Shown here: positions 1 through 64,000 of the stretch, piece after piece | How positions within the stretch are numbered: the first letter of the stretch is position 1 | Layout of the letters: every line of letters starts with the position of its first letter | NCBI RefSeq assembly: GCF_029892565.1 | Contig: NZ_JARXVH010000008.1 | Coordinates: 310,001 to 374,000 of the forward strand | Origin: Streptomyces pseudovenezuelae | GTDB lineage: Bacteria > Actinomycetota > Actinomycetes > Streptomycetales > Streptomycetaceae | Reading direction: 5' to 3' | Length of the DNA: 64,000 bases | Translations under genes and position numbers: made by a program | The notes under the pieces: generated by a model | Told to the model about the DNA's origin: nothing | Databases searched by the model: none | The model's input: only the letters and a program-made list of their open reading frames with translations

Positions 1-3000
1 GGCCCGCGACCGTCGCGAGCATGGCGGTGGTCGCGGCGTTGAGGCCCTGCGCCCACAGCATCCCGTAGCGGTGCGCGAGGGCGAGGCCCCGCTCGGTGTG
101 ACGGCGTACGGCTGCCGGGTCGTTGCGGGTGCCGGCGGTCATGGCGTCGAGGTGTTCGCAGGTCCAGCGGTAGGCGGGGAGGTCGTGGTCCTCGGCGAGT
201 CGGCGCAGCTCAGCGACCAGCGGGGTGCGGGTGGTGCCGTGGGCCTCGTGTGGGAGCAGCTTGGCCGAGGTCATCAACGCGGCGGCCAGCAGACGGGGTT
301 CGCCGTTCGCGCGGGCGAGCGACAGCTGGGTGTGGGCCGCGTCCAGGGCGCGCGGCGCGTCCACGGCGGCGGCCGCCTCGACGAGGACCTGGAGCACCCG
401 GGCGCGGGTGGGGTCGTCCAGGGCGGGGTCGGAGGTCAGCCGCTCCAGACGGGCCAGTGCCGTGCGGTCGTAGAAGCCCTCCAACCTGCTGCGCCACGGG
501 GAGGGTTCGGTCCAGGCGCCGTAGACCGCCGCGACCAGGTCGCCCCGGTCGGCCCGCTCGGCGAGATCGACCGCGCGCCGCCGCGTGTGCAGGGCCGCGT
601 CCGTCGCGCCGGCCCGCACCTGCGCGCCGAGCAGCCGCACCAACAGCCCTACCGTGCGGTCGAGTTCGGTGTCGACGCCGCCCGTGACCCCGGTGGCGGT
701 GTGCACGTCGATCGCCTGCTGGATCAGGTCGACGGCGACGTCATAGGCGTAGCGCCGCTCCGCCGACTCGGCCGCCCACAGCGCGTAGTCGACGGCCAGC
801 GGCGCGTGCGCCGCGGTGCCCGAGCGGGCGAAGTGGTGGGCCAGCGCGGCGAGATCGTCGGGGCGGTGGCGGGACAACGCCTGCGCGATACGGGCGTGCA
901 GGCGGGCCCGCCGTACGCCGGACAGGTCGGTGTAGACGGTGTCGCGGACCAACGCGTGCACGAACCGCACGCGCCCCGGGCCGGGTTCGGCGAGCAGGTC
1001 CGCCGCGAGGGCGGCATCGAGCCCGTCAAGGACCGCCTCCTCGTCCAAACCACCCGTGCCGGCCGTACCGCCGTTGGCACCCGTGTCGCACGCGTCGATC
1101 AGCAGGGCGACGTCGGCCTCCAGGCCTACGACGGCGGCGAGTTGGAGGGTCGACCGGGCGCCGGCGGGCAGCATGGCCAGGCGTCGGCGCAGCACATCGC
1201 GCACACCCTGCGGGACCTCCGAGACGGCGACCAGGGCGCCCTCGCTGGCCAGCAGACGGGCGCTCTCCAGGACGTAGAAGGGGTTGCCGCCGGTGCGTTC
1301 GGCGAGCGCGGTCACCGTCGACGCGTCCACGGTCCCGCCGCAGACGGAGCCGACCACCGTGGCGATGTCCGTCGGTGACAGTCCGGTGAGCGTGATCCGG
1401 TGCGGGGCGCGGGGGGCGAGGCTGGCGAGCGTCTTGAGGAGGTCTTCGCCCACCTCGGCCGGACGGTGGCTGGTGACGGTGAGCAGGGGTACGCCGGTGA
1501 CGCCGGCCGCCGCTTCGAGCAGGGCGAGCGTCTCGCCGTCCGCGCGGTGCAGGTCCTCCAGGACGACGGCGAGCGGCCCGGCACCGGCCGCGTCCCGCAG
1601 CCAGGCGGCGAACGCGCGGTGCGTCCGGAACCGCCCCGCGGTCGCCTCGTCGCGACTGGCGGCGGCCCCGTCCTGCGGTTCGCGCAGCAGGACGGCCAGT
1701 TCCTCGGGCCGCGACGGCGGTACGTCCCGGGCGAGCGCCCCGAGCGCCTCCACCCAGGCCCAGGCGGGCGGCGTCCCCTCGTCCTCCGGACACCGCCCCA
1801 CGACCACCCGCCACCCGTCGGCCTGCAGCCGGCCGGCGAACTGGTTGAGCAGCGCGGACTTACCCGCCCCGGCCTCCCCGCTCACCAACACGACACCACC
1901 ACGCGGCCGGGCGGCCTGCACGACAGCGCCCAGAGCACGCAACTCCCGCTCCCGACCGACGAAAAGGTCATGGCCAGTGCGGGCCGCCTCGACTGAGGGC
2001 ATGGTTATCGATCGGGACGGGGCGGGCAGGCCGCCGGGAATGGCCTTGGACGGGACGAGCGAGCTTCCGGGCGCGGCGAGCGCGGGCACGGGCGCGGGCG
2101 CGAAGACACCCTCGGTTGGGCGGAACGCGCTCCCGGACGCGTGCGCAGATATGGGTACGACGAGCCCGCTCCCGGACCCGTGTGCGGACGCGAGCCCGCG
2201 TGTGCCGAGCCCGCTCCCGGACCCGTCTCCAGGCGCGGACGCCAGCGTGCCACCCCCGCTCGCGCCCCCATCCGCCGACGAGCCCGACCCACCCGGCCAC
2301 CCCGTCCCTCCCCCACGGACACTCACCGGCGACAGACGCCCGGCCCCCGCGCCCGCGCCCGCCTCCACCAACCCCCGAAGCACATCGGCCCGCCCCAGAA
2401 GCACCGCCCGCTCGACCTCCGCCAGTGCCGGCCCGGGGTCACAGCCAAGCTCCTCCCGCAACACGCTCGCCGCACGGCGCACCGCCGCGAGGGCGTCGGC
2501 CTGGCGGCCGCAGGTCCACTGGGCGAGGGCCAGCAGGCGCCAGCCTTCCTCCCTCAACGGGCTTTCGCGTACGAGGACTTCGGCTGCCGGTGCCGCCTCG
2601 GCCGCGTGGCCGGTGCGCAGGTCGGCGGCGACGGAGAGTTCGCGGGCCTCGGCCCGTAGTTCGGTCAGCCGGGCCACCTCCGCCGCGGCCCAGTCCTCGT
2701 CGGCGTGTTCCGCGAAGGCCGGACCCTGCCACCAGCCGAGCGCCTCGGCGAGCAGTTCGCGGGCCTCCTCGGCGGGAGCGTGCCGGGCCCGGGCCACCCC
2801 GGCCTCGAAGCGCCAGGCGTCCACCGCGTCCGCGGGCAGGCGAAGGGCGTAGCCGGGGGGTGCGGTGACCAGGACGGTCGCCGGGGTGCGCGGCAGGCGC
2901 CCCGGTTCGAGGGACCGGCGCAGGTTGGACACGTAGGTGTGCAGGGACACGACGGCCTTGGCGGGCGGTGTGCCCCGCCACAACGCGTCCGCCATCCGCT

Positions 3001-3154
3001 CGACCGGCACGGTGCTGCCCCGGGCCACGACGAGGAGTGAGAGGACAGCGCGCTGCTGCGGAGCGCCCAGCGGGACCGGGTTCCCCCCGAGGTCGGCGCC
3101 CGGTGAACCCAGGACTCGAATACGCAGCACGCCGCGGGAATCTACCCGAGCCAT
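1..3154 (-). CDS. SARP/AfsR-like transcriptional regulator (3' end outside window)
   Basis: Large transcriptional activator, cut by the window edge; about 1,051 codons are visible. Residues ~9-95 form an OmpR-like winged helix (begins LRIRVLG, ends near PPGYALRL). Residues ~100-250 are the bacterial transcriptional activation (BTAD) helices. Residues ~280-395 are a Gly/Ser/Pro-rich linker, followed by a STAND-type ATPase with Walker A GEAGAGKSALL (~425-435) and Walker B-like LAVVLEDLHRAD. The rest looks alpha-helical, TPR-like. I chose the ATG at 3154 because GAGG precedes it. SARP proteins bind direct heptamer repeats spaced one helical turn apart and usually activate secondary-metabolite genes. 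Such repeats lie at 3210-3238, between this gene and the divergent one, so autoregulation or control of the neighbour is likely. The target pathway is unknown. Confidence 0.88.
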   Translation of the reverse strand, partial: MARVDSRGVLRIRVLGSPGADLGGNPVPLGAPQQRAVLSLLVVARGSTVPVERMADALWRGTPPAKAVVSLHTYVSNLRRSLEPGRLPRTPATVLVTAPPGYALRLPADAVDAWRFEAGVARARHAPAEEARELLAEALGWWQGPAFAEHADEDWAAAEVARLTELRAEARELSVAADLRTGHAAEAAPAAEVLVRESPLREEGWRLLALAQWTCGRQADALAAVRRAASVLREELGCDPGPALAEVERAVLLGRADVLRGLVEAGAGAGAGRLSPVSVRGGGTGWPGGSGSSADGGASGGGTLASAPGDGSGSGLGTRGLASAHGSGSGLVVPISAHASGSAFRPTEGVFAPAPVPALAAPGSSLVPSKAIPGGLPAPSRSITMPSVEAARTGHDLFVGRERELRALGAVVQAARPRGGVVLVSGEAGAGKSALLNQFAGRLQADGWRVVVGRCPEDEGTPPAWAWVEALGALARDVPPSRPEELAVLLREPQDGAAASRDEATAGRFRTHRAFAAWLRDAAGAGPLAVVLEDLHRADGETLALLEAAAGVTGVPLLTVTSHRPAEVGEDLLKTLASLAPRAPHRITLTGLSPTDIATVVGSVCGGTVDASTVTALAERTGGNPFYVLESARLLASEGALVAVSEVPQGVRDVLRRRLAMLPAGARSTLQLAAVVGLEADVALLIDACDTGANGGTAGTGGLDEEAVLDGLDAALAADLLAEPGPGRVRFVHALVRDTVYTDLSGVRRARLHARIAQALSRHRPDDLAALAHHFARSGTAAHAPLAVDYALWAAESAERRYAYDVAVDLIQQAIDVHTATGVTGGVDTELDRTVGLLVRLLGAQVRAGATDAALHTRRRAVDLAERADRGDLVAAVYGAWTEPSPWRSRLEGFYDRTALARLERLTSDPALDDPTRARVLQVLVEAAAAVDAPRALDAAHTQLSLARANGEPRLLAAALMTSAKLLPHEAHGTTRTPLVAELRRLAEDHDLPAYRWTCEHLDAMTAGTRNDPAAVRRHTERGLALAHRYGMLWAQGLNAATTAMLATVAG
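2129..2240 (-). repeat. In-frame imperfect repeats in the SARP linker
   Basis: The linker between the BTAD and ATPase parts contains a GC-rich repeat whose core (gctcccggac on the + strand) starts at 2129, 2168 and 2213, spacings of 39 and 45 bases. All spacings are multiples of three, so the frame is kept. The encoded segments are Gly/Ser-rich (G-S-G motifs). This is probably a length-variable flexible linker rather than a functional site. Confidence 0.6.
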
Positions 3155-3209
3155 CGATCGGGCACCTCAACGGACGATAAACGTGCTGCTCAGCGCCGGC
3201 GAGGGGGGC

Positions 3210-3238
3210 GCCAAGCGGACGCCAAGCCGGTGCCAAGC
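3210..3238. promoter_or_regulatory. Candidate SARP operator: three direct GCCAAGC heptamers
   Basis: GCCAAGC occurs exactly at 3210, 3221 and 3232, an 11-base period, in the divergent intergenic region. SARP family regulators are known to bind direct heptamer repeats at 11- or 22-base spacing next to a -35 region. A SARP gene begins 56 bases away, which makes the assignment more likely. No convincing -10 box was found at the usual distance on either side, so which promoter it serves is unresolved. Confidence 0.6.
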
Positions 3239-3293
3239 GGAAGCCGGGAAGCTGTGAGCGCCATTGCCGTGAACGATCGTTGGAGCAAGAAAC

Positions 3294-4211
3294 GTGTTCG
3301 TACTCGACTCCGCCCCTCCCGGCGTGCTGCGCGCCTACCGGACCTGCGAGTTCGTCACCCTCGGCCGGGACGGCACGCCGCTGGTGTGGCCGACGGCGGT
3401 GTGGCGCCGCGAGGACGGGACGCTGCTGCTGACCACGTCCCTCGCCTTCGCGCAGAAGGCGCTGAACGTGCGCCGCGACCCGCGCGTCGCTCTGCTCTTC
3501 TCCGACCCCACCGGCAGCGGTCTCGACCACGCCCCGCAGATCTTCGTCGCCGGCCGGGCCGACTGCCCCGACACCGTCATGACGGGTCCCGAGGGCGCCG
3601 AGGACTACTGGCGGATGCTGTTCGAGCGGCAGCCGCACAGCCGCTCGTACCTCTCGGCCCCGATGAGACGGCTCACGGAGTGGTACTACCTGCGGCTCCT
3701 GATCACCGTCACACCCGAACAGGTCGTCGTCCGCGCCCCGTTGGCGCCGGACCACGACTCCGGGCCGGCCGTGGACAGCCCACTGCCGGGCGCCGCGCAG
3801 CTGGCCCGTTTCCCGACGGCGGTACTGGCCGCCCGCGACGGTTCCGGCGCACCCGTGCTCGCCCGGACCCGGCCGGTGCCGACCGCGGACGGCTTCGCGG
3901 TGGAGGTCCCCGCCGACTGCGCCGCGAAGCCGGGTCCCGCCTCCCTGCTGGTGCACCGGCACGACGAGCGGATCAACCACTTGCAGAACGCCCTCGTCCG
4001 GGGCGAGTTGCGGGAGACCGACGACGGCTGGCTGCTGGTGCCCGAGAAGGTGGTCGAGCCGATGGGCACGGGCCGGCCGAGCGACACGATACGACTGCTG
4101 CGCCACACCAAGCAGGCCACGAACCGCTACCTGGAGCGCCGCGGCCTCGAACGCCCCCGGGTGCGGTGGGAGGAGTTCAAGGCCCTCGCGGCGACGGCTC
4201 GGAAGGGCTGA
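3294..4211 (+). CDS. Pyridoxamine 5'-phosphate oxidase-like flavin-binding protein
   Basis: 305-residue protein. Residues ~1-130 resemble the split-barrel flavin/F420-binding fold of the PNPOx-like superfamily: an early CEFVTLGRDGTP strand turn, the VWPTAVWRR strand, and the ALNVRRDPRVALLFSD segment typical of these proteins. The C-terminal half carries a second, less conserved region that may repeat part of the fold. Such enzymes use FMN, FAD or F420 for redox chemistry on small substrates; nothing here fixes the substrate. GTG start at 3294 with GGAG at 3282-3285. It is divergent from the SARP gene and may be its target. Its stop lies only 3 bases from the stop of convergent pyc, so no separate terminator fits between them. 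Confidence 0.75.
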   Translation: MFVLDSAPPGVLRAYRTCEFVTLGRDGTPLVWPTAVWRREDGTLLLTTSLAFAQKALNVRRDPRVALLFSDPTGSGLDHAPQIFVAGRADCPDTVMTGPEGAEDYWRMLFERQPHSRSYLSAPMRRLTEWYYLRLLITVTPEQVVVRAPLAPDHDSGPAVDSPLPGAAQLARFPTAVLAARDGSGAPVLARTRPVPTADGFAVEVPADCAAKPGPASLLVHRHDERINHLQNALVRGELRETDDGWLLVPEKVVEPMGTGRPSDTIRLLRHTKQATNRYLERRGLERPRVRWEEFKALAATARKG

Positions 4212-4214
4212 CCG

Positions 4215-7200
4215 TCAGCCGATCTCGACCAACAGGTCCCCGCCCTCCACCTGTTGGATGCGGTTGATGGCGAGCCTGGACACCCGGCCGGCCTTCGTCG
4301 CCGTGATCGCGGCCTCCATCTTCATCGCCTCGATCGTGGCGACGGTCGCGCCTTCCGCCACCTCGTCGCCCTCGGCGACCGCGAGGGTGACGACGCCGGC
4401 GAAGGGCGCGGCGACATGGCCCGCGTTGCCCCGGTCGGCCTTCTCGGTGACCGGGATGTCGGAGGCGGCGGAGGTGTCGCGGACCTGGATGGGGCGCAAC
4501 TGCCCGTTCAGCGTGGACATCACGGTCCGCAGGCCGCGTTCGTCGGCCTCGCCGACGGCCTCCAGTTCGATGAGGAGCCGGACGCCGGGTTCGAGGTCGA
4601 CGGCGTACTCCTTGCCCGGGCGCAGGCCGTAGAAGAAGTCCTTGCTGTCGAGGACGCTGGTGTCGCCGTAGGCCTGGCGGTGCGTCTCGTAGTCGCGGGT
4701 CGGGCCGGGGAACAGGAGGCGGTTGAGGGTCGAGCGCCGGGTCTTCTCCAGGCCGTCGCGGTCCTCGGTGGACAGCTCCTGCACGGGCTTGGCGGCGGCG
4801 CGGCCCTCAAGTGCCTTGCTGCGGAAGGGTTCCGGCCAACCGCCGGGCGGGGTACCGAGTTCGCCGCGCAGGAAGCCGATGACGGAGTCGGGGATGTCGT
4901 AGCGGTTGGGGCTCGTCTCGAAGTCGTCGGGGCTCACTCCGGCGCCGACGAGATGCAGGGCGAGGTCGCCGACCACCTTGGACGACGGGGTCACCTTCAC
5001 CAGGTGGCCGAGGATGCGGTCGGCGGCGGCGTACATCGCCTCGATGTCCTCGAACCGGTCGCCGAGGCCGAGCGCGACGGCCTGGGTGCGCAGGTTGGAG
5101 AGCTGGCCGCCGGGAATCTCGTGGTGGTAGACGCGGCCGGTCGGGGAGGCGAGGCCCGCCTCGAACGGGGCGTAGATCTTGCGGACGCTCTCCCAGTAGG
5201 GCTCCAGGTCGCCGACGGCCTGGAGGTCGAGGCCGGTGGGGCGCTCGGAGTGGTCGGTCGCGGCGACGATCGCCGAGAGGGAGGGCTGCGAGGTGGTGCC
5301 CGCCATGGACGCGACCGCGCCGTCCACCGCGTCCGCGCCCGCCTGGATCGCGGCCAGGTAGGTCGCGAGCTGGCCACCCGCCGTGTCGTGGGTGTGCAGG
5401 TGCACCGGCAAAGAGAACTCCTGCCGCAGCGCCGATACGAGCTTGGCGGCGGCCGGGGCGCGCAGCAGTCCCGCCATGTCCTTGACGGCCAGGACGTGCG
5501 CGCCCGCCTCGACGATCTGCTCCGCGAGCCGGAGATAGTAATCCAGCGTGTACAGACGCTCGTTCGGGTCGGACAGGTCCGAGGTGTAGCAGAGGGCGAC
5601 CTCGGCGATCGCGGTGCCCGTCTCGCGTACGGCGTCGATGGCGGGGCGCATCTGGCCGACGTCGTTGAGCGCGTCGAAGATGCGGAAGATGTCGATGCCG
5701 GTGGCGGCGGCCTCCTGCACGAAGGCGTCGGTCACCTCGGTCGGGTACGGGGTGTAGCCGACGGTGTTGCGCCCGCGCAGCAGCATCTGCAGACAGATGT
5801 TGGGGACGGCCTCGCGCAGTGCGGCGAGCCGCTCCCACGGGTCCTCGGCGAGGAAGCGCAGCGCCACGTCGTACGTGGCCCCGCCCCAGCACTCCAGGGA
5901 GAGCAGCTCGGGCAGGGTGCGGGCGACCGCCGGGGCGACCGCGAGGAGGTCCTTGGTGCGCACCCGGGTGGCGAGCAGGGACTGGTGGGCGTCGCGGAAG
6001 GTGGTGTCGGTGACGCCGATGGTCGGCGACTCGCGCAGCCGGCGGGCGAAGCCCTCGGGGCCGAGTTCGACGAGTCGCTGGCGCGAACCGGCGGCCGGCT
6101 CGCCGGCGGGCAGCGGGGGCAACTTGGTGGTCGGGTCGATCAGGTCGGGCCGCTCGCCGTGCGGCTTGTTCACCGTCACGTCGGCCAGATAGGTGAGCAG
6201 CTTGGTGCCGCGGTCGGCGGAGGAGCGGGCGGTCAGCAGGTGCGGGCGCTGCTCGATGAACGAGGTCGTGACCCGCCCGGCCTGGAAGTCCGCGTCGTCC
6301 AACACGGCTTGCAGGAACGGGATGTTGGTGGCCACACCGCGGATACGGAACTCGGCCACGGCACGCCGGGCCCGGCTGATCGCCGTCTTGAAGTCCCGGC
6401 CCCGGCAGGTGAGTTTGACCAGCATGGAGTCGAAGTGCGCGCTGATCTCCGTACCCGCGTGGGTGGTTCCGCCGTCGAGGCGGATGCCCGAACCGCCGGG
6501 CGAGCGGTAGGCGCTGATGCGGCCGGTGTCCGGGCGGAAGCCGTTGGCGGGGTCCTCGGTGGTGATACGGCACTGGAGGGCCGCGCCGTGCAGGGTGACC
6601 GTCTCCTGGGACAGGCCGAGGTCGGCGAGGGTCTCGCCGGCCGCGATGCGCAGCTGGGCCTGGACGAGGTCGACGTCGGTGACCTCTTCGGTGACCGTGT
6701 GCTCGACCTGGATGCGCGGGTTCATCTCGATGAAGACGTGGTTGCCCGCGGGGTCGACCAGGAACTCGACGGTGCCCGCGTTGCGGTAGCCGATCTCGCG
6801 GGCGAAGCGGACCGCGTCGGCGCACATACGGTCGCGCAGGGCCGGGTCGAGGTTGGGCGCGGGAGCCAGCTCGATGACCTTCTGGTGGCGGCGCTGGACC
6901 GAGCAGTCGCGCTCGAAGAGGTGGATGACGTTGCCCTCGCCGTCGGCGAGGATCTGCACCTCGATGTGGCGGGGATCGACGACGGCCTTCTCCAGGAAGA
7001 CGGTCGGATCGCCGAACGCGCTCGCCGCCTCGCGGGACGCCGCCTCGATGGACTCGCGCAGCGTGGCCGGGTCCTCGACCCGCCGCATACCGCGTCCGCC
7101 ACCGCCGGCGACCGCCTTCACGAACACCGGGAAGCCGACCTCCTCGGCGGCGCGGACCAGCTCGTCCACGTCGTTGGAGGGCGCGGAGGAGCCGAGCACC

Positions 7201-7589
7201 GGTACGCCGGCCGCGCGGGCCGCGGCCACGGCACGGGCCTTGTTGCCGGTCAGCTCCAGGGTGTGCGCGTCCGGCCCGACGAAGGTGATGCCCGCCTCTT
7301 CGCAGGCCTTCGCCAGCTCGGGGTTCTCGGACAGGAACCCGTACCCCGGGTAGACGGCGTCCGCGCCGGCCTTGCGCGCCGCGCGGACGATCTCCTCGAC
7401 GGAGAGATACGCCCGCACCGGATGCCCGGGCTGGCCGATCTCGTAGGCCTCGTCGGCCTTGAGCCGGTGCAGCGAATTGCGGTCCTCGTGCGGAAAGACC
7501 GCGACCGTCCGGGCACCCAGCTCATAGCCGGCCCGAAATGCCCGGATCGCGATCTCACCACGGTTGGCGACCAGTACCTTGCGGAACAT
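4215..7589 (-). CDS. pyc: Pyruvate carboxylase
   Basis: Biotin-dependent enzyme that carboxylates pyruvate to oxaloacetate with ATP and bicarbonate, the main anaplerotic step of the TCA cycle. It has 1,124 residues, the usual single-chain length. Domain order is biotin carboxylase (starts FRKVLVANRGEIAIR; ATP-grasp Gly-rich loop AGGGGRGMR), a carboxyltransferase TIM barrel (DTTFRDAHQSLLATR, metal-binding HLHTHDTAGG), then the biotinyl domain with the acceptor lysine in EAMKMEAAI near the C terminus. A longer reading frame begins at 7667, but the ATG at 7589 matches the family start and has GGGAG before it. It lies 78 bases downstream of the iorA-like gene on the same strand and is probably cotranscribed with it. 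Confidence 0.97.
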   Translation of the reverse strand: MFRKVLVANRGEIAIRAFRAGYELGARTVAVFPHEDRNSLHRLKADEAYEIGQPGHPVRAYLSVEEIVRAARKAGADAVYPGYGFLSENPELAKACEEAGITFVGPDAHTLELTGNKARAVAAARAAGVPVLGSSAPSNDVDELVRAAEEVGFPVFVKAVAGGGGRGMRRVEDPATLRESIEAASREAASAFGDPTVFLEKAVVDPRHIEVQILADGEGNVIHLFERDCSVQRRHQKVIELAPAPNLDPALRDRMCADAVRFAREIGYRNAGTVEFLVDPAGNHVFIEMNPRIQVEHTVTEEVTDVDLVQAQLRIAAGETLADLGLSQETVTLHGAALQCRITTEDPANGFRPDTGRISAYRSPGGSGIRLDGGTTHAGTEISAHFDSMLVKLTCRGRDFKTAISRARRAVAEFRIRGVATNIPFLQAVLDDADFQAGRVTTSFIEQRPHLLTARSSADRGTKLLTYLADVTVNKPHGERPDLIDPTTKLPPLPAGEPAAGSRQRLVELGPEGFARRLRESPTIGVTDTTFRDAHQSLLATRVRTKDLLAVAPAVARTLPELLSLECWGGATYDVALRFLAEDPWERLAALREAVPNICLQMLLRGRNTVGYTPYPTEVTDAFVQEAAATGIDIFRIFDALNDVGQMRPAIDAVRETGTAIAEVALCYTSDLSDPNERLYTLDYYLRLAEQIVEAGAHVLAVKDMAGLLRAPAAAKLVSALRQEFSLPVHLHTHDTAGGQLATYLAAIQAGADAVDGAVASMAGTTSQPSLSAIVAATDHSERPTGLDLQAVGDLEPYWESVRKIYAPFEAGLASPTGRVYHHEIPGGQLSNLRTQAVALGLGDRFEDIEAMYAAADRILGHLVKVTPSSKVVGDLALHLVGAGVSPDDFETSPNRYDIPDSVIGFLRGELGTPPGGWPEPFRSKALEGRAAAKPVQELSTEDRDGLEKTRRSTLNRLLFPGPTRDYETHRQAYGDTSVLDSKDFFYGLRPGKEYAVDLEPGVRLLIELEAVGEADERGLRTVMSTLNGQLRPIQVRDTSAASDIPVTEKADRGNAGHVAAPFAGVVTLAVAEGDEVAEGATVATIEAMKMEAAITATKAGRVSRLAINRIQQVEGGDLLVEIG

Positions 7590-7667
7590 CGCCGCTCCCT
7601 TCAGCCTGCCGGTGACGTGCACCATGGTGTCGGTGACGTCGCCGTCTGGCCATGTGAGCCGGGCCAC

Positions 7668-8129
7668 TCAAGGGGTGATTTCCGAGGCCGCCTTGTTGAT
7701 CGCTTCGCGGATCCGGGCGTATGTGCCGCAGCGGCAGACGTTCTCGATGCGGTCGATGTCGGCATCGGTCGGGTGCGAGGTCCGCTTCAGCAGGGCCGCC
7801 GCGGCCATGATCTGCCCGGGCTGGCAGAAGCCGCACTGGGACACGTCACAGTCCATCCAGGCCTGCTGCACGGGGTGCAGGGTGTCGCCGTCGGCCAGCC
7901 CTTCGATGGTGGTGACCTTACGGTCCTGGCAGTCCTCGACCTTGACGACGCAGGGCTGGATCTCCTCCCCGTCGAGATGGCTCGTACAGGCGCGACAGAC
8001 GCCGACACCGCAGCCGTACTTGGGCCCGGTGACGTGCAGCAGGTCGCGCAGCACCCACAGCAGCGGCATGTCGGCGGGCGCCTCGACGGTGACCGGCTTG
8101 CCGTTGAGGGTGAAGGAGTGGGAGGGCAT
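7668..8129 (-). CDS. (2Fe-2S)-binding small subunit of a molybdopterin oxidoreductase (IorA-like)
   Basis: 153-residue electron-transfer subunit of the xanthine dehydrogenase / isoquinoline 1-oxidoreductase family. The N-terminal plant-ferredoxin-like domain has CGVGVCRAC plus a later cysteine (QPC). The C-terminal helical domain has CGFCQPGQ and CRC, so both [2Fe-2S] clusters can be ligated. It passes electrons from the molybdenum site of the large subunit encoded just upstream (61-base gap). The protein has no signal peptide although its partner has a Tat signal, so export bound to the partner is likely. The physiological substrate, an aldehyde or N-heterocycle, cannot be told from sequence. 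Confidence 0.9.
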   Translation of the reverse strand: MPSHSFTLNGKPVTVEAPADMPLLWVLRDLLHVTGPKYGCGVGVCRACTSHLDGEEIQPCVVKVEDCQDRKVTTIEGLADGDTLHPVQQAWMDCDVSQCGFCQPGQIMAAAALLKRTSHPTDADIDRIENVCRCGTYARIREAINKAASEITP

Positions 8130-8190
8130 CGGTACCTTCTCGGAGGCGAGGGCTGGTCGAGTGAGTGATCGGACTGAGCTGGGACGGTGC

Positions 8191-10368
8191 TCAGAAGTTC
8201 AGGGGGAAGCGGCGCGGTTTGGTGCCCGTCGCTCGGGCGTACGCGTTGGCGACGGCACCGGAGGCGGCCGGTACGCCGAGTTCTCCGGCCCCGCCCGGGT
8301 CCCCCTTGGCCGGCATGACGTGGGCCTCGAAGTGCAGCGGAGCGTGCCGTTGGCGGGCCCAGTGGAAGTCGGCGAAACTGCCCTCGCGGACGGCACCCCG
8401 ATCGAGGTGCAGGCCCGCTTGCAGCACGGTCGAGATCCCGTCGATGGCGGTGCCCATGAGCTGGGCCTCAAGGCCGCGCGGGTTGACGGCCCGGCCGACG
8501 TCGGCCGCCATCACCACCTTGGTCACGCGCGGGTTCTTCGGATCGGTGGCGTCGATCTCGGCGAGGCACGCCACGCAGGACCCGTACTCCTCGTGCACGG
8601 CGACGCCCTGCGCGTGCCCGGCGGGCAGCGACCGCCCCCACTGCCCGGCGGCGGCCACCTTGTCGAGTACGGCCTTCACCGCCTTGTTCCGCAGAGTCGT
8701 ACGACGGAACTCGACCGCGTCCTGCCCCAGGCTCGCGGCGACCTCGTCCACGACGATCTCCTCCGCCGTCCGCATCGTCCCGGAGTCCACCGAGCGCCAG
8801 GCGCCGAGCGGTATCGCAAGCTCGATCCCGCCCCAATCCCCGGAGATACGGCCGAAGTTGTAGAGGCCGGAGTCGCTGGGCGCCGGCCCCGCCGACAACC
8901 GTCCGCGGAAAGCAGCCTGATTGACGACGCCCTTGCCCTCGGACGACTCGCTCACCGAGGCCATCGAGTGCGTAAAGGCGACCACCCGGCCGTCCTTGTG
9001 GCTGGCGCGTATTCGGTGGTGGCTGGCGGGGCGCATCCGTCCGTGCCGGATGTCGTCGTTGCGGCTCCACATCAACTTGACCGGCCGGCCCGCGGCTTTG
9101 GAGATCAGGGCGGCCTCGATCGCGGCGTCGTAGTTGAGCCGCCGCCCGAACGAGCCGCCGCCACGCAGGACATGGACCCGTACCGCGCTCGCGGGCAGCC
9201 CGACCGCCGAGGCCACGGCGTCCCTCGCCTCCATCGGCGTCTGGGTGGAGAACCAGAACTCGGCCTTGTGGGCACGCACATCGGCGACCGCGGTCAGCAC
9301 CTCCATCGGCGCGTGACTGACGAAGGCGAACTCGAACTCGCCCTGGACCTGCGTGGATCCGCTCGGCGGGGTGCCCAACCGGGGCACGGCGGCCTTGAGT
9401 CGGGAACGCACGGCCGCGTCGGACAGACCGGCCAGCGGGCCGGGCGCCCACTTGATCTTGAGGGCGTCGCGCGCCTCGAAGGCGTGGTGGAAGGAGTCGG
9501 CCACGACCGCGACACCGCCCGGTATGCGGACCACGGCACGCACGCCCGGCAGGGCACGGGCGGCCCGGTCGTCGACTGAGACGACCTTCCCCCTGATCGT
9601 CGGCGGCCGGGCCACCACGGTCGGCTTCACCCCGGCCACGGTCACATCACCGGCGTACTTCGCCTCGCCGGTCACGATGGCCCGGGCGTCGATCCGGGTC
9701 GTCGGCCGGCCGATCACCTTGTGCTTGGCGGCCGGTTTCGGCTTGCTGGACACGGAGGTCCGGCGGATCGTGGCGGCGCTCGCGCTGAGGGAGCCGAACG
9801 TGGCGGTGCGGCCGCCCGGCCCGATGACCATCGTGTCCCGGGTGCGCAGACTCCACGCGGGGACGCGCCAACGCCGGGCGGCGGCGGTCACCAGTCGGGC
9901 TCGGGCGGTCGCGGCGAGGGCGCGGGCGGGGCCGTAGAGCGAACTGACCGAGTTGGAGCCGCCGGTGTACTGGTTGCCCCGGGTGCGGGCGTCGGCGAGC
10001 GGGATGTCGACGTCGGCGATCCGGGCGTCCAGTTCCTCGGCGATCATCATGGCGACGGCGGTGGTGATGCCCTGACCGACCTCGAGCCGCGGCAGCCGCA
10101 CGACCACCTTGTTGGCCGCGGTGACCTCCAGGACGAGCATCTCCTCGTCGGTGCCGGTCACGAGGACGTCGGAGGCGGCGGGGGCGGCGGACGGGGTGGC
10201 GCCCTGGGCAGTGGAGGTGTCGCAGCCGAGGGGGGCGGCGATGGTGAGGGTGGAGGCGGCGAGCGAGTAGACCATGAAACGGCGGCGGGACAGTGCGGTG
10301 CGCGGTGCGGCGTCGGCTGCTTCCTCGGACGGTCTGCTGCCGGCGGTGGGGGTCTCGAAGCCGTCCAA
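8191..10368 (-). CDS. Molybdopterin-binding large subunit, aldehyde/isoquinoline oxidoreductase type (IorB-like), Tat-exported
   Basis: Catalytic subunit, 725 residues from a TTG start at 10368. AGGAG sits six bases upstream of that codon, and an upstream in-frame GTG lacks such a site. Residues ~27-55 are a twin-arginine signal (SRRRFMVYS followed by a hydrophobic stretch). The mature part carries the molybdopterin-binding repeats of the family, including GGGSFGRR and a late GELGVPAA segment near the usual active-site Glu region. It forms a complex with the 2Fe-2S protein encoded next and probably oxidises an aldehyde or heterocycle outside the membrane. No cytochrome or Mo-cofactor chaperone gene is adjacent. 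Confidence 0.88.
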   Translation of the reverse strand: MDGFETPTAGSRPSEEAADAAPRTALSRRRFMVYSLAASTLTIAAPLGCDTSTAQGATPSAAPAASDVLVTGTDEEMLVLEVTAANKVVVRLPRLEVGQGITTAVAMMIAEELDARIADVDIPLADARTRGNQYTGGSNSVSSLYGPARALAATARARLVTAAARRWRVPAWSLRTRDTMVIGPGGRTATFGSLSASAATIRRTSVSSKPKPAAKHKVIGRPTTRIDARAIVTGEAKYAGDVTVAGVKPTVVARPPTIRGKVVSVDDRAARALPGVRAVVRIPGGVAVVADSFHHAFEARDALKIKWAPGPLAGLSDAAVRSRLKAAVPRLGTPPSGSTQVQGEFEFAFVSHAPMEVLTAVADVRAHKAEFWFSTQTPMEARDAVASAVGLPASAVRVHVLRGGGSFGRRLNYDAAIEAALISKAAGRPVKLMWSRNDDIRHGRMRPASHHRIRASHKDGRVVAFTHSMASVSESSEGKGVVNQAAFRGRLSAGPAPSDSGLYNFGRISGDWGGIELAIPLGAWRSVDSGTMRTAEEIVVDEVAASLGQDAVEFRRTTLRNKAVKAVLDKVAAAGQWGRSLPAGHAQGVAVHEEYGSCVACLAEIDATDPKNPRVTKVVMAADVGRAVNPRGLEAQLMGTAIDGISTVLQAGLHLDRGAVREGSFADFHWARQRHAPLHFEAHVMPAKGDPGGAGELGVPAASGAVANAYARATGTKPRRFPLNF

Positions 10369-10526
10369 CGAGCACTCCTCTCGGTGCGTCGCCACCCGTG
10401 GACGACTTCGGTACGCGGGTCTGTTCACCGGGTATGAGGGCCCGATGGTGCTGTGGGTTGCCTGTGGGGACGTACATCCGTGCGAGCGGGTTCGGGATGC
10501 GAAGAGGCGCCGAATGCCGAAAACTC

Positions 10527-10555
10527 TGAACGCTGATGTCTGAACGCTGAACGCT
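10527..10555. repeat. Short repeats TGAACGCT in the divergent iorB/ABC-2 intergenic region
   Basis: The octamer tgaacgct occurs at 10527, 10541 and 10548, the last two overlapping by one base. Related cgaacgcc and gccgaac words follow to about 10590. The region separates two divergent genes and could hold a regulator site, but spacing is irregular and no regulator is encoded next to it. Confidence 0.35.
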
Positions 10556-10616
10556 CGACCATGAAGACCGAACGCCGTACGCCGAACAGCCGCCGCCCGC
10601 TACCCCGAGGACCACC

Positions 10617-11882
10617 ATGGCCGATGCCGACCCCGAGGTCCGTGCCACCAAGCTGCTGGGCCACACCAAGCTGTGGGTGATGCCGTCCGTCCTGACCGGC
10701 GTGCTCGCCCTGCTGCTGTCCCTCCTCTACATGGGCGGCGTCGTCAACCCGCAGCGCGACCTGCACGACCTCCCGATCGGCGTCGTCAACTCCGACACCG
10801 GTAAGCCGCCGACCGGACAGCGACAGAACCTGGGCACGCAGGTGGCCGGTGCCGTCACCGCCAACTCCGCGGGCGGCAAGGCCGGTTGGCGCACCCTGAC
10901 CCGAGCGCAGGCGCAGGACCAGCTCGACTCCGGCCGGATCTACGGCGCCCTGGTCATCCCCGCCGGCTTCACCGACTCGGTCACGGCACTGACCACGACC
11001 GGTGCCACCGCGCGACCGACGATCACGGTCCTCACCAACCCGGGCAAGGGCAGCCTGGGTTCCTCGCTGGCCAGTCAGATCACCATGCAGGCGGCGCACC
11101 AGGCCTCGCAGTCCATCGGCAGGCAGCTCACGTCGGCGGCCGGTACCCGGGCCGACTCCACCACCAAGCTGCTGCTCGCCGACCCGGTGAACGTCGTCAC
11201 CCAGGTGGGCCATCCCCTCGGCGACCACAGCGGCCTCGGCCTCAGCGCCTTCTACTACACGCTGCTGCTCGTCCTGGCCGGCTTCCTCGGCGGCAACGTC
11301 ATCAGCAACGCCGTCGACACGTCCCTCGGCTACGCCGACAACGAGATCGGCCCCTGGCACACCCGGCGCCCGACCGTCCCCATCAACCGCACCCAGACGC
11401 TGCTGCTGAAGATGGCGATGACCGCGGGCATCACGGTCGTGACCGTCACGCTGGTCATGGTCGCCACGATCGCGATCCTCGGCATGGACGCCACCCACAT
11501 CCCGTTGCTGTGGATCTTCTCCTACTGCGCCGCCCTCGCCGTCGGCCTGGGCGTGCAGGCCATCAACGCGGCGTTCGGCGGGATCGGCCAGTTGGTGTCC
11601 ATGTTCGTGTTCATCGTCCTGGGCCTGCCGTCCTCGGGCGCGACGGTCCCCCTCCAGGCGGTCCCCGGCTTCTACCGGTTCCTCTCCCACTTCGAGCCCA
11701 TGCGCCAACTCAGCGACGGGGTCCGAGCCGTCCTCTACTTCAACGCCCGCGGCGACGCCGGCCTCACCCGCTCCTGGATCATGATCGCCATCGGCACGGC
11801 CCTCGCCCTGCTCTTCGGCTTCGCGATGACGCGGTACTACGACCGCAAGGGGCACAAGCGGCTCACCCCGCAGCCGACGTGA
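10617..11882 (+). CDS. ABC-2 / YhgE-Pip-like (DUF3533) integral membrane protein
   Basis: 421-residue membrane protein. One N-terminal transmembrane segment (~22-42) is followed by a large outside domain (~45-210) starting with the LPIGVVNSDTG motif typical of YhgE/Pip and SNG1-like proteins. About five transmembrane helices follow in residues ~205-410. Proteins of this class act in export or stress resistance and often work without a clear ATPase partner; none is adjacent here. ATG at 10617 with GAGGA a few bases upstream. It is divergent from the molybdoenzyme operon and convergent with the KDG kinase gene, with 27 bases between stops and no convincing hairpin there. Confidence 0.8.
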   Translation: MADADPEVRATKLLGHTKLWVMPSVLTGVLALLLSLLYMGGVVNPQRDLHDLPIGVVNSDTGKPPTGQRQNLGTQVAGAVTANSAGGKAGWRTLTRAQAQDQLDSGRIYGALVIPAGFTDSVTALTTTGATARPTITVLTNPGKGSLGSSLASQITMQAAHQASQSIGRQLTSAAGTRADSTTKLLLADPVNVVTQVGHPLGDHSGLGLSAFYYTLLLVLAGFLGGNVISNAVDTSLGYADNEIGPWHTRRPTVPINRTQTLLLKMAMTAGITVVTVTLVMVATIAILGMDATHIPLLWIFSYCAALAVGLGVQAINAAFGGIGQLVSMFVFIVLGLPSSGATVPLQAVPGFYRFLSHFEPMRQLSDGVRAVLYFNARGDAGLTRSWIMIAIGTALALLFGFAMTRYYDRKGHKRLTPQPT

Positions 11883-11909
11883 GGTGGGCGTGGGGGCGAG
11901 GCCGGTCGG

Positions 11910-12965
11910 CTATGAGGCCCTACCGGGCCGATGCCGGTCGGCTGTTGCGCCCGGTGACGGCTGTCCTGCGTTCACCCAGTCTCCGTCTGCGGCGCCGAGC
12001 AGCCGCTCAATCGTGACGGCGTCCGGCAACGGCCCGTGATCCCCGGTCACTTTGAGCGCGGACGCGGCCGTGATGTGCCCCAGCCGCAGGGCGCGTCGCA
12101 GGTCGTCGCCGCGCAGCAGACCGGCCAGGAAACCGGCGGCGAAGGCGTCGCCCGCGCCGACGGGCTCGACGACGTCCGTCGGCAGGGCGGGCACGGTGCA
12201 CTCGACCTCGACCTCTACCTCGCTCCCGTCCTCGGCAGAGAACGCGTGCGCGGCACGGCCGCCGTCCTTGACGACGAGGATGCGCGGGCCCGCCAACAGC
12301 CGCCGCACACCGTCCGGTTGGAGGTCCGCCCCCCACAACTCCTGCGCCTCGTCGAGGCCGACGAAGACGATGTCGGCCCGGTCTGCCAGCTCCCGCAGCA
12401 CCGTGGCGGCCGTGGCGTCGTCCGGCCACAGGGCGGGGCGGTGGTTGACGTCGAAGCTGATGGCGTACGGGCGTGAGTTCGGCGGGGTGTCGAGCGCCCG
12501 TCGCACCAGGTCCCGACAGGACGGGGAGAGAGCCGGGGTGATCCCGCTGAGGTGCAGGAGGGACGCCGACCGCAGCCTCACGTCGTCCAGGACGTCGGGG
12601 CCGAGGGCCGAGGCCGCCGATCCCGTGCGGTAGTAGTGGACGCGGGTGCGCTCGGGGCGCGGGTCCTTCACCAGCAGACCGGTGGGCCGCTCGGGGTCGG
12701 TCCGTACGCCGGTCACGTCTACGCCCGCCGCGGCAACGGCCGCACGGACCCGCCTGCCGAAGGCATCGTCGCCGAGGGCGGAGAGCCAGGAGACGGGACG
12801 GCCCAGGTCTGCGAGGTACATGGCGACGTTGGACTCCGCACCGGCCACCGACAGGCGCAACTCGTCGACGCCGTCCAGCGATTCGGGAGGGGTGGGGGCC
12901 AGCGCGGCCATGGTCTCGCCGACGCAGACGACCGGGCCGTCAGCGGGACGCCAACCCGTGCTCAT
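11910..12965 (-). CDS. PfkB-family sugar kinase, probable 2-keto-3-deoxy-galactonate/gluconate kinase
   Basis: 351-residue ribokinase-fold kinase. It shows the PfkB N-terminal signature region (SVAGAESNVAMYLADLG) and the C-terminal motif PVGAGDAFAAGFLAGLL with the catalytic aspartate and anion hole. Similarity and context point to phosphorylation of 2-keto-3-deoxy-galactonate (or -gluconate) at O6, making the substrate of the aldolase encoded two genes upstream. The ATG at 12965 overlaps the stop of the SMP-30 gene (ATGA) and is preceded by GGAGG, so translation is probably coupled. This is the last gene of the long carbohydrate operon. Specificity between gluco and galacto forms cannot be read from sequence. 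Confidence 0.88.
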   Translation of the reverse strand: MSTGWRPADGPVVCVGETMAALAPTPPESLDGVDELRLSVAGAESNVAMYLADLGRPVSWLSALGDDAFGRRVRAAVAAAGVDVTGVRTDPERPTGLLVKDPRPERTRVHYYRTGSAASALGPDVLDDVRLRSASLLHLSGITPALSPSCRDLVRRALDTPPNSRPYAISFDVNHRPALWPDDATAATVLRELADRADIVFVGLDEAQELWGADLQPDGVRRLLAGPRILVVKDGGRAAHAFSAEDGSEVEVEVECTVPALPTDVVEPVGAGDAFAAGFLAGLLRGDDLRRALRLGHITAASALKVTGDHGPLPDAVTIERLLGAADGDWVNAGQPSPGATADRHRPGRAS

Positions 12966-13849
12966 GCCACCTCCGGCTTCGGCGCCTGCTCGGGTCGGTA
13001 GGCAGATGCCGGGCGGCCCGGCACCTCCACCCGGACGGCGAAGAGCGCGCCGTCGTCGGGGCCGGGGTCGGTCAGCCCCACGGTGGCACTGGTGATGTAG
13101 AGGACGTCCTCCCGAAGGCACACCCCCGCAGGCTGTCGCGCGGGCAACCGCACCGTCCGGTCGAGGCTCCCGTCCGGCAGATGACGGCGCACGGTTCCGG
13201 TGCCCCACACCGCCATCCACACGGCGCCCTCGCGGTCGACGGCCATGCCGTCCGGGCTGCCCTCGTCCACGGTCACGAACGTCTCGGGGTCCCCGAGACC
13301 ACCCGTCGCCGGGTCCACCGGATACCGTCGCACGATCCCCCGCCCGCTGTCGGCGAGGTACATGCCGGTCCCGTCGGCCGTGAACACGGGCCCGTTGGGC
13401 ACGCTGACGCCGTCGAGCACACGACTCACCGTGCCGTCGTGGTCGACCCGGTACAGCGAACCGGCCCCCTCGTCGGCGCCGTACGCCATGCTGCCCGCCC
13501 AGAACCGGCCGGACGGATCGGCGGTCGCGTCGTTCATGCGCATGGGCAGCGAGGCGTCGTCCTCCGGCCGGGCCAGCCAGGTGGTGGAACCGTCCGACCC
13601 GAGCTGACAGATTCCGGTGTCGGCGGCGGCGATCCAGGTGCCGGGCCGGCCGGCCACGGGCGCCACCGCCCCGAGCGGGAAGGGCAGTTGGGCCAACTCG
13701 CGCAGGGGCGCTCCGGGCTCCTCGGGGGCGTACAGCAACCGGCCCGCGAGGATGTCGACGAGGATGATGCCGTCGTCGGTCCAGCGGATGCCCTCACCGA
13801 GTTCCAGCCGGTCGGGGTGGAGGACTTGAGGGCTGAAAGTCTCGATCAC
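12962..13849 (-). CDS. SMP-30/gluconolactonase-family sugar lactonase
   Basis: 295-residue six-bladed beta-propeller of the SMP-30/LRE family. Metal-ligand motifs are visible in LGEGIRW (Glu), MRMNDATADPSGRFWAGSM (Asn) and the SPDGMAVD loop (Asp). These calcium/zinc enzymes hydrolyse aldonolactones. In this operon the natural substrate would be galactono-lactone formed by the SDR dehydrogenase, giving galactonate for the dehydratase. The GTG start at 13849 overlaps the upstream stop (GTGA), and its own stop overlaps the kinase start. Related enzymes also act on glucono-, xylono- or arabinono-lactones, so specificity is by context. Confidence 0.88.
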   Translation of the reverse strand: MIETFSPQVLHPDRLELGEGIRWTDDGIILVDILAGRLLYAPEEPGAPLRELAQLPFPLGAVAPVAGRPGTWIAAADTGICQLGSDGSTTWLARPEDDASLPMRMNDATADPSGRFWAGSMAYGADEGAGSLYRVDHDGTVSRVLDGVSVPNGPVFTADGTGMYLADSGRGIVRRYPVDPATGGLGDPETFVTVDEGSPDGMAVDREGAVWMAVWGTGTVRRHLPDGSLDRTVRLPARQPAGVCLREDVLYITSATVGLTDPGPDDGALFAVRVEVPGRPASAYRPEQAPKPEVA

Positions 13850-14478
13850 AGCGCGAACTCCCCTGTGACGCCCCGGAAAACACGAGCCCGCGCCCGCAAC
13901 TCGTCGAGACTTCCACCGTCGGCGGCGTCGCCGACGAGAGGCGAACCCACCCCCACCGCAATAGCCCCGGCCGCCAGATACGCGCGAGCCGCCACCTCAT
14001 CCACCCCACCCACCGGCACGAACGACTCCTCCGGGAACGGCCCCCGCAACGCCTTGAGATAGGCAGGACCGCCGGCCTCGGCCGCCGGGAAGATCTTCAG
14101 CGCGGCGGCGCCGAAAGCGCGGGCGGCCACGATCTCGGTCGGGGTCATCACTCCGGCCACCACCGGCATGCCCAACTCCCTCGCCGCGCCCACCCCTTCA
14201 CCCAACGCGGGAGTGACGGCGAAGTCGGCGCCGGCACGGTGGGCGGCCCGGGCGTCGGCGGCGGTGAGGACGGTACCGGCGCCGAGGGGGCGGTCCGGGC
14301 CGAGGGCCTGCCGGGCCCGCTCGATGACGGTGAGCGCGTCCTTGCCGGTGAGGGAGACCTCGATCAGCTCGACGCCCTCCGCGGCAAGGGTCAGTACGGT
14401 GCTCAACGCGGCTTCGGGATCATCTCCACGCACGATCGCGACGAGGCGGTGGGCGGCGAGGGACGCTCGCAGGTCCAT
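13846..14478 (-). CDS. KDPG/KDPGal (2-dehydro-3-deoxy-6-phospho-sugar acid) aldolase
   Basis: 210-residue class I aldolase that splits 2-keto-3-deoxy-6-phospho-gluconate/galactonate into pyruvate and glyceraldehyde-3-phosphate. Family features are the N-terminal LVAIVRGDDPE, the catalytic glutamate in ELIEVSLTG, the LGAGTVLT strand, the Schiff-base lysine in ALKIFPAAE and the phosphate-binding VPVGGV. ATG at 14478 with GGAG seven bases upstream. A 108-base gap separates it from the preceding mutarotase-like gene, the widest gap in this operon, and a TTGACG box there may mark an internal promoter. The stop overlaps the SMP-30 start. Confidence 0.92.
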   Translation of the reverse strand: MDLRASLAAHRLVAIVRGDDPEAALSTVLTLAAEGVELIEVSLTGKDALTVIERARQALGPDRPLGAGTVLTAADARAAHRAGADFAVTPALGEGVGAARELGMPVVAGVMTPTEIVAARAFGAAALKIFPAAEAGGPAYLKALRGPFPEESFVPVGGVDEVAARAYLAAGAIAVGVGSPLVGDAADGGSLDELRARARVFRGVTGEFAL

Positions 14479-14586
14479 GGACGGGGCTCCAATTCACGTA
14501 CTTTCAGGGACAGTTGTTCATGCTCGTCAAGGCGCCACCACTCGGCCTCTCCGAGGCACCCGCACTCCACATCAAGGGCATCCACG

Positions 14587-15408
14587 TCAAGCGCACCCAC
14601 ACCCCGCACTCAACGTGAGCCGCCACCGCGCCTCACCCGACGTCGGCACCCGGCCAGCGTCGCCGGGACCCGCCTCGGCGAGGTCGAAGACGCGGCCGAC
14701 CATGGGCTCAACGCCGGTGCTGCGATAGGGGCGTTCGGCGGGAAAGCCTCCGAGGTTGCGCCACAGCGCGACCGACACCGGCTGACCATCTGCCGCCCGC
14801 ACCGACAACGTCAACCGATCCTCGTCGTCGTGAACGCAGCAACTGTCAGCCTCCACGACCGCTCCGACCGCCGTACCGTCATCCGGTCCGAGCCGGTCGA
14901 GGGCCACCCCCCTGGGCGCGGGCCAACTCCCCTCCACCCAGGGCCCGTCCGCCGACGGATAGAGCCGCGTACGCGCCCCCTCGGGCATGTGCAGCGTCGC
15001 CCGCGGTGAGAGGTCGAGCAGGGCATGCGCGGCCCACACGAATCGAAACCCGGGGTCGGCAGCCAGGACGTAGTCGACCTCGACCTCGCCCCTTCCGTCA
15101 CGGACGGTCCGCGTCAGCGAGAACCCCTCGCACCGCACACTCTCCGTATCCCCATCCCGCGACCAGACCCGCCCCCACGCGTCCCCGTGATCCGGCACCC
15201 CCCGAACCGTCGGCACACACTCCTCAACCCCACCCACATCCACAAACGCATCCCCCGGCACCACACCCTCCCGCGCAGGATCCGCCCGCCGCCACAGCCA
15301 CTCCCGCCCACCTTCTCGCCCGCCCTCGGCCCGCAGCGACGTCCAACGCCCGCCGTGCGCCGGATCGGTGACGATCCTCAAGGTCCTCGAAGACGAAGCC
15401 ACCGTCAC
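14587..15408 (-). CDS. Aldose 1-epimerase (galactose mutarotase)-like protein
   Basis: 273-residue protein of the galactose mutarotase-like fold. The LRIVTDPAHGGRWTSL opening, the GGVEECVPTV segment and the terminal domain with WRNLGG are consistent with this superfamily, though overall conservation is weaker than in canonical GalM proteins. It could interconvert galactose anomers released by the alpha-galactosidases, or recognise a related sugar acid. The GTG at 15408 overlaps the dgoD stop (GTGA); a second GTG two codons later is an alternative start. Membership of the operon is certain from spacing; exact activity is inferred. Confidence 0.72.
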   Translation of the reverse strand: MTVASSSRTLRIVTDPAHGGRWTSLRAEGGREGGREWLWRRADPAREGVVPGDAFVDVGGVEECVPTVRGVPDHGDAWGRVWSRDGDTESVRCEGFSLTRTVRDGRGEVEVDYVLAADPGFRFVWAAHALLDLSPRATLHMPEGARTRLYPSADGPWVEGSWPAPRGVALDRLGPDDGTAVGAVVEADSCCVHDDEDRLTLSVRAADGQPVSVALWRNLGGFPAERPYRSTGVEPMVGRVFDLAEAGPGDAGRVPTSGEARWRLTLSAGCGCA

Positions 15409-16550
15409 CACTCCGCAAACGACCCGTCGGCATGCCGCCACACCGGATTCCGCCACGCATGCCCCGTACGGTCGGCCGCCCGCACCGCGTCCTCGTCGAC
15501 GCTGATGCCGAGCCCGGGCGCGTCGCCGCGAGGGGCGTGGCCGTCGACGAAGCGGAAGGGTTCGGGGTCGACGAGGTAGGAGAGGAGGTCGGCGTCCTTG
15601 TTGTAGTGGATGCCTCGACTCTGTTCCTGGATAAGGAAGTTGGGCGTGGCGAAGGCGACCTGGAGGCTGGCCGCGAGGGCGATCGGGCCGAGCGGGCAGT
15701 GGGGGGCGAGCTGCGCGCCGTACGTCTCGGCGAGTGAGGCGATGCGGTGTACCTCGGAGATGCCGCCGGCGTGGGAGAGGTCGGGCTGGGCGACGGCGAC
15801 TCCGGCGGCGAGGACGGGGAGGAACTCGGCCCGTCCGTAGAGGCGTTCGCCGGTGGCGAGCGGCACTGCGGTCGAGGCGACGAGGCCCGGGAGGAGGTGG
15901 CTCTGCTCGGGGACGACGGGTTCCTCGACGAACAGCGGGTGCAGCGGGGCCAGTTCGGCCAGCACCCGGCGGGAGCTCGCCGCGCTGAAGCGGCCGTGGA
16001 AGTCGACGGCGACGTCCCGGTCGGGGCCGAGGGCCTCGCGGGCGGCGGCGACGCGGGCGACGACGGCCGCGGTCTCGGCGGCGGTGGCGAGCGGCGAGGT
16101 GGCGCCGGCGCCGTTCATCTTGACGGCGGTGAAGCCGGCCTCGACCTGTTCGGCGATCTGGTCGGTGAGTTCGGCGGGTTCGTCGCCGCCGACCCAGGCG
16201 TAGACCCGGACGCGGTCGCGCACGGGGCCGCCGAGCAGGGCGTGCACGGGGGCGCCGTACGTCTTCCCGGCGATGTCCCACAGGGCCTGGTCGATGCCGG
16301 CGACGGCGCTGGAGAGGACGGGGCCGCCGCGATAGAAGCCGCCCTTGGTGAGCACCTGCCAGTGGTCCTGGATGCGCAGTGGGTCCTGGCCGACGAGGTA
16401 CTCGGACAGGACGTCGACGGCGGCCCGGACGACCTCGGCGCGGCCCTCGACGACGGGTTCGCCCCAGCCGACCACCCCGTCGTCGGTCTCCACGCGGCAG
16501 AACAGCCAGCGCGGCGGGACCAGGAAGGTTTCGATGCGGGTGATCTTCAC
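15405..16550 (-). CDS. dgoD: D-galactonate dehydratase (mandelate racemase/enolase superfamily)
   Basis: 381-residue enolase-superfamily dehydratase that converts D-galactonate to 2-keto-3-deoxy-galactonate. It has the N-terminal capping domain starting MKITRIETFLVPPRW, the AVKMN catalytic region, metal ligands in VDFHGR, FVEEP and ATGERLYGR, and the APHCPLGPIALAAS and EQSRGIHYN segments characteristic of DgoD and close relatives. Length is typical. The GTG start at 16550 overlaps the stop of the GntR gene. A gluconate-type dehydratase of the same family is the alternative, but motif conservation favours galactonate. Confidence 0.92.
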   Translation of the reverse strand: MKITRIETFLVPPRWLFCRVETDDGVVGWGEPVVEGRAEVVRAAVDVLSEYLVGQDPLRIQDHWQVLTKGGFYRGGPVLSSAVAGIDQALWDIAGKTYGAPVHALLGGPVRDRVRVYAWVGGDEPAELTDQIAEQVEAGFTAVKMNGAGATSPLATAAETAAVVARVAAAREALGPDRDVAVDFHGRFSAASSRRVLAELAPLHPLFVEEPVVPEQSHLLPGLVASTAVPLATGERLYGRAEFLPVLAAGVAVAQPDLSHAGGISEVHRIASLAETYGAQLAPHCPLGPIALAASLQVAFATPNFLIQEQSRGIHYNKDADLLSYLVDPEPFRFVDGHAPRGDAPGLGISVDEDAVRAADRTGHAWRNPVWRHADGSFAEW

Positions 16551-17287
16551 TTGGCTCGTGAGCCTTCCGTGTCGTCGTCGGTGGTGCCGACCCGGTCGAG
16601 GTCGCGGCCGGCCTGGTCGAGCAGGGCTCGCATGGCGGCCTCGGCGGCGAGCGGGTCCCGGTCGCGTACGGCGTCCAGGACCGCGCGGTGGGCGGGCACC
16701 GGGTCCTCGCTGTGCGGGGAGCTGTGCACGATGCGGTCGCGGTGGGCGAGGCCCGACTCGATGACCATCTCCATGCGTTCGAGGAGTTCGTTGTGGGTGG
16801 CGGTGAGCAGGGCGCGGTGGAAGGCGAGGTCGGCGTCGACGGCGTGCGAGGCGCCCGCGTCCTGCTCGGCCATCGCGTCCAGGGCGCCCTCCAGCGCGGC
16901 GAGATCGTCCTCGGTGCGCCGCTCGGCGGCGAGCCGGACGGCGGCCGGTTCGATGATGGAACGCACCTCGGCGAGGTTGTGCAGCAGCGCCCGGTCGGCG
17001 TCCGTGGTGCTGCCGCCCTCGAACTGCCAGCGCAGCACATCGGCATCGAGCAGGTTCCAGTCGGCGCGGGCGCGCACGAAGGTGCCGCGCTTCTGGCGGG
17101 CGTCGACCATCCCCTTGGCGGCGAGCACCTTGAGCGACTCGCGCAGGGCGGTGAGGCTCACGTCCAGCTCGCTCTGCAGCGCCACCAGGTCGAGCGTGGC
17201 CCCTTCGGGGATGGCACCCCCGAGGATGCGGCGCGCGAGGGCCTCCACGGTCTGACCGTGCACGCCGCGGCGGGCGTAGGAGCTCAT
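16547..17287 (-). CDS. GntR-family (FadR/FCD) transcriptional regulator of the sugar-acid operon
   Basis: 246-residue repressor-type regulator. Residues ~8-75 are a GntR winged helix (QTVEALARRILGGAIPEG, then VSLTALRESLKVLAAKGMV). Residues ~90-235 form an all-helical FCD effector domain with the metal-binding pattern D...FHRAL...H. It resembles DgoR-type regulators that sense galactonate or 2-keto-3-deoxy sugar acids. It lies inside the operon and overlaps dgoD by four bases, so autoregulation is expected. Candidate operators are the palindromes at 17311-17323, 18144-18157 and 25637-25653. Confidence 0.9.
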   Translation of the reverse strand: MSSYARRGVHGQTVEALARRILGGAIPEGATLDLVALQSELDVSLTALRESLKVLAAKGMVDARQKRGTFVRARADWNLLDADVLRWQFEGGSTTDADRALLHNLAEVRSIIEPAAVRLAAERRTEDDLAALEGALDAMAEQDAGASHAVDADLAFHRALLTATHNELLERMEMVIESGLAHRDRIVHSSPHSEDPVPAHRAVLDAVRDRDPLAAEAAMRALLDQAGRDLDRVGTTDDDTEGSRAK

Positions 17288-17310
17288 GTCGTACAGCCTT
17301 TCTCGTTCGT

Positions 17311-17323
17311 CCGGTACGACCGG
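17311..17323. promoter_or_regulatory. Inverted repeat CCGGTacgACCGG upstream of the GntR gene
   Basis: Perfect five-base arms with a three-base spacer in the 52-base gap between the SDR stop and the GntR start. The position suits an autoregulatory operator, but such GC-rich palindromes arise easily in this genome. Confidence 0.35.
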
Positions 17324-17339
17324 TTCGCCGGGTGCGCGG

Positions 17340-18113
17340 TCATGCGGAGGCCTTCACTACGCTCCAGCCGCCGTCCACGACCAGGCTCGTCCCGGTGATG
17401 TACGAGGCCTCGTCGGCGGCGAGGAACGCGATGGCCGCGGCCACCTCCTCCGGCGTGCCGAACCGCCGGGCGGCCGTCTCGGCCACGCTCTGCTCGCGTT
17501 CCTCCTCGGGCACCCGGTCCCAGGCCCCGGTGAGGATCGGCCCCGGCACGACGGCGTTGACGCGCACCTCGGGCCCGTACTCGACGGCGAGCTGCCCGCA
17601 CAGGGAGAGCAGGGCGCCCTTGGCGGCGGCGTAGGCGGGGTGCCCGGGGATTCCGCGGTGGGCGTGGACGGACGAGGTCAGCACCACCGCCCCGGCGCGT
17701 TCCCGCAGGTCGGGCAGAACCGCCCGGAAGCCGAGGAAGCTGCCGGTCAGGTTGACGTCGAGCTGCCGCTGCCAGGACGGCAGGGTCATCTCGTGGGCGG
17801 GCGTGACGTCGACGGTGAAGGCGTTACTGACGAGCACATCGACAGGCCCGAAAGTGTGCGCGACACCAACAACACGCGCCCAGTCCTCCTCGACCGCGAC
17901 ATCGGCGGTCACGAACCGCGCCCGGCCGCCGTCCTTGCCGATCCGCTCCGCCACCGCCTCGCCCCGCTCCTCGGCGACATCGGTGAGCACGACCGCTGCT
18001 CCCTCCTCGGCGAGACGTACGGCCGTGGCGGCTCCGATGCCGGAGGCCGCTCCGGTGACCACGGCCGTGCGGCCGGTGAAACGGGCGCCGGGCCGGCGTG
18101 CGGACTGGTCCAT
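17340..18113 (-). CDS. Short-chain dehydrogenase, probable galactose/aldose 1-dehydrogenase
   Basis: 257-residue classical SDR. Cofactor-binding motif is TGAASGIG (~20-27); the catalytic triad is a Ser in VVLTSSVH and Tyr/Lys in YAAAK; an Asp after the second strand (VLTDV) favours NAD over NADP. Placement between an alpha-galactosidase and galactonate genes suggests oxidation of galactose to galactono-lactone, the first step of the De Ley-Doudoroff route. No sequence feature proves this over other sugar or sugar-acid substrates. ATG at 18113 with AAGGAG upstream. A 72-base gap with a strong palindrome precedes it. Confidence 0.8.
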   Translation of the reverse strand: MDQSARRPGARFTGRTAVVTGAASGIGAATAVRLAEEGAAVVLTDVAEERGEAVAERIGKDGGRARFVTADVAVEEDWARVVGVAHTFGPVDVLVSNAFTVDVTPAHEMTLPSWQRQLDVNLTGSFLGFRAVLPDLRERAGAVVLTSSVHAHRGIPGHPAYAAAKGALLSLCGQLAVEYGPEVRVNAVVPGPILTGAWDRVPEEEREQSVAETAARRFGTPEEVAAAIAFLAADEASYITGTSLVVDGGWSVVKASA

Positions 18114-18143
18114 CGAGGTTCGACTCCTTCGCGTCCTTCGGCG

Positions 18144-18157
18144 AGCAAGGGCTTGCT
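18144..18157. promoter_or_regulatory. Perfect palindrome AGCAAGGGCTTGCT upstream of the SDR gene
   Basis: Six-base perfect arms around GG lie in the 72-base gap between the GH36 gene and the catabolic half of the operon. The position suggests an operator for the operon's GntR regulator and an internal promoter for the SDR-to-kinase part. No clear -35/-10 pair was identified. Confidence 0.4.
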
Positions 18158-18185
18158 GGAAAGGCTTCCTGGAAACATAAGGGGC

Positions 18186-20249
18186 TCACTCGCGCATCAG
18201 CACGACCAGGTCGGCATCGTGATCGCGGCTCCAGGCGAACGGCAGCCCGTAGTGCACCAGATGCGCTCCGCTGTACGTCGTCCCCGTCGCCGTGTCCCGG
18301 TAGCGCGCCGTCGGGTCGAGTCCACGCAGCCGGAGCCTGGCCGAACGCCCCGGCACGAGCGGGGCGCCGTCGAGGCGCCCGGTGCTCAGCGCGGCGACGA
18401 CCGTGCGCTCACCGGCGTCGTACTGCACCCCGCAGCTCGGGTCCTCCGGCGTGCCGAGGAGCCGTGCCTCGCCGTGATGGATCACGTCCCGCACCTCCTT
18501 GTACCGGGCGATCCACCGCGCGGCCTCGGCCCGCTGCTCCGGCGTCCAGGCGCGCAGGTCGGCGCCGACGCCCAGCACCCCGCACATGGCGTTGACGAAG
18601 CGGAAGGCGAGACTGCGCGGGCGCGGATCGAAGACACCGGGCGCGTCGGTGACCCAGGAGCTCATGACGTGCGGCGCGTGTGCGTGCAGGAAGCCGTACT
18701 GGATGGACAGCCGGTCCAGCGGGGCGGTGTTGTCGCTGGGCCAGACCACGTCGGTGCGCGCGATGGTCGCGTGCTCGATCCGCCCGCCACCGCCCGCGCA
18801 GCCCTCGACGGTGACGTCGGGGTGGGCGGACCGGAGGTGGTCGAGGACGCGCAGGTACCCGGCGGCATGCTCGGCATCGAGGTCCACGCGACCGGCGCCG
18901 GGGCGCCCGCGCTCGGTGGGCGGGCGGTTCATGTCCCACTTGAGGTAGCTGATGTCGTACGTGCCGAGCAGCCGGTCGAGCGTCTCGATCACGAAGTCCT
19001 GGACGTCGGTCCGGCCGAGGTCGAGGAGGAACTGGTTGCGGACGAGCCGGCCGGGGCGGCCCTCGATCCGGTAGACCCACTCGGGGTGTTCGGCGTACAG
19101 GCGGCTCTTGGGGCTGATGGCCTCGGGCTCGATCCACAGGCCGAAGTCCAGGCCCAACGCCCGTACGTCCGCGACGAATTGGTCGAAGCCCTGTGGGAAG
19201 GCCGCCGGGTCCGGCCACCAGTCGCCGAGGCCCCCGGTGTCGTCGGCGCGCCCGGTGAACCAGCCGTCGTCCACGACGAACAACTCGGCGCCGATGTCGG
19301 CGGCGGTCTTCGCCAACTCCAGTTGCCCGGCCGCCTCGACGTCGAAGCCGGTGGCCTCCCAGGAGTTGTAGAGCACCTTGCGCGGGCGGTGCAGGCGTTC
19401 GCCGGAGAGCCGGCGCTCATAGCGGTGCCAGACGCGGGAGAGTCCGTCCAGGCCCTCCGGACTGAAGGCGCAGGCCAGTCGTGGAGTGGCGAGGGTCTCG
19501 CCAGGTGCGAGCAGGGCCACCCCCTCGTGCGGCACCCGGCCTGCCCGCACTCGTACGGAGCCGCCGGGCTCGGCCTCTGCGGTGATGTGCCAGTTGCCGG
19601 GCCAGGCGAGGGCGATGCCGTACGCGGCCGGCGACTCACCGTCCTGCACCGCGAGCCAGGGCGCGTACCCGTGTCCAGGCGCGCCCTGGAGGCTGCCGAT
19701 GGTGAACGTGCCTCGGGGCAGGTCGAGTTGGGTGCGCTGGAACTCCTGCGACCACTGACCCGTGAGGTACGTCAGTCGGGCGACGCCGGAGACGGGGATG
19801 TTCACGGCGGCCGAGTCGAGCCGCTCCAGGCGCAGTTCCTCGGTGGCGGTGAACTCGGTCCAGCGAAGGATCACGTCCGTGCCTGGCACGGTCTCGTAGT
19901 GGAGGACGGTCCGCAGGCCCAGCAGCTCGTCGTGGAAGGCGAGCCGCAGCGAACCCTCGTCCGCCTCGGCCCCGGCGAACGCCCACCACACGCCCCTGTC
20001 TTCCCCGTCCGGACGCGAGGCCACCAGTTCCGATCCGGTGAACGGCCGCAGCCCGTACGGCAGATACTCGGCCGGTGCCGCGTCGGCGGGGGTGATGAAG
20101 TGCGTACGCCTCGACCGGTCCAGGGCGGACGGGCCGTCCTCGACGCCGAGCGGTCCCCATGCGTCGAGTTCGGCCCAGGGGCCGTCCGGGGACAGGCGCA
20201 CGGTGTAGCTGGTGTTGTCCGTGCGCAAGGTCCAGCGCTGGTACGTCAC
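18186..20249 (-). CDS. GH36 alpha-galactosidase, intracellular
   Basis: 687-residue glycoside hydrolase family 36 enzyme that releases galactose from alpha-galactosides such as melibiose and raffinose-type or galactomannan oligosaccharides. It has the N-terminal beta-sandwich, the linker motif LYNSWEATGFDV, VVDDGWF, the nucleophile aspartate in YLKWDMNRP and the acid/base aspartate in PSDNTAPLDR, then a C-terminal beta domain. No signal peptide, so it acts on imported sugars. The GTG start at 20249 overlaps the permease stop (GTGA), tying it to the ABC importer. Confidence 0.95.
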   Translation of the reverse strand: MTYQRWTLRTDNTSYTVRLSPDGPWAELDAWGPLGVEDGPSALDRSRRTHFITPADAAPAEYLPYGLRPFTGSELVASRPDGEDRGVWWAFAGAEADEGSLRLAFHDELLGLRTVLHYETVPGTDVILRWTEFTATEELRLERLDSAAVNIPVSGVARLTYLTGQWSQEFQRTQLDLPRGTFTIGSLQGAPGHGYAPWLAVQDGESPAAYGIALAWPGNWHITAEAEPGGSVRVRAGRVPHEGVALLAPGETLATPRLACAFSPEGLDGLSRVWHRYERRLSGERLHRPRKVLYNSWEATGFDVEAAGQLELAKTAADIGAELFVVDDGWFTGRADDTGGLGDWWPDPAAFPQGFDQFVADVRALGLDFGLWIEPEAISPKSRLYAEHPEWVYRIEGRPGRLVRNQFLLDLGRTDVQDFVIETLDRLLGTYDISYLKWDMNRPPTERGRPGAGRVDLDAEHAAGYLRVLDHLRSAHPDVTVEGCAGGGGRIEHATIARTDVVWPSDNTAPLDRLSIQYGFLHAHAPHVMSSWVTDAPGVFDPRPRSLAFRFVNAMCGVLGVGADLRAWTPEQRAEAARWIARYKEVRDVIHHGEARLLGTPEDPSCGVQYDAGERTVVAALSTGRLDGAPLVPGRSARLRLRGLDPTARYRDTATGTTYSGAHLVHYGLPFAWSRDHDADLVVLMRE

Positions 20250-21094
20250 TTCACCGCTCCCAGGTTGAGCCCGGCCACGAAGTGCCGCTGGAAGCGCAGG
20301 AACACGGCGACCGTGGGCGCGGCAGCGATGACCGAGCCGGCCGCGATGACGTTCCACATCGACACGTACTGACCCTGAAGTCCGATGAGTGCCGCGGTGA
20401 TCGGCATCTTGGTGTCGCTGCGCAGCACGGTGATCGCCCAGAGCAGGTCGTTGAAGATCCAGGTGAAGGACAGGGCGCTGAGCGCGGCCAGGGCGGGCCT
20501 GGTCAGCGGGAGGATGATCCGCCAGAAGATCTGCCAGGGGCCGGCGCCGTCGACGACCGCCGCCTGCTGGATCTCCACCGGGATCGACCGCATGAATCCG
20601 TGCAGGACGAAGACGTAGAAGCCGACGCCGAAGCCGATCTGCACGCCGATGAGCGCGGGCAGGGTGTCGTAGATGCCCATGACCTCGCTCAGCTTGGACA
20701 CCGGGATGAGCAGGATCTGCGGTGGGAGCAGGTTGCCGCCGAGCATGAGGAGCAACAGGGAGCGGCGGAAGGGGAGTTCGTAGCGGCTGAGAGCGAACGC
20801 GGCCATGGCGGCGAGGGCCAGCGTGATCAGGACGCAGGGGATGGTGACGACCAGGCTGTTGATGAGGGCGCGCTGCTGGCCGCCGTCGACCCAGGCCTGA
20901 CGGAAGTTGCCGAGGGTGAAGGAGTGCGGCCAACTGCCCAGGCCGTGGGCGGCGATGTCGTCGAAGGAGCGCAGGCTGGTCACCAGGACCAGGGCGATGG
21001 GCAGCAGCCACAGGATCGCCAACGCCCCGGCGCCCAGGTGGAATCCGGCGGTCGCGGCCCGCCTGCGGCGCAGGGCCGTGGAGTTGGCGGACAT
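20246..21094 (-). CDS. Sugar ABC transporter permease (MalG type)
   Basis: 282-residue inner-membrane permease with about six transmembrane helices. The EAA loop is visible around VEIQQAAVVDGAGPWQIFWRI, the contact site for the ATPase. It is the second permease of a CUT1-type importer. ATG at 21094 overlaps the stop of the first permease by one base. No ATPase gene is present in the operon, which is usual in Streptomyces, where one shared MsiK ATPase serves many CUT1 importers. Confidence 0.93.
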   Translation of the reverse strand: MSANSTALRRRRAATAGFHLGAGALAILWLLPIALVLVTSLRSFDDIAAHGLGSWPHSFTLGNFRQAWVDGGQQRALINSLVVTIPCVLITLALAAMAAFALSRYELPFRRSLLLLMLGGNLLPPQILLIPVSKLSEVMGIYDTLPALIGVQIGFGVGFYVFVLHGFMRSIPVEIQQAAVVDGAGPWQIFWRIILPLTRPALAALSALSFTWIFNDLLWAITVLRSDTKMPITAALIGLQGQYVSMWNVIAAGSVIAAAPTVAVFLRFQRHFVAGLNLGAVK

Positions 21095-22029
21095 CAGTCG
21101 GCCTCCCGGAACGCGCGGACGAGATAGGAACAGATGACGCCGAAGGCCAGCACGAAGATGACGACGGCGAGTGCGGAGCCGTAGCCGAGGCGCAGGGACT
21201 GGAAGGCGGTCGAGTACATGTAGGTGCTCAGCAGCTCGGACGAGTGGTAGGGGCCGCCGCGGGTCAGCGACCACACGACGTCGAAGGAGCGCAGCGAGTC
21301 GATGACGATGACCGACAGAACGACCGCGTTGACGCTGCGCAGTTGGGGCAGGGTGATGTGCCGGAGACGCTGCCAGGCGGTCGCGCCGTCGACCTTGGCG
21401 GCCTCGTACAGGGCCGGGTCGATGCCCTTGAGGCCGGCCAGGTAGAGGACCATGACGTAGCCGATCTGACGCCACAGCGCGGGCACGATCACCGCGTACA
21501 GGGCGGTGTCCTGGTCGGCGAGCCAGGCGTGGCGCAGGCTGCCGAGGCCCACCGACTGCAGGAGTTGGTTGAGGACGCCGTCGGGCTGGTAGATCGCCTG
21601 CCAGACCAGGGCGGTGGCGACCAGGGAGAAGACGACCGGCAGGAACAGGGCCGCGCGGTAGAAGCCGACGCCGCGCCGCTCCTGCTGGAGCAGCAGGGCG
21701 GCGGCGAGGCCGAGCAGGGCGGACAGGCCGCCGAAGAGGACGAGCCACAGGACGGTGTGGCCGGTGGCGCTGCGGAAGACCTCGTCGTGGGCCATCTCCT
21801 GGAAGTTGTCCAGGCCTACGAAGCGCGGTGCGGAGACGCCGTCCCAGTCGGTGAGGGCGAGGTAGAAGCCCTGGAGGGCGGGCCAGAACACCCACACCGC
21901 TTCGGCGAGGAGCGGGATCAGGACGAAGACGAGCACCAGCGGGGGCGTGCGCCGGGGGCCCCGGGCCCGCTTGCCCTTGGCGGGCGTGCGGGCCGGGGAC
22001 TTCCGTTCGGGGGCGGTCAGGACAGCCAT
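21094..22029 (-). CDS. Sugar ABC transporter permease (MalF/UgpA type)
   Basis: 311-residue permease with a basic cytoplasmic N terminus (~1-30) and six predicted transmembrane helices. The EAA motif is in ALYEAAKVDGATAWQRLRHI. It pairs with the MalG-type permease and the lipoprotein encoded immediately upstream (one base between genes). The likely cargo is an alpha-galactoside or galacto-manno-oligosaccharide, judged by the two alpha-galactosidases in the same operon. Confidence 0.93.
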   Translation of the reverse strand: MAVLTAPERKSPARTPAKGKRARGPRRTPPLVLVFVLIPLLAEAVWVFWPALQGFYLALTDWDGVSAPRFVGLDNFQEMAHDEVFRSATGHTVLWLVLFGGLSALLGLAAALLLQQERRGVGFYRAALFLPVVFSLVATALVWQAIYQPDGVLNQLLQSVGLGSLRHAWLADQDTALYAVIVPALWRQIGYVMVLYLAGLKGIDPALYEAAKVDGATAWQRLRHITLPQLRSVNAVVLSVIVIDSLRSFDVVWSLTRGGPYHSSELLSTYMYSTAFQSLRLGYGSALAVVIFVLAFGVICSYLVRAFREAD

Positions 22030-22030
22030 G

Positions 22031-23320
22031 TCAGGCGTTCCAGATCTTCTCGGCGTCGCGCTGCCAGTCGGTGAGGATGCTGCCGATCGACTTGGGCTTG
22101 GCCAGGAACTTCGTCAACGCGTTGTCGGCGGTGGGCTGGAGGGCGTCGCTGGAGTCCCGGTTGAAGTACTGGGTGATCTCGGCCGCCTCCTCGATGTGCT
22201 TGCGGCCCTTCTTGACCAGGGCGGTGCCCGCGTCCTTCGCGTCGGGGTTGCAGGGCAGGACGGTGCCGGAGGAGCCCTTGATGTAGATCTCCTGGGCCTC
22301 GGCGGTGGCGAGGTACTTCATCAGGTCGAGCACCTGGTCGTGGCGGCCGGTGCGGGCGCTGGCGAAGTAGCCGTCGGTGGGCGCCTCTTCGGCGAGCGGG
22401 ATCTTCTCGTCGATGATCGGGAAGCGGAAGAAGTCGATGTCGTCGAGGGCGTTCTTGGGAGCCGCGTCGGCGAAGAACGTGCCGATGAGCATCATGCCGC
22501 TGCGGCCGTTGAGCAGGGTGGTCGTCGCGTCCTGGAAGGGCACGGCGGTGCCGTCCGGGTCGAAGAACGGCAGCACCTCCTGCCAGCGGTCGAAGACCTT
22601 GCGCACCTCCGGGTCGTCGAACCGGTGCTTCCCGGCGAGGAGTTCACGGTGGTACTGGGCACCGTTGATCCGGATGTCGAGGTAGTCGAACCAGGCGGAG
22701 GCCACCCAGGGGGTGTTGCCGCCGGCGCCGAGTCCGATCGGGGCGACGCCCTTGCTCTTGAGCTTGTCGCACACGTCCAGGAAGTCGTCCCAGCTCTTGG
22801 GCTCGCTCACGCCCCACTTGGCGAAGTTGGACTTCCGGTAGAACATGCCCCACCAGTAGTAGGTGGAGGGCACGAAGACCTTCTTGCCTGAGGTCGACGT
22901 GCACAGCGAGTCGAGCGCCTTGGAGTAGCGCTTGAGGTCGGGCGAGGACGTCCAGGCCTCGTCGAGGTCGAGCAGCAGGTTCTTCTTGGCGTAGGCGTCC
23001 GCCACCGAGCCGGGGTACCAGGTGTACACGTCCGGCGGGTTGGCCGAGGTGAGGTAGGTCGGCAGCTGGGTGCGGAAGGTCTCCGCGGCGACCGTGTTGA
23101 GGCTCGCGCGGCCGGAGCCCTCCTTGCCGAAGGCGGCGACGAGATCCTCCATCGCGGCCTTGGCCTGCGGGGCGGAGAGGTTGGACTGGAGGGTCACCGC
23201 GCCCTTCGAGGAGCTCTTGCCGGTGGAGGTGGAGGTGACGCAGCCGCTGAGCAGTGCCGCGGTCCCGGCGGCGCCGAGTCCGCCGAGGAACCGGCGTCGG
23301 CTGGGCAGTTGGTTGGCCAT
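22031..23320 (-). CDS. Sugar-binding lipoprotein of the ABC importer (Tat lipoprotein)
   Basis: 429-residue extracellular solute-binding protein, cluster-1 type. The signal has a twin arginine (SRRRFLGG) and a lipobox LLSGC, so it is probably exported folded by Tat and then lipidated. The mature part has the usual two-lobe features, such as PPDVYTWYPG and the GMFYRKSNFAKWGV hinge region. ATG at 23320 with AGGAA upstream, only 14 bases after the GH27 stop. It delivers sugar to the two permeases encoded next. Confidence 0.93.
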   Translation of the reverse strand: MANQLPSRRRFLGGLGAAGTAALLSGCVTSTSTGKSSSKGAVTLQSNLSAPQAKAAMEDLVAAFGKEGSGRASLNTVAAETFRTQLPTYLTSANPPDVYTWYPGSVADAYAKKNLLLDLDEAWTSSPDLKRYSKALDSLCTSTSGKKVFVPSTYYWWGMFYRKSNFAKWGVSEPKSWDDFLDVCDKLKSKGVAPIGLGAGGNTPWVASAWFDYLDIRINGAQYHRELLAGKHRFDDPEVRKVFDRWQEVLPFFDPDGTAVPFQDATTTLLNGRSGMMLIGTFFADAAPKNALDDIDFFRFPIIDEKIPLAEEAPTDGYFASARTGRHDQVLDLMKYLATAEAQEIYIKGSSGTVLPCNPDAKDAGTALVKKGRKHIEEAAEITQYFNRDSSDALQPTADNALTKFLAKPKSIGSILTDWQRDAEKIWNA

Positions 23321-23325
23321 GATTG

Positions 23326-23339
23326 ATTCCTAATTTATT
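23326..23339. promoter_or_regulatory. AT-rich 14-mer matching the GH27 upstream operator
   Basis: attcctaatttatt differs by one base from attactaatttatt at 25641-25654. Both copies precede the first two genes of the operon and are conspicuously AT-rich for this genome. This copy overlaps the GH27 stop and the ribosome-binding site of the binding-protein gene, so regulation or coincidence with the Shine-Dalgarno are both possible. Confidence 0.4.
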
Positions 23340-25527
23340 TGAATTCGGTCCGGTGCAGATAGCCGTCCACTCCGCGGAACACCGCGTCGACGGAGCCGTC
23401 GGGCCCCGCGACCACACCCAGCGCGCCGTCGAAGGCGGCGCTCGGGAACTCCTGTCGCTTGCTCCAGCCCTGCCAGGCACCGTCGGCGTACCGCTGCTGC
23501 CAGAGCGTGTAGTCCGCGGCCCGCGCGTACAGCACGACCGCGTTCCCGACGGCGACCAGCGTCGGACTGCCGCTGACCGTCCCGCCGATCGAGGACCACG
23601 CCGACCACTCCCCCGACGTGTCGCGCGACCGCGTCCACACGTCGTCCGCCGCGGTGCGTACAGCGACATGGACGCGCCCCTGCGCGTCGACGACGGCGGA
23701 CGGACGCCCGTACGTGGCCCGGTCGTTGGGCGCCCCGAGCGACGTCCACCCGGACTCGGGACCGCGCTGCACGATCAGCCCGTCGGCGCCGCGCGCGACC
23801 AGCGTCCAGTGCGCGGGGTCGGTGAAGGCGACGGAGGGCGCGTCGGTCAGCCGGCCGCCGAGGCTCTGCCAGGCGCTCCAGTGCCCGTGGTCGTAGACCC
23901 GCCGGTAGGCCCGGGAGTCGGCGCCCCGCACGAAGACGTCGATCCGGCCGCCGGCGGAGGCGTACGCGGCGGGCTGGCCCAGGATCTTCCCCTGCGCGGG
24001 GCCACCGAGGTCCCGTGTGCGACCGTTGTCCGTGCGCTGGACGAGCGAGCCGTGCGGCCCCCGGGAGAAGGTGGTCAGTCCGGCGCCGTCGCGCACCACG
24101 GCCGGGCTGGCCGTCGTCTTCTCGCCCAGGTTGGTGCCGGGAAGGGCGTCGGCGCCGGTCAGCTTGAGGAACGCGGTGCCGTGGGCGGGGACTTCGGCGG
24201 TGTACGACCCCGTGTGCGTGCCCCGGTCGGCTCGCGCCCGCAAGTCCCGTACCTGGACTTGGCCACCCAGCCCGGCGTCCGCGAACCGCACGGTGCGCTG
24301 GACGGGTTGGTCGGACCGGTTGAGCAGCACAACCGCACGCCGGCCGTGGCCCTGGAGGACCTTGCTGTACACGTCCCCGACCGAGTCCGAGGCCACACGC
24401 ACGCCCTGGATGGCGAGGGGGTCCTGGTCGACGGCGATGATCTCCGGGTTGCGGAGGGTCTTCAGCATCGAGTCGGACAGGGTGCGCGGGTCGGAGCCGA
24501 GGACGAGCGGCGAGCCCATCTCGGCCCACATCACGAACTGGCTGGTGGACTCCTCCTGCGTGAGCTCGTACGACCCGTCGGTCATCTTGCGCATCGGGAT
24601 CAGGTAGTCCGGGTCGTTGTAGTGCCCGGGTCCCTGCGCCTCGGGGTGCCAGGCGTTGGCGTCCATGTTGCGCAGCACGTTGGGCCACTGACCTGGGCTC
24701 GCGGTGCCCCAGGCGATGTCGGTGCCGGTGCGCCAGGAGTCGGCGGCGGTCGGCGCGTAGACGTACGTGTTGTGCGCGTCCTGCTCGGGGGTGTGCGGCA
24801 GGCCCCAGTCGTCGGTGAGCGGGTTGCACAGGTTCAGCAGCATCTTGCGGCCGGACTCGGCGACCGCGTCGCCGAACTCCTTGAAGGCCGGGCCGGGATC
24901 GAGCTTCGCGGTGATGCCGCACAGGAAGTCGACCTTGATCGCGTCGACCTTCCAGCCGGCGAACTGCCGCGCGTCCTGGTCGTAGTGCCCGCGGCTGCCG
25001 AGGCCGCAGCTCTTGCCGCCGTCGTAGGTGCCGGCGTCGGTGTAGATGCCCGCGCGCAGTCCGCGCTTGTGCAGGTAGGAGACGAGGGCCGGGATGCCGG
25101 AGGGGAAGCGCTCCGGGTTGGCCACCAACCGCCCTTGTGCGTCACGGGGGTTGTCGGCCTGCCAGCCGCCGTCCAGCCACACGATGTCGTAGCCGCTGTC
25201 GCGCAGACCGCTGCTGACCAGCCGGTCGGCGACCGAGCGCACCTCCTTCTCGGTGGGCGCGCCGAGCCCGTAGTAGGTGTTCCAGCCCATGTAGGGCGTC
25301 GGGGCGAGACCGCTGTCGTAGTAGGCGGGTGCGCCCTGGTCGACGGCGCCCTGCGCCGTGCCCGTGGCGGACCGCGCCGTGGATCCCTGCGCCGTCGCCG
25401 TGGGTGCCTGTGCCATCGCTGTGGGGGCCGCGGTCGCGGCGAGGACCGTCGCGATCGCGGCGGCCGTGGTGGCTCGGCGCCCGAGTCTGTGGCCTGCGGC
25501 CTTGCGGCCTTGCGGGTGTGAGGTCAC
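23335..25527 (-). CDS. Secreted GH27 alpha-galactosidase with C-terminal lectin-like propeller
   Basis: 730-residue extracellular enzyme. Signal peptide ~1-40 (basic start, hydrophobic core, AMAQA cleavage region), then the GH27 barrel: PYMGWNTYYGLG, the VWLDGGWQ strand, the nucleophile aspartate in AIKVDFLCG and GHYNDPDYL. A beta-sandwich follows to ~430. Residues ~440-730 look like a repeat beta-propeller (recurring DAPSVAF, GRPSAVVD and SGSPTLVAV strands) of the PLL/tectonin lectin kind, probably for carbohydrate binding. GTG at 25527 with GGAGAGG before it; a longer frame from 25635 would bury the signal. First gene of the operon; it removes alpha-galactosyl side chains outside the cell. 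Confidence 0.92.
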   Translation of the reverse strand: MTSHPQGRKAAGHRLGRRATTAAAIATVLAATAAPTAMAQAPTATAQGSTARSATGTAQGAVDQGAPAYYDSGLAPTPYMGWNTYYGLGAPTEKEVRSVADRLVSSGLRDSGYDIVWLDGGWQADNPRDAQGRLVANPERFPSGIPALVSYLHKRGLRAGIYTDAGTYDGGKSCGLGSRGHYDQDARQFAGWKVDAIKVDFLCGITAKLDPGPAFKEFGDAVAESGRKMLLNLCNPLTDDWGLPHTPEQDAHNTYVYAPTAADSWRTGTDIAWGTASPGQWPNVLRNMDANAWHPEAQGPGHYNDPDYLIPMRKMTDGSYELTQEESTSQFVMWAEMGSPLVLGSDPRTLSDSMLKTLRNPEIIAVDQDPLAIQGVRVASDSVGDVYSKVLQGHGRRAVVLLNRSDQPVQRTVRFADAGLGGQVQVRDLRARADRGTHTGSYTAEVPAHGTAFLKLTGADALPGTNLGEKTTASPAVVRDGAGLTTFSRGPHGSLVQRTDNGRTRDLGGPAQGKILGQPAAYASAGGRIDVFVRGADSRAYRRVYDHGHWSAWQSLGGRLTDAPSVAFTDPAHWTLVARGADGLIVQRGPESGWTSLGAPNDRATYGRPSAVVDAQGRVHVAVRTAADDVWTRSRDTSGEWSAWSSIGGTVSGSPTLVAVGNAVVLYARAADYTLWQQRYADGAWQGWSKRQEFPSAAFDGALGVVAGPDGSVDAVFRGVDGYLHRTEFK

Positions 25528-25606
25528 GTGCCTCTCCGGGTGGTTGGGATGCGGAAGGCGTGACACGGGCCGGCCCCAGGACGGCGGCCTCGGCGTCACG
25601 GCGACG

Positions 25607-25635
25607 ACTGTGGCGCGCGGCCGAAACCTTGTCAA
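25607..25635 (-). promoter_or_regulatory. Candidate promoter of the alpha-galactoside operon
   Basis: On the minus strand a perfect TTGACA (25635-25630) is followed after 17 bases by CACAGT (25612-25607), a weak -10. The resulting leader to the GTG at 25527 would be about 70 bases. The AT-rich palindrome 25637-25653 abuts the -35 box on its upstream side. Confidence 0.5.
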
Positions 25636-25636
25636 T

Positions 25637-25653
25637 ATTAATTACTAATTTAT
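25637..25653. promoter_or_regulatory. AT-rich 17-bp imperfect palindrome, candidate GntR operator (or UP element)
   Basis: Centred on C25645, seven of eight base pairs are symmetric (tattaattactaatttat region). It lies directly upstream of the -35 of the GH27 promoter. A near copy of its right half recurs at 23326-23339. The operon's own FadR-type GntR protein is the natural candidate ligand; an AT-rich UP element is the alternative. Confidence 0.45.
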
Positions 25654-25684
25654 TCAGAGAGGCCTCGGACGCCTGCCGGAAACC

Positions 25685-25713
25685 TTGACAGCCCCACACC
25701 GCGGGTGCAGTGT
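25685..25713 (+). promoter_or_regulatory. Candidate promoter of the GH2 gene
   Basis: TTGACA at 25685-25690 and CAGTGT at 25708-25713 with a 17-base spacer. The -35 copy sits in a 12-base word (gaaaccttgaca) that recurs with one change at 25623-25634 near the divergent promoter. Transcription would begin inside or next to the first LacI-type operator. Confidence 0.5.
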
Positions 25714-25714
25714 T

Positions 25715-25728
25715 TGGCAACGTTGTCA
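25715..25728. promoter_or_regulatory. LacI-type operator 1, TGGCAACGTTGTCA
   Basis: Near-perfect palindrome with the central CG typical of LacI/GalR-family operators, directly after the predicted -10 box of the GH2 gene. An identical 14-mer lies 23 bases downstream, so paired binding on the same face of the helix is likely. No LacI-type gene is in the window. Confidence 0.7.
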
Positions 25729-25737
25729 GAGCCGCCC

Positions 25738-25751
25738 TGGCAACGTTGTCA
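25738..25751. promoter_or_regulatory. LacI-type operator 2, TGGCAACGTTGTCA
   Basis: Exact second copy of the operator at 25715-25728, 58 bases upstream of the GH2 start codon, in the transcribed leader. The exact repetition in a genome that otherwise varies freely between genes is strong evidence for function. Confidence 0.7.
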
Positions 25752-25808
25752 GCAGGCTGCCCCAGAGCTCGCCCGCGCCCTGAACTTCCCTGATCGGAGC
25801 CGCATTTC

Positions 25809-28800
25809 ATGTCGGATCAGCCGTCCAGACCCTCGCGCCGCACCGTCCTCTCCACCGGCTCCGCCCTGCTGGCCGGCTTCGGCCTCGGTATGGCCCCGAC
25901 CGCCGACGCCTTCGCGACCGGATCCGGACAGCCGAGCCGGCCCGTGACACCGGGCGAGCTGGCCGGATATCGGCCCGTCACCGTGTCCTCGACCGACTAC
26001 GCGCCCACCCCCGCGGAGTTCGCGGTGGACAAGGTGGCCGCCACCGGCGTGCGCGGCACGGGCTGGCGTGCGGCGGCCGGCGATCCCCAGTGGATCTCGG
26101 TCGACCTCCAGGCCCTGTGCGAGGTCGACTCGATCCACCTCACCTCCGAGGCGACCGCGGACGACCCGCCGTTCACCGAATCGACCAGCGGCAGTCCGCG
26201 CAACGACACGACGGGCCAGGAGATCCTGTCCAGTTGCGCGGTCGACTACGTCGTGGAGACCTCACGGGACAACAAGAGTTGGACGAGCGTGTACCGCACG
26301 GACTCCGGCAAGGGCGGGGTCGTAGAGATCGCCCTTGCCAAGCCGGTCACCGCCCGCTGGGTGCGGATGACGGTGCGCAAGCGCTCCAACGCGAACCCGC
26401 TCGGCCTCAACGGCCTTCAGGTGTACGGCACTTGCCGCACCGCCCGCCCCGGGGCCACCGGCTGGACCGACTGGGGCACCCACCACCGCACTCCCCCGGC
26501 CCTGAAGGTCGCCGAGGACGGCACCGTCCCGCTGGAGTCCGGCTGGGACCTGACCATGGACGACTGGGCCGCAGGAGACGGCACCGCCCTGTCCAAGCCC
26601 TCGGCGGACACGAGCCGTTGGCTGCCGGCCACCGTCCCCGGCACCGTCCTGACCTCACTCGTCGACCAGGGCCACCTGCCCGACCCGGTCGCCGGCTTCA
26701 ACAACCTCCATGCCCCGGAGGCCCTTTCGCGCCACTCCTGGTGGTACCGGCGCGAGTTCCGCCTCCCCAAGGGCCTGCGCACCGGCGCCGGACGCCATGT
26801 CTGGCTGGAGTTCGACGGGGTCAACCACAACGCGGAGGTCTGGCTCAACGGCAGCTCCGTCGGCGAGGTCGGCTTCCCCTTCGCCCGCGCCGCCTTCGAC
26901 GTCACCAAGCTCCTGGCGGACAACACGGATGACAAGGGCGGCTCCGCACACGCCCTCGCCGTGCGGATTACGCCGATACCCTTCCCTGGCAGCCCGGGCG
27001 ACAAGGGCTCGGCGGGCCTCGCGTTCGTCGACGCCGGCGCGAACATGATGAACCGCAACTCACCGACGTATCTGGCCTCTTCGGGCTGGGACTGGATGCC
27101 CGCGGTGCGCGACCGGGCGGCCGGTATCTGGAACCACGTCCGGCTGCGCTCCACCGGCGCCGCGGTCCTCGGCGACCCGCGTGTGGAGACCCGGCTGCCC
27201 GACCTCCCGGACACGGGCACCGCCGAGCTGACGATCACTGTGCCGGTGCAGAACGCGGACACCGCCGACCGGAGCGTCACCGTCTCCGCCGCCTTCGAGG
27301 GCGTACGCCTCACCAAGACGGTCACGATCGCCGGCGGCGAGACGGCCGATGTGACCTTCTCCCCCGCCGACCACGCCCAACTCCGCCTCCGCAACCCGGC
27401 GTTGTGGTGGCCCAACGGCTACGGCGAGCCGAACCTGCACCGGCTCACCCTCACCGCCACCGTCGGCGACGCGGAGAGCGACCGGCGCACCACGCGCTTC
27501 GGGATCCGCCAGTTCGGCTACGAGTACGAGGTGCCGCTGACGTTCCAGACCGGCGGCGACTCGTACGCGCAGACGGTGAACTTCACCCGTCGGAAGGCGC
27601 GGTACGTGCGCATCATGTGCCGTACCAGGGCGACGAGTTGGGGCTCCTCGATGTGGGCCCTGTCGGTCGTGGACAGCATGGCCCAGGACACCGATCTCGC
27701 GCTCGGCAGGACGGCCACGGCCTCCACCGTCGACGACCCGGCCAACCAGCCCGGCAACGCGACCGACGGTGACGCGGGCACCCGCTGGTCCTCGGCCTTC
27801 GAGGACGACCAGTGGATCCGCGTCGACCTCGGCTCCTCGGTCTCCCTCGACCGGGTCGTCGTCACCTGGGAGCAGGCGTACGCGAAGACGTACACCGTCC
27901 AGGTCTCCGACGACGGCGACACCTGGACGGACGCGGCCTCGGTCGACAACACGGCGGTGCCGCTGCCGTTCCGCGCCGGTGGTGCGGCGAGCCTGCAGAC
28001 CGTGGACTTCGAGGCGCGGACGGCACAGTATCTGCGGGTCTACTGCCGTACTCGGGCGACCAGTTGGGGCTCCTCGATGTGGAGCCTGTCGGTCCTGGAC
28101 AGCACGGCGCCGGACACCGACCTGGCCCTGCACAGGACGGCGACCGCGTCCTCGACCGACGGCTCGGGCACCGGGGCGGGCAACGCCACCGACGGGGACC
28201 CGGGCACCCGCTGGTCCTCGGCCTACGAGGACGACCAGTGGATCCGCGTCGACCTCGGCTCCTCCGTGCCCTTCGACAAGGTCGTCATCACCTGGGAAGC
28301 GGCCTACGCCAAGACGTACACGATCCAGGTCTCCGACGACGGCGACAACTGGACCGACGTGAAGACCGTCGACAACAACACCGTGCCGCTGAAGATCAGC
28401 GTCAACGGCACCCGGGTCTTCTGCCGGGGCGGCAACTGGGGCTGGGACGAGCTGCTGCGCCGCATGCCGGCGGCCCGCATGGACGCGGCGGTGCGGATGC
28501 ACCGGGACATGAACTTCACGATGATCCGCAACTGGGTCGGCAGCAGCAACCGCGAGGAGTTCTACGCCAGTTGCGACGAGCACGGGCTGCTGGTGTGGAA
28601 CGACTTCCCCAACGCGTGGGCGATGGACCCGCCGAACCACAAGGCGTTCCTGGACACCGCGCGGGACACCGTGCGCCGGTACCGGATCCACCCGAGCGTC
28701 GTGGTGTGGTGCGGCGCCAACGAGGGCAACCCGCCGGGACCGGTCGACGACGGCATGCGGGCGGCGGTGCGCGCCGAAGCACCCGACGTGCTCTACCAGA

Positions 28801-29903
28801 ACAACTCGGCGGGCGGGATCGTCACCGGCGGCGGCCCCTACGGCTGGGTCGAGCCCGAGCGCTACTCCTCCGCCACCACCTACGGCAGCGGCAGCTTCGG
28901 CTTCCACACCGAGATCGGCATGCCGGTCGTGTCGACGGCCGAGACGCTGCGGAACCTCGTCGGCGACGAACCCGAGTGGCCGATCGGCGGCGCCTGGTAC
29001 TACCACGACTGGAGCACCCGCGGGAATCAGGCGCCGCAGAACTACCGGGCCGCCATCGAGTCCCGACTCGACACCGCGACCGGCCTGGAGGACTTCTCCC
29101 GCAAGGCGCAGTTCGTCAACTACGAGAACCACCGCGCCATGTTCGAGGCCTGGAACGCCAACCTGTGGGAGGACGCCAGCGGGTTGATGCTGTGGATGTC
29201 CCACCCCGCCTGGTACAGCACGGTGTGGCAGACGTACGACTACGACTTCGACGTCAACGGCGCCTACTACGGCTCCCGCAAGGCCAGCGAGCCCGTCCAC
29301 GTCCAGGCGGACCCGACGGACGGCAAGGTGATCGCGGTCAACCACACGCCCCGCGCGATCAAAGGCGCCACGGTCTCCGCACGCTGCTATGACCTGACGG
29401 GACGTCAACTCGGCGCGGAGCAGCGCAAGAAGGTCGACATCGCGTCCTCGGCGACGACGAGCGCGTTCACCGTTGGCCGGGACGGACTGCCGGACTTCCA
29501 CCTCCTGCGGGTGCGCCTCACGGACGCCCGCGGCGAGTTGCTGTCCGAGAACACGTACTGGCGCTACAAGGCCCCGCAGAACATGCGGGCGCTGAACTCC
29601 GCGGCGCGGACCCGGGTGTCCGTCGACATCACCGACACGGACCACTCGGGCTCACGCCACGGGCTCACGGCACGGCTGCGCAACCGTGGTTCGTCGGTCG
29701 CGGCGATGGTGCGGGTCTCACTCCTCGACGCGAAGTCGGGCCACCGGGTGCTGCCCACCCTCTACAGCGACAACTACCTGTGGCTGCTGCCGGGTGAGTC
29801 CAGGTCCCTCACCCTCTCCTGGCCGGCCGAAGCGCCGGGCGGGTCTCGGCCGAAGCTGCGGGTCGAGGGATACAACGTTCCTACGGCCACGGCCCGGCCG
29901 TAG
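25809..29903 (+). CDS. Tat-secreted GH2 exo-beta-mannosidase/exo-beta-glucosaminidase-like enzyme with discoidin domains
   Basis: 1,364-residue enzyme. Tat signal ~1-40 (SRRTVLSTG). Residues ~45-210 are an F5/8 type C-like (CBM32) domain; ~220-445 the GH2 sugar-binding jelly roll; ~450-565 the first Ig-like domain; ~578-858 an insertion of two near-identical discoidin units; ~858-1180 the TIM barrel; then C-terminal beta domains. Catalytic residues are Glu972 in CGANEGNP (acid/base) and Glu1035 in GFHTEIGMP (nucleophile). The barrel start KISVNGTRVFCRGGNWG matches beta-mannosidase and exo-beta-D-glucosaminidase subgroups, which sequence alone does not separate. ATG at 25809 with GGAG upstream. 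Next to an alpha-galactosidase operon, beta-mannoside release from galactomannan is the most economical reading; chitosan is the alternative. Confidence 0.85.
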   Translation: MSDQPSRPSRRTVLSTGSALLAGFGLGMAPTADAFATGSGQPSRPVTPGELAGYRPVTVSSTDYAPTPAEFAVDKVAATGVRGTGWRAAAGDPQWISVDLQALCEVDSIHLTSEATADDPPFTESTSGSPRNDTTGQEILSSCAVDYVVETSRDNKSWTSVYRTDSGKGGVVEIALAKPVTARWVRMTVRKRSNANPLGLNGLQVYGTCRTARPGATGWTDWGTHHRTPPALKVAEDGTVPLESGWDLTMDDWAAGDGTALSKPSADTSRWLPATVPGTVLTSLVDQGHLPDPVAGFNNLHAPEALSRHSWWYRREFRLPKGLRTGAGRHVWLEFDGVNHNAEVWLNGSSVGEVGFPFARAAFDVTKLLADNTDDKGGSAHALAVRITPIPFPGSPGDKGSAGLAFVDAGANMMNRNSPTYLASSGWDWMPAVRDRAAGIWNHVRLRSTGAAVLGDPRVETRLPDLPDTGTAELTITVPVQNADTADRSVTVSAAFEGVRLTKTVTIAGGETADVTFSPADHAQLRLRNPALWWPNGYGEPNLHRLTLTATVGDAESDRRTTRFGIRQFGYEYEVPLTFQTGGDSYAQTVNFTRRKARYVRIMCRTRATSWGSSMWALSVVDSMAQDTDLALGRTATASTVDDPANQPGNATDGDAGTRWSSAFEDDQWIRVDLGSSVSLDRVVVTWEQAYAKTYTVQVSDDGDTWTDAASVDNTAVPLPFRAGGAASLQTVDFEARTAQYLRVYCRTRATSWGSSMWSLSVLDSTAPDTDLALHRTATASSTDGSGTGAGNATDGDPGTRWSSAYEDDQWIRVDLGSSVPFDKVVITWEAAYAKTYTIQVSDDGDNWTDVKTVDNNTVPLKISVNGTRVFCRGGNWGWDELLRRMPAARMDAAVRMHRDMNFTMIRNWVGSSNREEFYASCDEHGLLVWNDFPNAWAMDPPNHKAFLDTARDTVRRYRIHPSVVVWCGANEGNPPGPVDDGMRAAVRAEAPDVLYQNNSAGGIVTGGGPYGWVEPERYSSATTYGSGSFGFHTEIGMPVVSTAETLRNLVGDEPEWPIGGAWYYHDWSTRGNQAPQNYRAAIESRLDTATGLEDFSRKAQFVNYENHRAMFEAWNANLWEDASGLMLWMSHPAWYSTVWQTYDYDFDVNGAYYGSRKASEPVHVQADPTDGKVIAVNHTPRAIKGATVSARCYDLTGRQLGAEQRKKVDIASSATTSAFTVGRDGLPDFHLLRVRLTDARGELLSENTYWRYKAPQNMRALNSAARTRVSVDITDTDHSGSRHGLTARLRNRGSSVAAMVRVSLLDAKSGHRVLPTLYSDNYLWLLPGESRSLTLSWPAEAPGGSRPKLRVEGYNVPTATARP
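27570..28391 (+). repeat. Tandem 396-base repeat encoding two discoidin units inside the GH2 gene
   Basis: Units 27570-27965 and 27996-28391 are both 396 bases, separated by 30 bases. They encode closely matching 132-residue segments sharing CRTRATSWGSSMW, WSSA(F/Y)EDDQWIRVDLGSS and AYAKTYT(V/I)QVSDDGD. Each unit is a circular cut of the domain: the end of one discoidin fold followed by the start of the next. The high similarity points to recent duplication or gene conversion. Confidence 0.85.
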
Positions 29904-29947
29904 GACAGGACCCGGCCCTAGGTCAGGGCGGTCGGGGCATAGCAGTC

Positions 29948-29975
29948 GGGGGCCCAGCACTTCCGCTGGGCCCCC
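29948..29975. terminator. Hairpin terminator after the GH2 gene
   Basis: Perfect 11-base stem (GGGGGCCCAGC / GCTGGGCCCCC) with a six-base loop, 45 bases after the GH2 stop. No T-run, as is common in Streptomyces. It may also serve the remnant on the other strand. Confidence 0.75.
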
Positions 29976-30014
29976 GGCTGCACCCTGCTGCACGGCTCCG
30001 GACGGAGAACGCCG

Positions 30015-30479
30015 TCAGAGACTCGACCGCGGGCTGACCAGTCCCGTCTCGTACGCCACCACCACCGCCTGGGCCCGGTCGCGCAGGGAGAGTTTGGTGA
30101 GGATGCGGGAGACGTGGGTTTTGACGGTGGTCTCGGACAGGTGGAGGCGGGCGGCGAGTTCGGCGTTGCTGAGGCCCTCAGCGAGCAGCCGCAGCACGTC
30201 GAATTCGCGAGGGGTCAGGGCCGCCAGGTCGCGGTGCAGGGAGGCCGATGCGGTGCTGGTGCGGGCGAAGCGTTCGACGAGGCGGCGGGTGATGGTGGGG
30301 GCGAGCAGCGCGTCACCGGCCCGTACCGTGCGGACGGCGGCGACGAGTTGCTCGGGGGTGACGTCCTTGAGGAGGAAGCCGCTGGCTCCGGCGGACAGCG
30401 CCGCGTACACGTAGTGGTCGAGGTCGAAGGTGGTGAGCATGACCACGCGGGGCGCCTCCGTGGCACCGTCCAGGATGCG
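30015..30479 (-). pseudogene. 5'-truncated LuxR/NarL-family response regulator
   Basis: About 155 codons remain of a protein normally ~220 long. What is left begins in the middle of the receiver domain (RRILDGATEAPRVVMLTTFD), keeps the conserved lysine region SGFLLKDVTPEQL, and has a complete C-terminal LuxR helix-turn-helix (LTPREFDVLRLLAEGLSNAELA, TVKTHVSRILTKL). The first third, with the phosphorylated aspartate and the start codon, is missing and the upstream DNA is unrelated. No sensor kinase is adjacent. Reading upstream in the same frame gives no homologous N terminus, so this is a remnant and not a short natural protein. Confidence 0.82.
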
Positions 30480-30622
30480 TCTGCTCCGTGACCTCCGTCT
30501 ACGGCGGTCCCGAACTGGTCCTGCTGGCCCTCGCCGGCACGGCCGTCGCCGTCCTGGGCTCGCTGCTGCCGACCGGCTGGGCGGCCCGGATCCGCACGGC
30601 GACCGCCCTGCGCGCGGAGTAG
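30480..30622 (+). pseudogene. 3' remnant of an FtsX/MacB-type ABC permease
   Basis: The + strand frame ending TAG at 30620-30622 encodes SVYGGPELVLLALAGTAVAVL...GWAARIRTATALRAE, the last transmembrane helix and characteristic C-terminal tail of FtsX-like permeases. The other ~95 percent of the gene is absent. The remnant starts where the headless response regulator on the other strand ends, so both were probably cut by a single deletion. Confidence 0.75.
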
Positions 30623-30684
30623 GGGCTGCCGTGCGACTGAGCCGTGCAACCCTCTCGCAACCTTGCGTGTGCTGCCCTGGTGGC

Positions 30685-31044
30685 ATGTACGAGGAGACTC
30701 CGCGCGTCGAACTCACCCCTGCGGCCGAGGACCTGTTGCGCAAGCTTCACGCCTCGCACGGCCCGCTGATGTTCCACCAGTCCGGCGGCTGCTGCGACGG
30801 CAGCGCGCCCATGTGCTACCCCGAGGGCGAGTTCCGCACGGGCGGCTCGGACGTGCTGCTCGCCGAGCTGCACGTCGAGGGGGTGGCGGAGCCGGTGACC
30901 TTCTGGATGTCGCGCAGCCAGTACGAGGTGTGGAGCCACACGCGGCTGATCATCGACGTCGTAGCGGGTCGCGGCAGCGGTTTCTCGTTGGAGGCGCCCG
31001 AGGGGCTGCGTTTTCTCACTCGTTCTCGCGTAGTCGACGCTTAG
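30685..31044 (+). CDS. DUF779 domain protein
   Basis: 119-residue small protein of the DUF779 family with its conserved cysteine motif MFHQSGGCCDGSAPMC and the middle segment VTFWMSRSQYEVWSHTRLIIDVV. Function is not established; members usually sit next to an aldehyde dehydrogenase gene, which is missing here. The missing partner may have been lost in the same deletion that left the two adjacent gene remnants. ATG at 30685; no strong ribosome-binding site, so a slightly different start is possible. Confidence 0.85.
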   Translation: MYEETPRVELTPAAEDLLRKLHASHGPLMFHQSGGCCDGSAPMCYPEGEFRTGGSDVLLAELHVEGVAEPVTFWMSRSQYEVWSHTRLIIDVVAGRGSGFSLEAPEGLRFLTRSRVVDA

Positions 31045-31116
31045 GGACCCCACCGGTCACCACCGTCTGATGCACTTCTCCTGAGTCCTGGGACAGTTGA
31101 CGAGACTTCAGGGGGC

Positions 31117-32358
31117 ATGGTGACGCATCGTCAAAGACGTCGTTCGGCACGCAGATCGGTGCTGGCGTTTCTCACGGCATTCGGCGCGCTGGCCGGTGCG
31201 GCCCTGGCGGGGGCGGCACCGGCCAGCGGCGTGCCGAGGGCCCTCGCAGTCGGCTCGGGGGTCACCTACCAGCAGTTCGACATCCAGGGAATGAAGGGGC
31301 TGACGCACGCCCACCTGGTGACCGTGGACCTGCGCGACGCCCGTGTGAGGCTCGACCTGCTGTATCCGGGAGCGGTCGCCTCCCGGGCCGCCCTGTCCGC
31401 GCTGGCCGACGCCAAGGGTGCGGTCGCGGCCGTGAACGGCGACTTCTTCAACATCACCGAGGCCCAGCACCCGGGCGTCGAGGCCACGTTCTCCACCGTG
31501 GGCCCGGCGATCGCGAGCGGCCGCACGCTGAAGGGGGCGGTGCCGAACGGGCAGCGCTTCGGCCCCTCGATGCCGCCGGGCCGCACCACCCAGGACGTCA
31601 TCGGCGTGGGCGTCGACCGCAGGGCCCGGCTGGACAGCCTCGCCCTGGAAGGCTCGGTCCGCACACCGGAAGGGCGGCTGCCGCTGGGCGGGCTCAACCA
31701 GTACGCGCTGCCGGTGGGCTCCGTCGGCGCGTTCACCGCCGACTGGGGCAGTGCCTCCCGGGTGCGCGCCACCTGCGGCACCGACACCAACCGCGCCGCC
31801 GCGTGCAGCGCGGACACCTACGAGGTGACGATCCGCGACAACCGGGTCGTGTCGACGGCCGACGCCCCTGGCAAGGGCGCCATCGCGGCCGGGACCACGG
31901 TGCTGGTCGGCCGTGAGGCGGGCGCGCAGCAGCTGCGGAAGTTCTTCAAGGGCGAGGCGGTGAAGGTGACGCGGCGGCTGGTGGCGTCGACCTCCGGGAT
32001 CCCGTACCGCTTCGCGCTCGGCGGTTATCCGGTGCTCATGGGCGGCCAGCCGCTTGCAGGTCTCGACAACGCGGTCGCGGCCGTGCGCACCGCCGTCGGC
32101 ATCGCGGACGGCGGCCGGAAGCTGCTGCTGTTCGCGCTGGACGGCGCGCCCGCCTACCGCACCGGTCTGACGATCGCCGAAGTGGCCACCACCATGCGGT
32201 CGTTGGGCTCGGTGGACGCCTTCAGCCTGGACGGCGGCGGCTCCACGGAACTGGTCGCCCGCGAGCCGGGGGCGAGCGCCGTGTCCGTACGCAACCACCC
32301 CTCCGACGGCTCGGAGCGTCCGGTCCCGACCGGCATCGGGGTCTTCACCAAGTCGTGA
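31117..32358 (+). CDS. Secreted phosphodiester glycosidase (NAGPA-domain) protein
   Basis: 413-residue exported protein. Signal peptide ~1-40 (basic RQRRRSARR, hydrophobic core, AAPASG). Residues ~220-410 match the phosphodiester glycosidase / NAGPA domain, with AVNGDFFN earlier and the late motif FSLDGGGSTELVAR. The human relative removes GlcNAc from phosphodiesters; bacterial forms are thought to act on cell-wall or exopolysaccharide phosphodiesters, with substrate unknown. ATG at 31117 is very close to GGGGG; the GTG one codon later is an alternative. Convergent with a small membrane protein, 12 bases between stops. Confidence 0.87.
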   Translation: MVTHRQRRRSARRSVLAFLTAFGALAGAALAGAAPASGVPRALAVGSGVTYQQFDIQGMKGLTHAHLVTVDLRDARVRLDLLYPGAVASRAALSALADAKGAVAAVNGDFFNITEAQHPGVEATFSTVGPAIASGRTLKGAVPNGQRFGPSMPPGRTTQDVIGVGVDRRARLDSLALEGSVRTPEGRLPLGGLNQYALPVGSVGAFTADWGSASRVRATCGTDTNRAAACSADTYEVTIRDNRVVSTADAPGKGAIAAGTTVLVGREAGAQQLRKFFKGEAVKVTRRLVASTSGIPYRFALGGYPVLMGGQPLAGLDNAVAAVRTAVGIADGGRKLLLFALDGAPAYRTGLTIAEVATTMRSLGSVDAFSLDGGGSTELVAREPGASAVSVRNHPSDGSERPVPTGIGVFTKS

Positions 32359-32370
32359 GCGCGGCGGGCC

Positions 32371-32565
32371 TCACGGCCGCAGACCGCTGACGATGTCGGC
32401 GGTCGCCGTGAGGCCGCTGTGGATGGTGGGCGCCATGCTCGTGCCGGCCAGGAAGAAGCCGAGCAGGGCGCACACCAGGGCGTGCGAGACCTTCAGTCCA
32501 CCGCTGCGCAGGAAGATCACCGCCAGGATCAGGAGCAGCACCACCACAGAGATGGAAATAGCCAT
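32371..32565 (-). CDS. Small conserved membrane protein (64 aa)
   Basis: 64-residue hydrophobic protein with two transmembrane segments (~3-20 and ~27-45) joined by a short polar turn (RSGGLKVSH), and a C-terminal tail ending TATADIVSGLRP. GGAGGAGG lies just upstream of the ATG at 32565, much better than the longer in-frame start at 32610. I recall very similar short proteins in many Streptomyces genomes; no function is known to me. It sits alone between two exported hydrolases. Confidence 0.8.
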   Translation of the reverse strand: MAISISVVVLLLILAVIFLRSGGLKVSHALVCALLGFFLAGTSMAPTIHSGLTATADIVSGLRP

Positions 32566-32683
32566 CGTCAACCTCCTCCGCCACGCCCGTTTCGCGGTAT
32601 TCGGCCGCAAGTGTGGCGTAGTGGAGGGTTCGTCCGGGCGGCTGACCCGCCCCCCGGACGTGTGATGTCCGCGGTGCTGGATT

Positions 32684-32703
32684 GACGCCCGGCGGTGGGC
32701 GTC
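32684..32703 (-). terminator. Hairpin after the PLC/GDPD-like gene
   Basis: GACGCCC / GGGCGTC, seven-base perfect stem with a six-base loop, 19 bases beyond the stop of the minus-strand gene at 32722. Moderate strength, no T-run. Confidence 0.5.
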
Positions 32704-32721
32704 CGGGTAACCGGTGCCTGC

Positions 32722-33579
32722 CTACCGGTGGGCGTCCAGGAAGGCCTCCAAGCCCGCCAGGTCGTCGGTGTTGAAGTAGTCGATGCCGGCGTCCAGCAGC
32801 TCGGTCCACAGTGCGTCCCGGGCGGGCCCGGCCACCTCGGGGGTGTTCCAGAAGCGCACCTTCTGGCCGCGGCGGTGGGCCTGGCGGATGATGTCGCGCA
32901 GCTTCTGTCGCTCCGCCTCGGGGAAGGCGCCCGCGCCGAGCCAGGTGAAGTTGAGCTGCCAGTTGTCACTGATCAGCGGCACGAAGGAGGCGGGCGCCGA
33001 GGTGCCGAGGTCGGTGAGTCGACCGTCGTAGAAGGCGCGGCGCACGGTCTGCGCCTCCATGGGGATGCGGGCGGCCCGGTCGCCGGAGATGACGTTGGTG
33101 ACCGCGCCGGGGTGCACCCGGCCGTGGGCGTAGGTCGTGAACAGGTGCTTGTAGCGCTGGAGATGACGGTCGAGTTCGAGGTACGTCGAGGAGCCCTCGG
33201 TCTTGATGTCGATGAGCAGTTGCAGCGGCTTGCGGTAACCCCGGTACACGGAACCGTGGTTGCGCCTCACCAGGGCGGACAGCGGGTCGAGGTAGAGGGA
33301 CTCCAGGGTGCGCGTCGGGTCCAGGTCGGTCGCGTCGTGCGCGATCAGGAGCTGGTCGCCGACGAGGAAGATGTCGGCCTCGACACTGCCGAAACGGTGG
33401 TCGAGGGCGTCGAAGAGGGGGCGCGGGTGGTCGTAGTCGTTGTGGGCGTGGGCGTTCCACAACGGGCGCGGGCGGTGCTTGTCGTCGCCCGCGAACGCGC
33501 TGCCCGCGGGCGGGGCGAGCACGGCCGCGGCGGCGGCGCCGAGGGTGGTAAGGGCTCTGCGGCGGGTGAAGTGGGCCAT
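32722..33579 (-). CDS. Secreted PI-PLC/glycerophosphodiester phosphodiesterase-like protein
   Basis: 285-residue exported protein. Tat-type signal (FTRRRALTTLGAAAA..., cleavage near SAFA). The mature chain starts with the family hallmarks WNAHAHNDYDHPRPLFDALDHRFGSVEADIFL: two catalytic histidines and the Glu-Ala-Asp metal site, then LLIAHD and LLIDIKTEG. These enzymes cleave phosphodiester head groups of phospholipids or glycerophosphodiesters, possibly for phosphate or choline scavenging or teichoic acid turnover. ATG at 33579 with GGAGG eight bases upstream. Confidence 0.85.
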   Translation of the reverse strand: MAHFTRRRALTTLGAAAAAVLAPPAGSAFAGDDKHRPRPLWNAHAHNDYDHPRPLFDALDHRFGSVEADIFLVGDQLLIAHDATDLDPTRTLESLYLDPLSALVRRNHGSVYRGYRKPLQLLIDIKTEGSSTYLELDRHLQRYKHLFTTYAHGRVHPGAVTNVISGDRAARIPMEAQTVRRAFYDGRLTDLGTSAPASFVPLISDNWQLNFTWLGAGAFPEAERQKLRDIIRQAHRRGQKVRFWNTPEVAGPARDALWTELLDAGIDYFNTDDLAGLEAFLDAHR

Positions 33580-33711
33580 GTTCTGCCTCCCTGTGGGGCG
33601 GGTCGGAACCACAGGGAGTATGCGGCGGGACCAGGCTCAATGAACCTGTACATGCCAGGAGTTGGCCGGACTGCCGTCGTCAGTTCACTCCTTCCGCCCA
33701 GCCGCACGAAA

Positions 33712-33737
33712 AAGCCCGCCCCAGGTGGGGCGGGCTT
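33712..33737 (-). terminator. Rho-independent terminator of the acyl-CoA dehydrogenase operon
   Basis: Perfect 11-base stem (AAGCCCGCCCC / GGGGCGGGCTT) with a four-base loop. Read on the minus strand it is followed by a short T-run (TTTTCG), 14 bases past the stop at 33751. One of the few classical terminators in the window. Confidence 0.9.
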
Positions 33738-33750
33738 CACCGGGTGAATC

Positions 33751-34824
33751 TCAGGGGGCCTGGAGGTCGACGAGTTCGGCCAACTCGGCACGGTGGGCGC
33801 CGGCCGTGCCGTAGGCGATCGAATCGGCCTTGGCCCGCTTGAGGTAGAGGTGGACCGGGTGCTCCCACGTCATGCCGAGACCGCCGTGCAACTGCACCGC
33901 CTCCTCGGCCGCGTGGACCGCGACACGTGCCGCGTAGGCCTGCGCGACGGCGACCGCGACGTCGGTGTCCTCACCGGTGGCGAGGGCGTCGGCTGCATTG
34001 CGGGCGGCGGCGCGGAGGTTGACGACCTCCAGCCACAACTGGGCCAGCCGGTGCTTGAGCGCCTGGAAGCCGCCGACGGGCCGGTTGAACTGCTTGCGCT
34101 CCTTCAGGTAACGCACGGTCTCGGTCAAGGTCCAGTCGGAGAGCCCGAGTTGCTCGGAGGCGAGCAGCCCGGCACCGGCCCGCAGAGCACGCCGCACGGC
34201 CGGTCCGCCGTCACCGACGAGGCGGGCACGCGCCCCGTCGAAGGAGACGGTAGCGAGCGGCCGGGTGAGGTCCAGGGCGACCTGCGGTGTGACGGTGACC
34301 TCGGAGGCGTCCACCGCGTACAGCCCACCGTCCTCGCCCGGCACCAGCAGCACATCGGCGACGGCCGCGTCCGCGACCCCGGTCAACTCCCCGTACAGGA
34401 ACCCGTCTTCGAGTCGTACGGTCTTGAAGGAACCGCCCGGAGCGACGTTCAGGGCGACGGCGAGGGCGCCGATGCGCCGGCCGGAGGCGAGCTCGACGAG
34501 GAGGTCGTCGGCGTCGCAGGCGAGCAGGGCCTCGGTGGCGACGACGGCGCTCGTCAGGTAGGGCACGGGGGCGACCGCGCGCCCCAACTCCTCCAGGACC
34601 ACGGCGACTTCGCGGTGGGTGGCACCCTGGCCGCCCTTGTCCTCGGGCACCAGGAGACCGGCCAGGCCCATGCCGTCGGCGAGAGACTTCCACAGCGACA
34701 GGTCGTGCGGGGCGTCCGACTCGGTGCGGGTGATCACGCTCGCCGCGTCGCAGTGGTCGGTGAGCAGGTCGCGGACGGCGGAGCGGAGGGCCTCTTCCTC
34801 CTCCGAATAGAGCAGGTCAGTCAT
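33751..34824 (-). CDS. Acyl-CoA dehydrogenase family protein, short partner subunit
   Basis: 357-residue flavoprotein of the acyl-CoA dehydrogenase superfamily. N-terminal helical domain (LLYSEEEEALRSAVRDLL), middle beta domain with weakly conserved motifs, and C-terminal VQLHGGLGMTWEHPVHLYLKRAKAD. Its reduced middle domain and pairing with a ~390-residue homologue resemble the heterotetrameric acyl-CoA dehydrogenases of actinobacterial sterol/fatty acid breakdown, where two unlike subunits share FAD sites. ATG at 34824 overlaps the stop of its partner (ATGA). Substrate unknown. Confidence 0.88.
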   Translation of the reverse strand: MTDLLYSEEEEALRSAVRDLLTDHCDAASVITRTESDAPHDLSLWKSLADGMGLAGLLVPEDKGGQGATHREVAVVLEELGRAVAPVPYLTSAVVATEALLACDADDLLVELASGRRIGALAVALNVAPGGSFKTVRLEDGFLYGELTGVADAAVADVLLVPGEDGGLYAVDASEVTVTPQVALDLTRPLATVSFDGARARLVGDGGPAVRRALRAGAGLLASEQLGLSDWTLTETVRYLKERKQFNRPVGGFQALKHRLAQLWLEVVNLRAAARNAADALATGEDTDVAVAVAQAYAARVAVHAAEEAVQLHGGLGMTWEHPVHLYLKRAKADSIAYGTAGAHRAELAELVDLQAP

Positions 34825-36002
34825 CGGGCGAGGTCCTTCCATGCGACGTCCTTGTCGGTGCGCGGCTCGGCGGGCAGGCCCAGGACGCGTTCGGCGACGA
34901 TGTTCAGCAGGACCTCGCTGGTCCCGCCCTCGATGCTGTTGCCCTTGGAGCGGAGATAGCGGTAGCCGGCGTCCCGGCCGGTGAAGTCCACCAGCTCGGG
35001 GCGGCGCATGGTCCAGTCGTCGTACAACAGGCCCTCCTCGCCCCGGAGTTCCACCTCCAGGCCGCTGATCTCCTGGTTGAGGCGGGCGAAGGAGAGCTTC
35101 ATTCCGGAGCCCTCGTAGCCGGGCTGGCCGGCGACGAGCTGCTGGCGCAGGCGTTCGGCGGTGAGGCGGGCGACCTCGGACTCGACCCAGAGCCCCAGCA
35201 GCCGCTGGTGGAGGTCGGGGGTGCGCAGTTCGGGGCGTTCGCGCCAGGTCTTGGAGACCGGGCCGATCATGCCGCCCTCACGGGGCAGTCGCATGCCGCC
35301 GATGGCCACGCGCTCGTTGTTCAGCGTGGTCTGCGCGACCCGCCAGCCGTTGCCGACCTCGCCGAGGCGGCGGGAGTCGGGGATGCGGACGTTCGTGAGG
35401 AAGACCTCGTTGAACTCGGCCTCGCCGGTGATCTGGCGCAGCGGGCGGACCTCGACACCGGGGTCGGTCATGTCGCAGAGGAAGTACGTGATGCCGGCGT
35501 GCTTGGGCACCTCCGGGTCGGTGCGGGCGATGAGGATGGCCCAGCGGGCGAGATGGGCGCTGGACGTCCACACCTTCTGCCCGTTGACGACCCAGTCCTC
35601 GCCTTCACGCACGGCACGCGTACCGAGCGCGGCCAGGTCGGACCCGGCACCCGGCTCGCTGAAGAGCTGGCACCAGACCTCCTCCCCCACCCAAAGGGGC
35701 CGCAGAAAGCGCTGCTTCTGCTCCTCCGTGCCGTACTGGAGGATCGTCGGCGCGGCCATCCCGAGGCCGATGCCGATGCGCCGCGGGTCGTTGTCGGGAG
35801 CACCGGAGTCCGCCAACTCGGCGTCCACGACGGCCTGGAGGGAGCGCGGCACACCGAGTCCGCCGAGGCCCTCGGGGTAGTGCACCCAGGCGAGCCCGGC
35901 GTCGAAGCGGGCCTGGAGGAAGTCGAGCCGGTCGGTCGTGGCCGGCGGATACGCGGCCAGCAACTCGGCGGTGCGGCGCTTGAGTTCGGCTGCGTCGGTC
36001 AT
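34821..36002 (-). CDS. Acyl-CoA dehydrogenase family protein, long partner subunit
   Basis: 393-residue acyl-CoA dehydrogenase. FAD/substrate motifs are CQLFSEPGAGSDLAALGTRA and WVVNGQKVWTSSAH; the C-terminal segment SKGNSIEGGTSEVLLNIVAERVLGLP is typical of FadE-type subunits. It introduces the alpha-beta double bond into an acyl-CoA ester, likely as a complex with the downstream short subunit. Its start overlaps the stop of the quinone oxidoreductase gene, so all three genes form one transcript. Confidence 0.92.
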   Translation of the reverse strand: MTDAAELKRRTAELLAAYPPATTDRLDFLQARFDAGLAWVHYPEGLGGLGVPRSLQAVVDAELADSGAPDNDPRRIGIGLGMAAPTILQYGTEEQKQRFLRPLWVGEEVWCQLFSEPGAGSDLAALGTRAVREGEDWVVNGQKVWTSSAHLARWAILIARTDPEVPKHAGITYFLCDMTDPGVEVRPLRQITGEAEFNEVFLTNVRIPDSRRLGEVGNGWRVAQTTLNNERVAIGGMRLPREGGMIGPVSKTWRERPELRTPDLHQRLLGLWVESEVARLTAERLRQQLVAGQPGYEGSGMKLSFARLNQEISGLEVELRGEEGLLYDDWTMRRPELVDFTGRDAGYRYLRSKGNSIEGGTSEVLLNIVAERVLGLPAEPRTDKDVAWKDLAR

Positions 36003-36991
36003 GCGGCGGCTCCGTTCTCCTGGGATCCGGCCTCCAGCGAGGGGACGATGACCACCCGGCCCGTCGTGACACCGTCACCGACCCGCTGCACGGCGTCCGC
36101 GGCGCCCGCCATCGGCACCCGCTCGCTCACCAGCGGCTTGATGGCGCCGCGCGCGGCCAGGTCGGTGAGCTGCTCGTGGCAGCGCAGGATCAGCTTCGGG
36201 TTCTTGGTGGCGTACAGGCCCCAGTGCAGGCCGAGGATCGAGTAGTTCTTCACGAGGGCGTGGTTGAGCCCCGGGCTGGGGATGACCCCACTGGCGAAAC
36301 CGACGACCACGATCCGCCCCTCGAAGGCGACGACCTTGGTCGACTGCGTGTAGGCCTCGCCGCCGACCGGGTCGTAGACCACGTCCGCGCCCCGCCCGCC
36401 GGTGACCTCCTTGACCCGGGCGACGACGTCCTCGCTCCGCCGGTCGATGACGACGTCACAGCCCAACTCCCGCGCCACAGGCACCTTTTCGGCCCCGCCG
36501 ACGACCCCGATGACGGTGGCGCCCGCGGCCTTGCCGAGCTGGACGGCGGCGCTGCCGACCCCGCCGGCGGCGGCGTGCACGAGCAGCGTCTCACCGGCCT
36601 CCAGGGCGGCCCGGCGGTGCAGGCCGAACCAGCCGGTCTGGTAGCCGATGTGCAGCGCGGCGGCCTCGGCGTCGTCCAGCGAGTCCGGCGCGGGCAGCAG
36701 ACCGACGGCGTCGGCGACGGCGTACTCGGCGAAACCGCCGTACGGCAGCGCGGGGTTGGCGATCACGCGGCGCCCGTCCTCGGTCTCGCCGCAGATCTCC
36801 ACGCCCGGCGTGAACGGCAGCGGCGGGCGCACCTGGTACTGGCCCCGCGTCATCAGCACATCGGGGAAGTTGATGTTGGCGGCACGCACCTTCAGCAGCA
36901 CCTGGCCGTCGCCGGGCGTGGGCGTCTCCATGTCCTGGAGCCGCATCACCTCGCTCGGCTCGCCGTTCTCGTGCACTTGCCATGCCTGCAT
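35999..36991 (-). CDS. NADPH:quinone oxidoreductase, MDR family
   Basis: 330-residue medium-chain reductase without the structural zinc cysteines. GroES-like N-terminal half, then a Rossmann fold with VHAAAGGVGSAAVQLGKAAGA and a Tyr in the ADVVYDPVGG strand. It reduces quinones or enoyl compounds with NADPH. First gene of an operon with two acyl-CoA dehydrogenase genes, so it may act on the same acyl or ketone intermediates. A palindromic operator precedes it at 37042-37053. Confidence 0.9.
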   Translation of the reverse strand: MQAWQVHENGEPSEVMRLQDMETPTPGDGQVLLKVRAANINFPDVLMTRGQYQVRPPLPFTPGVEICGETEDGRRVIANPALPYGGFAEYAVADAVGLLPAPDSLDDAEAAALHIGYQTGWFGLHRRAALEAGETLLVHAAAGGVGSAAVQLGKAAGATVIGVVGGAEKVPVARELGCDVVIDRRSEDVVARVKEVTGGRGADVVYDPVGGEAYTQSTKVVAFEGRIVVVGFASGVIPSPGLNHALVKNYSILGLHWGLYATKNPKLILRCHEQLTDLAARGAIKPLVSERVPMAGAADAVQRVGDGVTTGRVVIVPSLEAGSQENGAAA

Positions 36992-37041
36992 GCGGTGCCT
37001 CCACGCGACTGCCTCGCCCGACGGGGTTCGAAACGCATACT

Positions 37042-37053
37042 AAGCGGTCGCTT
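37042..37053. promoter_or_regulatory. TetR-type palindrome AAGCGgtCGCTT upstream of the acyl-CoA dehydrogenase operon
   Basis: Five-base perfect arms with a two-base centre, embedded in ACTAAGCGgtCGCTTGCC. The form resembles operators of TetR regulators of fatty acid or CoA-ester catabolism. It is 51 bases upstream of the operon start. No regulator gene is adjacent. Confidence 0.55.
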
Positions 37054-37138
37054 GCCGACAGGGAACAGCCCTCACGGAACAGTCACGCGCGTCACGACCG
37101 CCTGCACCGTAGCGCCGCGCCCGTGCCCCCTCCAGGCA

Positions 37139-37729
37139 TCACGCCCGCTTGGGCCGCGCTCGTACGTGCATCCGCTCCCCCTGCGGCCCGAACAGGCTCA
37201 GGAACTCGACCGGCCCCTCCCCCGTCGACCCGAACCAGTGCGGCACCCGGGTGTCGAACTCGGCGGCCTCGCCCGCGCCCAGCACCACGTCGTGCTCGCC
37301 GAGCACCAGCCGCAGCCGCCCGGACAGCACGTACAGCCACTCGTAGCCCTCGTGCGTCCGCGCCTCCGGCTCCAGCTGCCGCTGCGGTTCGAGCACCTTG
37401 TACGCCTGGAGTCCGCCGGGCTGGCGGGTCAGCGGCCAGTGGGTGCGGCCGCCGTGCACGATCGGCTTGGCCCGCACCCGCGGATCGCCGGGCGCCGGTG
37501 CGCCGACCAGCTCGTCCAGCGGCACCTGATGGGCCCGGGCGATCGGCAGCAGCAGCTCCAGGCTGGGCTTGCGCAGCCCCGACTCCAGCCGCGAGAGCGT
37601 GCTCACCGAGATGCCGGTCGCCTCAGAGAGCCCGGCAAGCGTCGCACCCCGCTCCTTGCGGACCCGCCGCAGCCGCGGGCCGACCTCGGCAAGGACCTCG
37701 CTCGTGCCGTCGTCCGTGTCGTCACTCAT
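37139..37729 (-). CDS. XRE-family regulator with C-terminal cupin domain
   Basis: 196-residue regulator. Helix-turn-helix ~15-70 (RLRRVRKERGATLAGLSEATGISVSTLSRLES) and a cupin ~115-185 (HEGYEWLYVLSGRLRLVLG, then EFDTRVPHWFG). Such proteins repress neighbouring redox or amine-metabolism genes and sense small molecules through the cupin. ATG at 37729; a longer frame lacks a ribosome-binding site. It is divergent from a flavin reductase across 77 bases with a perfect palindrome, its probable operator. Confidence 0.92.
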   Translation of the reverse strand: MSDDTDDGTSEVLAEVGPRLRRVRKERGATLAGLSEATGISVSTLSRLESGLRKPSLELLLPIARAHQVPLDELVGAPAPGDPRVRAKPIVHGGRTHWPLTRQPGGLQAYKVLEPQRQLEPEARTHEGYEWLYVLSGRLRLVLGEHDVVLGAGEAAEFDTRVPHWFGSTGEGPVEFLSLFGPQGERMHVRARPKRA

Positions 37730-37748
37730 ACAGGTATTGCAGTTTCGG

Positions 37749-37760
37749 CAAACGCGTTTG
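37749..37760. promoter_or_regulatory. Perfect palindrome CAAACGCGTTTG between the XRE regulator and the flavoprotein
   Basis: Twelve-base perfect palindrome placed 19 bases from one start codon and 46 from the other. It suits binding by the XRE-cupin regulator to control both divergent genes. Confidence 0.6.
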
Positions 37761-37806
37761 TCAATCCCGTACGGTCGCGGGACTGTCGTCGTGGAGGTGG
37801 TCAACC

Positions 37807-38754
37807 ATGACCGACAGGAACGGGATCAGCGACAGGTACGAAGTGGTCGTCGTCGGCGGCGGAGCGGCCGGGCTCTCGGCCGGGCTGGTGCTGGGCCGGG
37901 CCCGGCGCCGCACCCTCGTCGTCGACGCGGGCGAACCGCGCAACGCGCCCGCCGCCCACATGCAGGGCTATCTGTCCCGGGACGGCATGTCCCCCGCGGA
38001 GTTCCTGGCGGTCGGCCGCGAGGAGATCACACGCTACGGCGTCGAGCTGCTCCGGGACCGCGCGGTGGACGTGACACGGGACGGGGACTTCGCCGTCACG
38101 CTGGCCGGCGGCCGGACCGTGCGGGCCCGCGCCCTCGTCGTCGCCACCGGCCTCAAGGACGAGCTGCCCGCCGTCCCGGGCCTCGCCGAGCGCTACGGCC
38201 GTGACGTGCTGCACTGCCCGTACTGCCACGGCTGGGAGGTGCGCGACCAGCCCTTCGGCGTGCTCGCGACCACCCCGATGAGCGTGCACCAGGCGCTGAT
38301 GGTGTCCCAGTGGTCGAAGGACGTGACCCTCTTCCTGCACGAGATCGCCGAGGACGCCCTCTCCGATGACGACCTGCGCAGGCTGGCCGCGGCCGGAGTC
38401 CAGGTGGTACAGGGCCCGGTCGCCGGTCTCGTCGTGACCGACGACCGGCTGACCGGGGTCCGGCTCGTGGATGGCACGGTCCACGACCGGTCGGTCCTGT
38501 TCACCGCCCCGCGCGCGATCCCGCAGACCGATCTGCCGGCCCGCCTGGGCGCCGAGATGGTCGAGACGCCGTTCGGCACGTACCCGGTGGTCGACGAGCG
38601 GGGCCTGACGACCGTGCCCGGGCTGTGGGCGGCGGGCAACGCGAGCGGATTCGCCGAGCAGGTGATCAATTCGGCCAGCCGCGGCTACCGGGCGGGCGCC
38701 GCGATCAACGGGGAGCTGCTCTTCGCGGACCTCGACGCGGCCGTCAAGGTGTAG
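37807..38754 (+). CDS. Thioredoxin-reductase-like FAD-dependent oxidoreductase
   Basis: 315-residue flavoprotein of the pyridine nucleotide-disulfide oxidoreductase class II. FAD motif VVGGGAAGLSAG, redox pair in HCPYCHGWE, and C-terminal GLWAAGNASGFAEQVINSASRGY binding FAD. The second nucleotide-binding region departs from the NADPH consensus (GVLATTPMSVHQ where a GGGdSA motif would be), so it may be a ferredoxin-dependent or oxidase-like form and not a true thioredoxin reductase. No thioredoxin gene is near. ATG at 37807 with GGAGG upstream; divergent from its likely regulator. Confidence 0.88.
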   Translation: MTDRNGISDRYEVVVVGGGAAGLSAGLVLGRARRRTLVVDAGEPRNAPAAHMQGYLSRDGMSPAEFLAVGREEITRYGVELLRDRAVDVTRDGDFAVTLAGGRTVRARALVVATGLKDELPAVPGLAERYGRDVLHCPYCHGWEVRDQPFGVLATTPMSVHQALMVSQWSKDVTLFLHEIAEDALSDDDLRRLAAAGVQVVQGPVAGLVVTDDRLTGVRLVDGTVHDRSVLFTAPRAIPQTDLPARLGAEMVETPFGTYPVVDERGLTTVPGLWAAGNASGFAEQVINSASRGYRAGAAINGELLFADLDAAVKV

Positions 38755-38797
38755 ACGTCCGGGTGTGGATCCGCCGCCTCCGTTGCACCATTGCTGC

Positions 38798-40336
38798 ATG
38801 CTGCTTGCCCGGCTGGCCCATGTGTCCCAGGAGGTCGCCGCCACCTCGGCGCGGTCCCGGAAGATCGCCTTGCTCGCGGAGTTGTTCCGGGACGCCGAGT
38901 CGGACGACGTGCCGATCGTGATCCCGTATCTGGCGGGACGGCTGCCGCAGGGGCGGCTCGGCGTCGGCTGGAAGGTGCTGAGCAACCAGGTCGCTCCGGC
39001 CGCTGAGCCCACCCTCACCGTCCGTGAGGTGGACGCCCGTCTCACCGAGCTGGGCAAGGTCGCGGGCGCCGGTTCGCAGGCCGAACGGGCCCGGCTGGTC
39101 GGTGAGTTGATGGGCGCGGCCACCGAGGAGGAACAGCGCTTCCTGTTCGGGCTGCTCACTGGGGAGGTCCGGCAGGGCGCCCTGGACGCGGTGGCGGTCG
39201 AGGGCCTTGCGCAGGCGACCGAGGCACCGTCTGCGGACGTGCGGCGGGCGGTGATGCTCGCCGGCTCCGTGCAACCGGTGGCCCAGGCCCTGCTCGCGGA
39301 CGGCCCCGCGTCCCTGGACCGCTTCCGCCTCACCGTCGGCCGCCCGGTCCAGCCGATGCTCGCGCACACCGCCGCCTCGGTGGCCGAGGCGGTCGAGAAG
39401 CTGGGCACGTGCGCGGTGGAGGAGAAACTGGACGGCATCCGCGTACAGGTGCACCGCGACGGCGACACCGTACGGATCTACACCCGCACCCTCGACGACA
39501 TCACCGACCGTCTGCCCGAAGTGACGGCTGCCGCACGGGAGTTGAGAGGCGAGCGGTTCATCCTGGACGGCGAGGTCATCGCCTTCGACGCGGACGGACG
39601 GCCGCGCTCCTTCCAGGAGACCGCAGGGCGCGTCGGCTCCCGCGTGGACGTGGCGACGGCCGCCCGCGAGGTCCCGGTCTCCCCCGTCTTCTTCGACGCC
39701 CTGTCGGTCGACGACCGGGACCTGCTCGACCTGCCGTTCGTCGAGCGGCACGCGGAGCTGGCCCGGCTGGTCCCGGAGCCGATGCGGGTGCGGCGCGCAC
39801 TGGTGTCCGGGCCCGAGGACACGGCCGCGGCGGAGGCCTTCCTCGCCGAGACCCTGGCGCGCGGGCACGAGGGGGTCGTGGCCAAGGCCCTCGACGCGCC
39901 CTACAGCGCCGGCCGGCGCGGTGCCTCCTGGCTGAAGGTCAAGCCCGTGCACACCCTCGACCTGGTCGTACTGGCCGCCGAGTGGGGCCACGGCCGCCGC
40001 ACCGGCAAGCTCTCCAACCTCCACCTCGGCGCCCGCAACCCGGACGGCACCTTCGCCATGCTCGGCAAGACCTTCAAGGGCATGACCGACGCGATGCTCA
40101 CCTGGCAGACCGAGCGCCTCCAGGAGCTGGCCGTCGAGGACAACGGCTGGTTGGTGACCGTACGCCCCGAACTCGTCGTCGAGATCGCCTACGACGGCCT
40201 GCAGAAGTCGACCCGCTATCCGGCCGGCGTCACCCTCCGCTTCGCCCGCGTGATCCGCTACCGCGAGGACAAGCGGCCGGAGGAGGCGGACACCGTGGAG
40301 ACCCTGCTGGCCGCGCACCCGGAGGTGAAGCCGTGA
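38798..40336 (+). CDS. ATP-dependent DNA ligase (LigB type)
   Basis: 512-residue ligase that seals nicked DNA through a ligase-AMP intermediate. N-terminal DNA-binding domain ~1-200; nucleotidyltransferase domain with the adenylated lysine in EEKLDGIRVQ, then FILDGEVIAFD and EGVVAKALDAPYSAGRR; OB-fold with LVVLAAEWGHGRRTGK. Length and order match actinobacterial LigB, an accessory to the NAD-dependent replicative ligase. ATG at 38798. It overlaps the following NUDIX gene by four bases, suggesting linked roles in DNA or nucleotide damage repair. Confidence 0.95.
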   Translation: MLLARLAHVSQEVAATSARSRKIALLAELFRDAESDDVPIVIPYLAGRLPQGRLGVGWKVLSNQVAPAAEPTLTVREVDARLTELGKVAGAGSQAERARLVGELMGAATEEEQRFLFGLLTGEVRQGALDAVAVEGLAQATEAPSADVRRAVMLAGSVQPVAQALLADGPASLDRFRLTVGRPVQPMLAHTAASVAEAVEKLGTCAVEEKLDGIRVQVHRDGDTVRIYTRTLDDITDRLPEVTAAARELRGERFILDGEVIAFDADGRPRSFQETAGRVGSRVDVATAAREVPVSPVFFDALSVDDRDLLDLPFVERHAELARLVPEPMRVRRALVSGPEDTAAAEAFLAETLARGHEGVVAKALDAPYSAGRRGASWLKVKPVHTLDLVVLAAEWGHGRRTGKLSNLHLGARNPDGTFAMLGKTFKGMTDAMLTWQTERLQELAVEDNGWLVTVRPELVVEIAYDGLQKSTRYPAGVTLRFARVIRYREDKRPEEADTVETLLAAHPEVKP

Positions 40337-40803
40337 CCGGGCCGAAGCACAGCGCGGGCCTGCTGCTGTACCGGCGCACCGGCCAGGGCCTGGAGGTGCT
40401 CCTCGGCCACATGGGCGGGCCCTTCTTCGCCAAGCGTGACGCCGGGGCGTGGTCCGTCCCGAAGGGCGAGTACGAGCCCGCGGAGGAGACCGCCTGGGAC
40501 GCCGCCCGCCGCGAGTTCCAGGAGGAGCTGGGGCTGGCGCCGCCCGACGGCGAGGCCGTGCCGCTCGGCGAGGTCCGGCAGACCAACGGCAAGATCGTCA
40601 CGGCCTGGGCGATCGAGGCCGACCTGGACCCCGCGACGATCGAGCCGGGCACGTTCCGGATGGAGTGGCCGCCGAAGTCGGGGCAGCTGCGGGAGTTCCC
40701 GGAGCTGGACCGCGTCGAGTGGTTCACGCCGGACCGGGCCCGAGCCGTGATCGTCAAGGCGCAGGCCGCGTTTCTCGACCGGCTGGCGGAGCACTCGGAC
40801 TGA
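40333..40803 (+). CDS. NUDIX hydrolase
   Basis: 156-residue MutT/NUDIX protein. The NUDIX box is read in KGEYEPAEETAWDAARREFQEELG, matching the Gly...Arg-Glu-x2-Glu-Glu metal-binding pattern. Substrates could be damaged NTPs, diadenosine polyphosphates or similar. The GTG at 40333 overlaps the ligase stop (GTGA), so translation is coupled. The PKGEYEP form and the N-terminal SAGLLLYRR strand are typical of an actinobacterial subgroup found beside ligB. Confidence 0.92.
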   Translation: MTGPKHSAGLLLYRRTGQGLEVLLGHMGGPFFAKRDAGAWSVPKGEYEPAEETAWDAARREFQEELGLAPPDGEAVPLGEVRQTNGKIVTAWAIEADLDPATIEPGTFRMEWPPKSGQLREFPELDRVEWFTPDRARAVIVKAQAAFLDRLAEHSD

Positions 40804-40877
40804 ACAGCGGCCTACGCGTTGCGGTGCCCGGCACCGCGCGGGAAGGTCGGAGCAAGCCCGCCCCCAGGAGGTCAGCC

Positions 40878-42263
40878 ATGCCCATCGCGACGGTCAATCC
40901 GGCGAACGGCGAGACGCTCAAGACGTACGAGGCCATGGGCGAGGAGGAGGTGGAGCGCCGGATCCGGCTCGCCGAGGCGACGTTCCGGACGTATCGCACG
41001 ACGACGTTCGCCGAACGCGCCCGCCTCCTGGTCCGGGCCGCCGAACTCCTCGAAGAGGACCAGGCGGACATCGGCGCGGTCATGACCACCGAGATGGGCA
41101 AGCCGGTCAAGCAGGCCCGCGCGGAGGCCGCGAAGTGCGCCAAGTCGATGCGCTGGTACGCCGAGCACGCGGAGGGGCTGCTGGCCGACGAGGAGCCCGC
41201 GGAGCACGACGTGAAGGACTCCGGAGGCTCCCGCGCCCTGGTCCGCTACCGGCCGCTGGGCCCGGTTCTCGCCGTCATGCCCTGGAACTTCCCGCTCTGG
41301 CAGGTGATCCGCTTCGCCGCACCCGCGCTGATGGCGGGCAACGTCGGCCTCCTCAAGCACGCCTCCAACGTCCCGCAGACCGCCCTGTACCTGGAGGACC
41401 TCTTCCACCGGGCGGGCTTCCCGGAGGGCTGCTTCCAGACCCTGCTCATCGGCTCCGGCGCGGTCGACGAGATCCTGCGCGACGAACGCGTCCGGGCGGC
41501 CACGCTCACCGGCAGCGAGCCCGCCGGGCGGGCCGTCGCCTCCACCGCCGGCGAGATGATCAAGAAGACGGTCCTCGAACTCGGCGGCAGCGACCCGTAC
41601 ATCGTCATGCCGTCCGCCGACATCGACCGGGCCGCGAAGATCGCGGTCACCGCGCGCGTGCAGAACAACGGGCAGTCGTGCATCGCCGCCAAGCGGTTCA
41701 TCGTGCACACGGACGTGTACGACGCGTTCGCCGAACGGTTCGTCGCCGGGATGAAGGCACTCACCGTCGGTGACCCCATGGACGAGGGCACGGACGTCGG
41801 ACCGCTCTCCAGCGAGCAGGGGCGGTCCGATCTGGAGGAGCTGGTCGACGACGCCAAGCGCAGCGGTGCGGCCGTGCTGTGCGGGGGTGAGCGGCCGGAC
41901 CGCGAGGGGTGGTGGTACCCGCCGACGGTCCTGGCCGGCATCGACCGCGAGATGCGCATCCACCGCGAGGAGGCGTTCGGTCCGGTCGCCACGCTGTACC
42001 GGGCCGACAGCCTGGAGGACGCCGTGCTGATCGCCAACGACACGCCGTTCGGGCTGAGTTCCAACGTGTGGACGCGCGACGACGCCGAGGTGGACCGCTT
42101 CGTACGGGATCTGGAGGCGGGCGGAATCTTCTTCAACGGCATGACCGCCTCCCATCCGGCGTTCCCGTTCGGCGGGGTGAAACGGTCCGGGTACGGGCGT
42201 GAGCTGTCCGGGCACGGAATCCGGGAGTTCTGCAACATCACGACGGTTTGGCACGGTGCGTGA
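40878..42263 (+). CDS. gabD: NADP-dependent succinate-semialdehyde dehydrogenase
   Basis: 461-residue aldehyde dehydrogenase. Motifs are VMPWNFPLWQV, the catalytic glutamate in VLELGGSDPYIV, the nucleophilic cysteine in NNGQSCIAAKRF, and AFPFGGVKRSGYGRE near the end. Best fit is the short (~460) succinate-semialdehyde dehydrogenase group, oxidising succinate semialdehyde to succinate at the end of GABA breakdown. No GABA aminotransferase is adjacent. ATG at 40878 with AGGAGGT upstream. Confidence 0.9.
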   Translation: MPIATVNPANGETLKTYEAMGEEEVERRIRLAEATFRTYRTTTFAERARLLVRAAELLEEDQADIGAVMTTEMGKPVKQARAEAAKCAKSMRWYAEHAEGLLADEEPAEHDVKDSGGSRALVRYRPLGPVLAVMPWNFPLWQVIRFAAPALMAGNVGLLKHASNVPQTALYLEDLFHRAGFPEGCFQTLLIGSGAVDEILRDERVRAATLTGSEPAGRAVASTAGEMIKKTVLELGGSDPYIVMPSADIDRAAKIAVTARVQNNGQSCIAAKRFIVHTDVYDAFAERFVAGMKALTVGDPMDEGTDVGPLSSEQGRSDLEELVDDAKRSGAAVLCGGERPDREGWWYPPTVLAGIDREMRIHREEAFGPVATLYRADSLEDAVLIANDTPFGLSSNVWTRDDAEVDRFVRDLEAGGIFFNGMTASHPAFPFGGVKRSGYGRELSGHGIREFCNITTVWHGA

Positions 42264-42275
42264 ACGCTGCGCGGC

Positions 42276-42281
42276 TACCAT
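42276..42281 (+). promoter_or_regulatory. -10 box TACCAT of a probable leaderless gene
   Basis: TACCAT ends seven bases before the GTG at 42288, and no Shine-Dalgarno lies between. Transcription would begin at or next to the start codon. Confidence 0.45.
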
Positions 42282-42287
42282 CCGTCT

Positions 42288-42524
42288 GTGAACCGCGAAG
42301 TGACTCTGCCTCTGATCGTCGACGACCGCGGGACCTTGCAGGTGGCTGCGGCGGATGTGAGCAAGCTGCTCCGCACGGTGGGCGGTCGGTGGCTGCACCT
42401 TGTCGAGGCCGGGGAGGAGGCTCTCGACGAAGACACGGTCGCTGCGTTGACGATCGAGCTCGCGAAGCTGGCCGACCGGATCGATGTGGCCTGCATTGCG
42501 CACAGCAGCGGGGGCGCGTCGTAG
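42288..42524 (+). CDS. Small conserved Streptomyces protein, DUF6213-like
   Basis: 78-residue soluble protein (LPLIVDDRGTLQVAAADVSKLLRTVGGRWLHLVEAG, then a helical end). I associate it with a small family found almost only in Streptomyces, possibly DUF6213, with no known function. GTG start at 42288 lacks a ribosome-binding site but follows a -10 box closely, so the mRNA may be leaderless. It lies between gabD and the rppA cluster. Confidence 0.75.
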   Translation: MNREVTLPLIVDDRGTLQVAAADVSKLLRTVGGRWLHLVEAGEEALDEDTVAALTIELAKLADRIDVACIAHSSGGAS

Positions 42525-42560
42525 GGGTGCCTGTGGTGTGCCGGGTGCCGGTTCGTCGCG

Positions 42561-42621
42561 GCTGGTCGCGCCCACGCGGCGGAGCCGCAAATTGATACAG
42601 CTCCGCGCCCCCAGAGGTCGG
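42561..42621 (+). repeat. Dispersed intergenic repeat, copy 1
   Basis: The segment 42561-42592 is identical over 32 bases to the reverse complement of 45651-45682, and similarity continues to about 42621 (aggtcgg). It contains the inner arms GCGGCGGAGCCGC. I recall very similar words in many Streptomyces intergenic regions, so this is probably a dispersed genus-specific repeat. Confidence 0.75.
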
Positions 42622-42807
42622 CACAGTGAGCGTTGGCCAATGGTGGGCCCCCGCTGATCCGATCTTTACTCGGGGTCCCTGAATTGGAGTAGTCCACCGC
42701 GAGATCGTCGCCTGCGCGGGTGATCGTGGGTGCACCACCCCCAGAGGTGAACCACCTTCTGACCGGGGGGCCGAAAGCCTTCCGGACGGCGAAAGCAGGC
42801 ACGGTTC

Positions 42808-43869
42808 ATGGCGACTTTGTGCAGACCCTCGGTGTCCGTCCCGGAGCACGTCATCACGATGGAGGAGACGCTGGAGCTGGCACGCTCCCGCCACGCCGAC
42901 CACCCCCAACTGCCGCTGGCCCTCCGGCTGATCGAGAACACCGGCGTGCGCACGCGGCACATCGTGCAGCCCATCGAGGAGACCCTCAAGCACCCCGGGT
43001 TCGAGGACCGCAACAGGATCTACGTGGCCGAGGCGAAGGCCCGGGTCCCGGCAGTGGTGCAGCGGGCCCTCGACGACGCGGAGCTCCTCACCAGCGACAT
43101 CGACGTGATCATCTACGTCTCGTGCACGGGCTTCATGATGCCCTCGCTCACGGCCTGGCTGATCAACGAGATGGCCTTCGACGCCACCACGCGCCAGATC
43201 CCCATAGCCCAGCTGGGCTGCGCGGCCGGCGGCGCGGCGATCAACCGCGCGCACGACTTCTGCACGGCCTACCCCCAGGCCAACGCGCTCATCGTGGCCT
43301 GCGAGTTCTGCTCGCTGTGCTACCAGCCCACCGACCTCGGCATCGGCTCCCTGCTGTCCAACGGCCTCTTCGGCGACGGGATCGCCGCCGCCGTGGTGCG
43401 GGGACAGGGCGGCGAGGGCATCAAGCTGGAGCGCAACGGCTCGTACCTGATCCCCAAGACCGAAGAGTGGATCATGTACGACGTCCGGGCCACCGGGTTC
43501 CACTTCCTGCTGGACAAGCGGGTGCCGGCCACCATGGAGCCCCTCGCACCGGCGCTCCAGGACCTCGCGGGACTGCACGGCTGGGACGCCGCTGACCTGG
43601 ACTTCTACATAGTCCACGCGGGCGGGCCCCGAATACTCGACGACCTCAGCAAGTTCCTGCAGGTCGACCCGCACGCCTTCCGCTTCAGCCGGGCCACGCT
43701 CACCGAGTACGGCAACATCGCCAGCGCCGTCGTCCTGGACGCGCTGCGCCGGCTCTTCGACGAGGGCGGCGCCCAGCACCGGGCCCGCGGGCTGCTCGCC
43801 GGGTTCGGACCCGGCATCACCGCCGAGATGGCCCTGGGCCGCTGGCACCGGGACGACGAAACGACGTGA
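42808..43869 (+). CDS. rppA: Type III polyketide synthase RppA (1,3,6,8-tetrahydroxynaphthalene synthase)
   Basis: 353-residue chalcone-synthase-like enzyme that condenses five malonyl-CoA units to 1,3,6,8-tetrahydroxynaphthalene. The catalytic triad is Cys138 in QLGCAAGG, His in YIVHAGGPRI and Asn in TEYGNIAS. The whole chain is very close to S. coelicolor RppA as I remember it, including the starting MATLCRPSVSVPEHVITMEET. It is followed after one base by a CYP158-type P450 and then a cupin, the known flaviolin/biflaviolin arrangement. The red-brown polymer made by this pathway protects against UV. Confidence 0.96.
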   Translation: MATLCRPSVSVPEHVITMEETLELARSRHADHPQLPLALRLIENTGVRTRHIVQPIEETLKHPGFEDRNRIYVAEAKARVPAVVQRALDDAELLTSDIDVIIYVSCTGFMMPSLTAWLINEMAFDATTRQIPIAQLGCAAGGAAINRAHDFCTAYPQANALIVACEFCSLCYQPTDLGIGSLLSNGLFGDGIAAAVVRGQGGEGIKLERNGSYLIPKTEEWIMYDVRATGFHFLLDKRVPATMEPLAPALQDLAGLHGWDAADLDFYIVHAGGPRILDDLSKFLQVDPHAFRFSRATLTEYGNIASAVVLDALRRLFDEGGAQHRARGLLAGFGPGITAEMALGRWHRDDETT

Positions 43870-43870
43870 C

Positions 43871-45088
43871 ATGAGCGACGACACGATCACCGAGACCTTC
43901 CTGCCCCCGATCCACGACTGGCCGGCGCGCGACCTGACCGGAGTCGACTTCGACCCGGTGCTGGCCCAGCTGATGCGCGAGGGCCCCGTCACCCGGATCC
44001 GGCTGCCCAACGGCGAGGGCTGGGCCTGGCTGGTCACCCGCTACGACGACGTACGCATGGTGACCAACGACCCCCGGTTCAGCCGTGAGGCGGTCATGGA
44101 CCAGCCGGTCACCCGGCTCGCCCCGCATTTCATCCCGCAGCGCGGTGCGGTCGGATTCCTCGACCCGCCCGACCACACCCGGCTGCGCCGCTCGGTCGCC
44201 GCCGCGTTCACGGCGAAGGGCGTGGAGCGGGTGCGCGAGAAGTCGCGCGCGCTGCTCGACGAACTCATCGACGAACTGGTCCAGGACGGGTCGCCCGCCG
44301 ACCTCACGGCCACCGTCCTCAGCCCGTTCCCCATCGCGGTGATCTGCGAGCTGATGGGCGTGCCGGCCGCCGACCGGCACGGCATGCACACCTGGACCCA
44401 GCTGATCCTGTCCTCCTCGCACGGCAAGGAGGTCAGCGAGCAGGCCAAGCAGGAGATGGGCGCCTACTTCGCCGACCTCATCGGCCTGCGGGAGGGCAGC
44501 TCCGCCGAGGACGTCACCTCCCTGCTCGGCGCCGCCGTGGGCCGCGGCGAGGTGACGCTCGACGAGGCCGTCGGACTCGCGGTGCTACTGCAGATCGGCG
44601 GCGAGGCGGTCACGAACAACAGCGGCCAGATGTTCTACCTGCTGCTCACCCGCCCCGACCTGGCCGAACGCCTACGCGCCGAGCCGGAGATCCGCCCCAA
44701 GGCCATCGACGAACTCCTGCGCTACATCCCGCACCGCAACGCGGTCGGCCTGTCCCGCATCGCCATGGAGGACGTGGAGATCCGAGGCGTACGCATCCGC
44801 AAGGACGACCCGATCTACGTCTCCTACCTGGCCGCCAACCGCGACCCGGAGGTCTTCCCCGACCCGGAGAAGATCGACTTCACCCGCAACCCCAACCCGC
44901 ACGTCTCCTTCGGCTTCGGCCCGCACTACTGCCCCGGCGGCATGCTCGCCCGGCTGGAGTCGGAGCTGCTGATCGACGCGCTGCTGGACCGGCTGCCGGG
45001 CCTACGGCTGGCCGTACCCCCGGACCAAGTTCCCTTCAAGAAGGGCGCGTTGATCCGCGGCCCGGAGTCTCTGCCGGTGACATGGTGA
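43871..45088 (+). CDS. Cytochrome P450 CYP158A-type, flaviolin-coupling
   Basis: 405-residue soluble P450. Heme cysteine in FGFGPHYCPGG, ExxR in the IDELLR region, and I-helix GGEAVTNN with Ala246 where most P450s have a threonine. That replacement is a known feature of S. coelicolor CYP158A2, which couples two flaviolin molecules by using substrate water networks. The overall sequence (VTRLAPHFIPQRGAVGFLD) is near CYP158A2. It is one base downstream of rppA and eight bases before the cupin gene, so one transcript. Confidence 0.94.
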   Translation: MSDDTITETFLPPIHDWPARDLTGVDFDPVLAQLMREGPVTRIRLPNGEGWAWLVTRYDDVRMVTNDPRFSREAVMDQPVTRLAPHFIPQRGAVGFLDPPDHTRLRRSVAAAFTAKGVERVREKSRALLDELIDELVQDGSPADLTATVLSPFPIAVICELMGVPAADRHGMHTWTQLILSSSHGKEVSEQAKQEMGAYFADLIGLREGSSAEDVTSLLGAAVGRGEVTLDEAVGLAVLLQIGGEAVTNNSGQMFYLLLTRPDLAERLRAEPEIRPKAIDELLRYIPHRNAVGLSRIAMEDVEIRGVRIRKDDPIYVSYLAANRDPEVFPDPEKIDFTRNPNPHVSFGFGPHYCPGGMLARLESELLIDALLDRLPGLRLAVPPDQVPFKKGALIRGPESLPVTW

Positions 45089-45095
45089 GCGGCCG

Positions 45096-45617
45096 ATGAG
45101 CGCGACAGAGGGCCTGTTGGTCCCTCCGGGCCACGGCCGGATCGTCCAAACCCCCGCCCAGCGCGTGACGTTCAAGGTCACCGGCACGCACTCCCGGACG
45201 GCTTCCACCTTCGAGGTGGAGGTCCCGCCCGGCTTCGACGTCGGCGCCCACGTCCACACCCGCAGCGAGGAACTCTTCTACGTCCTCGAAGGCGAACTGG
45301 ACGTCCTGGCCTTCGAACCGAGGGTACGAACTCCCGACAACTGGCAGCGCTGGGAGTCGAGTTCGGGCACCCGGGTGGTACGAGCCACCCCGGGCACGCT
45401 CATCGCCGTACCCCCCGGCTGCCCCCACGCGTTCGCGAACCCGACGGACACCCCCGCGAGGATGTTCTTCCAGGCGTCCCCGCCCCCGGATCACGAGCGC
45501 TACTTCGAGGAGCTGCTCGAAATCTTGGGCAGCGGGGGTCCGCCGGACCATGCGGCGATCGAAGAACTCCGGGCAAGATACGACATCGAGCAACTCACGC
45601 CTCTGAAACACCGGTGA
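45096..45617 (+). CDS. Cupin-domain protein, probable THN-oxidising monooxygenase (MomA-like)
   Basis: 173-residue single-domain cupin with metal ligands in GAHVHTRSEELFYVLEGELDVL and PPGCPHAFANP. In related clusters a cupin next to rppA and the P450 oxidises tetrahydroxynaphthalene to flaviolin, and that role fits here: rppA makes the naphthol, the cupin makes the quinone, the P450 dimerises it. Assignment is by position and family. ATG at 45096. Confidence 0.85.
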   Translation: MSATEGLLVPPGHGRIVQTPAQRVTFKVTGTHSRTASTFEVEVPPGFDVGAHVHTRSEELFYVLEGELDVLAFEPRVRTPDNWQRWESSSGTRVVRATPGTLIAVPPGCPHAFANPTDTPARMFFQASPPPDHERYFEELLEILGSGGPPDHAAIEELRARYDIEQLTPLKHR

Positions 45618-45624
45618 GTTCGCC

Positions 45625-45682
45625 GACCTCAGGGGCGCGGGGCCGCATCGATTTGCGGCTCCGCCGCGTGGGCGCGACCAGC
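45625..45682 (-). repeat. Dispersed intergenic repeat, copy 2 (inverted)
   Basis: Reverse-complement copy of 42561-42621; 45651-45682 is identical over 32 bases and the rest differs at several positions. It lies immediately after the cupin stop. The two copies bracket the three-gene pigment cluster in opposite orientation. Each could fold into a GC-rich hairpin and act as a transcription end. Confidence 0.75.
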
Positions 45683-45706
45683 ACCCACCGGCCCGCAGCC
45701 GCACAG

Positions 45707-46933
45707 CTACCGAATGGGCATCCCAGAGAGCGTCCGAGCAATCACCAGCCGCTGGATCTCACTCGTGCCCTCGAAGATCGTGTAGATCGCCGCATCCCGG
45801 TGCATCCGCTCCACCGGGTACTCCCTGGTGTAACCGTTGCCGCCCAGAATCTGGATCGCCTGGGCGGTGACCTTCTTCGCCGTCTCACTGGCGAACAGCT
45901 TCGACATCGACCCCTCGGCGGCGGTGAACTGCTTGCCGTTGACCGCCATCCAGGAGGCCCTCCACGTCAACAGCCGGGCCGCGTCGATGGACGTTCGCAT
46001 ATCGGCCAACTGGAAGGCCACACCCTGGTTGTCAATGATGGGCCGCCCGAACTGCTCACGCGTCGTCGCGTACTCGAGGGCCACCTCATAGGCGGCCCGA
46101 GCAGTACCGACCGCCATCGCCGCCACCGCGGGGCGGCTCGCCTCGAACGTGGCCATCGCCGCGTTCTTGACCCGCTCGCCACCCTTCTTGGCCCGCTCCC
46201 GGGCACGGGCAAGGCGCTCGTCGAGCTTCTCCTTGCCGCCGAGAAGGCAGGAACCGGGAACGCGAGCGTCCTCCAGGACGACCTCGGCGGTGTGCGAGGC
46301 ACGAATCCCGTGCTTCTTGAACTTCTGGCCCTGCGAGAGACCGGGCGTACCGGGCGGAACGATGAAGGACGCGTGCCCCTTGGAGCCCAACTCGGGGTCC
46401 ACGACGGCGACGACGACGTGGACGTTGGCGATACCGCCGTTGGTCGCCCAGGTCTTCGTGCCGTTGAGGACCCACTCGTCCTTGGCCTCGTCGTACACGG
46501 CACGCGTGCGCATGGAGGCCACGTCGGAGCCGGCGTCGGGCTCGGAGGAGCAGAACGCGGCGACCTTGACATCGTTGGCATCGCCGTACATCTGGGGGAT
46601 CCAGGTGCCGATCTGCTCCTCGGTGCCGTTGGCGAGGACGCCCACGGCGGCGAGGCCGGTGCCGACTATGGAGAGGGCTATGCCCGCGTCGCCCCAGAAC
46701 AGTTCCTCCATGGCCATCGGTATGCCGAGGCCGGTGGGGTCGAAGTACTGCTGGGCGTAGAAGTCGAGGGAGTAGATGCCCACCTTGGCGGCCTCTTGGA
46801 TGACCGGCCAGGGAGTCTCCTCACGCTCGTCCCATTCGGCGGCCGCGGGGCGGATGACGTCGGCGGCGAAGCCGTGCAGCCAGTCCCGGACCTCCTTCTG
46901 TTCGTCGTTGAGCTCCATGGTGAACTCGGCCAT
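45707..46933 (-). CDS. Acyl-CoA dehydrogenase
   Basis: 408-residue flavoenzyme. Motifs are [33 protein letters not shown], the [12 protein letters not shown] helix and the C-terminal [35 protein letters not shown], with the catalytic glutamate in YTIFEGT. It catalyses the first oxidation of a CoA ester in fatty or branched-chain acid breakdown. ATG at 46933 with GGAGGAGA upstream. Divergent from a TetR regulator across a repeated GTTAC/GTAAC operator. Confidence 0.95.
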
Positions 46934-46960
46934 GTCTCCTCCAGCGGCGGTACACCTGCA

Positions 46961-46989
46961 TGTTACTAGCGGTAACACTAGCTTGTTAC
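46961..46989. promoter_or_regulatory. TetR operator array: GTTAC-N5-GTAAC-N8-GTTAC
   Basis: TGTTAC (46961-46966) and GTAACA (46972-46977) form perfect six-base arms around TAGCG. A third arm GTTAC at 46985-46989 pairs again with the central GTAAC. It lies 27 bases upstream of the acyl-CoA dehydrogenase and faces the TetR gene, so it likely controls both. Confidence 0.7.
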
Positions 46990-47105
46990 CCATCGGTAGG
47001 AAAAGTCAACTCCTGATGACTCCTCGGCAGCCCGTTCGATGTCACGCTGAGGTCAGGTGTTAGTTTGCGCAGGCGTCACCGAATCAGCACGGGTGGGGAG
47101 AGCTC

Positions 47106-47750
47106 ATGGACACCACGCAGCGGACCGATCAGCAGCGCTCGGCGGACCGCCGCCGGCGTGAGCTGCTGGAGGCCGCCGACAGGGTGGTGCTGCGCGACGG
47201 GCCACAGGCCTCGATGAACGCCATCGCCGCGGAGGCAGGCATCACCAAGCCCATCCTGTACCGCCACTTCGGCGACAAGGGCGGACTCTACGCGGCCCTC
47301 GCCACCCGGCACACGGACGCCCTCCTCGCCTCCCTGCGGGCGGCCCTGGACGCGCCCGCGGAACGCCGGGAACGGGTCGAGGCAACGCTGGACACCTATC
47401 TCGCGGCCATCGAGGCACGGCCCCAGGTGTACCGCTTCCTCATGCATCCGGCGGAGGGTGGACAGACGGCCGACCAGGGCTTCGAGGCCGGCAAGCACTC
47501 GATTCCCCTGCTGCGCCGCATGGGCGAGGAGTTGGCCCAGGTCATCGAGGAGCGGGTGGACCTCGGACCGAACAGTCAGCAACTGGCGCGGGTGTGGGGC
47601 CACGGCATCGTCGGCATGATGCACGCGGCCGGAGACTGGTGGCTCGGCGAACGCCCGTGCTCACGCGCGGAGTTGGTCAGGAGCCTGGCGGACCTGCTGT
47701 GGGGTCGGCTGGCCGCGGCCGGGGACAAGGCCGGCGGGCCGGGCTTCTAG
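47106..47750 (+). CDS. TetR/AcrR-family transcriptional regulator
   Basis: 214-residue repressor. Helix-turn-helix ~15-60 (RRRELLEAADRVVLRDGPQ, then AIAAEAGITKPILYRHFGDKGGLYAAL) and a helical ligand domain. Divergent from an acyl-CoA dehydrogenase with a strong operator between them, so an acyl-CoA or fatty acid is the likely ligand. ATG at 47106 with GGGGAGAG upstream. Confidence 0.93.
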   Translation: MDTTQRTDQQRSADRRRRELLEAADRVVLRDGPQASMNAIAAEAGITKPILYRHFGDKGGLYAALATRHTDALLASLRAALDAPAERRERVEATLDTYLAAIEARPQVYRFLMHPAEGGQTADQGFEAGKHSIPLLRRMGEELAQVIEERVDLGPNSQQLARVWGHGIVGMMHAAGDWWLGERPCSRAELVRSLADLLWGRLAAAGDKAGGPGF

Positions 47751-47776
47751 TTCGGGATGGTTCGGGCCGGCTCCGG

Positions 47777-48322
47777 CTAACTCCGGCGGCTCCAGGAAGC
47801 CTTCGCCGCCTCTCTGAGCACCTTGCGTCTGCGCCATCCCGTGAGGTGATCGACATAGACGCGACCCTCCAAGTGGTCGCACTCGTGCTGGAGGCAGCGT
47901 GCGAAGAAACCCGTGCCGTGCACGGTCACCGGCTCGCCCGTCACCGTGAAGCCCTCGACCACCGCGTGGTCGTAGCGCTCGGTCCCCGCCTCCAGGCCCG
48001 GCAGGGACAGACAGCCCTCCGGGCCGCGGAGCGACACTCCGTCGGTCTCCACCAGGCGCGGGTTGACGAGATGGCCCAGATGACGCACCTCGTCGTCGTC
48101 CGGGCAGTCGTAGACGAAGACCCGCAGGGACTCCCCCACCTGGTTCGCGGCGAGGCCCACTCCCTGTGCGGCGTACATCGTTGCGAACAAGTCCTCGACG
48201 AGGCTCGCGAGTTCGGGGCCGAAGTCGGTGACCTCACGGCAGGGCGTGTGCAGCGGGGCGTCGCCGAACAGCGTGAGGGGCCGGACGCGCCCGCGGGTGC
48301 CCGGAATGGAGCCGTTTCGCAT
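47777..48322 (-). CDS. def: Peptide deformylase
   Basis: 181-residue metalloenzyme removing the formyl group from nascent proteins. All three family motifs are present: GVGLAANQVG, EGCLSLPG (metal Cys) and QHECDHLEG (two metal His and catalytic Glu). The N terminus is slightly extended. The ATG at 48322 has no Shine-Dalgarno; a TACCCT box ends eight bases before it (48330-48335), so translation may be leaderless. Streptomyces usually have several paralogues, so this may not be the only one. Confidence 0.95.
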   Translation of the reverse strand: MRNGSIPGTRGRVRPLTLFGDAPLHTPCREVTDFGPELASLVEDLFATMYAAQGVGLAANQVGESLRVFVYDCPDDDEVRHLGHLVNPRLVETDGVSLRGPEGCLSLPGLEAGTERYDHAVVEGFTVTGEPVTVHGTGFFARCLQHECDHLEGRVYVDHLTGWRRRKVLREAAKASWSRRS

Positions 48323-48329
48323 GGCCGCA

Positions 48330-48335
48330 AGGGTA
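48330..48335 (-). promoter_or_regulatory. -10 box TACCCT of the deformylase gene
   Basis: On the minus strand TACCCT lies seven bases before the ATG, matching a leaderless promoter arrangement. Confidence 0.45.
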
Positions 48336-48365
48336 CGGCGATTCGGGAGTGCGAATGGATCTCGA

Positions 48366-48371
48366 TAGGCT
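48366..48371 (+). promoter_or_regulatory. -10 box TAGGCT upstream of murT-gatD
   Basis: TAGGCT matches the Streptomyces TAGgaT-type -10 and lies 62 bases upstream of the murT ATG. No good -35 was seen. Confidence 0.35.
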
Positions 48372-48433
48372 GGCCACCACCACGTTGCCGTCAGGCAGAG
48401 GCGCGGCGCGTACGCAAGGAGGATCGGGAACTG

Positions 48434-49672
48434 ATGTCAGGCAACTCGGACCCGCTTTCGCCGCGGGCCAAGCTCGCCGTGACCGCCGGCAAGGCGGTCG
48501 CTGCGGCGTCGCGTGCCGCGGGCCGCGGCAGCGGATCGGTGATCGGTGGCCGCGTCGCGCTCAAACTGGACCCCGACCTCCTGGCCAGGCTCGCCCAGAG
48601 CCTGGACGTCGTCCTCGTCTCCGCGACCAACGGCAAGACCACGACCACCCGGCTGATCGCCGAGGCCCTCGGCGCCGCGGGCCCGGTCGTGTCCAACGCG
48701 CTCGGCGCGAACATGCCGGCCGGGATCACCTCCGCCCTCGCGGGCGGCTCGGAGGCGCGCTACGGCGTCATCGAGGTCGACGAGAAGTACCTGGCCGGCG
48801 TGGCCCGCGACACCGACCCCAAGTGCATCGCCCTCCTCAACCTCTCCCGCGACCAGCTCGACCGTGCCGCCGAGACCCGCATGCTCGCCGAGAACTGGCG
48901 CGAGGGGCTGGCGGGTTCGAAGGCCGTCGTCGTCGCCAACGCGGACGACCCGCTGGTCGTGTGGGCCGCCTCCTCCTCCCCCAACGTGATCTGGGTCGCC
49001 GCCGGTCAGATGTGGAAGGACGACGCCTGGTCCTGCCCGTCCTGCGGCGGCGTGATGCAGCGGCCCGGTGACGACTGGTTCTGCGGCGAGTGCGGGTTCC
49101 GCCGCCCGACGCCGAGCTGGGCGCTCTCCGGCGACCACGTGCTCGACCCGCACGGCTCCGCCTGGCCGATCCACCTCCAGCTGCCCGGGCGCGCCAACAA
49201 GGCCAACGCGGCCTCCTCGGCCGCCGTCGCCGCCGTGTTCGGCGTACCGCCGCAGGTCGCCCTGGAGCGCATGTACCAGGTGCAGGCCGTGGCCGGCCGC
49301 TACGACGTCGTGCAGTTCCAGCAGCGCGACCTGCGACTGCTGCTCGCCAAGAACCCGGCGGGCTGGCTCGAAACGTTCAGCCTGATCGATCCGCCGCCCA
49401 CCCCGGTGATCCTCTCCGTGAACGCGCGGGGCGCCGACGGCACCGACACCTCCTGGCTGTGGGACGTCGACTACACCCGGCTGAGCGGCCACCCGATCTG
49501 CGTCGTCGGCGACCGCAAGCTCGACCTCGCCGTCCGCCTGGAGGTCGCCAACCAGCACTTCCAGGTCTGCGACAACCTCGACCAGGCGGTGCAGCAGTGC
49601 CCGCCCGGGCGCATCGAGGTCATCGCCAACTACACCGCGTTCCAGGATCTGCGCCGCCGCGTCGGCAACTGA
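48434..49672 (+). CDS. murT: Lipid II isoglutaminyl synthase, MurT subunit (Mur ligase-like)
   Basis: 412-residue Mur-ligase-fold protein. ATP loop SATNGKTTTTRL, a ribbon-like zinc insertion (CPSCGG...CGECGF, ~198-222) that defines MurT, and the C-terminal DUF1727 domain. With GatD it amidates D-glutamate of lipid II to D-isoglutamine, needed for peptidoglycan cross-linking. The ATG at 48434 follows AAGGAGG at 48416-48422. gatD starts 16 bases after its stop. Confidence 0.96.
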   Translation: MSGNSDPLSPRAKLAVTAGKAVAAASRAAGRGSGSVIGGRVALKLDPDLLARLAQSLDVVLVSATNGKTTTTRLIAEALGAAGPVVSNALGANMPAGITSALAGGSEARYGVIEVDEKYLAGVARDTDPKCIALLNLSRDQLDRAAETRMLAENWREGLAGSKAVVVANADDPLVVWAASSSPNVIWVAAGQMWKDDAWSCPSCGGVMQRPGDDWFCGECGFRRPTPSWALSGDHVLDPHGSAWPIHLQLPGRANKANAASSAAVAAVFGVPPQVALERMYQVQAVAGRYDVVQFQQRDLRLLLAKNPAGWLETFSLIDPPPTPVILSVNARGADGTDTSWLWDVDYTRLSGHPICVVGDRKLDLAVRLEVANQHFQVCDNLDQAVQQCPPGRIEVIANYTAFQDLRRRVGN

Positions 49673-49688
49673 CACTCAGGGGACTTTT

Positions 49689-50417
49689 GTGAGCGACAAC
49701 AGCCTGCGGGTCGTGTGGATCTACCCCGACCTGCTCAGCACGTACGGCGACCAGGGCAACGTCCTGGTCGTGGAGCGCCGGGCCCGGCAGCGCCGCCTCG
49801 ACGTGGCGCGCCTCGACGTGCGCAGCGACCAGCCCATCCCGACCTCGGGCGACATCTACCTGATCGGCGGCGGTGAGGACCGGCCGCAGCGGCTCGCGGC
49901 CGAGCGGCTGCGCCGGGACGGCGGTCTGCACCGGGCCGTGGAGAACGGAGCGATCGTCTTCTCCGTCTGCGCCGGCTACCAGATCCTCGGCCACGAGTTC
50001 ATCAACGACCTCGGCCAGCGCGAGCCCGGCCTCGGGCTGCTCGACGTGGTCTCGGTGCGCGGCGAGGGCGCGCGGTGCGTCGGCGACGTCCTCGGCGACA
50101 TCGACCCGCGCCTGGGCCTGCCGCCGCTGACCGGCTTCGAGAACCACCAGGGCATCACCCATCTCGGGCCGTCGGCCCGCCCGTTCGCCCAGGTCCGCCT
50201 CGGCAACGGCAACGGCACGGGCGACGGCACGGAGGGCGCGTACAACGACACGGTCTTCGGTACGTACATGCACGGCCCGGTGCTGGCGCGCAACCCGCTC
50301 ATCGCCGACCATCTGCTGAAGCTCGCGCTCGACGTGAACGCGCTGCCGCCGACGGACGACCGGTGGTACGAGGCGCTGCGCAACGAGCGCATCGCTTCGG
50401 CGCAGCAACCTGCGTGA
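49689..50417 (+). CDS. gatD: Lipid II isoglutaminyl synthase, GatD glutamine amidotransferase subunit
   Basis: 242-residue class I (triad) glutamine amidotransferase of the CobB/CobQ-like group. Nucleophile Cys in VFSVCAGYQILG and His in GTYMHGPVLARNP. It releases ammonia from glutamine for MurT. GTG start at 49689 with GGGGA upstream. The C-terminal tail after residue ~225 is variable. Confidence 0.95.
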   Translation: MSDNSLRVVWIYPDLLSTYGDQGNVLVVERRARQRRLDVARLDVRSDQPIPTSGDIYLIGGGEDRPQRLAAERLRRDGGLHRAVENGAIVFSVCAGYQILGHEFINDLGQREPGLGLLDVVSVRGEGARCVGDVLGDIDPRLGLPPLTGFENHQGITHLGPSARPFAQVRLGNGNGTGDGTEGAYNDTVFGTYMHGPVLARNPLIADHLLKLALDVNALPPTDDRWYEALRNERIASAQQPA

Positions 50418-50480
50418 TCACAGTGGCGGGCAGCCGGCCCGACACCTGCGCGCCGGCCTCTCGTAACCAGCCCGTCTGAA

Positions 50481-50506
50481 ACCCCGTCCGCACAGGTGAG
50501 CGGGGT
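50481..50506 (+). terminator. Weak hairpin after gatD
   Basis: ACCCCG / CGGGGT, six-base stem with a 14-base loop, about 65 bases beyond the gatD stop. It may end the murT-gatD transcript before the pfkA promoter. Confidence 0.35.
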
Positions 50507-50552
50507 CGTCCAGCAGGCGGACGCACGGTGCTGCCCCGCCCCCTGGTGCCGC

Positions 50553-50558
50553 TAGGGT
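50553..50558 (+). promoter_or_regulatory. -10 box TAGGGT upstream of pfkA
   Basis: TAGGGT, a common Streptomyces -10 form, lies 72 bases upstream of the pfkA start. The -35 region is not recognisable. Confidence 0.35.
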
Positions 50559-50629
50559 GGCGGGGTTCGAGCCGGACAATGTGGTCTGGTCCCGGCGCAC
50601 GTTCAACGGTGAGAAGGTTCTTTCGGGCT

Positions 50630-51655
50630 ATGCGCATTGGTGTCCTCACGTCCGGCGGCGACTGCCCCGGCCTGAACGCCGTCATCCGGTCCGTCGTCCA
50701 CCGTGCCGTGGCCGACCACGGTGACGAGGTCATCGGCTTCCGGGACGGCTGGAAGGGCCTCCTGGAGGGCGACTACCTCAAGCTCGACCTCGACGCGGTG
50801 AGCGGCATCCTCGCCCGCGGCGGCACCATCCTCGGCTCCTCCCGGGTCCAGCCCTCGCATCTGCGGGACGGCGTGGAGCGGGCCAAGGGGCATGTCGAGG
50901 AACTGGGTCTCGACGCGATCATCCCGATCGGCGGCGAGGGCACGCTGAAGGCCGCCCGCCTGATGTCGGACGCCGGTCTGCCGATCGTGGGCGTGCCGAA
51001 GACCATCGACAACGACATCGCCGTCACCGACGTGACCTTCGGCTTCGACACGGCCGTCGGTGTCGCCACGGAGGCGCTGGACCGGCTGAAGACCACCGCC
51101 GAGTCCCATCAGCGCGTGCTGGTCGTGGAGGTCATGGGCCGCCACACCGGCTGGATCGCCCTGCACTCCGGCATGGCGGCCGGCGCGCACGCCATCGTCG
51201 TACCGGAACGGCCCTTCGACATCGAGGAGTTGGCCGCTCGGGTGGGCTCGCGGTTCGAAGCGGGCAAGCGGTTCGCGATAGTGGTGGCGGCCGAGGGGGC
51301 CAAGCCCAAGGTCGGGTCCATGGACTTCGACGAGGGCAAGAAGGATGTCTACGGGCACGAGCGCTTCGCGGGGATCGCGCGGCAGCTCTCCATCGAGCTG
51401 GAGGAGCGGCTCGGCAAGGAGGCTCGGCCGGTGATTCTTGGGCATGTGCAGCGTGGAGGTACACCTACCGCGTACGACCGGGTGCTGGCCACGCGGTTCG
51501 GGTGGCATGCCGTTGAGGCTGTGCACCGGGGTGAGTTCGGGAAGATGACGGCGCTTCGGGGGACGGACATTCTCATGGTGTCCCTGGCGGAGGCCGTGGA
51601 GACTTTGAAGACGGTGCCCGCTGAGCGGTACGACGAAGCGGAGTGCGTGCTCTGA
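50630..51655 (+). CDS. pfkA: 6-phosphofructokinase
   Basis: 341-residue PfkA-family kinase adding a second phosphate to fructose-6-phosphate. Motifs are GVLTSGGDCPGLNAVIR, GGEGTLKAA, the catalytic PKTIDNDI, EVMGRHTGWIA and GHVQRGGTPTAYDR. The GGEGT loop follows the ATP-dependent actinobacterial type. Position next to murT-gatD matches pfkA3 (SCO1214) of S. coelicolor as I recall, one of three paralogues there. ATG at 50630; GAGAAGG lies a little far upstream. Confidence 0.96.
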   Translation: MRIGVLTSGGDCPGLNAVIRSVVHRAVADHGDEVIGFRDGWKGLLEGDYLKLDLDAVSGILARGGTILGSSRVQPSHLRDGVERAKGHVEELGLDAIIPIGGEGTLKAARLMSDAGLPIVGVPKTIDNDIAVTDVTFGFDTAVGVATEALDRLKTTAESHQRVLVVEVMGRHTGWIALHSGMAAGAHAIVVPERPFDIEELAARVGSRFEAGKRFAIVVAAEGAKPKVGSMDFDEGKKDVYGHERFAGIARQLSIELEERLGKEARPVILGHVQRGGTPTAYDRVLATRFGWHAVEAVHRGEFGKMTALRGTDILMVSLAEAVETLKTVPAERYDEAECVL

Positions 51656-51668
51656 CGTTCGGACCACC

Positions 51669-51700
51669 CTCACCCCGGTCACAGAGGTGACCGGGGTGAG
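51669..51700 (+). terminator. Strong hairpin terminator after pfkA
   Basis: A 13-base perfect stem (CTCACCCCGGTCA / TGACCGGGGTGAG) with a six-base loop, 14 bases beyond the stop. No T-run. Confidence 0.85.
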
Positions 51701-51703
51701 TCA

Positions 51704-51709
51704 TACCCT
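51704..51709 (+). promoter_or_regulatory. -10 box TACCCT upstream of the CtaG-like gene
   Basis: TACCCT directly after the pfkA terminator would start a transcript with a leader of about 40 bases containing the CAGGAG ribosome-binding site. Confidence 0.4.
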
Positions 51710-51754
51710 GGTGCGGACAGACTTGCACAAGCGCCTCGAATCAGGAGCCGTTGG

Positions 51755-52705
51755 ATGGATCACAGCGGGCACGGCATGACCATGGATCTGCCGCCGTTCA
51801 CGCTGGGGCGGGGGCTCGCGTGGTCCGCCGACCCGTTCTTCCTGGTCGCCTGTCTGGTGGGGCTCGGGCTGTACGCGTGGGGTGTCGTGCGGTTGCGCAG
51901 GCGTGGGGACGCCTGGCCCGTGGGGCGGACGATCTCGTACGTCATCGGGGTGCTCACCATCATGTTGGTGATGTGCACCGGGCTGAACGACTACGGCATG
52001 GTGATGTTCAGCGTGCACATGGTGCAGCACATGATCATCAGCATGTTGTCGCCGATCCTGATCCTGCTGGGCGCCCCCGTCACGCTCGCCCTGCGCGCGC
52101 TGCCGACCACCGGAAAGGGTCGTAAGGGGCCGCGCGAGCTGCTGTTGATGCTGCTGCACAGCCGGTACATGCGGATCATCACGCACCCGGCGTTCACCAT
52201 CCCGCTGTTCATCGCGAGCCTGTACGCGCTGTACTTCACGCCGCTGTTCGACTTCCTGATGGGATCGAAGGCGGGGCACCTCGCGATGATGGTGCACTTC
52301 CTGGCCGTGGGCATCGTCTTCTTCTGGCCGATCATCGGGGTGGACCCCGGCCCGCAGCGGCCGGGCTATCTGATGCGGATGCTGGAGCTGTTCGCGGGCA
52401 TGCCGTTCCACGCGTTCTTCGGCATCGCGCTGATGATGGCGTCGGAGCCGATGGTCTCGACGTTCAAGAACCCGTCCGCCTCGCTCGGCATCGACGCGCT
52501 CTCCGACCAGACCGCGGCCGGCGGGATCGCCTGGGCGTTCAGCGAGGTGCCGTCCGTCCTGGTGCTGCTCGCCCTGCTGTTCCAGTGGTACCGCTCCGAA
52601 CAGCGCCAGGCCCGGCGCTCGGACCGGGCCGCCGACCGCGACGGCGACAAGGAACTCGAGGCATACAACGCCTATTTGGCCTCATTGAACGCACGCGGGC
52701 GTTGA
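51755..52705 (+). CDS. Cytochrome c oxidase assembly protein (caa3 CtaG-like)
   Basis: 316-residue membrane protein with about seven transmembrane helices. A His/Met-rich start (MDHSGHGMTM) and the HMVQHMIISMLSPILILLGAP motif match the CtaG/DUF1404 family, thought to help put copper into cytochrome oxidase. The C-terminal tail (~285-316) is charged and cytoplasmic. ATG at 51755 with CAGGAG upstream. It stands alone between pfkA and the PASTA lipoprotein gene. Confidence 0.88.
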   Translation: MDHSGHGMTMDLPPFTLGRGLAWSADPFFLVACLVGLGLYAWGVVRLRRRGDAWPVGRTISYVIGVLTIMLVMCTGLNDYGMVMFSVHMVQHMIISMLSPILILLGAPVTLALRALPTTGKGRKGPRELLLMLLHSRYMRIITHPAFTIPLFIASLYALYFTPLFDFLMGSKAGHLAMMVHFLAVGIVFFWPIIGVDPGPQRPGYLMRMLELFAGMPFHAFFGIALMMASEPMVSTFKNPSASLGIDALSDQTAAGGIAWAFSEVPSVLVLLALLFQWYRSEQRQARRSDRAADRDGDKELEAYNAYLASLNARGR

Positions 52706-52731
52706 AGGCTCCGTCTTTCTGACGCATTCAG

Positions 52732-52737
52732 TAGCAT
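52732..52737 (+). promoter_or_regulatory. -10 box TAGCAT upstream of the PASTA lipoprotein gene
   Basis: TAGCAT fits the TANNAT pattern and lies 36 bases upstream of the chosen start. No -35 at standard spacing. Confidence 0.35.
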
Positions 52738-52772
52738 GAAGCGCATCGGGGGAAACCGCAGGGGGAGCGGTG

Positions 52773-54140
52773 ATGACATTGCGCGCGTTCATGTTAATTC
52801 GGAGGATCTCCGTCCTGTTGGCATGCGTACTGGTGCTGGGCGGTTGTGACACCGGAACGCCTTTGACCAAGGTGAAAGCAGTAGCCGCGGGAGTGCCTTC
52901 TCTCGCGCCCTTCTTCGACGAGGGCAGTGGTCTCGGCAAGGACACCACGGTCCGCTCGCAGGCCGTGCGGGGCGGCCTGCAGCAAGGGGACACGCCCGGG
53001 CTGTACGGCGGGACACGGGAGCCGACGCTCTGTGACGTGGCCAAGCTGAAGGCGTTTCTCACGAATCCCAGGAACAGGCAGAAGGCTCAGGCGTGGGCAA
53101 CCGCCCTCGACCTGACCACGGCCGAGATTCCGGATTATCTGGACCGGCTCACACCGGTTCTCCTGCGTCACGACACTCTCGTGAAGAACCACGACTACAA
53201 AAAGGGAAAGGCCGTTCCCTTCAATTCGCTGCTGCAGGCGGGAATCGCGATTCTCGTCGACCAGCAGGGACTGCCGGCCGTGAAGTGCTCGTGCGGAAAT
53301 CCGCTGCGGCCCTTCGAGGGTGACACCGACCGGATCTCGGTCACGTTCGACGACGGCAACAAGAAGTGGCAGGGGTACGAGCGTTCGTCCGTGGTGGCGG
53401 TGCGTCCCGCACCCCGGAAGATGGCGAAGCTCGCCCTCGTCGACGTCGACGACCCCGATACGGGCATCAGCCGGCCGGTCGGCACGACGGGCAGGGCCGA
53501 CACGACGTTCGACACCCGCGAGCTGCGCGCGGTGCCCCTCCTCGCCGGGACGACCTTCGGGGAGGCGAGCCTGCGGCTGGCCGACCAGGGGCTCGCGACA
53601 GGGTACGGCGGCCAGCAGGCGCCGGCCGCCGACGCGCGCGTGACGGCGTCGGATCCGCCGGCCGGGACCGAGCTGCGGTTCGGCCAGTACGTGACGCTAA
53701 CGGCCGTCGGCGGGAGTTCGTCGGGGAGCGGTACGTCAGGTGGGGGTACGTCAGGTGGGGGCTCGACACCTCCCCCGCCCCCATCGGTCTCCGATCCGCC
53801 GTCCAAGGCTCCACCCTCCTCGCCCTCGGGCAGCGGCACCGGCGGCTCCTCGTCCGCCCCGCCGTCGAGCGGGCCGCCCAGTTCCGGGCCGCCCACGTCG
53901 AACCCGCCGCCGAGCTCGAAGCCACCGGACAGCACTCCGCCGACGACGACCGTCGCACCGCCGCCGGACACGCTCGCACCGCCGCCGCCGAGAGATCCGG
54001 TGACCACCAGCGCGCCACCGCCGCCCAGCGACCCGGTCACGACGAGCGCGCCACCGCCGCCCGGCGACCCGGTCACCAGCAGCGTTCCCGGCACCACCGA
54101 GCCCGCGTCGTCCGGGCCCGCTTCGAGCGCGAGCGCCTAG
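52773..54140 (+). CDS. DUF6777-type lipoprotein with PASTA-like domain and Pro/Ser-rich tail
   Basis: 455-residue exported lipoprotein. Signal with lipobox VLGGC near residue 25. Residues ~75-235 contain a conserved domain (CDVAKLKAFLTNPRNRQKA, LLRHDTLVKNHDYKKGKA, LPAVKCSCGNPL) that I recall as DUF6777. Residues ~250-312 (PLLAGTTFGEASLRLADQGL ... DPPAGTELRFGQYVTLTA) fit a PASTA repeat, which binds peptidoglycan or lipid II. Residues ~315-455 are a long Pro/Ser/Thr-rich spacer with repeated APPPP(S/G/R)DPVT units, probably spanning the wall. The ATG at 52773 has a better ribosome-binding distance than the GTG just before it. The Ser/Thr kinase gene follows after 27 bases. Confidence 0.82.
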   Translation: MTLRAFMLIRRISVLLACVLVLGGCDTGTPLTKVKAVAAGVPSLAPFFDEGSGLGKDTTVRSQAVRGGLQQGDTPGLYGGTREPTLCDVAKLKAFLTNPRNRQKAQAWATALDLTTAEIPDYLDRLTPVLLRHDTLVKNHDYKKGKAVPFNSLLQAGIAILVDQQGLPAVKCSCGNPLRPFEGDTDRISVTFDDGNKKWQGYERSSVVAVRPAPRKMAKLALVDVDDPDTGISRPVGTTGRADTTFDTRELRAVPLLAGTTFGEASLRLADQGLATGYGGQQAPAADARVTASDPPAGTELRFGQYVTLTAVGGSSSGSGTSGGGTSGGGSTPPPPPSVSDPPSKAPPSSPSGSGTGGSSSAPPSSGPPSSGPPTSNPPPSSKPPDSTPPTTTVAPPPDTLAPPPPRDPVTTSAPPPPSDPVTTSAPPPPGDPVTSSVPGTTEPASSGPASSASA

Positions 54141-54167
54141 CGCACCGCAGACCCCGGGAGTCACCGG

Positions 54168-56039
54168 ATGCCTTCAGGATCACCGACGTCGGGAGTGGGC
54201 CGGGTCATCGCCGGCCGCTATCTGTTGCTCAACCAGTTGGGCGGCGGGGGCATGGGCCATGTGTGGCTCGCCCACGACCGGAGACTCGCCTGCGAGGTGG
54301 CGCTCAAGGAGATCGTGTTCCGGGACCTGGACACGGTCGCCGAGGAACGGGAGTCCCGGGTGGCGCGGGCCCGCGCGGAAGCCCGGCACGCGGCCGGGCT
54401 GCGGGGCCATCCGAACGTGGTGACGGTGCACGACGTCCTGGAGCACGAGGGGCTGCCGTGGATCGTCATGGAGTACGTGGCGGGCGCCGTGGACCTGCGC
54501 GACCTGGTCGACCAGCGGGGTCCCCTCGCACCCGCGGAGGGCGCCCGCGTCGGACTCGCCGTGCTCGACGCGCTGACCGCCGGGCACGAGCGGGGCGTCA
54601 TGCACCGGGACGTGAAGCCGGCGAACATCCTGCTCGCGCCGGACCGCAGCGGGTCGCCGTACGGCCGGGTGCTGCTCACCGACTACGGCATCTCGGTGCG
54701 CCCCGACGGCGGCGAGACCCGGTACACGATGGCGTCCGTGCTGGTGGGGACGTCGGGATATCTGGCGCCGGAGCGGGCCACGGGTGGGCCGCCGACCGCG
54801 TCCGCCGACCTGTTCTCGCTGGGCTGCACGCTCTATCACGCCGTCGAGGGCCAGGGGCCTTTCGAGCGGGAGTCGCATCTGGCACAAGTGACCGCGGTGG
54901 TCATGGAGGAGCCGCGGCCCGCCGTGCGCGCCGGTGCGCTGGGCCCCGTACTGGCGGCTCTGCTCGCGAAGGATCCGGCGGAGCGGCTGTCCGCGACGGA
55001 GGCGGAGGCGGCGCTGTCGGGGATCATCACGCCGCAGGCCGAGTCGTACGCGCGCACCCAGACGGATCTGGGTTCGCAGCCGCCCTGGGCGGGCGTCGCC
55101 CCGCCCCCTCCCCCGCCCGGGCCTGGCGTGCAGGATTTCGGGCCGCCCGTCGCGTCCCCGTCAGTCGGCCCGTCGGCGCCCTCGGCGGGGTCGTCGCCCG
55201 CCCGGCACCGCCGGGAGGTCCCGCGTGTCCTGCGTGCCGTCCTCGCCGTCTCTCTCGGCCTGGTGCTGGCCCTGGGCGGGGTCTGGTACGCCATGGCGCA
55301 CCGGACGTCCACCGAGGACACGACGGCGTCGGCGCCGCCGTACGGCTCGGGGGTGGGGCTCGCCGAGCCGCTCAAGGACGGCGACTGTGTGCTCGCCGAC
55401 TGGCCCGGGGGCCGTTTCCGGGGCACGCCCCGGCTGCGGGTGGACGCGGGCTGTGTCGGGGGTACGCCCGACGGGCAGGTGATGGCCTTCGCGCCGGCCG
55501 GGTCCGCGGACGAGGCCAGGAAGACCGGTCCGGCCCGCTGCGAGGAGCGGACGCGGGAGATCCGGGAGAGGCTCGCGGACGTCCGCGCGGTCGCGGTGGT
55601 GCCGAGCCCGGCCGGTTTCCGGGCCGCCGGGCGCCGTACGGCCTGTCTGGTGCTCGGCGCGCACGGGCCGGTCTACGGGCCGCTGGGCGCGCACCGCAAG
55701 CTCGGCTCGTCCTTCATCGACACCACGAACATGCAGCGCCGGGACTGTCTGCGGGCCCGGACGAACCGGGACGCCCAGCTGGTCTCCTGCACCGGCGCGT
55801 ACGACGAGAAGGTGCTCGGTTTCACCCGGCTCGGCTCCGACGTCACCCTTCCGGAGGCGCGTACGGAGTCGGACGCGGCTTGCGCGAAGGACGTGCCTCC
55901 AGGGGACTACGGCTTCGATCCCTCCGTCTACACGGCCGGGTCCTGGACCAGCGAGGGACCGTGGAAATCGGGCACACATTTCGTCGTGTGCACCGTCCGG
56001 AGGCAGAACGGGGGCACCATGGAGGGGGACGAACCATGA
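54168..56039 (+). CDS. Transmembrane Ser/Thr protein kinase with extracytoplasmic Cys-rich domain
   Basis: 623-residue PknB-like kinase. The kinase domain ~15-280 has the glycine loop LGGGGMGHVW, ATP lysine Lys47 in VALKEI, catalytic HRDVKPANIL, DYG in place of DFG, and APERA. A Pro-rich juxtamembrane segment (~290-350) leads to one transmembrane helix (~358-378). The outer part has cysteine pairs and two stretches (GDCVLADWPGG..., RRDCLRARTNRD...SCTGAYDEKVLG) resembling septum-formation-type domains. It lacks PASTA repeats, but the lipoprotein encoded 27 bases upstream appears to carry one. Probably senses the envelope and phosphorylates cytoplasmic targets. Confidence 0.92.
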   Translation: MPSGSPTSGVGRVIAGRYLLLNQLGGGGMGHVWLAHDRRLACEVALKEIVFRDLDTVAEERESRVARARAEARHAAGLRGHPNVVTVHDVLEHEGLPWIVMEYVAGAVDLRDLVDQRGPLAPAEGARVGLAVLDALTAGHERGVMHRDVKPANILLAPDRSGSPYGRVLLTDYGISVRPDGGETRYTMASVLVGTSGYLAPERATGGPPTASADLFSLGCTLYHAVEGQGPFERESHLAQVTAVVMEEPRPAVRAGALGPVLAALLAKDPAERLSATEAEAALSGIITPQAESYARTQTDLGSQPPWAGVAPPPPPPGPGVQDFGPPVASPSVGPSAPSAGSSPARHRREVPRVLRAVLAVSLGLVLALGGVWYAMAHRTSTEDTTASAPPYGSGVGLAEPLKDGDCVLADWPGGRFRGTPRLRVDAGCVGGTPDGQVMAFAPAGSADEARKTGPARCEERTREIRERLADVRAVAVVPSPAGFRAAGRRTACLVLGAHGPVYGPLGAHRKLGSSFIDTTNMQRRDCLRARTNRDAQLVSCTGAYDEKVLGFTRLGSDVTLPEARTESDAACAKDVPPGDYGFDPSVYTAGSWTSEGPWKSGTHFVVCTVRRQNGGTMEGDEP

Positions 56040-56052
56040 GGAGGGTGTCGCG

Positions 56053-56223
56053 ATGCCCGGTTCTACGGACGGCTCGACCAAGACGATGGGGGTGCTCACC
56101 GTCGGAGGTCTGGTCGCGGTGACCGCCTACACGGTGGCGCTCGGCAGCAACGGCTGGCTGTGGTTCGGCTGGGTCGTGCTGGGGCTGATCACCCTCGGGA
56201 TGGTGGCCACGCGCAGCGCCTGA
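56053..56223 (+). CDS. Small two-helix membrane protein (56 aa)
   Basis: 56-residue protein with a polar start (MPGSTDGSTKTMG) and two transmembrane segments (~13-30 and ~34-52: NGWLWFGWVVLGLITLGMV). It begins 13 bases after the kinase stop, with GAGGGTG before the ATG, so it is likely cotranscribed with the kinase and lipoprotein. Function unknown; short enough to be missed by gene finders. Confidence 0.72.
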   Translation: MPGSTDGSTKTMGVLTVGGLVAVTAYTVALGSNGWLWFGWVVLGLITLGMVATRSA

Positions 56224-56262
56224 GGGGATCTGGGAAAGGCGGTCACTCGCGGCGCCTGAGCC

Positions 56263-57468
56263 TCACTCCGTGGTCAGGCGCCCCGCCGAGTGGACACCGG
56301 GCTGGTATTTGGGCAGCCGTGCGGTGACCTTCATGCCCGCGCCCACCGCCGTCTCGATGACGAGCCCGTACTCGTCGCCGTAGACCTGGCGGAGCCGGTC
56401 GTCGACGTTGGACAGACCGATGCCGCCGGACGGGCTGACCTCGCCGGCGAGGATGCGGCGCAGCAGGACGGGGTCCATGCCGACGCCGTCGTCCTCGATG
56501 ACGACGAGCGCCTCGGCGCCGGTGTCCTGTGCGGTGATGCTGATGCGGCTCTTGTCCGTGCGGCCCTCCAGGCCGTGCTTGACCGCGTTCTCGACCAGCG
56601 GCTGGAGACAGAGGAAGGGCAGGGCGACCGGCAGTACCTCGGGGGCGATCTGCAAGGTGACGGAGAGGCGGTCGCCGAAGCGTGCCCGCACCAGCGCCAA
56701 GTAGTGGTCGATGGCGTGGAGTTCCTCGGCGAGGGTGGTGAAGTCGCCGTGCCTGCGGAACGAGTAGCGGGTGAAGTCGGCGAATTCGAGGAGGAGTTCG
56801 CGGGCCCGCTCGGGGTCGGTGCGGACGAACGAGGCGATCACCGCGAGCGAGTTGAAGATGAAGTGCGGGGAGATCTGGGCGCGAAGTGCCTTGATCTCGG
56901 CCTCGATCAGGCGGGTGCGGGACTGGTCCAGATCGGCCAACTCCAGCTGGACGCTCACCCAGCGGGCGACCTCGCCGGCCGCCCGGACCAGGACGGCGGA
57001 CTCACGCGGGGCGCAGGCGACGAGCGCGCCGTGCACCCGGTCGTCGACGGTCAGCGGGGCGACGACCGCCCAGCGCACCGGGCAGTCCGGTGTCTCGCAG
57101 CGGAGCCGGAAGGCCTCGCCGCGGCCGGTCTCCAGGGCGCCGGCGAGGCGGTCCATGATCTCGGTGCGATGGTGGGATCCGACCCCGTCCCAGACCAGGA
57201 CCTCCTTCTGGTCGGTGAGGCACAGCGCGTCCGTGCCGAGCAGTGAGCGCAGTCTGCGGGCCGACTTGCGGGCGGTCTCCTCGGTCAGGCCCGCCCGCAG
57301 CGGGGGCGCGGCGAGGGAGGCGGTGTGCAGGGTCTGGAAGGTGGCGTGCTCGCCCGGGGTGCCGAGCCCGCCGAGGTTCTGCGGGCGTGCCGTGCGCCGC
57401 CCGAACCAGAACCCGGCGGCCAGCAGCGGGAGTACGGCCACGCACAGGCCGGCCAGGAAGCCGCTCAT
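56263..57468 (-). CDS. LytS/YehU-type sensor histidine kinase
   Basis: 401-residue kinase. One N-terminal membrane helix (~3-22), a GAF-like region (~70-180: LGTDALCLTDQKEVLVWDG), then a His_kinase module of the LytS class with the phosphorylated histidine in ISPHFIFNSLAVIA and an ATPase domain (LVENAVKHGLEG, EDDGVGMD, GIGLSNVDDRL). It pairs with the LytTR response regulator at the other end of the operon. The ATG at 57468 overlaps the symporter stop (ATGA), so sensor and transporter are made together. Confidence 0.92.
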   Translation of the reverse strand: MSGFLAGLCVAVLPLLAAGFWFGRRTARPQNLGGLGTPGEHATFQTLHTASLAAPPLRAGLTEETARKSARRLRSLLGTDALCLTDQKEVLVWDGVGSHHRTEIMDRLAGALETGRGEAFRLRCETPDCPVRWAVVAPLTVDDRVHGALVACAPRESAVLVRAAGEVARWVSVQLELADLDQSRTRLIEAEIKALRAQISPHFIFNSLAVIASFVRTDPERARELLLEFADFTRYSFRRHGDFTTLAEELHAIDHYLALVRARFGDRLSVTLQIAPEVLPVALPFLCLQPLVENAVKHGLEGRTDKSRISITAQDTGAEALVVIEDDGVGMDPVLLRRILAGEVSPSGGIGLSNVDDRLRQVYGDEYGLVIETAVGAGMKVTARLPKYQPGVHSAGRLTTE

Positions 57469-59177
57469 GCCTTCACCTCCGCGCGCAGTTCCTCCGGCAG
57501 ATGGAAGCGGGCCAGGATCGCCGCCGTTCCGGTGGGCACCCGCCCCGGGGTGGCCAGGGACACCAGCACCATGGTGAGGAAGCCCAGCGGGACCGACCAG
57601 AGGGCGGGCCAGGCGAGCAGCGCGTGCAGCGGGCCGGTGCCGGGGAAGCCCGCCATGGTGGCGGCCACGGCGACGAACGCGCCGCCCCCGCCGATCACCA
57701 TGCCGGCGGCGGCGCCCGGCGGGGTCAGCCGGCGCCACCAGATGCCGAGGACGAGCAGCGGGCAGAAGGACGACGCGGAGACGGCGAAGGCCAGTCCGAC
57801 GGCGTCGGCCACCGGCAGCCCGCCGACCAGGACGCTCGCGGCGAGCGGCACGGCCATGGCGAGCACGGTGCCGAGCCTGAAGTGCCGTACGCCGCGCGCC
57901 GGCAGGACGTCCTGGGTGAGCACGCCCGCGACGGCCATGGTCAGGCCGGACGCCGTGGACAGGAACGCGGCGAACGCACCGCCCGCCACCAGCGCGCCGA
58001 GCAGGTCACCGCCGGCGCCGCCGATCATCCGGTCGGGCAGCAGCAGTACGGCGGCGTCCGCGTCGCCGGTGAGGCCGAGTTCGGGGGTGTAGATGCGGCC
58101 CAGGGCGCCGTAGACCGGCGGCAGCAGGTAGAACGCGCCGATCAGACCGAGGACGGCCACCGTGGTGCGGCGGGCGGCGACGCCGTGCGGGCTGGTGTAG
58201 AAGCGGACGACCACGTGCGGCAGGCCCATCGTGCCGAGGAAGGTAGCGAGGATCAGTCCGTACGTGGCGTACAGCGGGCGCTCCTCGCGGCTGGCCTCCA
58301 GCGAGGTCGACATCCCGTTGCTGCTGCCCCGGTCTGCGGCGGGGACGGCTGAGCCCTTGGCGAAGGTCAGCCGGGTGCCGTGCTCGATGTGGTGCGTGCC
58401 GGCGGCGAGTCGGACCCGTTGGTCGTCGCGGGCGCGGCCGTCCACCCTGCCGTCGACCGTGACGGTGAGCGGTCGGTCGATGGTGAGGTCGAGGCTGTCG
58501 TCGACGGTGACCACGCGCTGTTCGCGGAAGGTGGCCGGTTCCTCGAAGGCGTGCCGGGGGGAGCCGTCGCCCTGCCAGGCGAGGGTCAGGAAGATCGCCG
58601 GCACGAGCAGGGCGGTGAGCTTGAGCCAGTACTGGAAGGCCTGCACGAAGGTGATGCTGCGCATGCCGCCAGCGGCGACGGTCGCGACCACGACGACCGC
58701 GACGATCCCGCCGCCCAGCAGGTCGGGGGCGCCCGTCAGCACCGCCAACGTCAGTCCGGCGCCCTGGAGTTGGGGCAGCAGATAGAGCCAGCCGACGCCG
58801 ACGACGAAGGCACCCGCCAGTCGGCGCACGTTCTGCGAGGCGAGCCGGGCCTCGGCGAAGTCGGGGAGCGTGTAGGCACCGGAGCGGCGCAGTGGGGCGG
58901 CGACGAAGAGGAGCAGGACCAGGTATCCGGCGGTGTAGCCGACGGGGTACCAGAGCATGTCGGGGCCCTGGACCAGGACGAGGCCCGCGATGCCCAGGAA
59001 GGAGGCGGCGGAGAGGTATTCGCCGCTGATGGCGGCCGCGTTGAGGCGGGGGCCGACGGTGCGGGAGGCGACGTAGAAATCGGAGGTGGTACGGGAGATG
59101 CGCAGGCCGAAGGCGCCGACCAGGACGGTCGCGATGACGACGAGGGCGACGGCGGTGATGGCGTAGCTGGAGTTCAC
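57465..59177 (-). CDS. Sodium:solute symporter, cation/acetate (ActP/MctC-like) type
   Basis: 570-residue SSS-family permease with about 13 transmembrane helices. Signature regions are RTVGPRLNAAAISGEYLSAASFLGIAGL, GAYTLPDFAEARL and FLGTMGLPHVVVRFYTSP. An extra polar segment of ~90 residues (~215-305) between helices is seen in Streptomyces members. Substrates of the group are acetate, pyruvate, lactate or propionate. GTG start at 59177 with a weak ribosome-binding site. It lies between a DUF485-like gene and its kinase gene. Confidence 0.92.
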   Translation of the reverse strand: MNSSYAITAVALVVIATVLVGAFGLRISRTTSDFYVASRTVGPRLNAAAISGEYLSAASFLGIAGLVLVQGPDMLWYPVGYTAGYLVLLLFVAAPLRRSGAYTLPDFAEARLASQNVRRLAGAFVVGVGWLYLLPQLQGAGLTLAVLTGAPDLLGGGIVAVVVVATVAAGGMRSITFVQAFQYWLKLTALLVPAIFLTLAWQGDGSPRHAFEEPATFREQRVVTVDDSLDLTIDRPLTVTVDGRVDGRARDDQRVRLAAGTHHIEHGTRLTFAKGSAVPAADRGSSNGMSTSLEASREERPLYATYGLILATFLGTMGLPHVVVRFYTSPHGVAARRTTVAVLGLIGAFYLLPPVYGALGRIYTPELGLTGDADAAVLLLPDRMIGGAGGDLLGALVAGGAFAAFLSTASGLTMAVAGVLTQDVLPARGVRHFRLGTVLAMAVPLAASVLVGGLPVADAVGLAFAVSASSFCPLLVLGIWWRRLTPPGAAAGMVIGGGGAFVAVAATMAGFPGTGPLHALLAWPALWSVPLGFLTMVLVSLATPGRVPTGTAAILARFHLPEELRAEVKA

Positions 59178-59229
59178 CGGCGTATCGGTCCTCGGGCTCG
59201 GTGGTCCCCGGTCCGCGTGGGTCGCGTGC

Positions 59230-59598
59230 TCATCGGTCCTCGACCAGGCGCACGAAGTCCCGTTCGTTGCGCTCGGCGCGTCGGACGTACCAGAGGGCGA
59301 GCAGGACGAGTGGGGCGTAGAGGCAGAAGCCGAGGACCGCCCATTCGAGGCGGTGTGCGTCCGGCATGGCCGCGAAGACCAGGGGCAGCGGTCCGACGAG
59401 CAGGCCGAGGACGGCGAACACGGCGAGCGCGGCGCGCAGTTGGGTGCGCATGAGGGAGCGGACATAGGTGTGGCCGAGGGTGGTCTGCTCGTCGATCTCG
59501 GTGCGGGGGCGGTAGTAGCCGGTGGCGCGGCGTACGCGGCGGGGCGGGCCGGTGACGGTGACGCGGCGTTCGGCGGGGTCCTGGCCTGGCACTGTCAC
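59230..59598 (-). CDS. DUF485-like small membrane protein
   Basis: 122-residue protein with a cytoplasmic start (~1-55) and two transmembrane helices (~60-80 and ~90-110), a basic end. DUF485 proteins (YjcH in E. coli) are the usual companions of ActP-type symporters and probably help their assembly or activity. The GTG at 59598 overlaps the response regulator stop and has AGGAGG before it. The N-terminal extension with ERRVTVTGPPRRVRRATGYYRP is longer than in E. coli. Confidence 0.82.
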   Translation of the reverse strand: MTVPGQDPAERRVTVTGPPRRVRRATGYYRPRTEIDEQTTLGHTYVRSLMRTQLRAALAVFAVLGLLVGPLPLVFAAMPDAHRLEWAVLGFCLYAPLVLLALWYVRRAERNERDFVRLVEDR

Positions 59599-60344
59599 GG
59601 CCTCCTCATGAGCAGGTCGCGCAGTTCGCGCGCGTGGCGGCGGCTGACCTGGAGTTCCTCGTCGCCGACCAGGACGCTCACCGTGCCCGCGTCCAGGCGG
59701 AGTTCGCCGACGTGCCGCAGGGCGACGAGGTGGCGGCGGTGGATGCGGACGAAGCCGCGCAGGCGCCAGCGCTCCTCCAGGGTGGACAGCGGGATCCGTA
59801 CGAGGTGGCTGCCTCTGTCGGTGTGCAGGCGGGCGTAGTCGCCCTGGGCCTCGACGTGGGTGATGTCGTCGACGGCCACGAAGCGGGTCACGCCGCCGAG
59901 TTCGACGGGTATGTGGTCGGGGTCGGGCTCGTGGACGGGGATGCGCGGTGAGCTGCCGGTGAGTTCGGCGGCCCGGCGGATCGCCTCCGCGAGCCGTTCC
60001 TTGCGGACCGGCTTGAGCACGTAGTCGACGGCCTTGAGGTCGAAGGCCTGGACGGCGAAGTCCTCGTGGGCGGTGACGAAGACGACCAGCGGCGGCTGGG
60101 CGAAGCCGGTGAGCAGCCGGGCCAGGTCGAGGCCGTCGAGGCCGGGCATCTGGATGTCGAGGAAGACGACGTCGATCGCCGCGGCCCCGCCGGGGCCGGA
60201 CTCCAGGGCGCGGTTGAGCCTGCGCAGCGCCTCGGTCGCGTCGCCCGCGCCCTCCGCGCTGCCGATGCGCGGATCCGCGTGCAGCAGATAGAGCAGCTCC
60301 TCCAGGGAGGGGCGTTCGTCGTCGACGGCGAGGGCGCGCAGCAT
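59595..60344 (-). CDS. LytTR-family response regulator
   Basis: 249-residue regulator. Receiver ~1-125 with the phosphorylated aspartate in VVFLDIQMPGLDG and lysine in YVLKPVRKERL; LytTR DNA-binding domain ~145-245 (VEAQGDYARLHTDRGSHLVRIPLSTLEERW, FVRIHRRHLVAL). It starts an operon with a DUF485-like protein, an SSS symporter and the sensor kinase. By analogy with BtsSR and YpdAB it may control the symporter in response to pyruvate or acetate. The ATG at 60344 has no Shine-Dalgarno and a TACACT box eight bases upstream. Confidence 0.93.
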   Translation of the reverse strand: MLRALAVDDERPSLEELLYLLHADPRIGSAEGAGDATEALRRLNRALESGPGGAAAIDVVFLDIQMPGLDGLDLARLLTGFAQPPLVVFVTAHEDFAVQAFDLKAVDYVLKPVRKERLAEAIRRAAELTGSSPRIPVHEPDPDHIPVELGGVTRFVAVDDITHVEAQGDYARLHTDRGSHLVRIPLSTLEERWRLRGFVRIHRRHLVALRHVGELRLDAGTVSVLVGDEELQVSRRHARELRDLLMRRP

Positions 60345-60352
60345 GAACCCGG

Positions 60353-60358
60353 AGTGTA
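60353..60358 (-). promoter_or_regulatory. -10 box TACACT of the LytTR operon, probably leaderless
   Basis: Minus-strand TACACT ends eight bases before the ATG at 60344, and no ribosome-binding site intervenes. Confidence 0.45.
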
Positions 60359-60409
60359 GGTGGAATCCGGACGCCTGGACATGTGCCGGGCGTGCACGTT
60401 CCCGCTGGA

Positions 60410-60415
60410 TACAGT
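60410..60415 (+). promoter_or_regulatory. -10 box TACAGT of the Lrp gene, probably leaderless
   Basis: TACAGT ends six bases before the ATG at 60422; the short gap GCGGGC has no Shine-Dalgarno function at that distance. Confidence 0.45.
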
Positions 60416-60421
60416 GCGGGC

Positions 60422-60907
60422 ATGAACAGCAGGCCCGCGCCGTTCGACGAGCTCGACCGGAAGATCATCAACGCCCTGATGGCGAACTCCAGGACCAGTT
60501 TCGCCGAGATCGGGGCGGCGATCGGGCTGTCCTCGACGGCGGTGAAGCGGCGGGTGGACCGGCTGCGCGAGACCGGGGTGATCACCGCGTTCACGGCGAC
60601 GGTGGAGCCGTCGGCGCTGGGCTGGCTGACGGAGGCGTACGTCGAGGTGTACTGCGAGGGCGCGGCCCCGCCCCGGCGGCTCGCGGAGGTGGTCCGCAAC
60701 CATCCGGAGATCACCGCGGCGATGACGGTGACGGGCGGCGCGGACGCGCTGCTGCACGTGCGGGCGCGGGACGTCGAGCACTTCGAGGGGGTGCTGGAGC
60801 GGATCCGCGCGGAGCCGTTCGTGCGGAAGACGATCAGCGTGATGGTGCTGTCCCACCTGATCCCGGAAAGCCCCGAAGCCGGCGCGACCCACCCGGCTCC
60901 CGAATAA
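60422..60907 (+). CDS. Lrp/AsnC-family transcriptional regulator
   Basis: 161-residue regulator. Helix-turn-helix ~8-60 (DELDRKIINALMANSRTSFAEIGAAIGLSSTAVKRRVDRL) and a RAM/ACT-type ligand domain ~70-145. Lies directly upstream of the dimethylargininase-ornithine aminotransferase operon in the same direction, and the gap between them holds a long palindrome. Arginine or ornithine is the obvious candidate ligand. Likely translated from a leaderless transcript. Confidence 0.93.
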   Translation: MNSRPAPFDELDRKIINALMANSRTSFAEIGAAIGLSSTAVKRRVDRLRETGVITAFTATVEPSALGWLTEAYVEVYCEGAAPPRRLAEVVRNHPEITAAMTVTGGADALLHVRARDVEHFEGVLERIRAEPFVRKTISVMVLSHLIPESPEAGATHPAPE

Positions 60908-60966
60908 ACATCCGAGCGCGCAGCGATGCTGCGTGGGGGATTCCAAAGACGCAGTGTTCCTGCGCA

Positions 60967-60990
60967 GACACGCAACTTTCATTGCTTGTC
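60967..60990. promoter_or_regulatory. Candidate Lrp operator: GACA-c-GCAA-N6-TTGC-t-TGTC
   Basis: A 24-base inverted repeat with eight of nine arm positions matching and an AT-rich centre (ctttca), typical of AsnC/Lrp sites. It lies 60 bases after the Lrp stop and 71 bases before the dimethylargininase start. Confidence 0.65.
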
Positions 60991-61060
60991 GCGCGGCTCC
61001 GTCACTTCTTACCTTGGTGTCAACCCTCACTCGTCATCAAGGAAGCGGAGGAACCCCTCT

Positions 61061-61882
61061 GTGTCCGACTCCCGTGTGCCGCGCCGGCGGCGCTTCCTCG
61101 TCTGTGAACCCAGACATTTCGCCGTGCAGTACGCGATCAATCCCTGGATGCGTCCCGACGCCCATGTCGATGTCGACCTGGCCCGGGAGCAGTGGCAGGC
61201 GCTGATGAGCGCCTACCGGACCCACGGCCACGACGTCGACGTCGTGGAGCCGGTCCTCGGTCTCCCCGACATGGTGTTCGCCGCGAACTCGGCGGTCGTG
61301 GTGGACGGTCGTGTCTTCGGCTCCCTCTTCCACGCGCCCGAGCGGCGCGCCGAGTCCACGCACTACGACACCTGGTTCAAGTCGGCGGGCTTCGCCGTGC
61401 ACCGTCCCGAGTCCGTCTGCGAGGGCGAGGGCGACCTGGTCTGGACGGGCCGGTACCTGCTGGCCGGCACCGGCTTCCGTACCACCCGCGAGGCCCACCG
61501 CGAGGTGCAGGAGTTCTTCGGTCACCCGGTGATCAGCCTGACGCTGGTGGACCCGCGCTTCTACCACCTGGACACCGCGCTGTTCGTGCTGGACGACGGG
61601 CACGCGAACAACATCGCGTACTACCCGGAGGCGTTCTCGCCCGGCAGCCGTGAGGTGCTGGCGCGGCTGTACCCGGACGCCGTGCTCGCCACGGCCGAGG
61701 ACGCGATGGCGTTCGGCCTGAACTCCGTCTCCGACGGCCGCCATGTCTTCATCGCACCCCAGGCGGAGGCCCTCGCCGCCGCGCTCACCGACCGCGGCTA
61801 TGTCCCCGTACCCGTCGACCTGTCCGAGTTCCGCAAGGCGGGCGGCGGCATCAAGTGCTGCACTCAGGAGATCCGTTCATGA
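61061..61882 (+). CDS. ddaH: Dimethylargininase (NG,NG-dimethylarginine dimethylaminohydrolase)
   Basis: 273-residue amidinotransferase-fold hydrolase. Conserved LPDMVFAANSAVVV, EGEGDLVW, FYHLDTALFVL with the catalytic His, and the nucleophilic cysteine in GGGIKCCTQEI near the end. It turns methylated arginine into citrulline; related actinobacterial enzymes may instead act on arginine to yield ornithine or citrulline. Start chosen as GTG 61061 with GGAGG nine bases upstream; a longer frame to 60926 lacks a site. Overlaps rocD by four bases. Confidence 0.9.
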   Translation: MSDSRVPRRRRFLVCEPRHFAVQYAINPWMRPDAHVDVDLAREQWQALMSAYRTHGHDVDVVEPVLGLPDMVFAANSAVVVDGRVFGSLFHAPERRAESTHYDTWFKSAGFAVHRPESVCEGEGDLVWTGRYLLAGTGFRTTREAHREVQEFFGHPVISLTLVDPRFYHLDTALFVLDDGHANNIAYYPEAFSPGSREVLARLYPDAVLATAEDAMAFGLNSVSDGRHVFIAPQAEALAAALTDRGYVPVPVDLSEFRKAGGGIKCCTQEIRS

Positions 61883-63117
61883 CTGCCACCGCCGACGTTC
61901 CGGCCCGCGCCCGCACCTCCGCCGACCTGATCAGCGCCGAGGAGCCGGTCCTGGCGCACAACTACCACCCGCTGCCCGTGGTCGTCGCCCGCGCCGAGGG
62001 CACCTGGGTCGAGGACGTCGAGGGCCGTCGCTATCTCGACATGCTGGCCGGCTACTCGGCCCTCAACTTCGGCCACCGCCACCCGGCGTTGATCGAGGCG
62101 GCCCACCGTCAGCTGGACCGGCTGACCCTCACCTCTCGCGCCTTCCACAACGACCGGCTCGCCGAATTCGCCGAGCGGCTGGCCGAGTTGACCGGTCTCG
62201 ACATGGTGCTGCCGATGAACACGGGCGCCGAGGCGGTCGAGAGCGGCATCAAGGTGGCCCGCAAGTGGGCGTACGAGGTCAAGGGCGTCCCCGCCGACCA
62301 GGCCACGATCGTGGTCGCCGCGGAGAACTTCCACGGCCGTACGACGACGATCGTCAGCTTCTCCACGGACGAGACGGCACGGGCGGGCTTCGGCCCGTTC
62401 ACGCCCGGCTTCCGGATCGTGCCGTACAACGATCTTGCGGCCCTGGAGGCGGCGGTCGACGAGACGACGGCGGCCGTGCTCCTGGAGCCGATCCAGGGCG
62501 AGGCCGGCGTGATCATCCCGGACCCGGGCTACCTCACCGGCGTACGCGAACTGACCCGTCGCAAGGGCTGCCTGTTCATCGCCGACGAGATCCAGTCGGG
62601 CCTCGGCCGCACCGGCCGCACGCTGGCCGTCGAGCACGAGTCGGTCGTCCCGGACGTGCTGCTGCTGGGCAAGGCGCTGGGCGGTGGCATCGTGCCGGTG
62701 TCCGCGGTGGTGGCCGGGCGGGACGTGCTCGGGGTGCTGCGGCCGGGCGAGCACGGTTCGACGTTCGGCGGCAATCCGCTGGCCGCCGCGGTCGGCACGG
62801 CGGTGGTCGAGCTGCTGGAGACGGGTGAGTTCCAGCAGCGGGCCGCGGACCTCGGCGTGCTGCTGCGGGACGGTCTCGCCGGGCTCGTCGGCAAGGGCGT
62901 CGTCGGCTTCCGCGCCCGCGGGCTGTGGGCCGGCGTCGACGTCGACCCGGCGATCGGCACCGGGCGCGAGATCAGCGCCCGGCTGATGCGGGAGGGCGTC
63001 CTGGTCAAGGACACCCACGGCTCGACGATCCGGCTCGCCCCGCCGCTGACCATCACGGGCGAGGAGCTGGAGTCGGCTCTGGGGACGCTGGCGAAGGTGC
63101 TGGCCGAAGGGGCGTGA
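61879..63117 (+). CDS. rocD: Ornithine aminotransferase
   Basis: 412-residue class III PLP aminotransferase that converts ornithine and 2-oxoglutarate to glutamate semialdehyde and glutamate. Motifs are MNTGAEAVESGIKVARKW, FHGRTTTIVSFS, LFIADEIQSGLGRTG and the PLP lysine in LLLGKALGGGIVP. The ATG at 61879 overlaps the dimethylargininase stop (ATGA) with CAGGAG upstream. With the previous gene it forms an arginine/ornithine catabolic unit. Confidence 0.96.
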   Translation: MTATADVPARARTSADLISAEEPVLAHNYHPLPVVVARAEGTWVEDVEGRRYLDMLAGYSALNFGHRHPALIEAAHRQLDRLTLTSRAFHNDRLAEFAERLAELTGLDMVLPMNTGAEAVESGIKVARKWAYEVKGVPADQATIVVAAENFHGRTTTIVSFSTDETARAGFGPFTPGFRIVPYNDLAALEAAVDETTAAVLLEPIQGEAGVIIPDPGYLTGVRELTRRKGCLFIADEIQSGLGRTGRTLAVEHESVVPDVLLLGKALGGGIVPVSAVVAGRDVLGVLRPGEHGSTFGGNPLAAAVGTAVVELLETGEFQQRAADLGVLLRDGLAGLVGKGVVGFRARGLWAGVDVDPAIGTGREISARLMREGVLVKDTHGSTIRLAPPLTITGEELESALGTLAKVLAEGA

Positions 63118-63125
63118 GCCCGGCG

Positions 63126-63166
63126 GGCGGGCGGGGTGCACGGGAATCCCGTACGCCCCGCCCGCC
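63126..63166 (+). terminator. Hairpin terminator after rocD
   Basis: Outer stem GGCGGGCGGGG / CCCCGCCCGCC (11 bases, perfect) with an inner stem ACGGG / CCCGT and a three-base loop, starting nine bases beyond the stop. Confidence 0.8.
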
Positions 63167-63283
63167 CCTCTCCACCTCACGCGACCCACCCCCGTGTCCC
63201 CGTCCGAAACCCGTCCGATGCCGCGAAGGGTGAAGATGGGGACATGTGGTGGTAGACCACTCTCAGCGACAGAGAGGTCGGCC

Positions 63284-64000
63284 TTGGGCGCTCACGAGGA
63301 GCATGACGTGGCCCGGCACCGGTTCGACGTGGCCGATGCCGCTCCCTTGCTGCTCGACGCCCAGGGCGTGGTGACCAGCTGGACGAGGGGTGCCCAGCGG
63401 CTGCTGGCCTACTCGGCGGGCGAGGTGGTCGGCACCGCGGTCACGGGACTGCTGGCCGCCGCGGACGCGGAGCGGGTGCCCGAGCTGGCCGAGCGGTGCC
63501 GCCACGACGGCGGCTGGGCCGGGCTGCTGACCGCACGGCACAAGGACGGCCGGCCGGTCCCGGTCATGGTGCGCATCACTCCGGCGGTGGAACCGGGCGG
63601 CGCGGGGCACTGGCTGGTGCTGCTGTCGGACCTGGCCGGGGCGCCCGGCTGGGACATGAGCCGCAGTGTGCTGGAGCAGATGGTCAACCGCTCGCCCGTC
63701 GGCATAGCGATCGTGGACGCGAACCTGCGCTTCGTGTGGTCGAACGCGGCCCTGGAGCAGTTCGGCGGCGGACCGGCCCGGCAACGGCTGGGCCGGCGCC
63801 TCGCGGAGATCCAGCCGGGGCTTAACGCCGAGGGCATCGAGACCCAGATGCGGCGCGTGCTGGCGTCCGGTGAGCCGGTGGTCGGCTACGAGCATGTGGG
63901 CCAGGTGCGGGCGGCCCCGCACCGGGAGACCGCGCACATGATGTCGTTCACCCGGCTGGAGGACGACCGCGGCCATCCGATGGGCGTCTACTACACGGTC
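63284..64000 (+). CDS. PAS-domain sensor protein, probable SpoIIE-family phosphatase (3' end outside window)
   Basis: 239 codons are visible before the window ends. Residues ~15-125 are a PAS domain (APLLLDAQGVVTSWTRGAQRLLAYSAGEVVG). A second PAS begins at ~130 (VLEQMVNRSPVGIAIVDANLRFVWSNAALEQF). In Streptomyces this architecture, next to rocD, normally continues into GAF, SpoIIE/PP2C phosphatase and ATPase domains that act on anti-sigma regulation; those parts are not visible. Start TTG at 63284 with GAGAGG upstream; a GTG at 63308 is an alternative. Confidence 0.8.
   Translation, partial: MGAHEEHDVARHRFDVADAAPLLLDAQGVVTSWTRGAQRLLAYSAGEVVGTAVTGLLAAADAERVPELAERCRHDGGWAGLLTARHKDGRPVPVMVRITPAVEPGGAGHWLVLLSDLAGAPGWDMSRSVLEQMVNRSPVGIAIVDANLRFVWSNAALEQFGGGPARQRLGRRLAEIQPGLNAEGIETQMRRVLASGEPVVGYEHVGQVRAAPHRETAHMMSFTRLEDDRGHPMGVYYTV

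Follow-up and report, generated by a model that had tools for sequence, protein, structure and literature searches.

Regulators of the SARP family have mostly been studied as switches of antibiotic clusters, and the locus described here raises the question of which promoter, and which gene, is served by a set of SARP-like heptamers lying between a SARP gene and a divergent neighbour. The stretch analysed, hereafter the window, comprises 64 kb of Streptomyces pseudovenezuelae (assembly GCF_029892565.1, contig NZ_JARXVH010000008.1, positions 310,001-374,000; its genome is denoted G000). On its forward strand, the heptamers CGCCAAG (3209-3215), CGCCAAG (3220-3226) and TGCCAAG (3231-3237), separated by the 4-nt spacers CGGA and CCGG, make up a SARP-type operator (3209-3237) predicted from their sequence and their conservation in relatives. 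Read one base later, they are three copies of GCCAAGC (3210-3216, 3221-3227 and 3232-3238) with a pitch of exactly 11 bp, and the first-pass annotation was accurate in reporting three heptamers 11 bp apart, starting at 3210, 3221 and 3232. It is well established that SARP operators are built of heptamers, in some cases three of them with 4-nt spacers (PMC10972967, PMC5930380, PMC3367932). The site is the only triple of identical 7-mers at 11 bp in the 64-kb window, where spacings of 8-33 yield just one other, at a spacing of 21; assuming independent bases, such a triple has P = 8e-8 at a given place, or about 3e-4 across 137 places and 26 spacings. That GCCAAGC is in itself somewhat common in this GC-rich window (18 copies observed, 9.8 expected) might suggest a chance triple or a neutral repeat devoid of function, but this is hardly conceivable, given that pitch, strand and distance to a -10 element are kept in common across Streptomyces, Nocardia, Nonomuraea, Actinomadura, Dactylosporangium and Micromonospora loci.

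To the left of the repeats is a SARP-AAA regulator gene on the reverse strand (1-3154), which leaves the window at its left edge and in the genome occupies C8:309405-313154, C-terminus and stop included, with 1249 codons counted from the ATG at 3154. Its product contains BTAD (6.4e-33), Trans_reg_C (2.7e-5, slightly below cut-off) and AAA_16 (7.4e-25) domains, and thus an OmpR-type DNA-binding domain followed by BTAD, as in the SARP family (AfsR and EmbR chains match both domains), and then an AAA ATPase domain, as in the SARP-LAL or large SARPs. The C-terminal LuxR helix-turn-helix is absent, as it is in PimR; a LuxR domain sought in the last 331 residues was not found, the only match being TPR_4 at 0.075. 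The protein is not an AfsR orthologue, scoring 128 bits with NF053617 against a cut-off of 1430 (1051 in-window residues scanned); among solved structures, its SARP region matches AfsR chains 8hvr, 8jke and 8k60 and, best of all, EmbR (PDB 2fez, E 2.2e-38), with a similar YVSNLRK recognition helix. EmbR, unlike the window SARP, carries an FHA domain (PMC10936776). The true start is probably the GTG at 3130-3128 and not the ATG at 3154, which would leave the gene with a short leader or leaderless, because a start at codon 9 is kept in 21/21 close loci (GTG in 20, window included; ATG in L049) whereas codon 1 is ATG in only three, the other 18 having no ATG there, and because TAGATT (3139-3144, reverse strand) would otherwise fall inside coding sequence. 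This TAGATT, likely the -10 of the gene's own short-leader or leaderless promoter, sits between codon 1 and codon 9 in 20 of the 21 close loci and is TAATCT in L063. Further upstream on the reverse strand (3162-3183), a second 11-bp direct repeat, CGTTTATCGTC CGTTGAGGTGC, can be read by eye; it resembles the AfsR repeat CGTT(T/C)ATCGNN (PMC10972967), and could either serve as the -35 of the SARP gene or tie that gene to AfsR or PhoP. In relatives this repeat often reads ...TGTTGAC, with the TTGA part about 20 nt upstream of TAGATT.

To the right of the repeats, on the forward strand, lies a gene (3294-4211) for a 305-residue PPOX/F420-type protein, with PNPOx_N at 8.9e-6, just under the Pfam cut-off, and TIGR03618 at 4.2e-11, also under cut-off; a convergent pyruvate carboxylase-like gene follows. 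It is the first gene behind the operator here and the second of the operon in relatives. The predicted -10 element of a rightward promoter, GAAGCT (3248-3253, forward strand), begins 17 nt from the first base of the last heptamer and is of the form NANNNT, which is conserved in relatives; it would place the transcription start near 3260, ahead of a leader or ribosome-binding stretch beginning TTGGAGCAAG (3280-3293, forward strand) that resembles the leader of a hemerythrin gene in relatives. GAAGCT itself is weak, and a consensus promoter scan found no sigma-70-type promoter in the operator region or at 3248-3253. A SARP gene had been annotated as starting right at the repeats; it does adjoin them, but on the opposite strand, with its start 55-79 bp from the first heptamer, and the predicted operator points away from it, at the divergent gene 3294-4211.

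In named genomes, 80 related SARP loci were found, of which 78 match the DNA-binding region (L088 and L121, which do not, were left out) and with the window make 79; L154-L158 and L183-L189 stand outside the counts (L154/L185 and L155/L186 repeat L057 and L059), and the loci are related by descent rather than independent, which inflates all counts. A hemerythrin match is present in 65/79, divergent and within 300 bp of the SARP start in 57, divergent at 625 bp in one (L120), and downstream of SARP in seven, all from Micromonospora. Three of the 65 matches are partial (61 residues in L060, 48 in L094, 34 in L091), and two of the hemerythrin proteins, run against Pfam, matched Hemerythrin at 9.3e-15 and 1e-13. 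Behind hemerythrin, 16 of the 20 closest relatives carry a PPOX relative 65-78% identical to the window's protein; none turned up in the other 58 loci.

Two CCAAG cores at a fixed step served as the pair test, and at 11 bp such a pair (at least 8/10) precedes hemerythrin in 65/65 cases. Among the 58 divergent loci (57 with hemerythrin, and the window), the 11-bp pair is perfect (10/10) in 33, at least 9/10 in 54 and at least 8/10 in all 58, and is found on the opposite strand in none; 9/10 pairs at other steps from 7 to 16 occur in 1-4/58, except for 12/58 at 12 bp, where the distal repeat stands one base further out. The at-least-8/10 test, which alone L044, L107, L108 and L119 satisfy, is loose, passing 9-19/58 at most other spacings and 39/58 at 12 bp. 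Chained at steps of 10-12 with cores of at least 4/5, the loci have two, three, four or five repeats in 15, 34, 8 and 1 cases, respectively; because in many close orthologues the distal repeat stands 12 bp off, a de novo test for three copies at strictly 11 bp does not reach significance for them. Conservation upstream of orthologues, which had been set beforehand as the trial of the repeats, is thus found, and the comparison supports the original reading of a SARP-type site with heptamers about one helical turn apart. The proposed word, GCCAAGC, needs adjustment: conservation is in the register [C/T]GCCAAG, and between clades it is mainly the CCAAG core that is kept. The predominant word is CGCCAAG within the Streptomyces/Streptacidiphilus clade and, outside it, TTCCAAG or CTCCAAG. 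Measured from the start of the last heptamer, NANNNT begins at 17 nt in 48/58 loci and at 16 nt in 7/58, compared with 0-4 loci at any other offset from 9 to 29, and so the heptamers would lie over the -35 region at a fixed distance from the -10, as judged from sequence only. Taken together, the heptamers are very probably the operator of the adjacent SARP-AAA regulator, which would drive the promoter of the divergent hemerythrin/PPOX-type operon.

Since the site lies in a shared intergenic region, with the SARP start only 55-79 bp away, the heptamers might serve autoregulation of the SARP gene through its leftward promoter, the divergent gene being incidental. We consider this very improbable on several counts: the distance from the promoter-proximal pair to SARP codon 1 varies from 41 nt (L048) to 114 nt (L058) while that to the rightward -10 is steady at 16-17 nt in 55/58 loci; each of the seven Micromonospora loci has, in the DNA examined, a single 9/10 CCAAG pair, placed in the interval from SARP to hemerythrin, ahead of hemerythrin and not of SARP, with NANNNT at 17; and L047 and L063, close SARP orthologues from which the hemerythrin/PPOX operon is absent, keep the SARP gene with its -10-like element and lack the repeats. 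These two are among nine loci (with L055, L056, L065, L067, L068, L069 and L079) that show no hemerythrin match in the DNA examined, the flanks being short for some (1158 nt for L055, for example), and whose 374 nt upstream of SARP contain no 9/10 pair. Of five loci outside the 79, L187 and L188 combine the site (NANNNT at 17) with hemerythrin, and neither was found in the 4 kb examined for L183, L184 and L189. Some dual control of the SARP gene and the divergent operon could nevertheless exist. By this comparison, the repeats, their 11-bp pitch and their near-fixed distance to the -10 belong to the promoter of the predicted hemerythrin/PPOX operon, and stay with that operon.

The window departs from its relatives in lacking the hemerythrin gene. 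Where relatives have the order leader-hemerythrin-PPOX, the window has the hemerythrin leader GATCGTTGGAGCAAG followed directly by the PPOX start. Because both genes begin alike in relatives (GTGTCC at hemerythrin in many of them, GTGTCC at PPOX in L057), the simple reading is that the hemerythrin frame was deleted between two similar starts in the window lineage, and the PPOX-type gene would thereby have become the first one driven by the operator. Elsewhere in G000 hemerythrin matches are only 34-39% identical, with no 9/10 pair in the flanks examined. A related arrangement occurs in genome G070, where the operator, with NANNNT at 17, precedes a PPOX gene 72% identical to that of the window (L218, G070:C144:18000-36000), no SARP or hemerythrin match being found in the 18 kb searched, and where the SARP-hemerythrin locus, taken to be L059, has no PPOX in the DNA examined; hemerythrin and PPOX thus appear to have been split into two loci, each with an operator. 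By eye, a short hemerythrin-like remnant stands between operator and PPOX in the G070 copy. In four Nocardia loci (L062, L064, L101 and L112) without a hemerythrin match, the operator and NANNNT at 17 are kept before another gene, judged by eye to encode a membrane protein, whose start, MSI[ST]TQG, resembles that of hemerythrin, and in L120 a similar membrane-protein-like gene, again by eye, lies between operator and hemerythrin. The window is, in this respect, a natural deletion experiment, with hemerythrin gone and the operator and second gene retained.

Whether the neighbouring SARP is the protein that reads the site can be addressed through its kin. The genome has 17 SARP-like matches, the window gene included, and SARP words are alike (PimR, for instance, reads CGGCAAG; PMC5930380), so that another SARP or OmpR-type regulator might bind the repeats in trans. 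This is very improbable, since the word segregates with the window SARP subfamily, subfamily and operator (at least 8/10) occurring together in 70/79 loci. The CCAAG pair at 11 bp occurs in 0/24 loci of a sister SARP subfamily (L159-L182; 48-54% identical; open frames of some 670-870 aa in most), whose words at that pitch are GCTCATC (pairs in 12/24) and CTGATC (9/24), and GCTCATC pairs are found in none of the 79 hemerythrin-type loci. In a FastTree phylogeny of the DNA-binding and BTAD region, the hemerythrin-type set groups together (79/79, support 0.887), as does the sister set with the G000 paralogue included (25/25, support 0.978). The comparison thus marks the CCAAG-type word as specific to the hemerythrin-linked SARP subfamily. 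In sister loci read by eye, the distance to a CACGCT-like -10 is similar. Comparison therefore yields recognition words without bench work, CGCCAAG/TTCCAAG here and GCTCATC/CTGATC in the sister subfamily, and makes SARP specificity directly testable. In AfsR, R92 reads position 3 of the repeat (PMC10936776); aligned by eye, the window SARP has N at this place, and L044, with R, has repeats with G at position 3, which hinted at a one-residue recognition code. Such a code was rejected: H is found in PimR-type SARPs whose repeats carry G at position 3, L048 and L052 combine H with C, and elsewhere N pairs with several bases.

With the neighbouring SARP as the preferred ligand, two or three of its protomers would line up over the -35 region, each on its own repeat, grip sigma region 4 and initiate rightward transcription into 3294-4211, with the AAA/C-terminal part perhaps gating activation in response to a signal. 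The usual placement of a -10 element is at -12 to -7. If this is assumed for the AfsR target promoter, the downstream AfsR repeat starts 17 nt before a weak -10, as here; an AfsR-like mode of activation is the best inference. AfsR also combines a SARP domain with an ATPase part, and at the afsS promoter two protomers lie side by side on the 11-bp direct repeats of the afs box, between -10 and -35 (at -40 to -19), providing a docking surface for sigma region 4 (PMC10936776); it differs in having two repeats of CGTT(T/C)ATCGNN where the window has three based on CGCCAAG. The PimR operator, TGGCAAG-N4-CGGCAGG-N4-CGGCAAG, is like that of the window in its three heptamers, 4-nt spacers and nearly identical word (PMC5930380, PMC3367932), and three protomers have been argued for it (PMC5930380). 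PimR is likewise a large SARP with an ATPase part and without the LuxR helix-turn-helix, and its site lies between regulator and divergent target, but it is described as standing off the -35 and serving an antibiotic-cluster regulator (PMC5930380), whereas the window site lies, by sequence, over the -35 region. With CGCCAAG and a -10-like element at 17 nt, the latter falls outside the PimR subtype (CGGCAAG, upstream of the -35). The literal PimR operator, with up to three mismatches allowed, is absent from G000 and occurs in 4 of 392 genomes, and across the DNA-binding and BTAD region the PimR-type SARPs found through it (4 loci) share only 36-38% identity with the window SARP.

Across several actinobacterial families, a single hemerythrin-like gene seems to go with the whole SARP subfamily, whose signal can therefore be sought in iron/oxygen chemistry. 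There is perhaps an even chance that regulator, operator and cargo form an ancient module lying outside antibiotic clusters and acting as a circuit for sensing oxygen, redox state or nitric oxide, in which a SARP-AAA protein governs essentially one target promoter; the cargo would be a hemerythrin-like di-iron protein, joined in Streptomyces by the PPOX/F420-type protein, and the operator would act as a socket that outlasts hemerythrin loss and passes to whichever gene comes next, as in the window, the G070 copy and the four Nocardia loci. Two published systems offer leads and are not evidence for a SARP-hemerythrin module. Hemerythrin-like proteins of Mycobacterium smegmatis, comparable as actinobacterial proteins of this general type, have roles in peroxide and erythromycin susceptibility, in a text that names MtrA and SigF and in which the term SARP is absent (PMC4660385), and the predicted OsdR targets of S. 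coelicolor include SCO0214 (pyridoxamine phosphate oxidase) and SCO0212 (a hemerythrin-domain protein) under one site (PMC5069765). A search of the openly licensed literature for a SARP-hemerythrin link, also via AfsR and BTAD, found none; within that literature the kind of operator is known and the SARP-hemerythrin module appears undescribed.

The word had been put forward as a means of finding further targets, and a scan for GCCAAGC repeats at 11 or 22 bp was run over the 11.33-Mb genome (86 contigs). Exact GCCAAGC-N4-GCCAAGC occurs only as the two overlapping pairs within 3209-3237, and the exact pair at 22 bp only at the same site. Looser patterns in G000 all gave fewer matches than their reversed controls (135 against 403 for 11-bp pairs with up to two mismatches, 24 against 66 when a -10 was added, 4 against 28 for 22-bp pairs with up to one mismatch), and a regulon defined by pattern was rejected. 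The CGCCAAG-type word thus marks one clear predicted site in G000, with no other convincing one. Among 1-mismatch sites, a -10 accompanies just one (C10:162367, L191), which is flanked by reading frames, recognised by eye, that diverge from it. Exact pairs are present in 25 of the 150 genomes searched; of 28 loci inspected besides the window (L123-L150, from other genomes of the genus), three are SARP-hemerythrin promoters and one is the PPOX copy, the other 24 having no SARP, hemerythrin or PPOX match within about 3 kb. Two of the loci, L123 and L132 (G035 and G047), share a near-identical TGCCAAG-CCGT-TGCCAAG with a fitting GACCAT at 17 nt; the 3 kb examined around them matches none of SARP, hemerythrin and PPOX, and they are possibly sites of another SARP. 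A GCCAAGT-N4-GCCAAGT-type pair recurs 3-6 times in G104, G046 and G049, and in the copies examined (L131, L135, L141 and L150) another GCCAAGTG follows shortly after.
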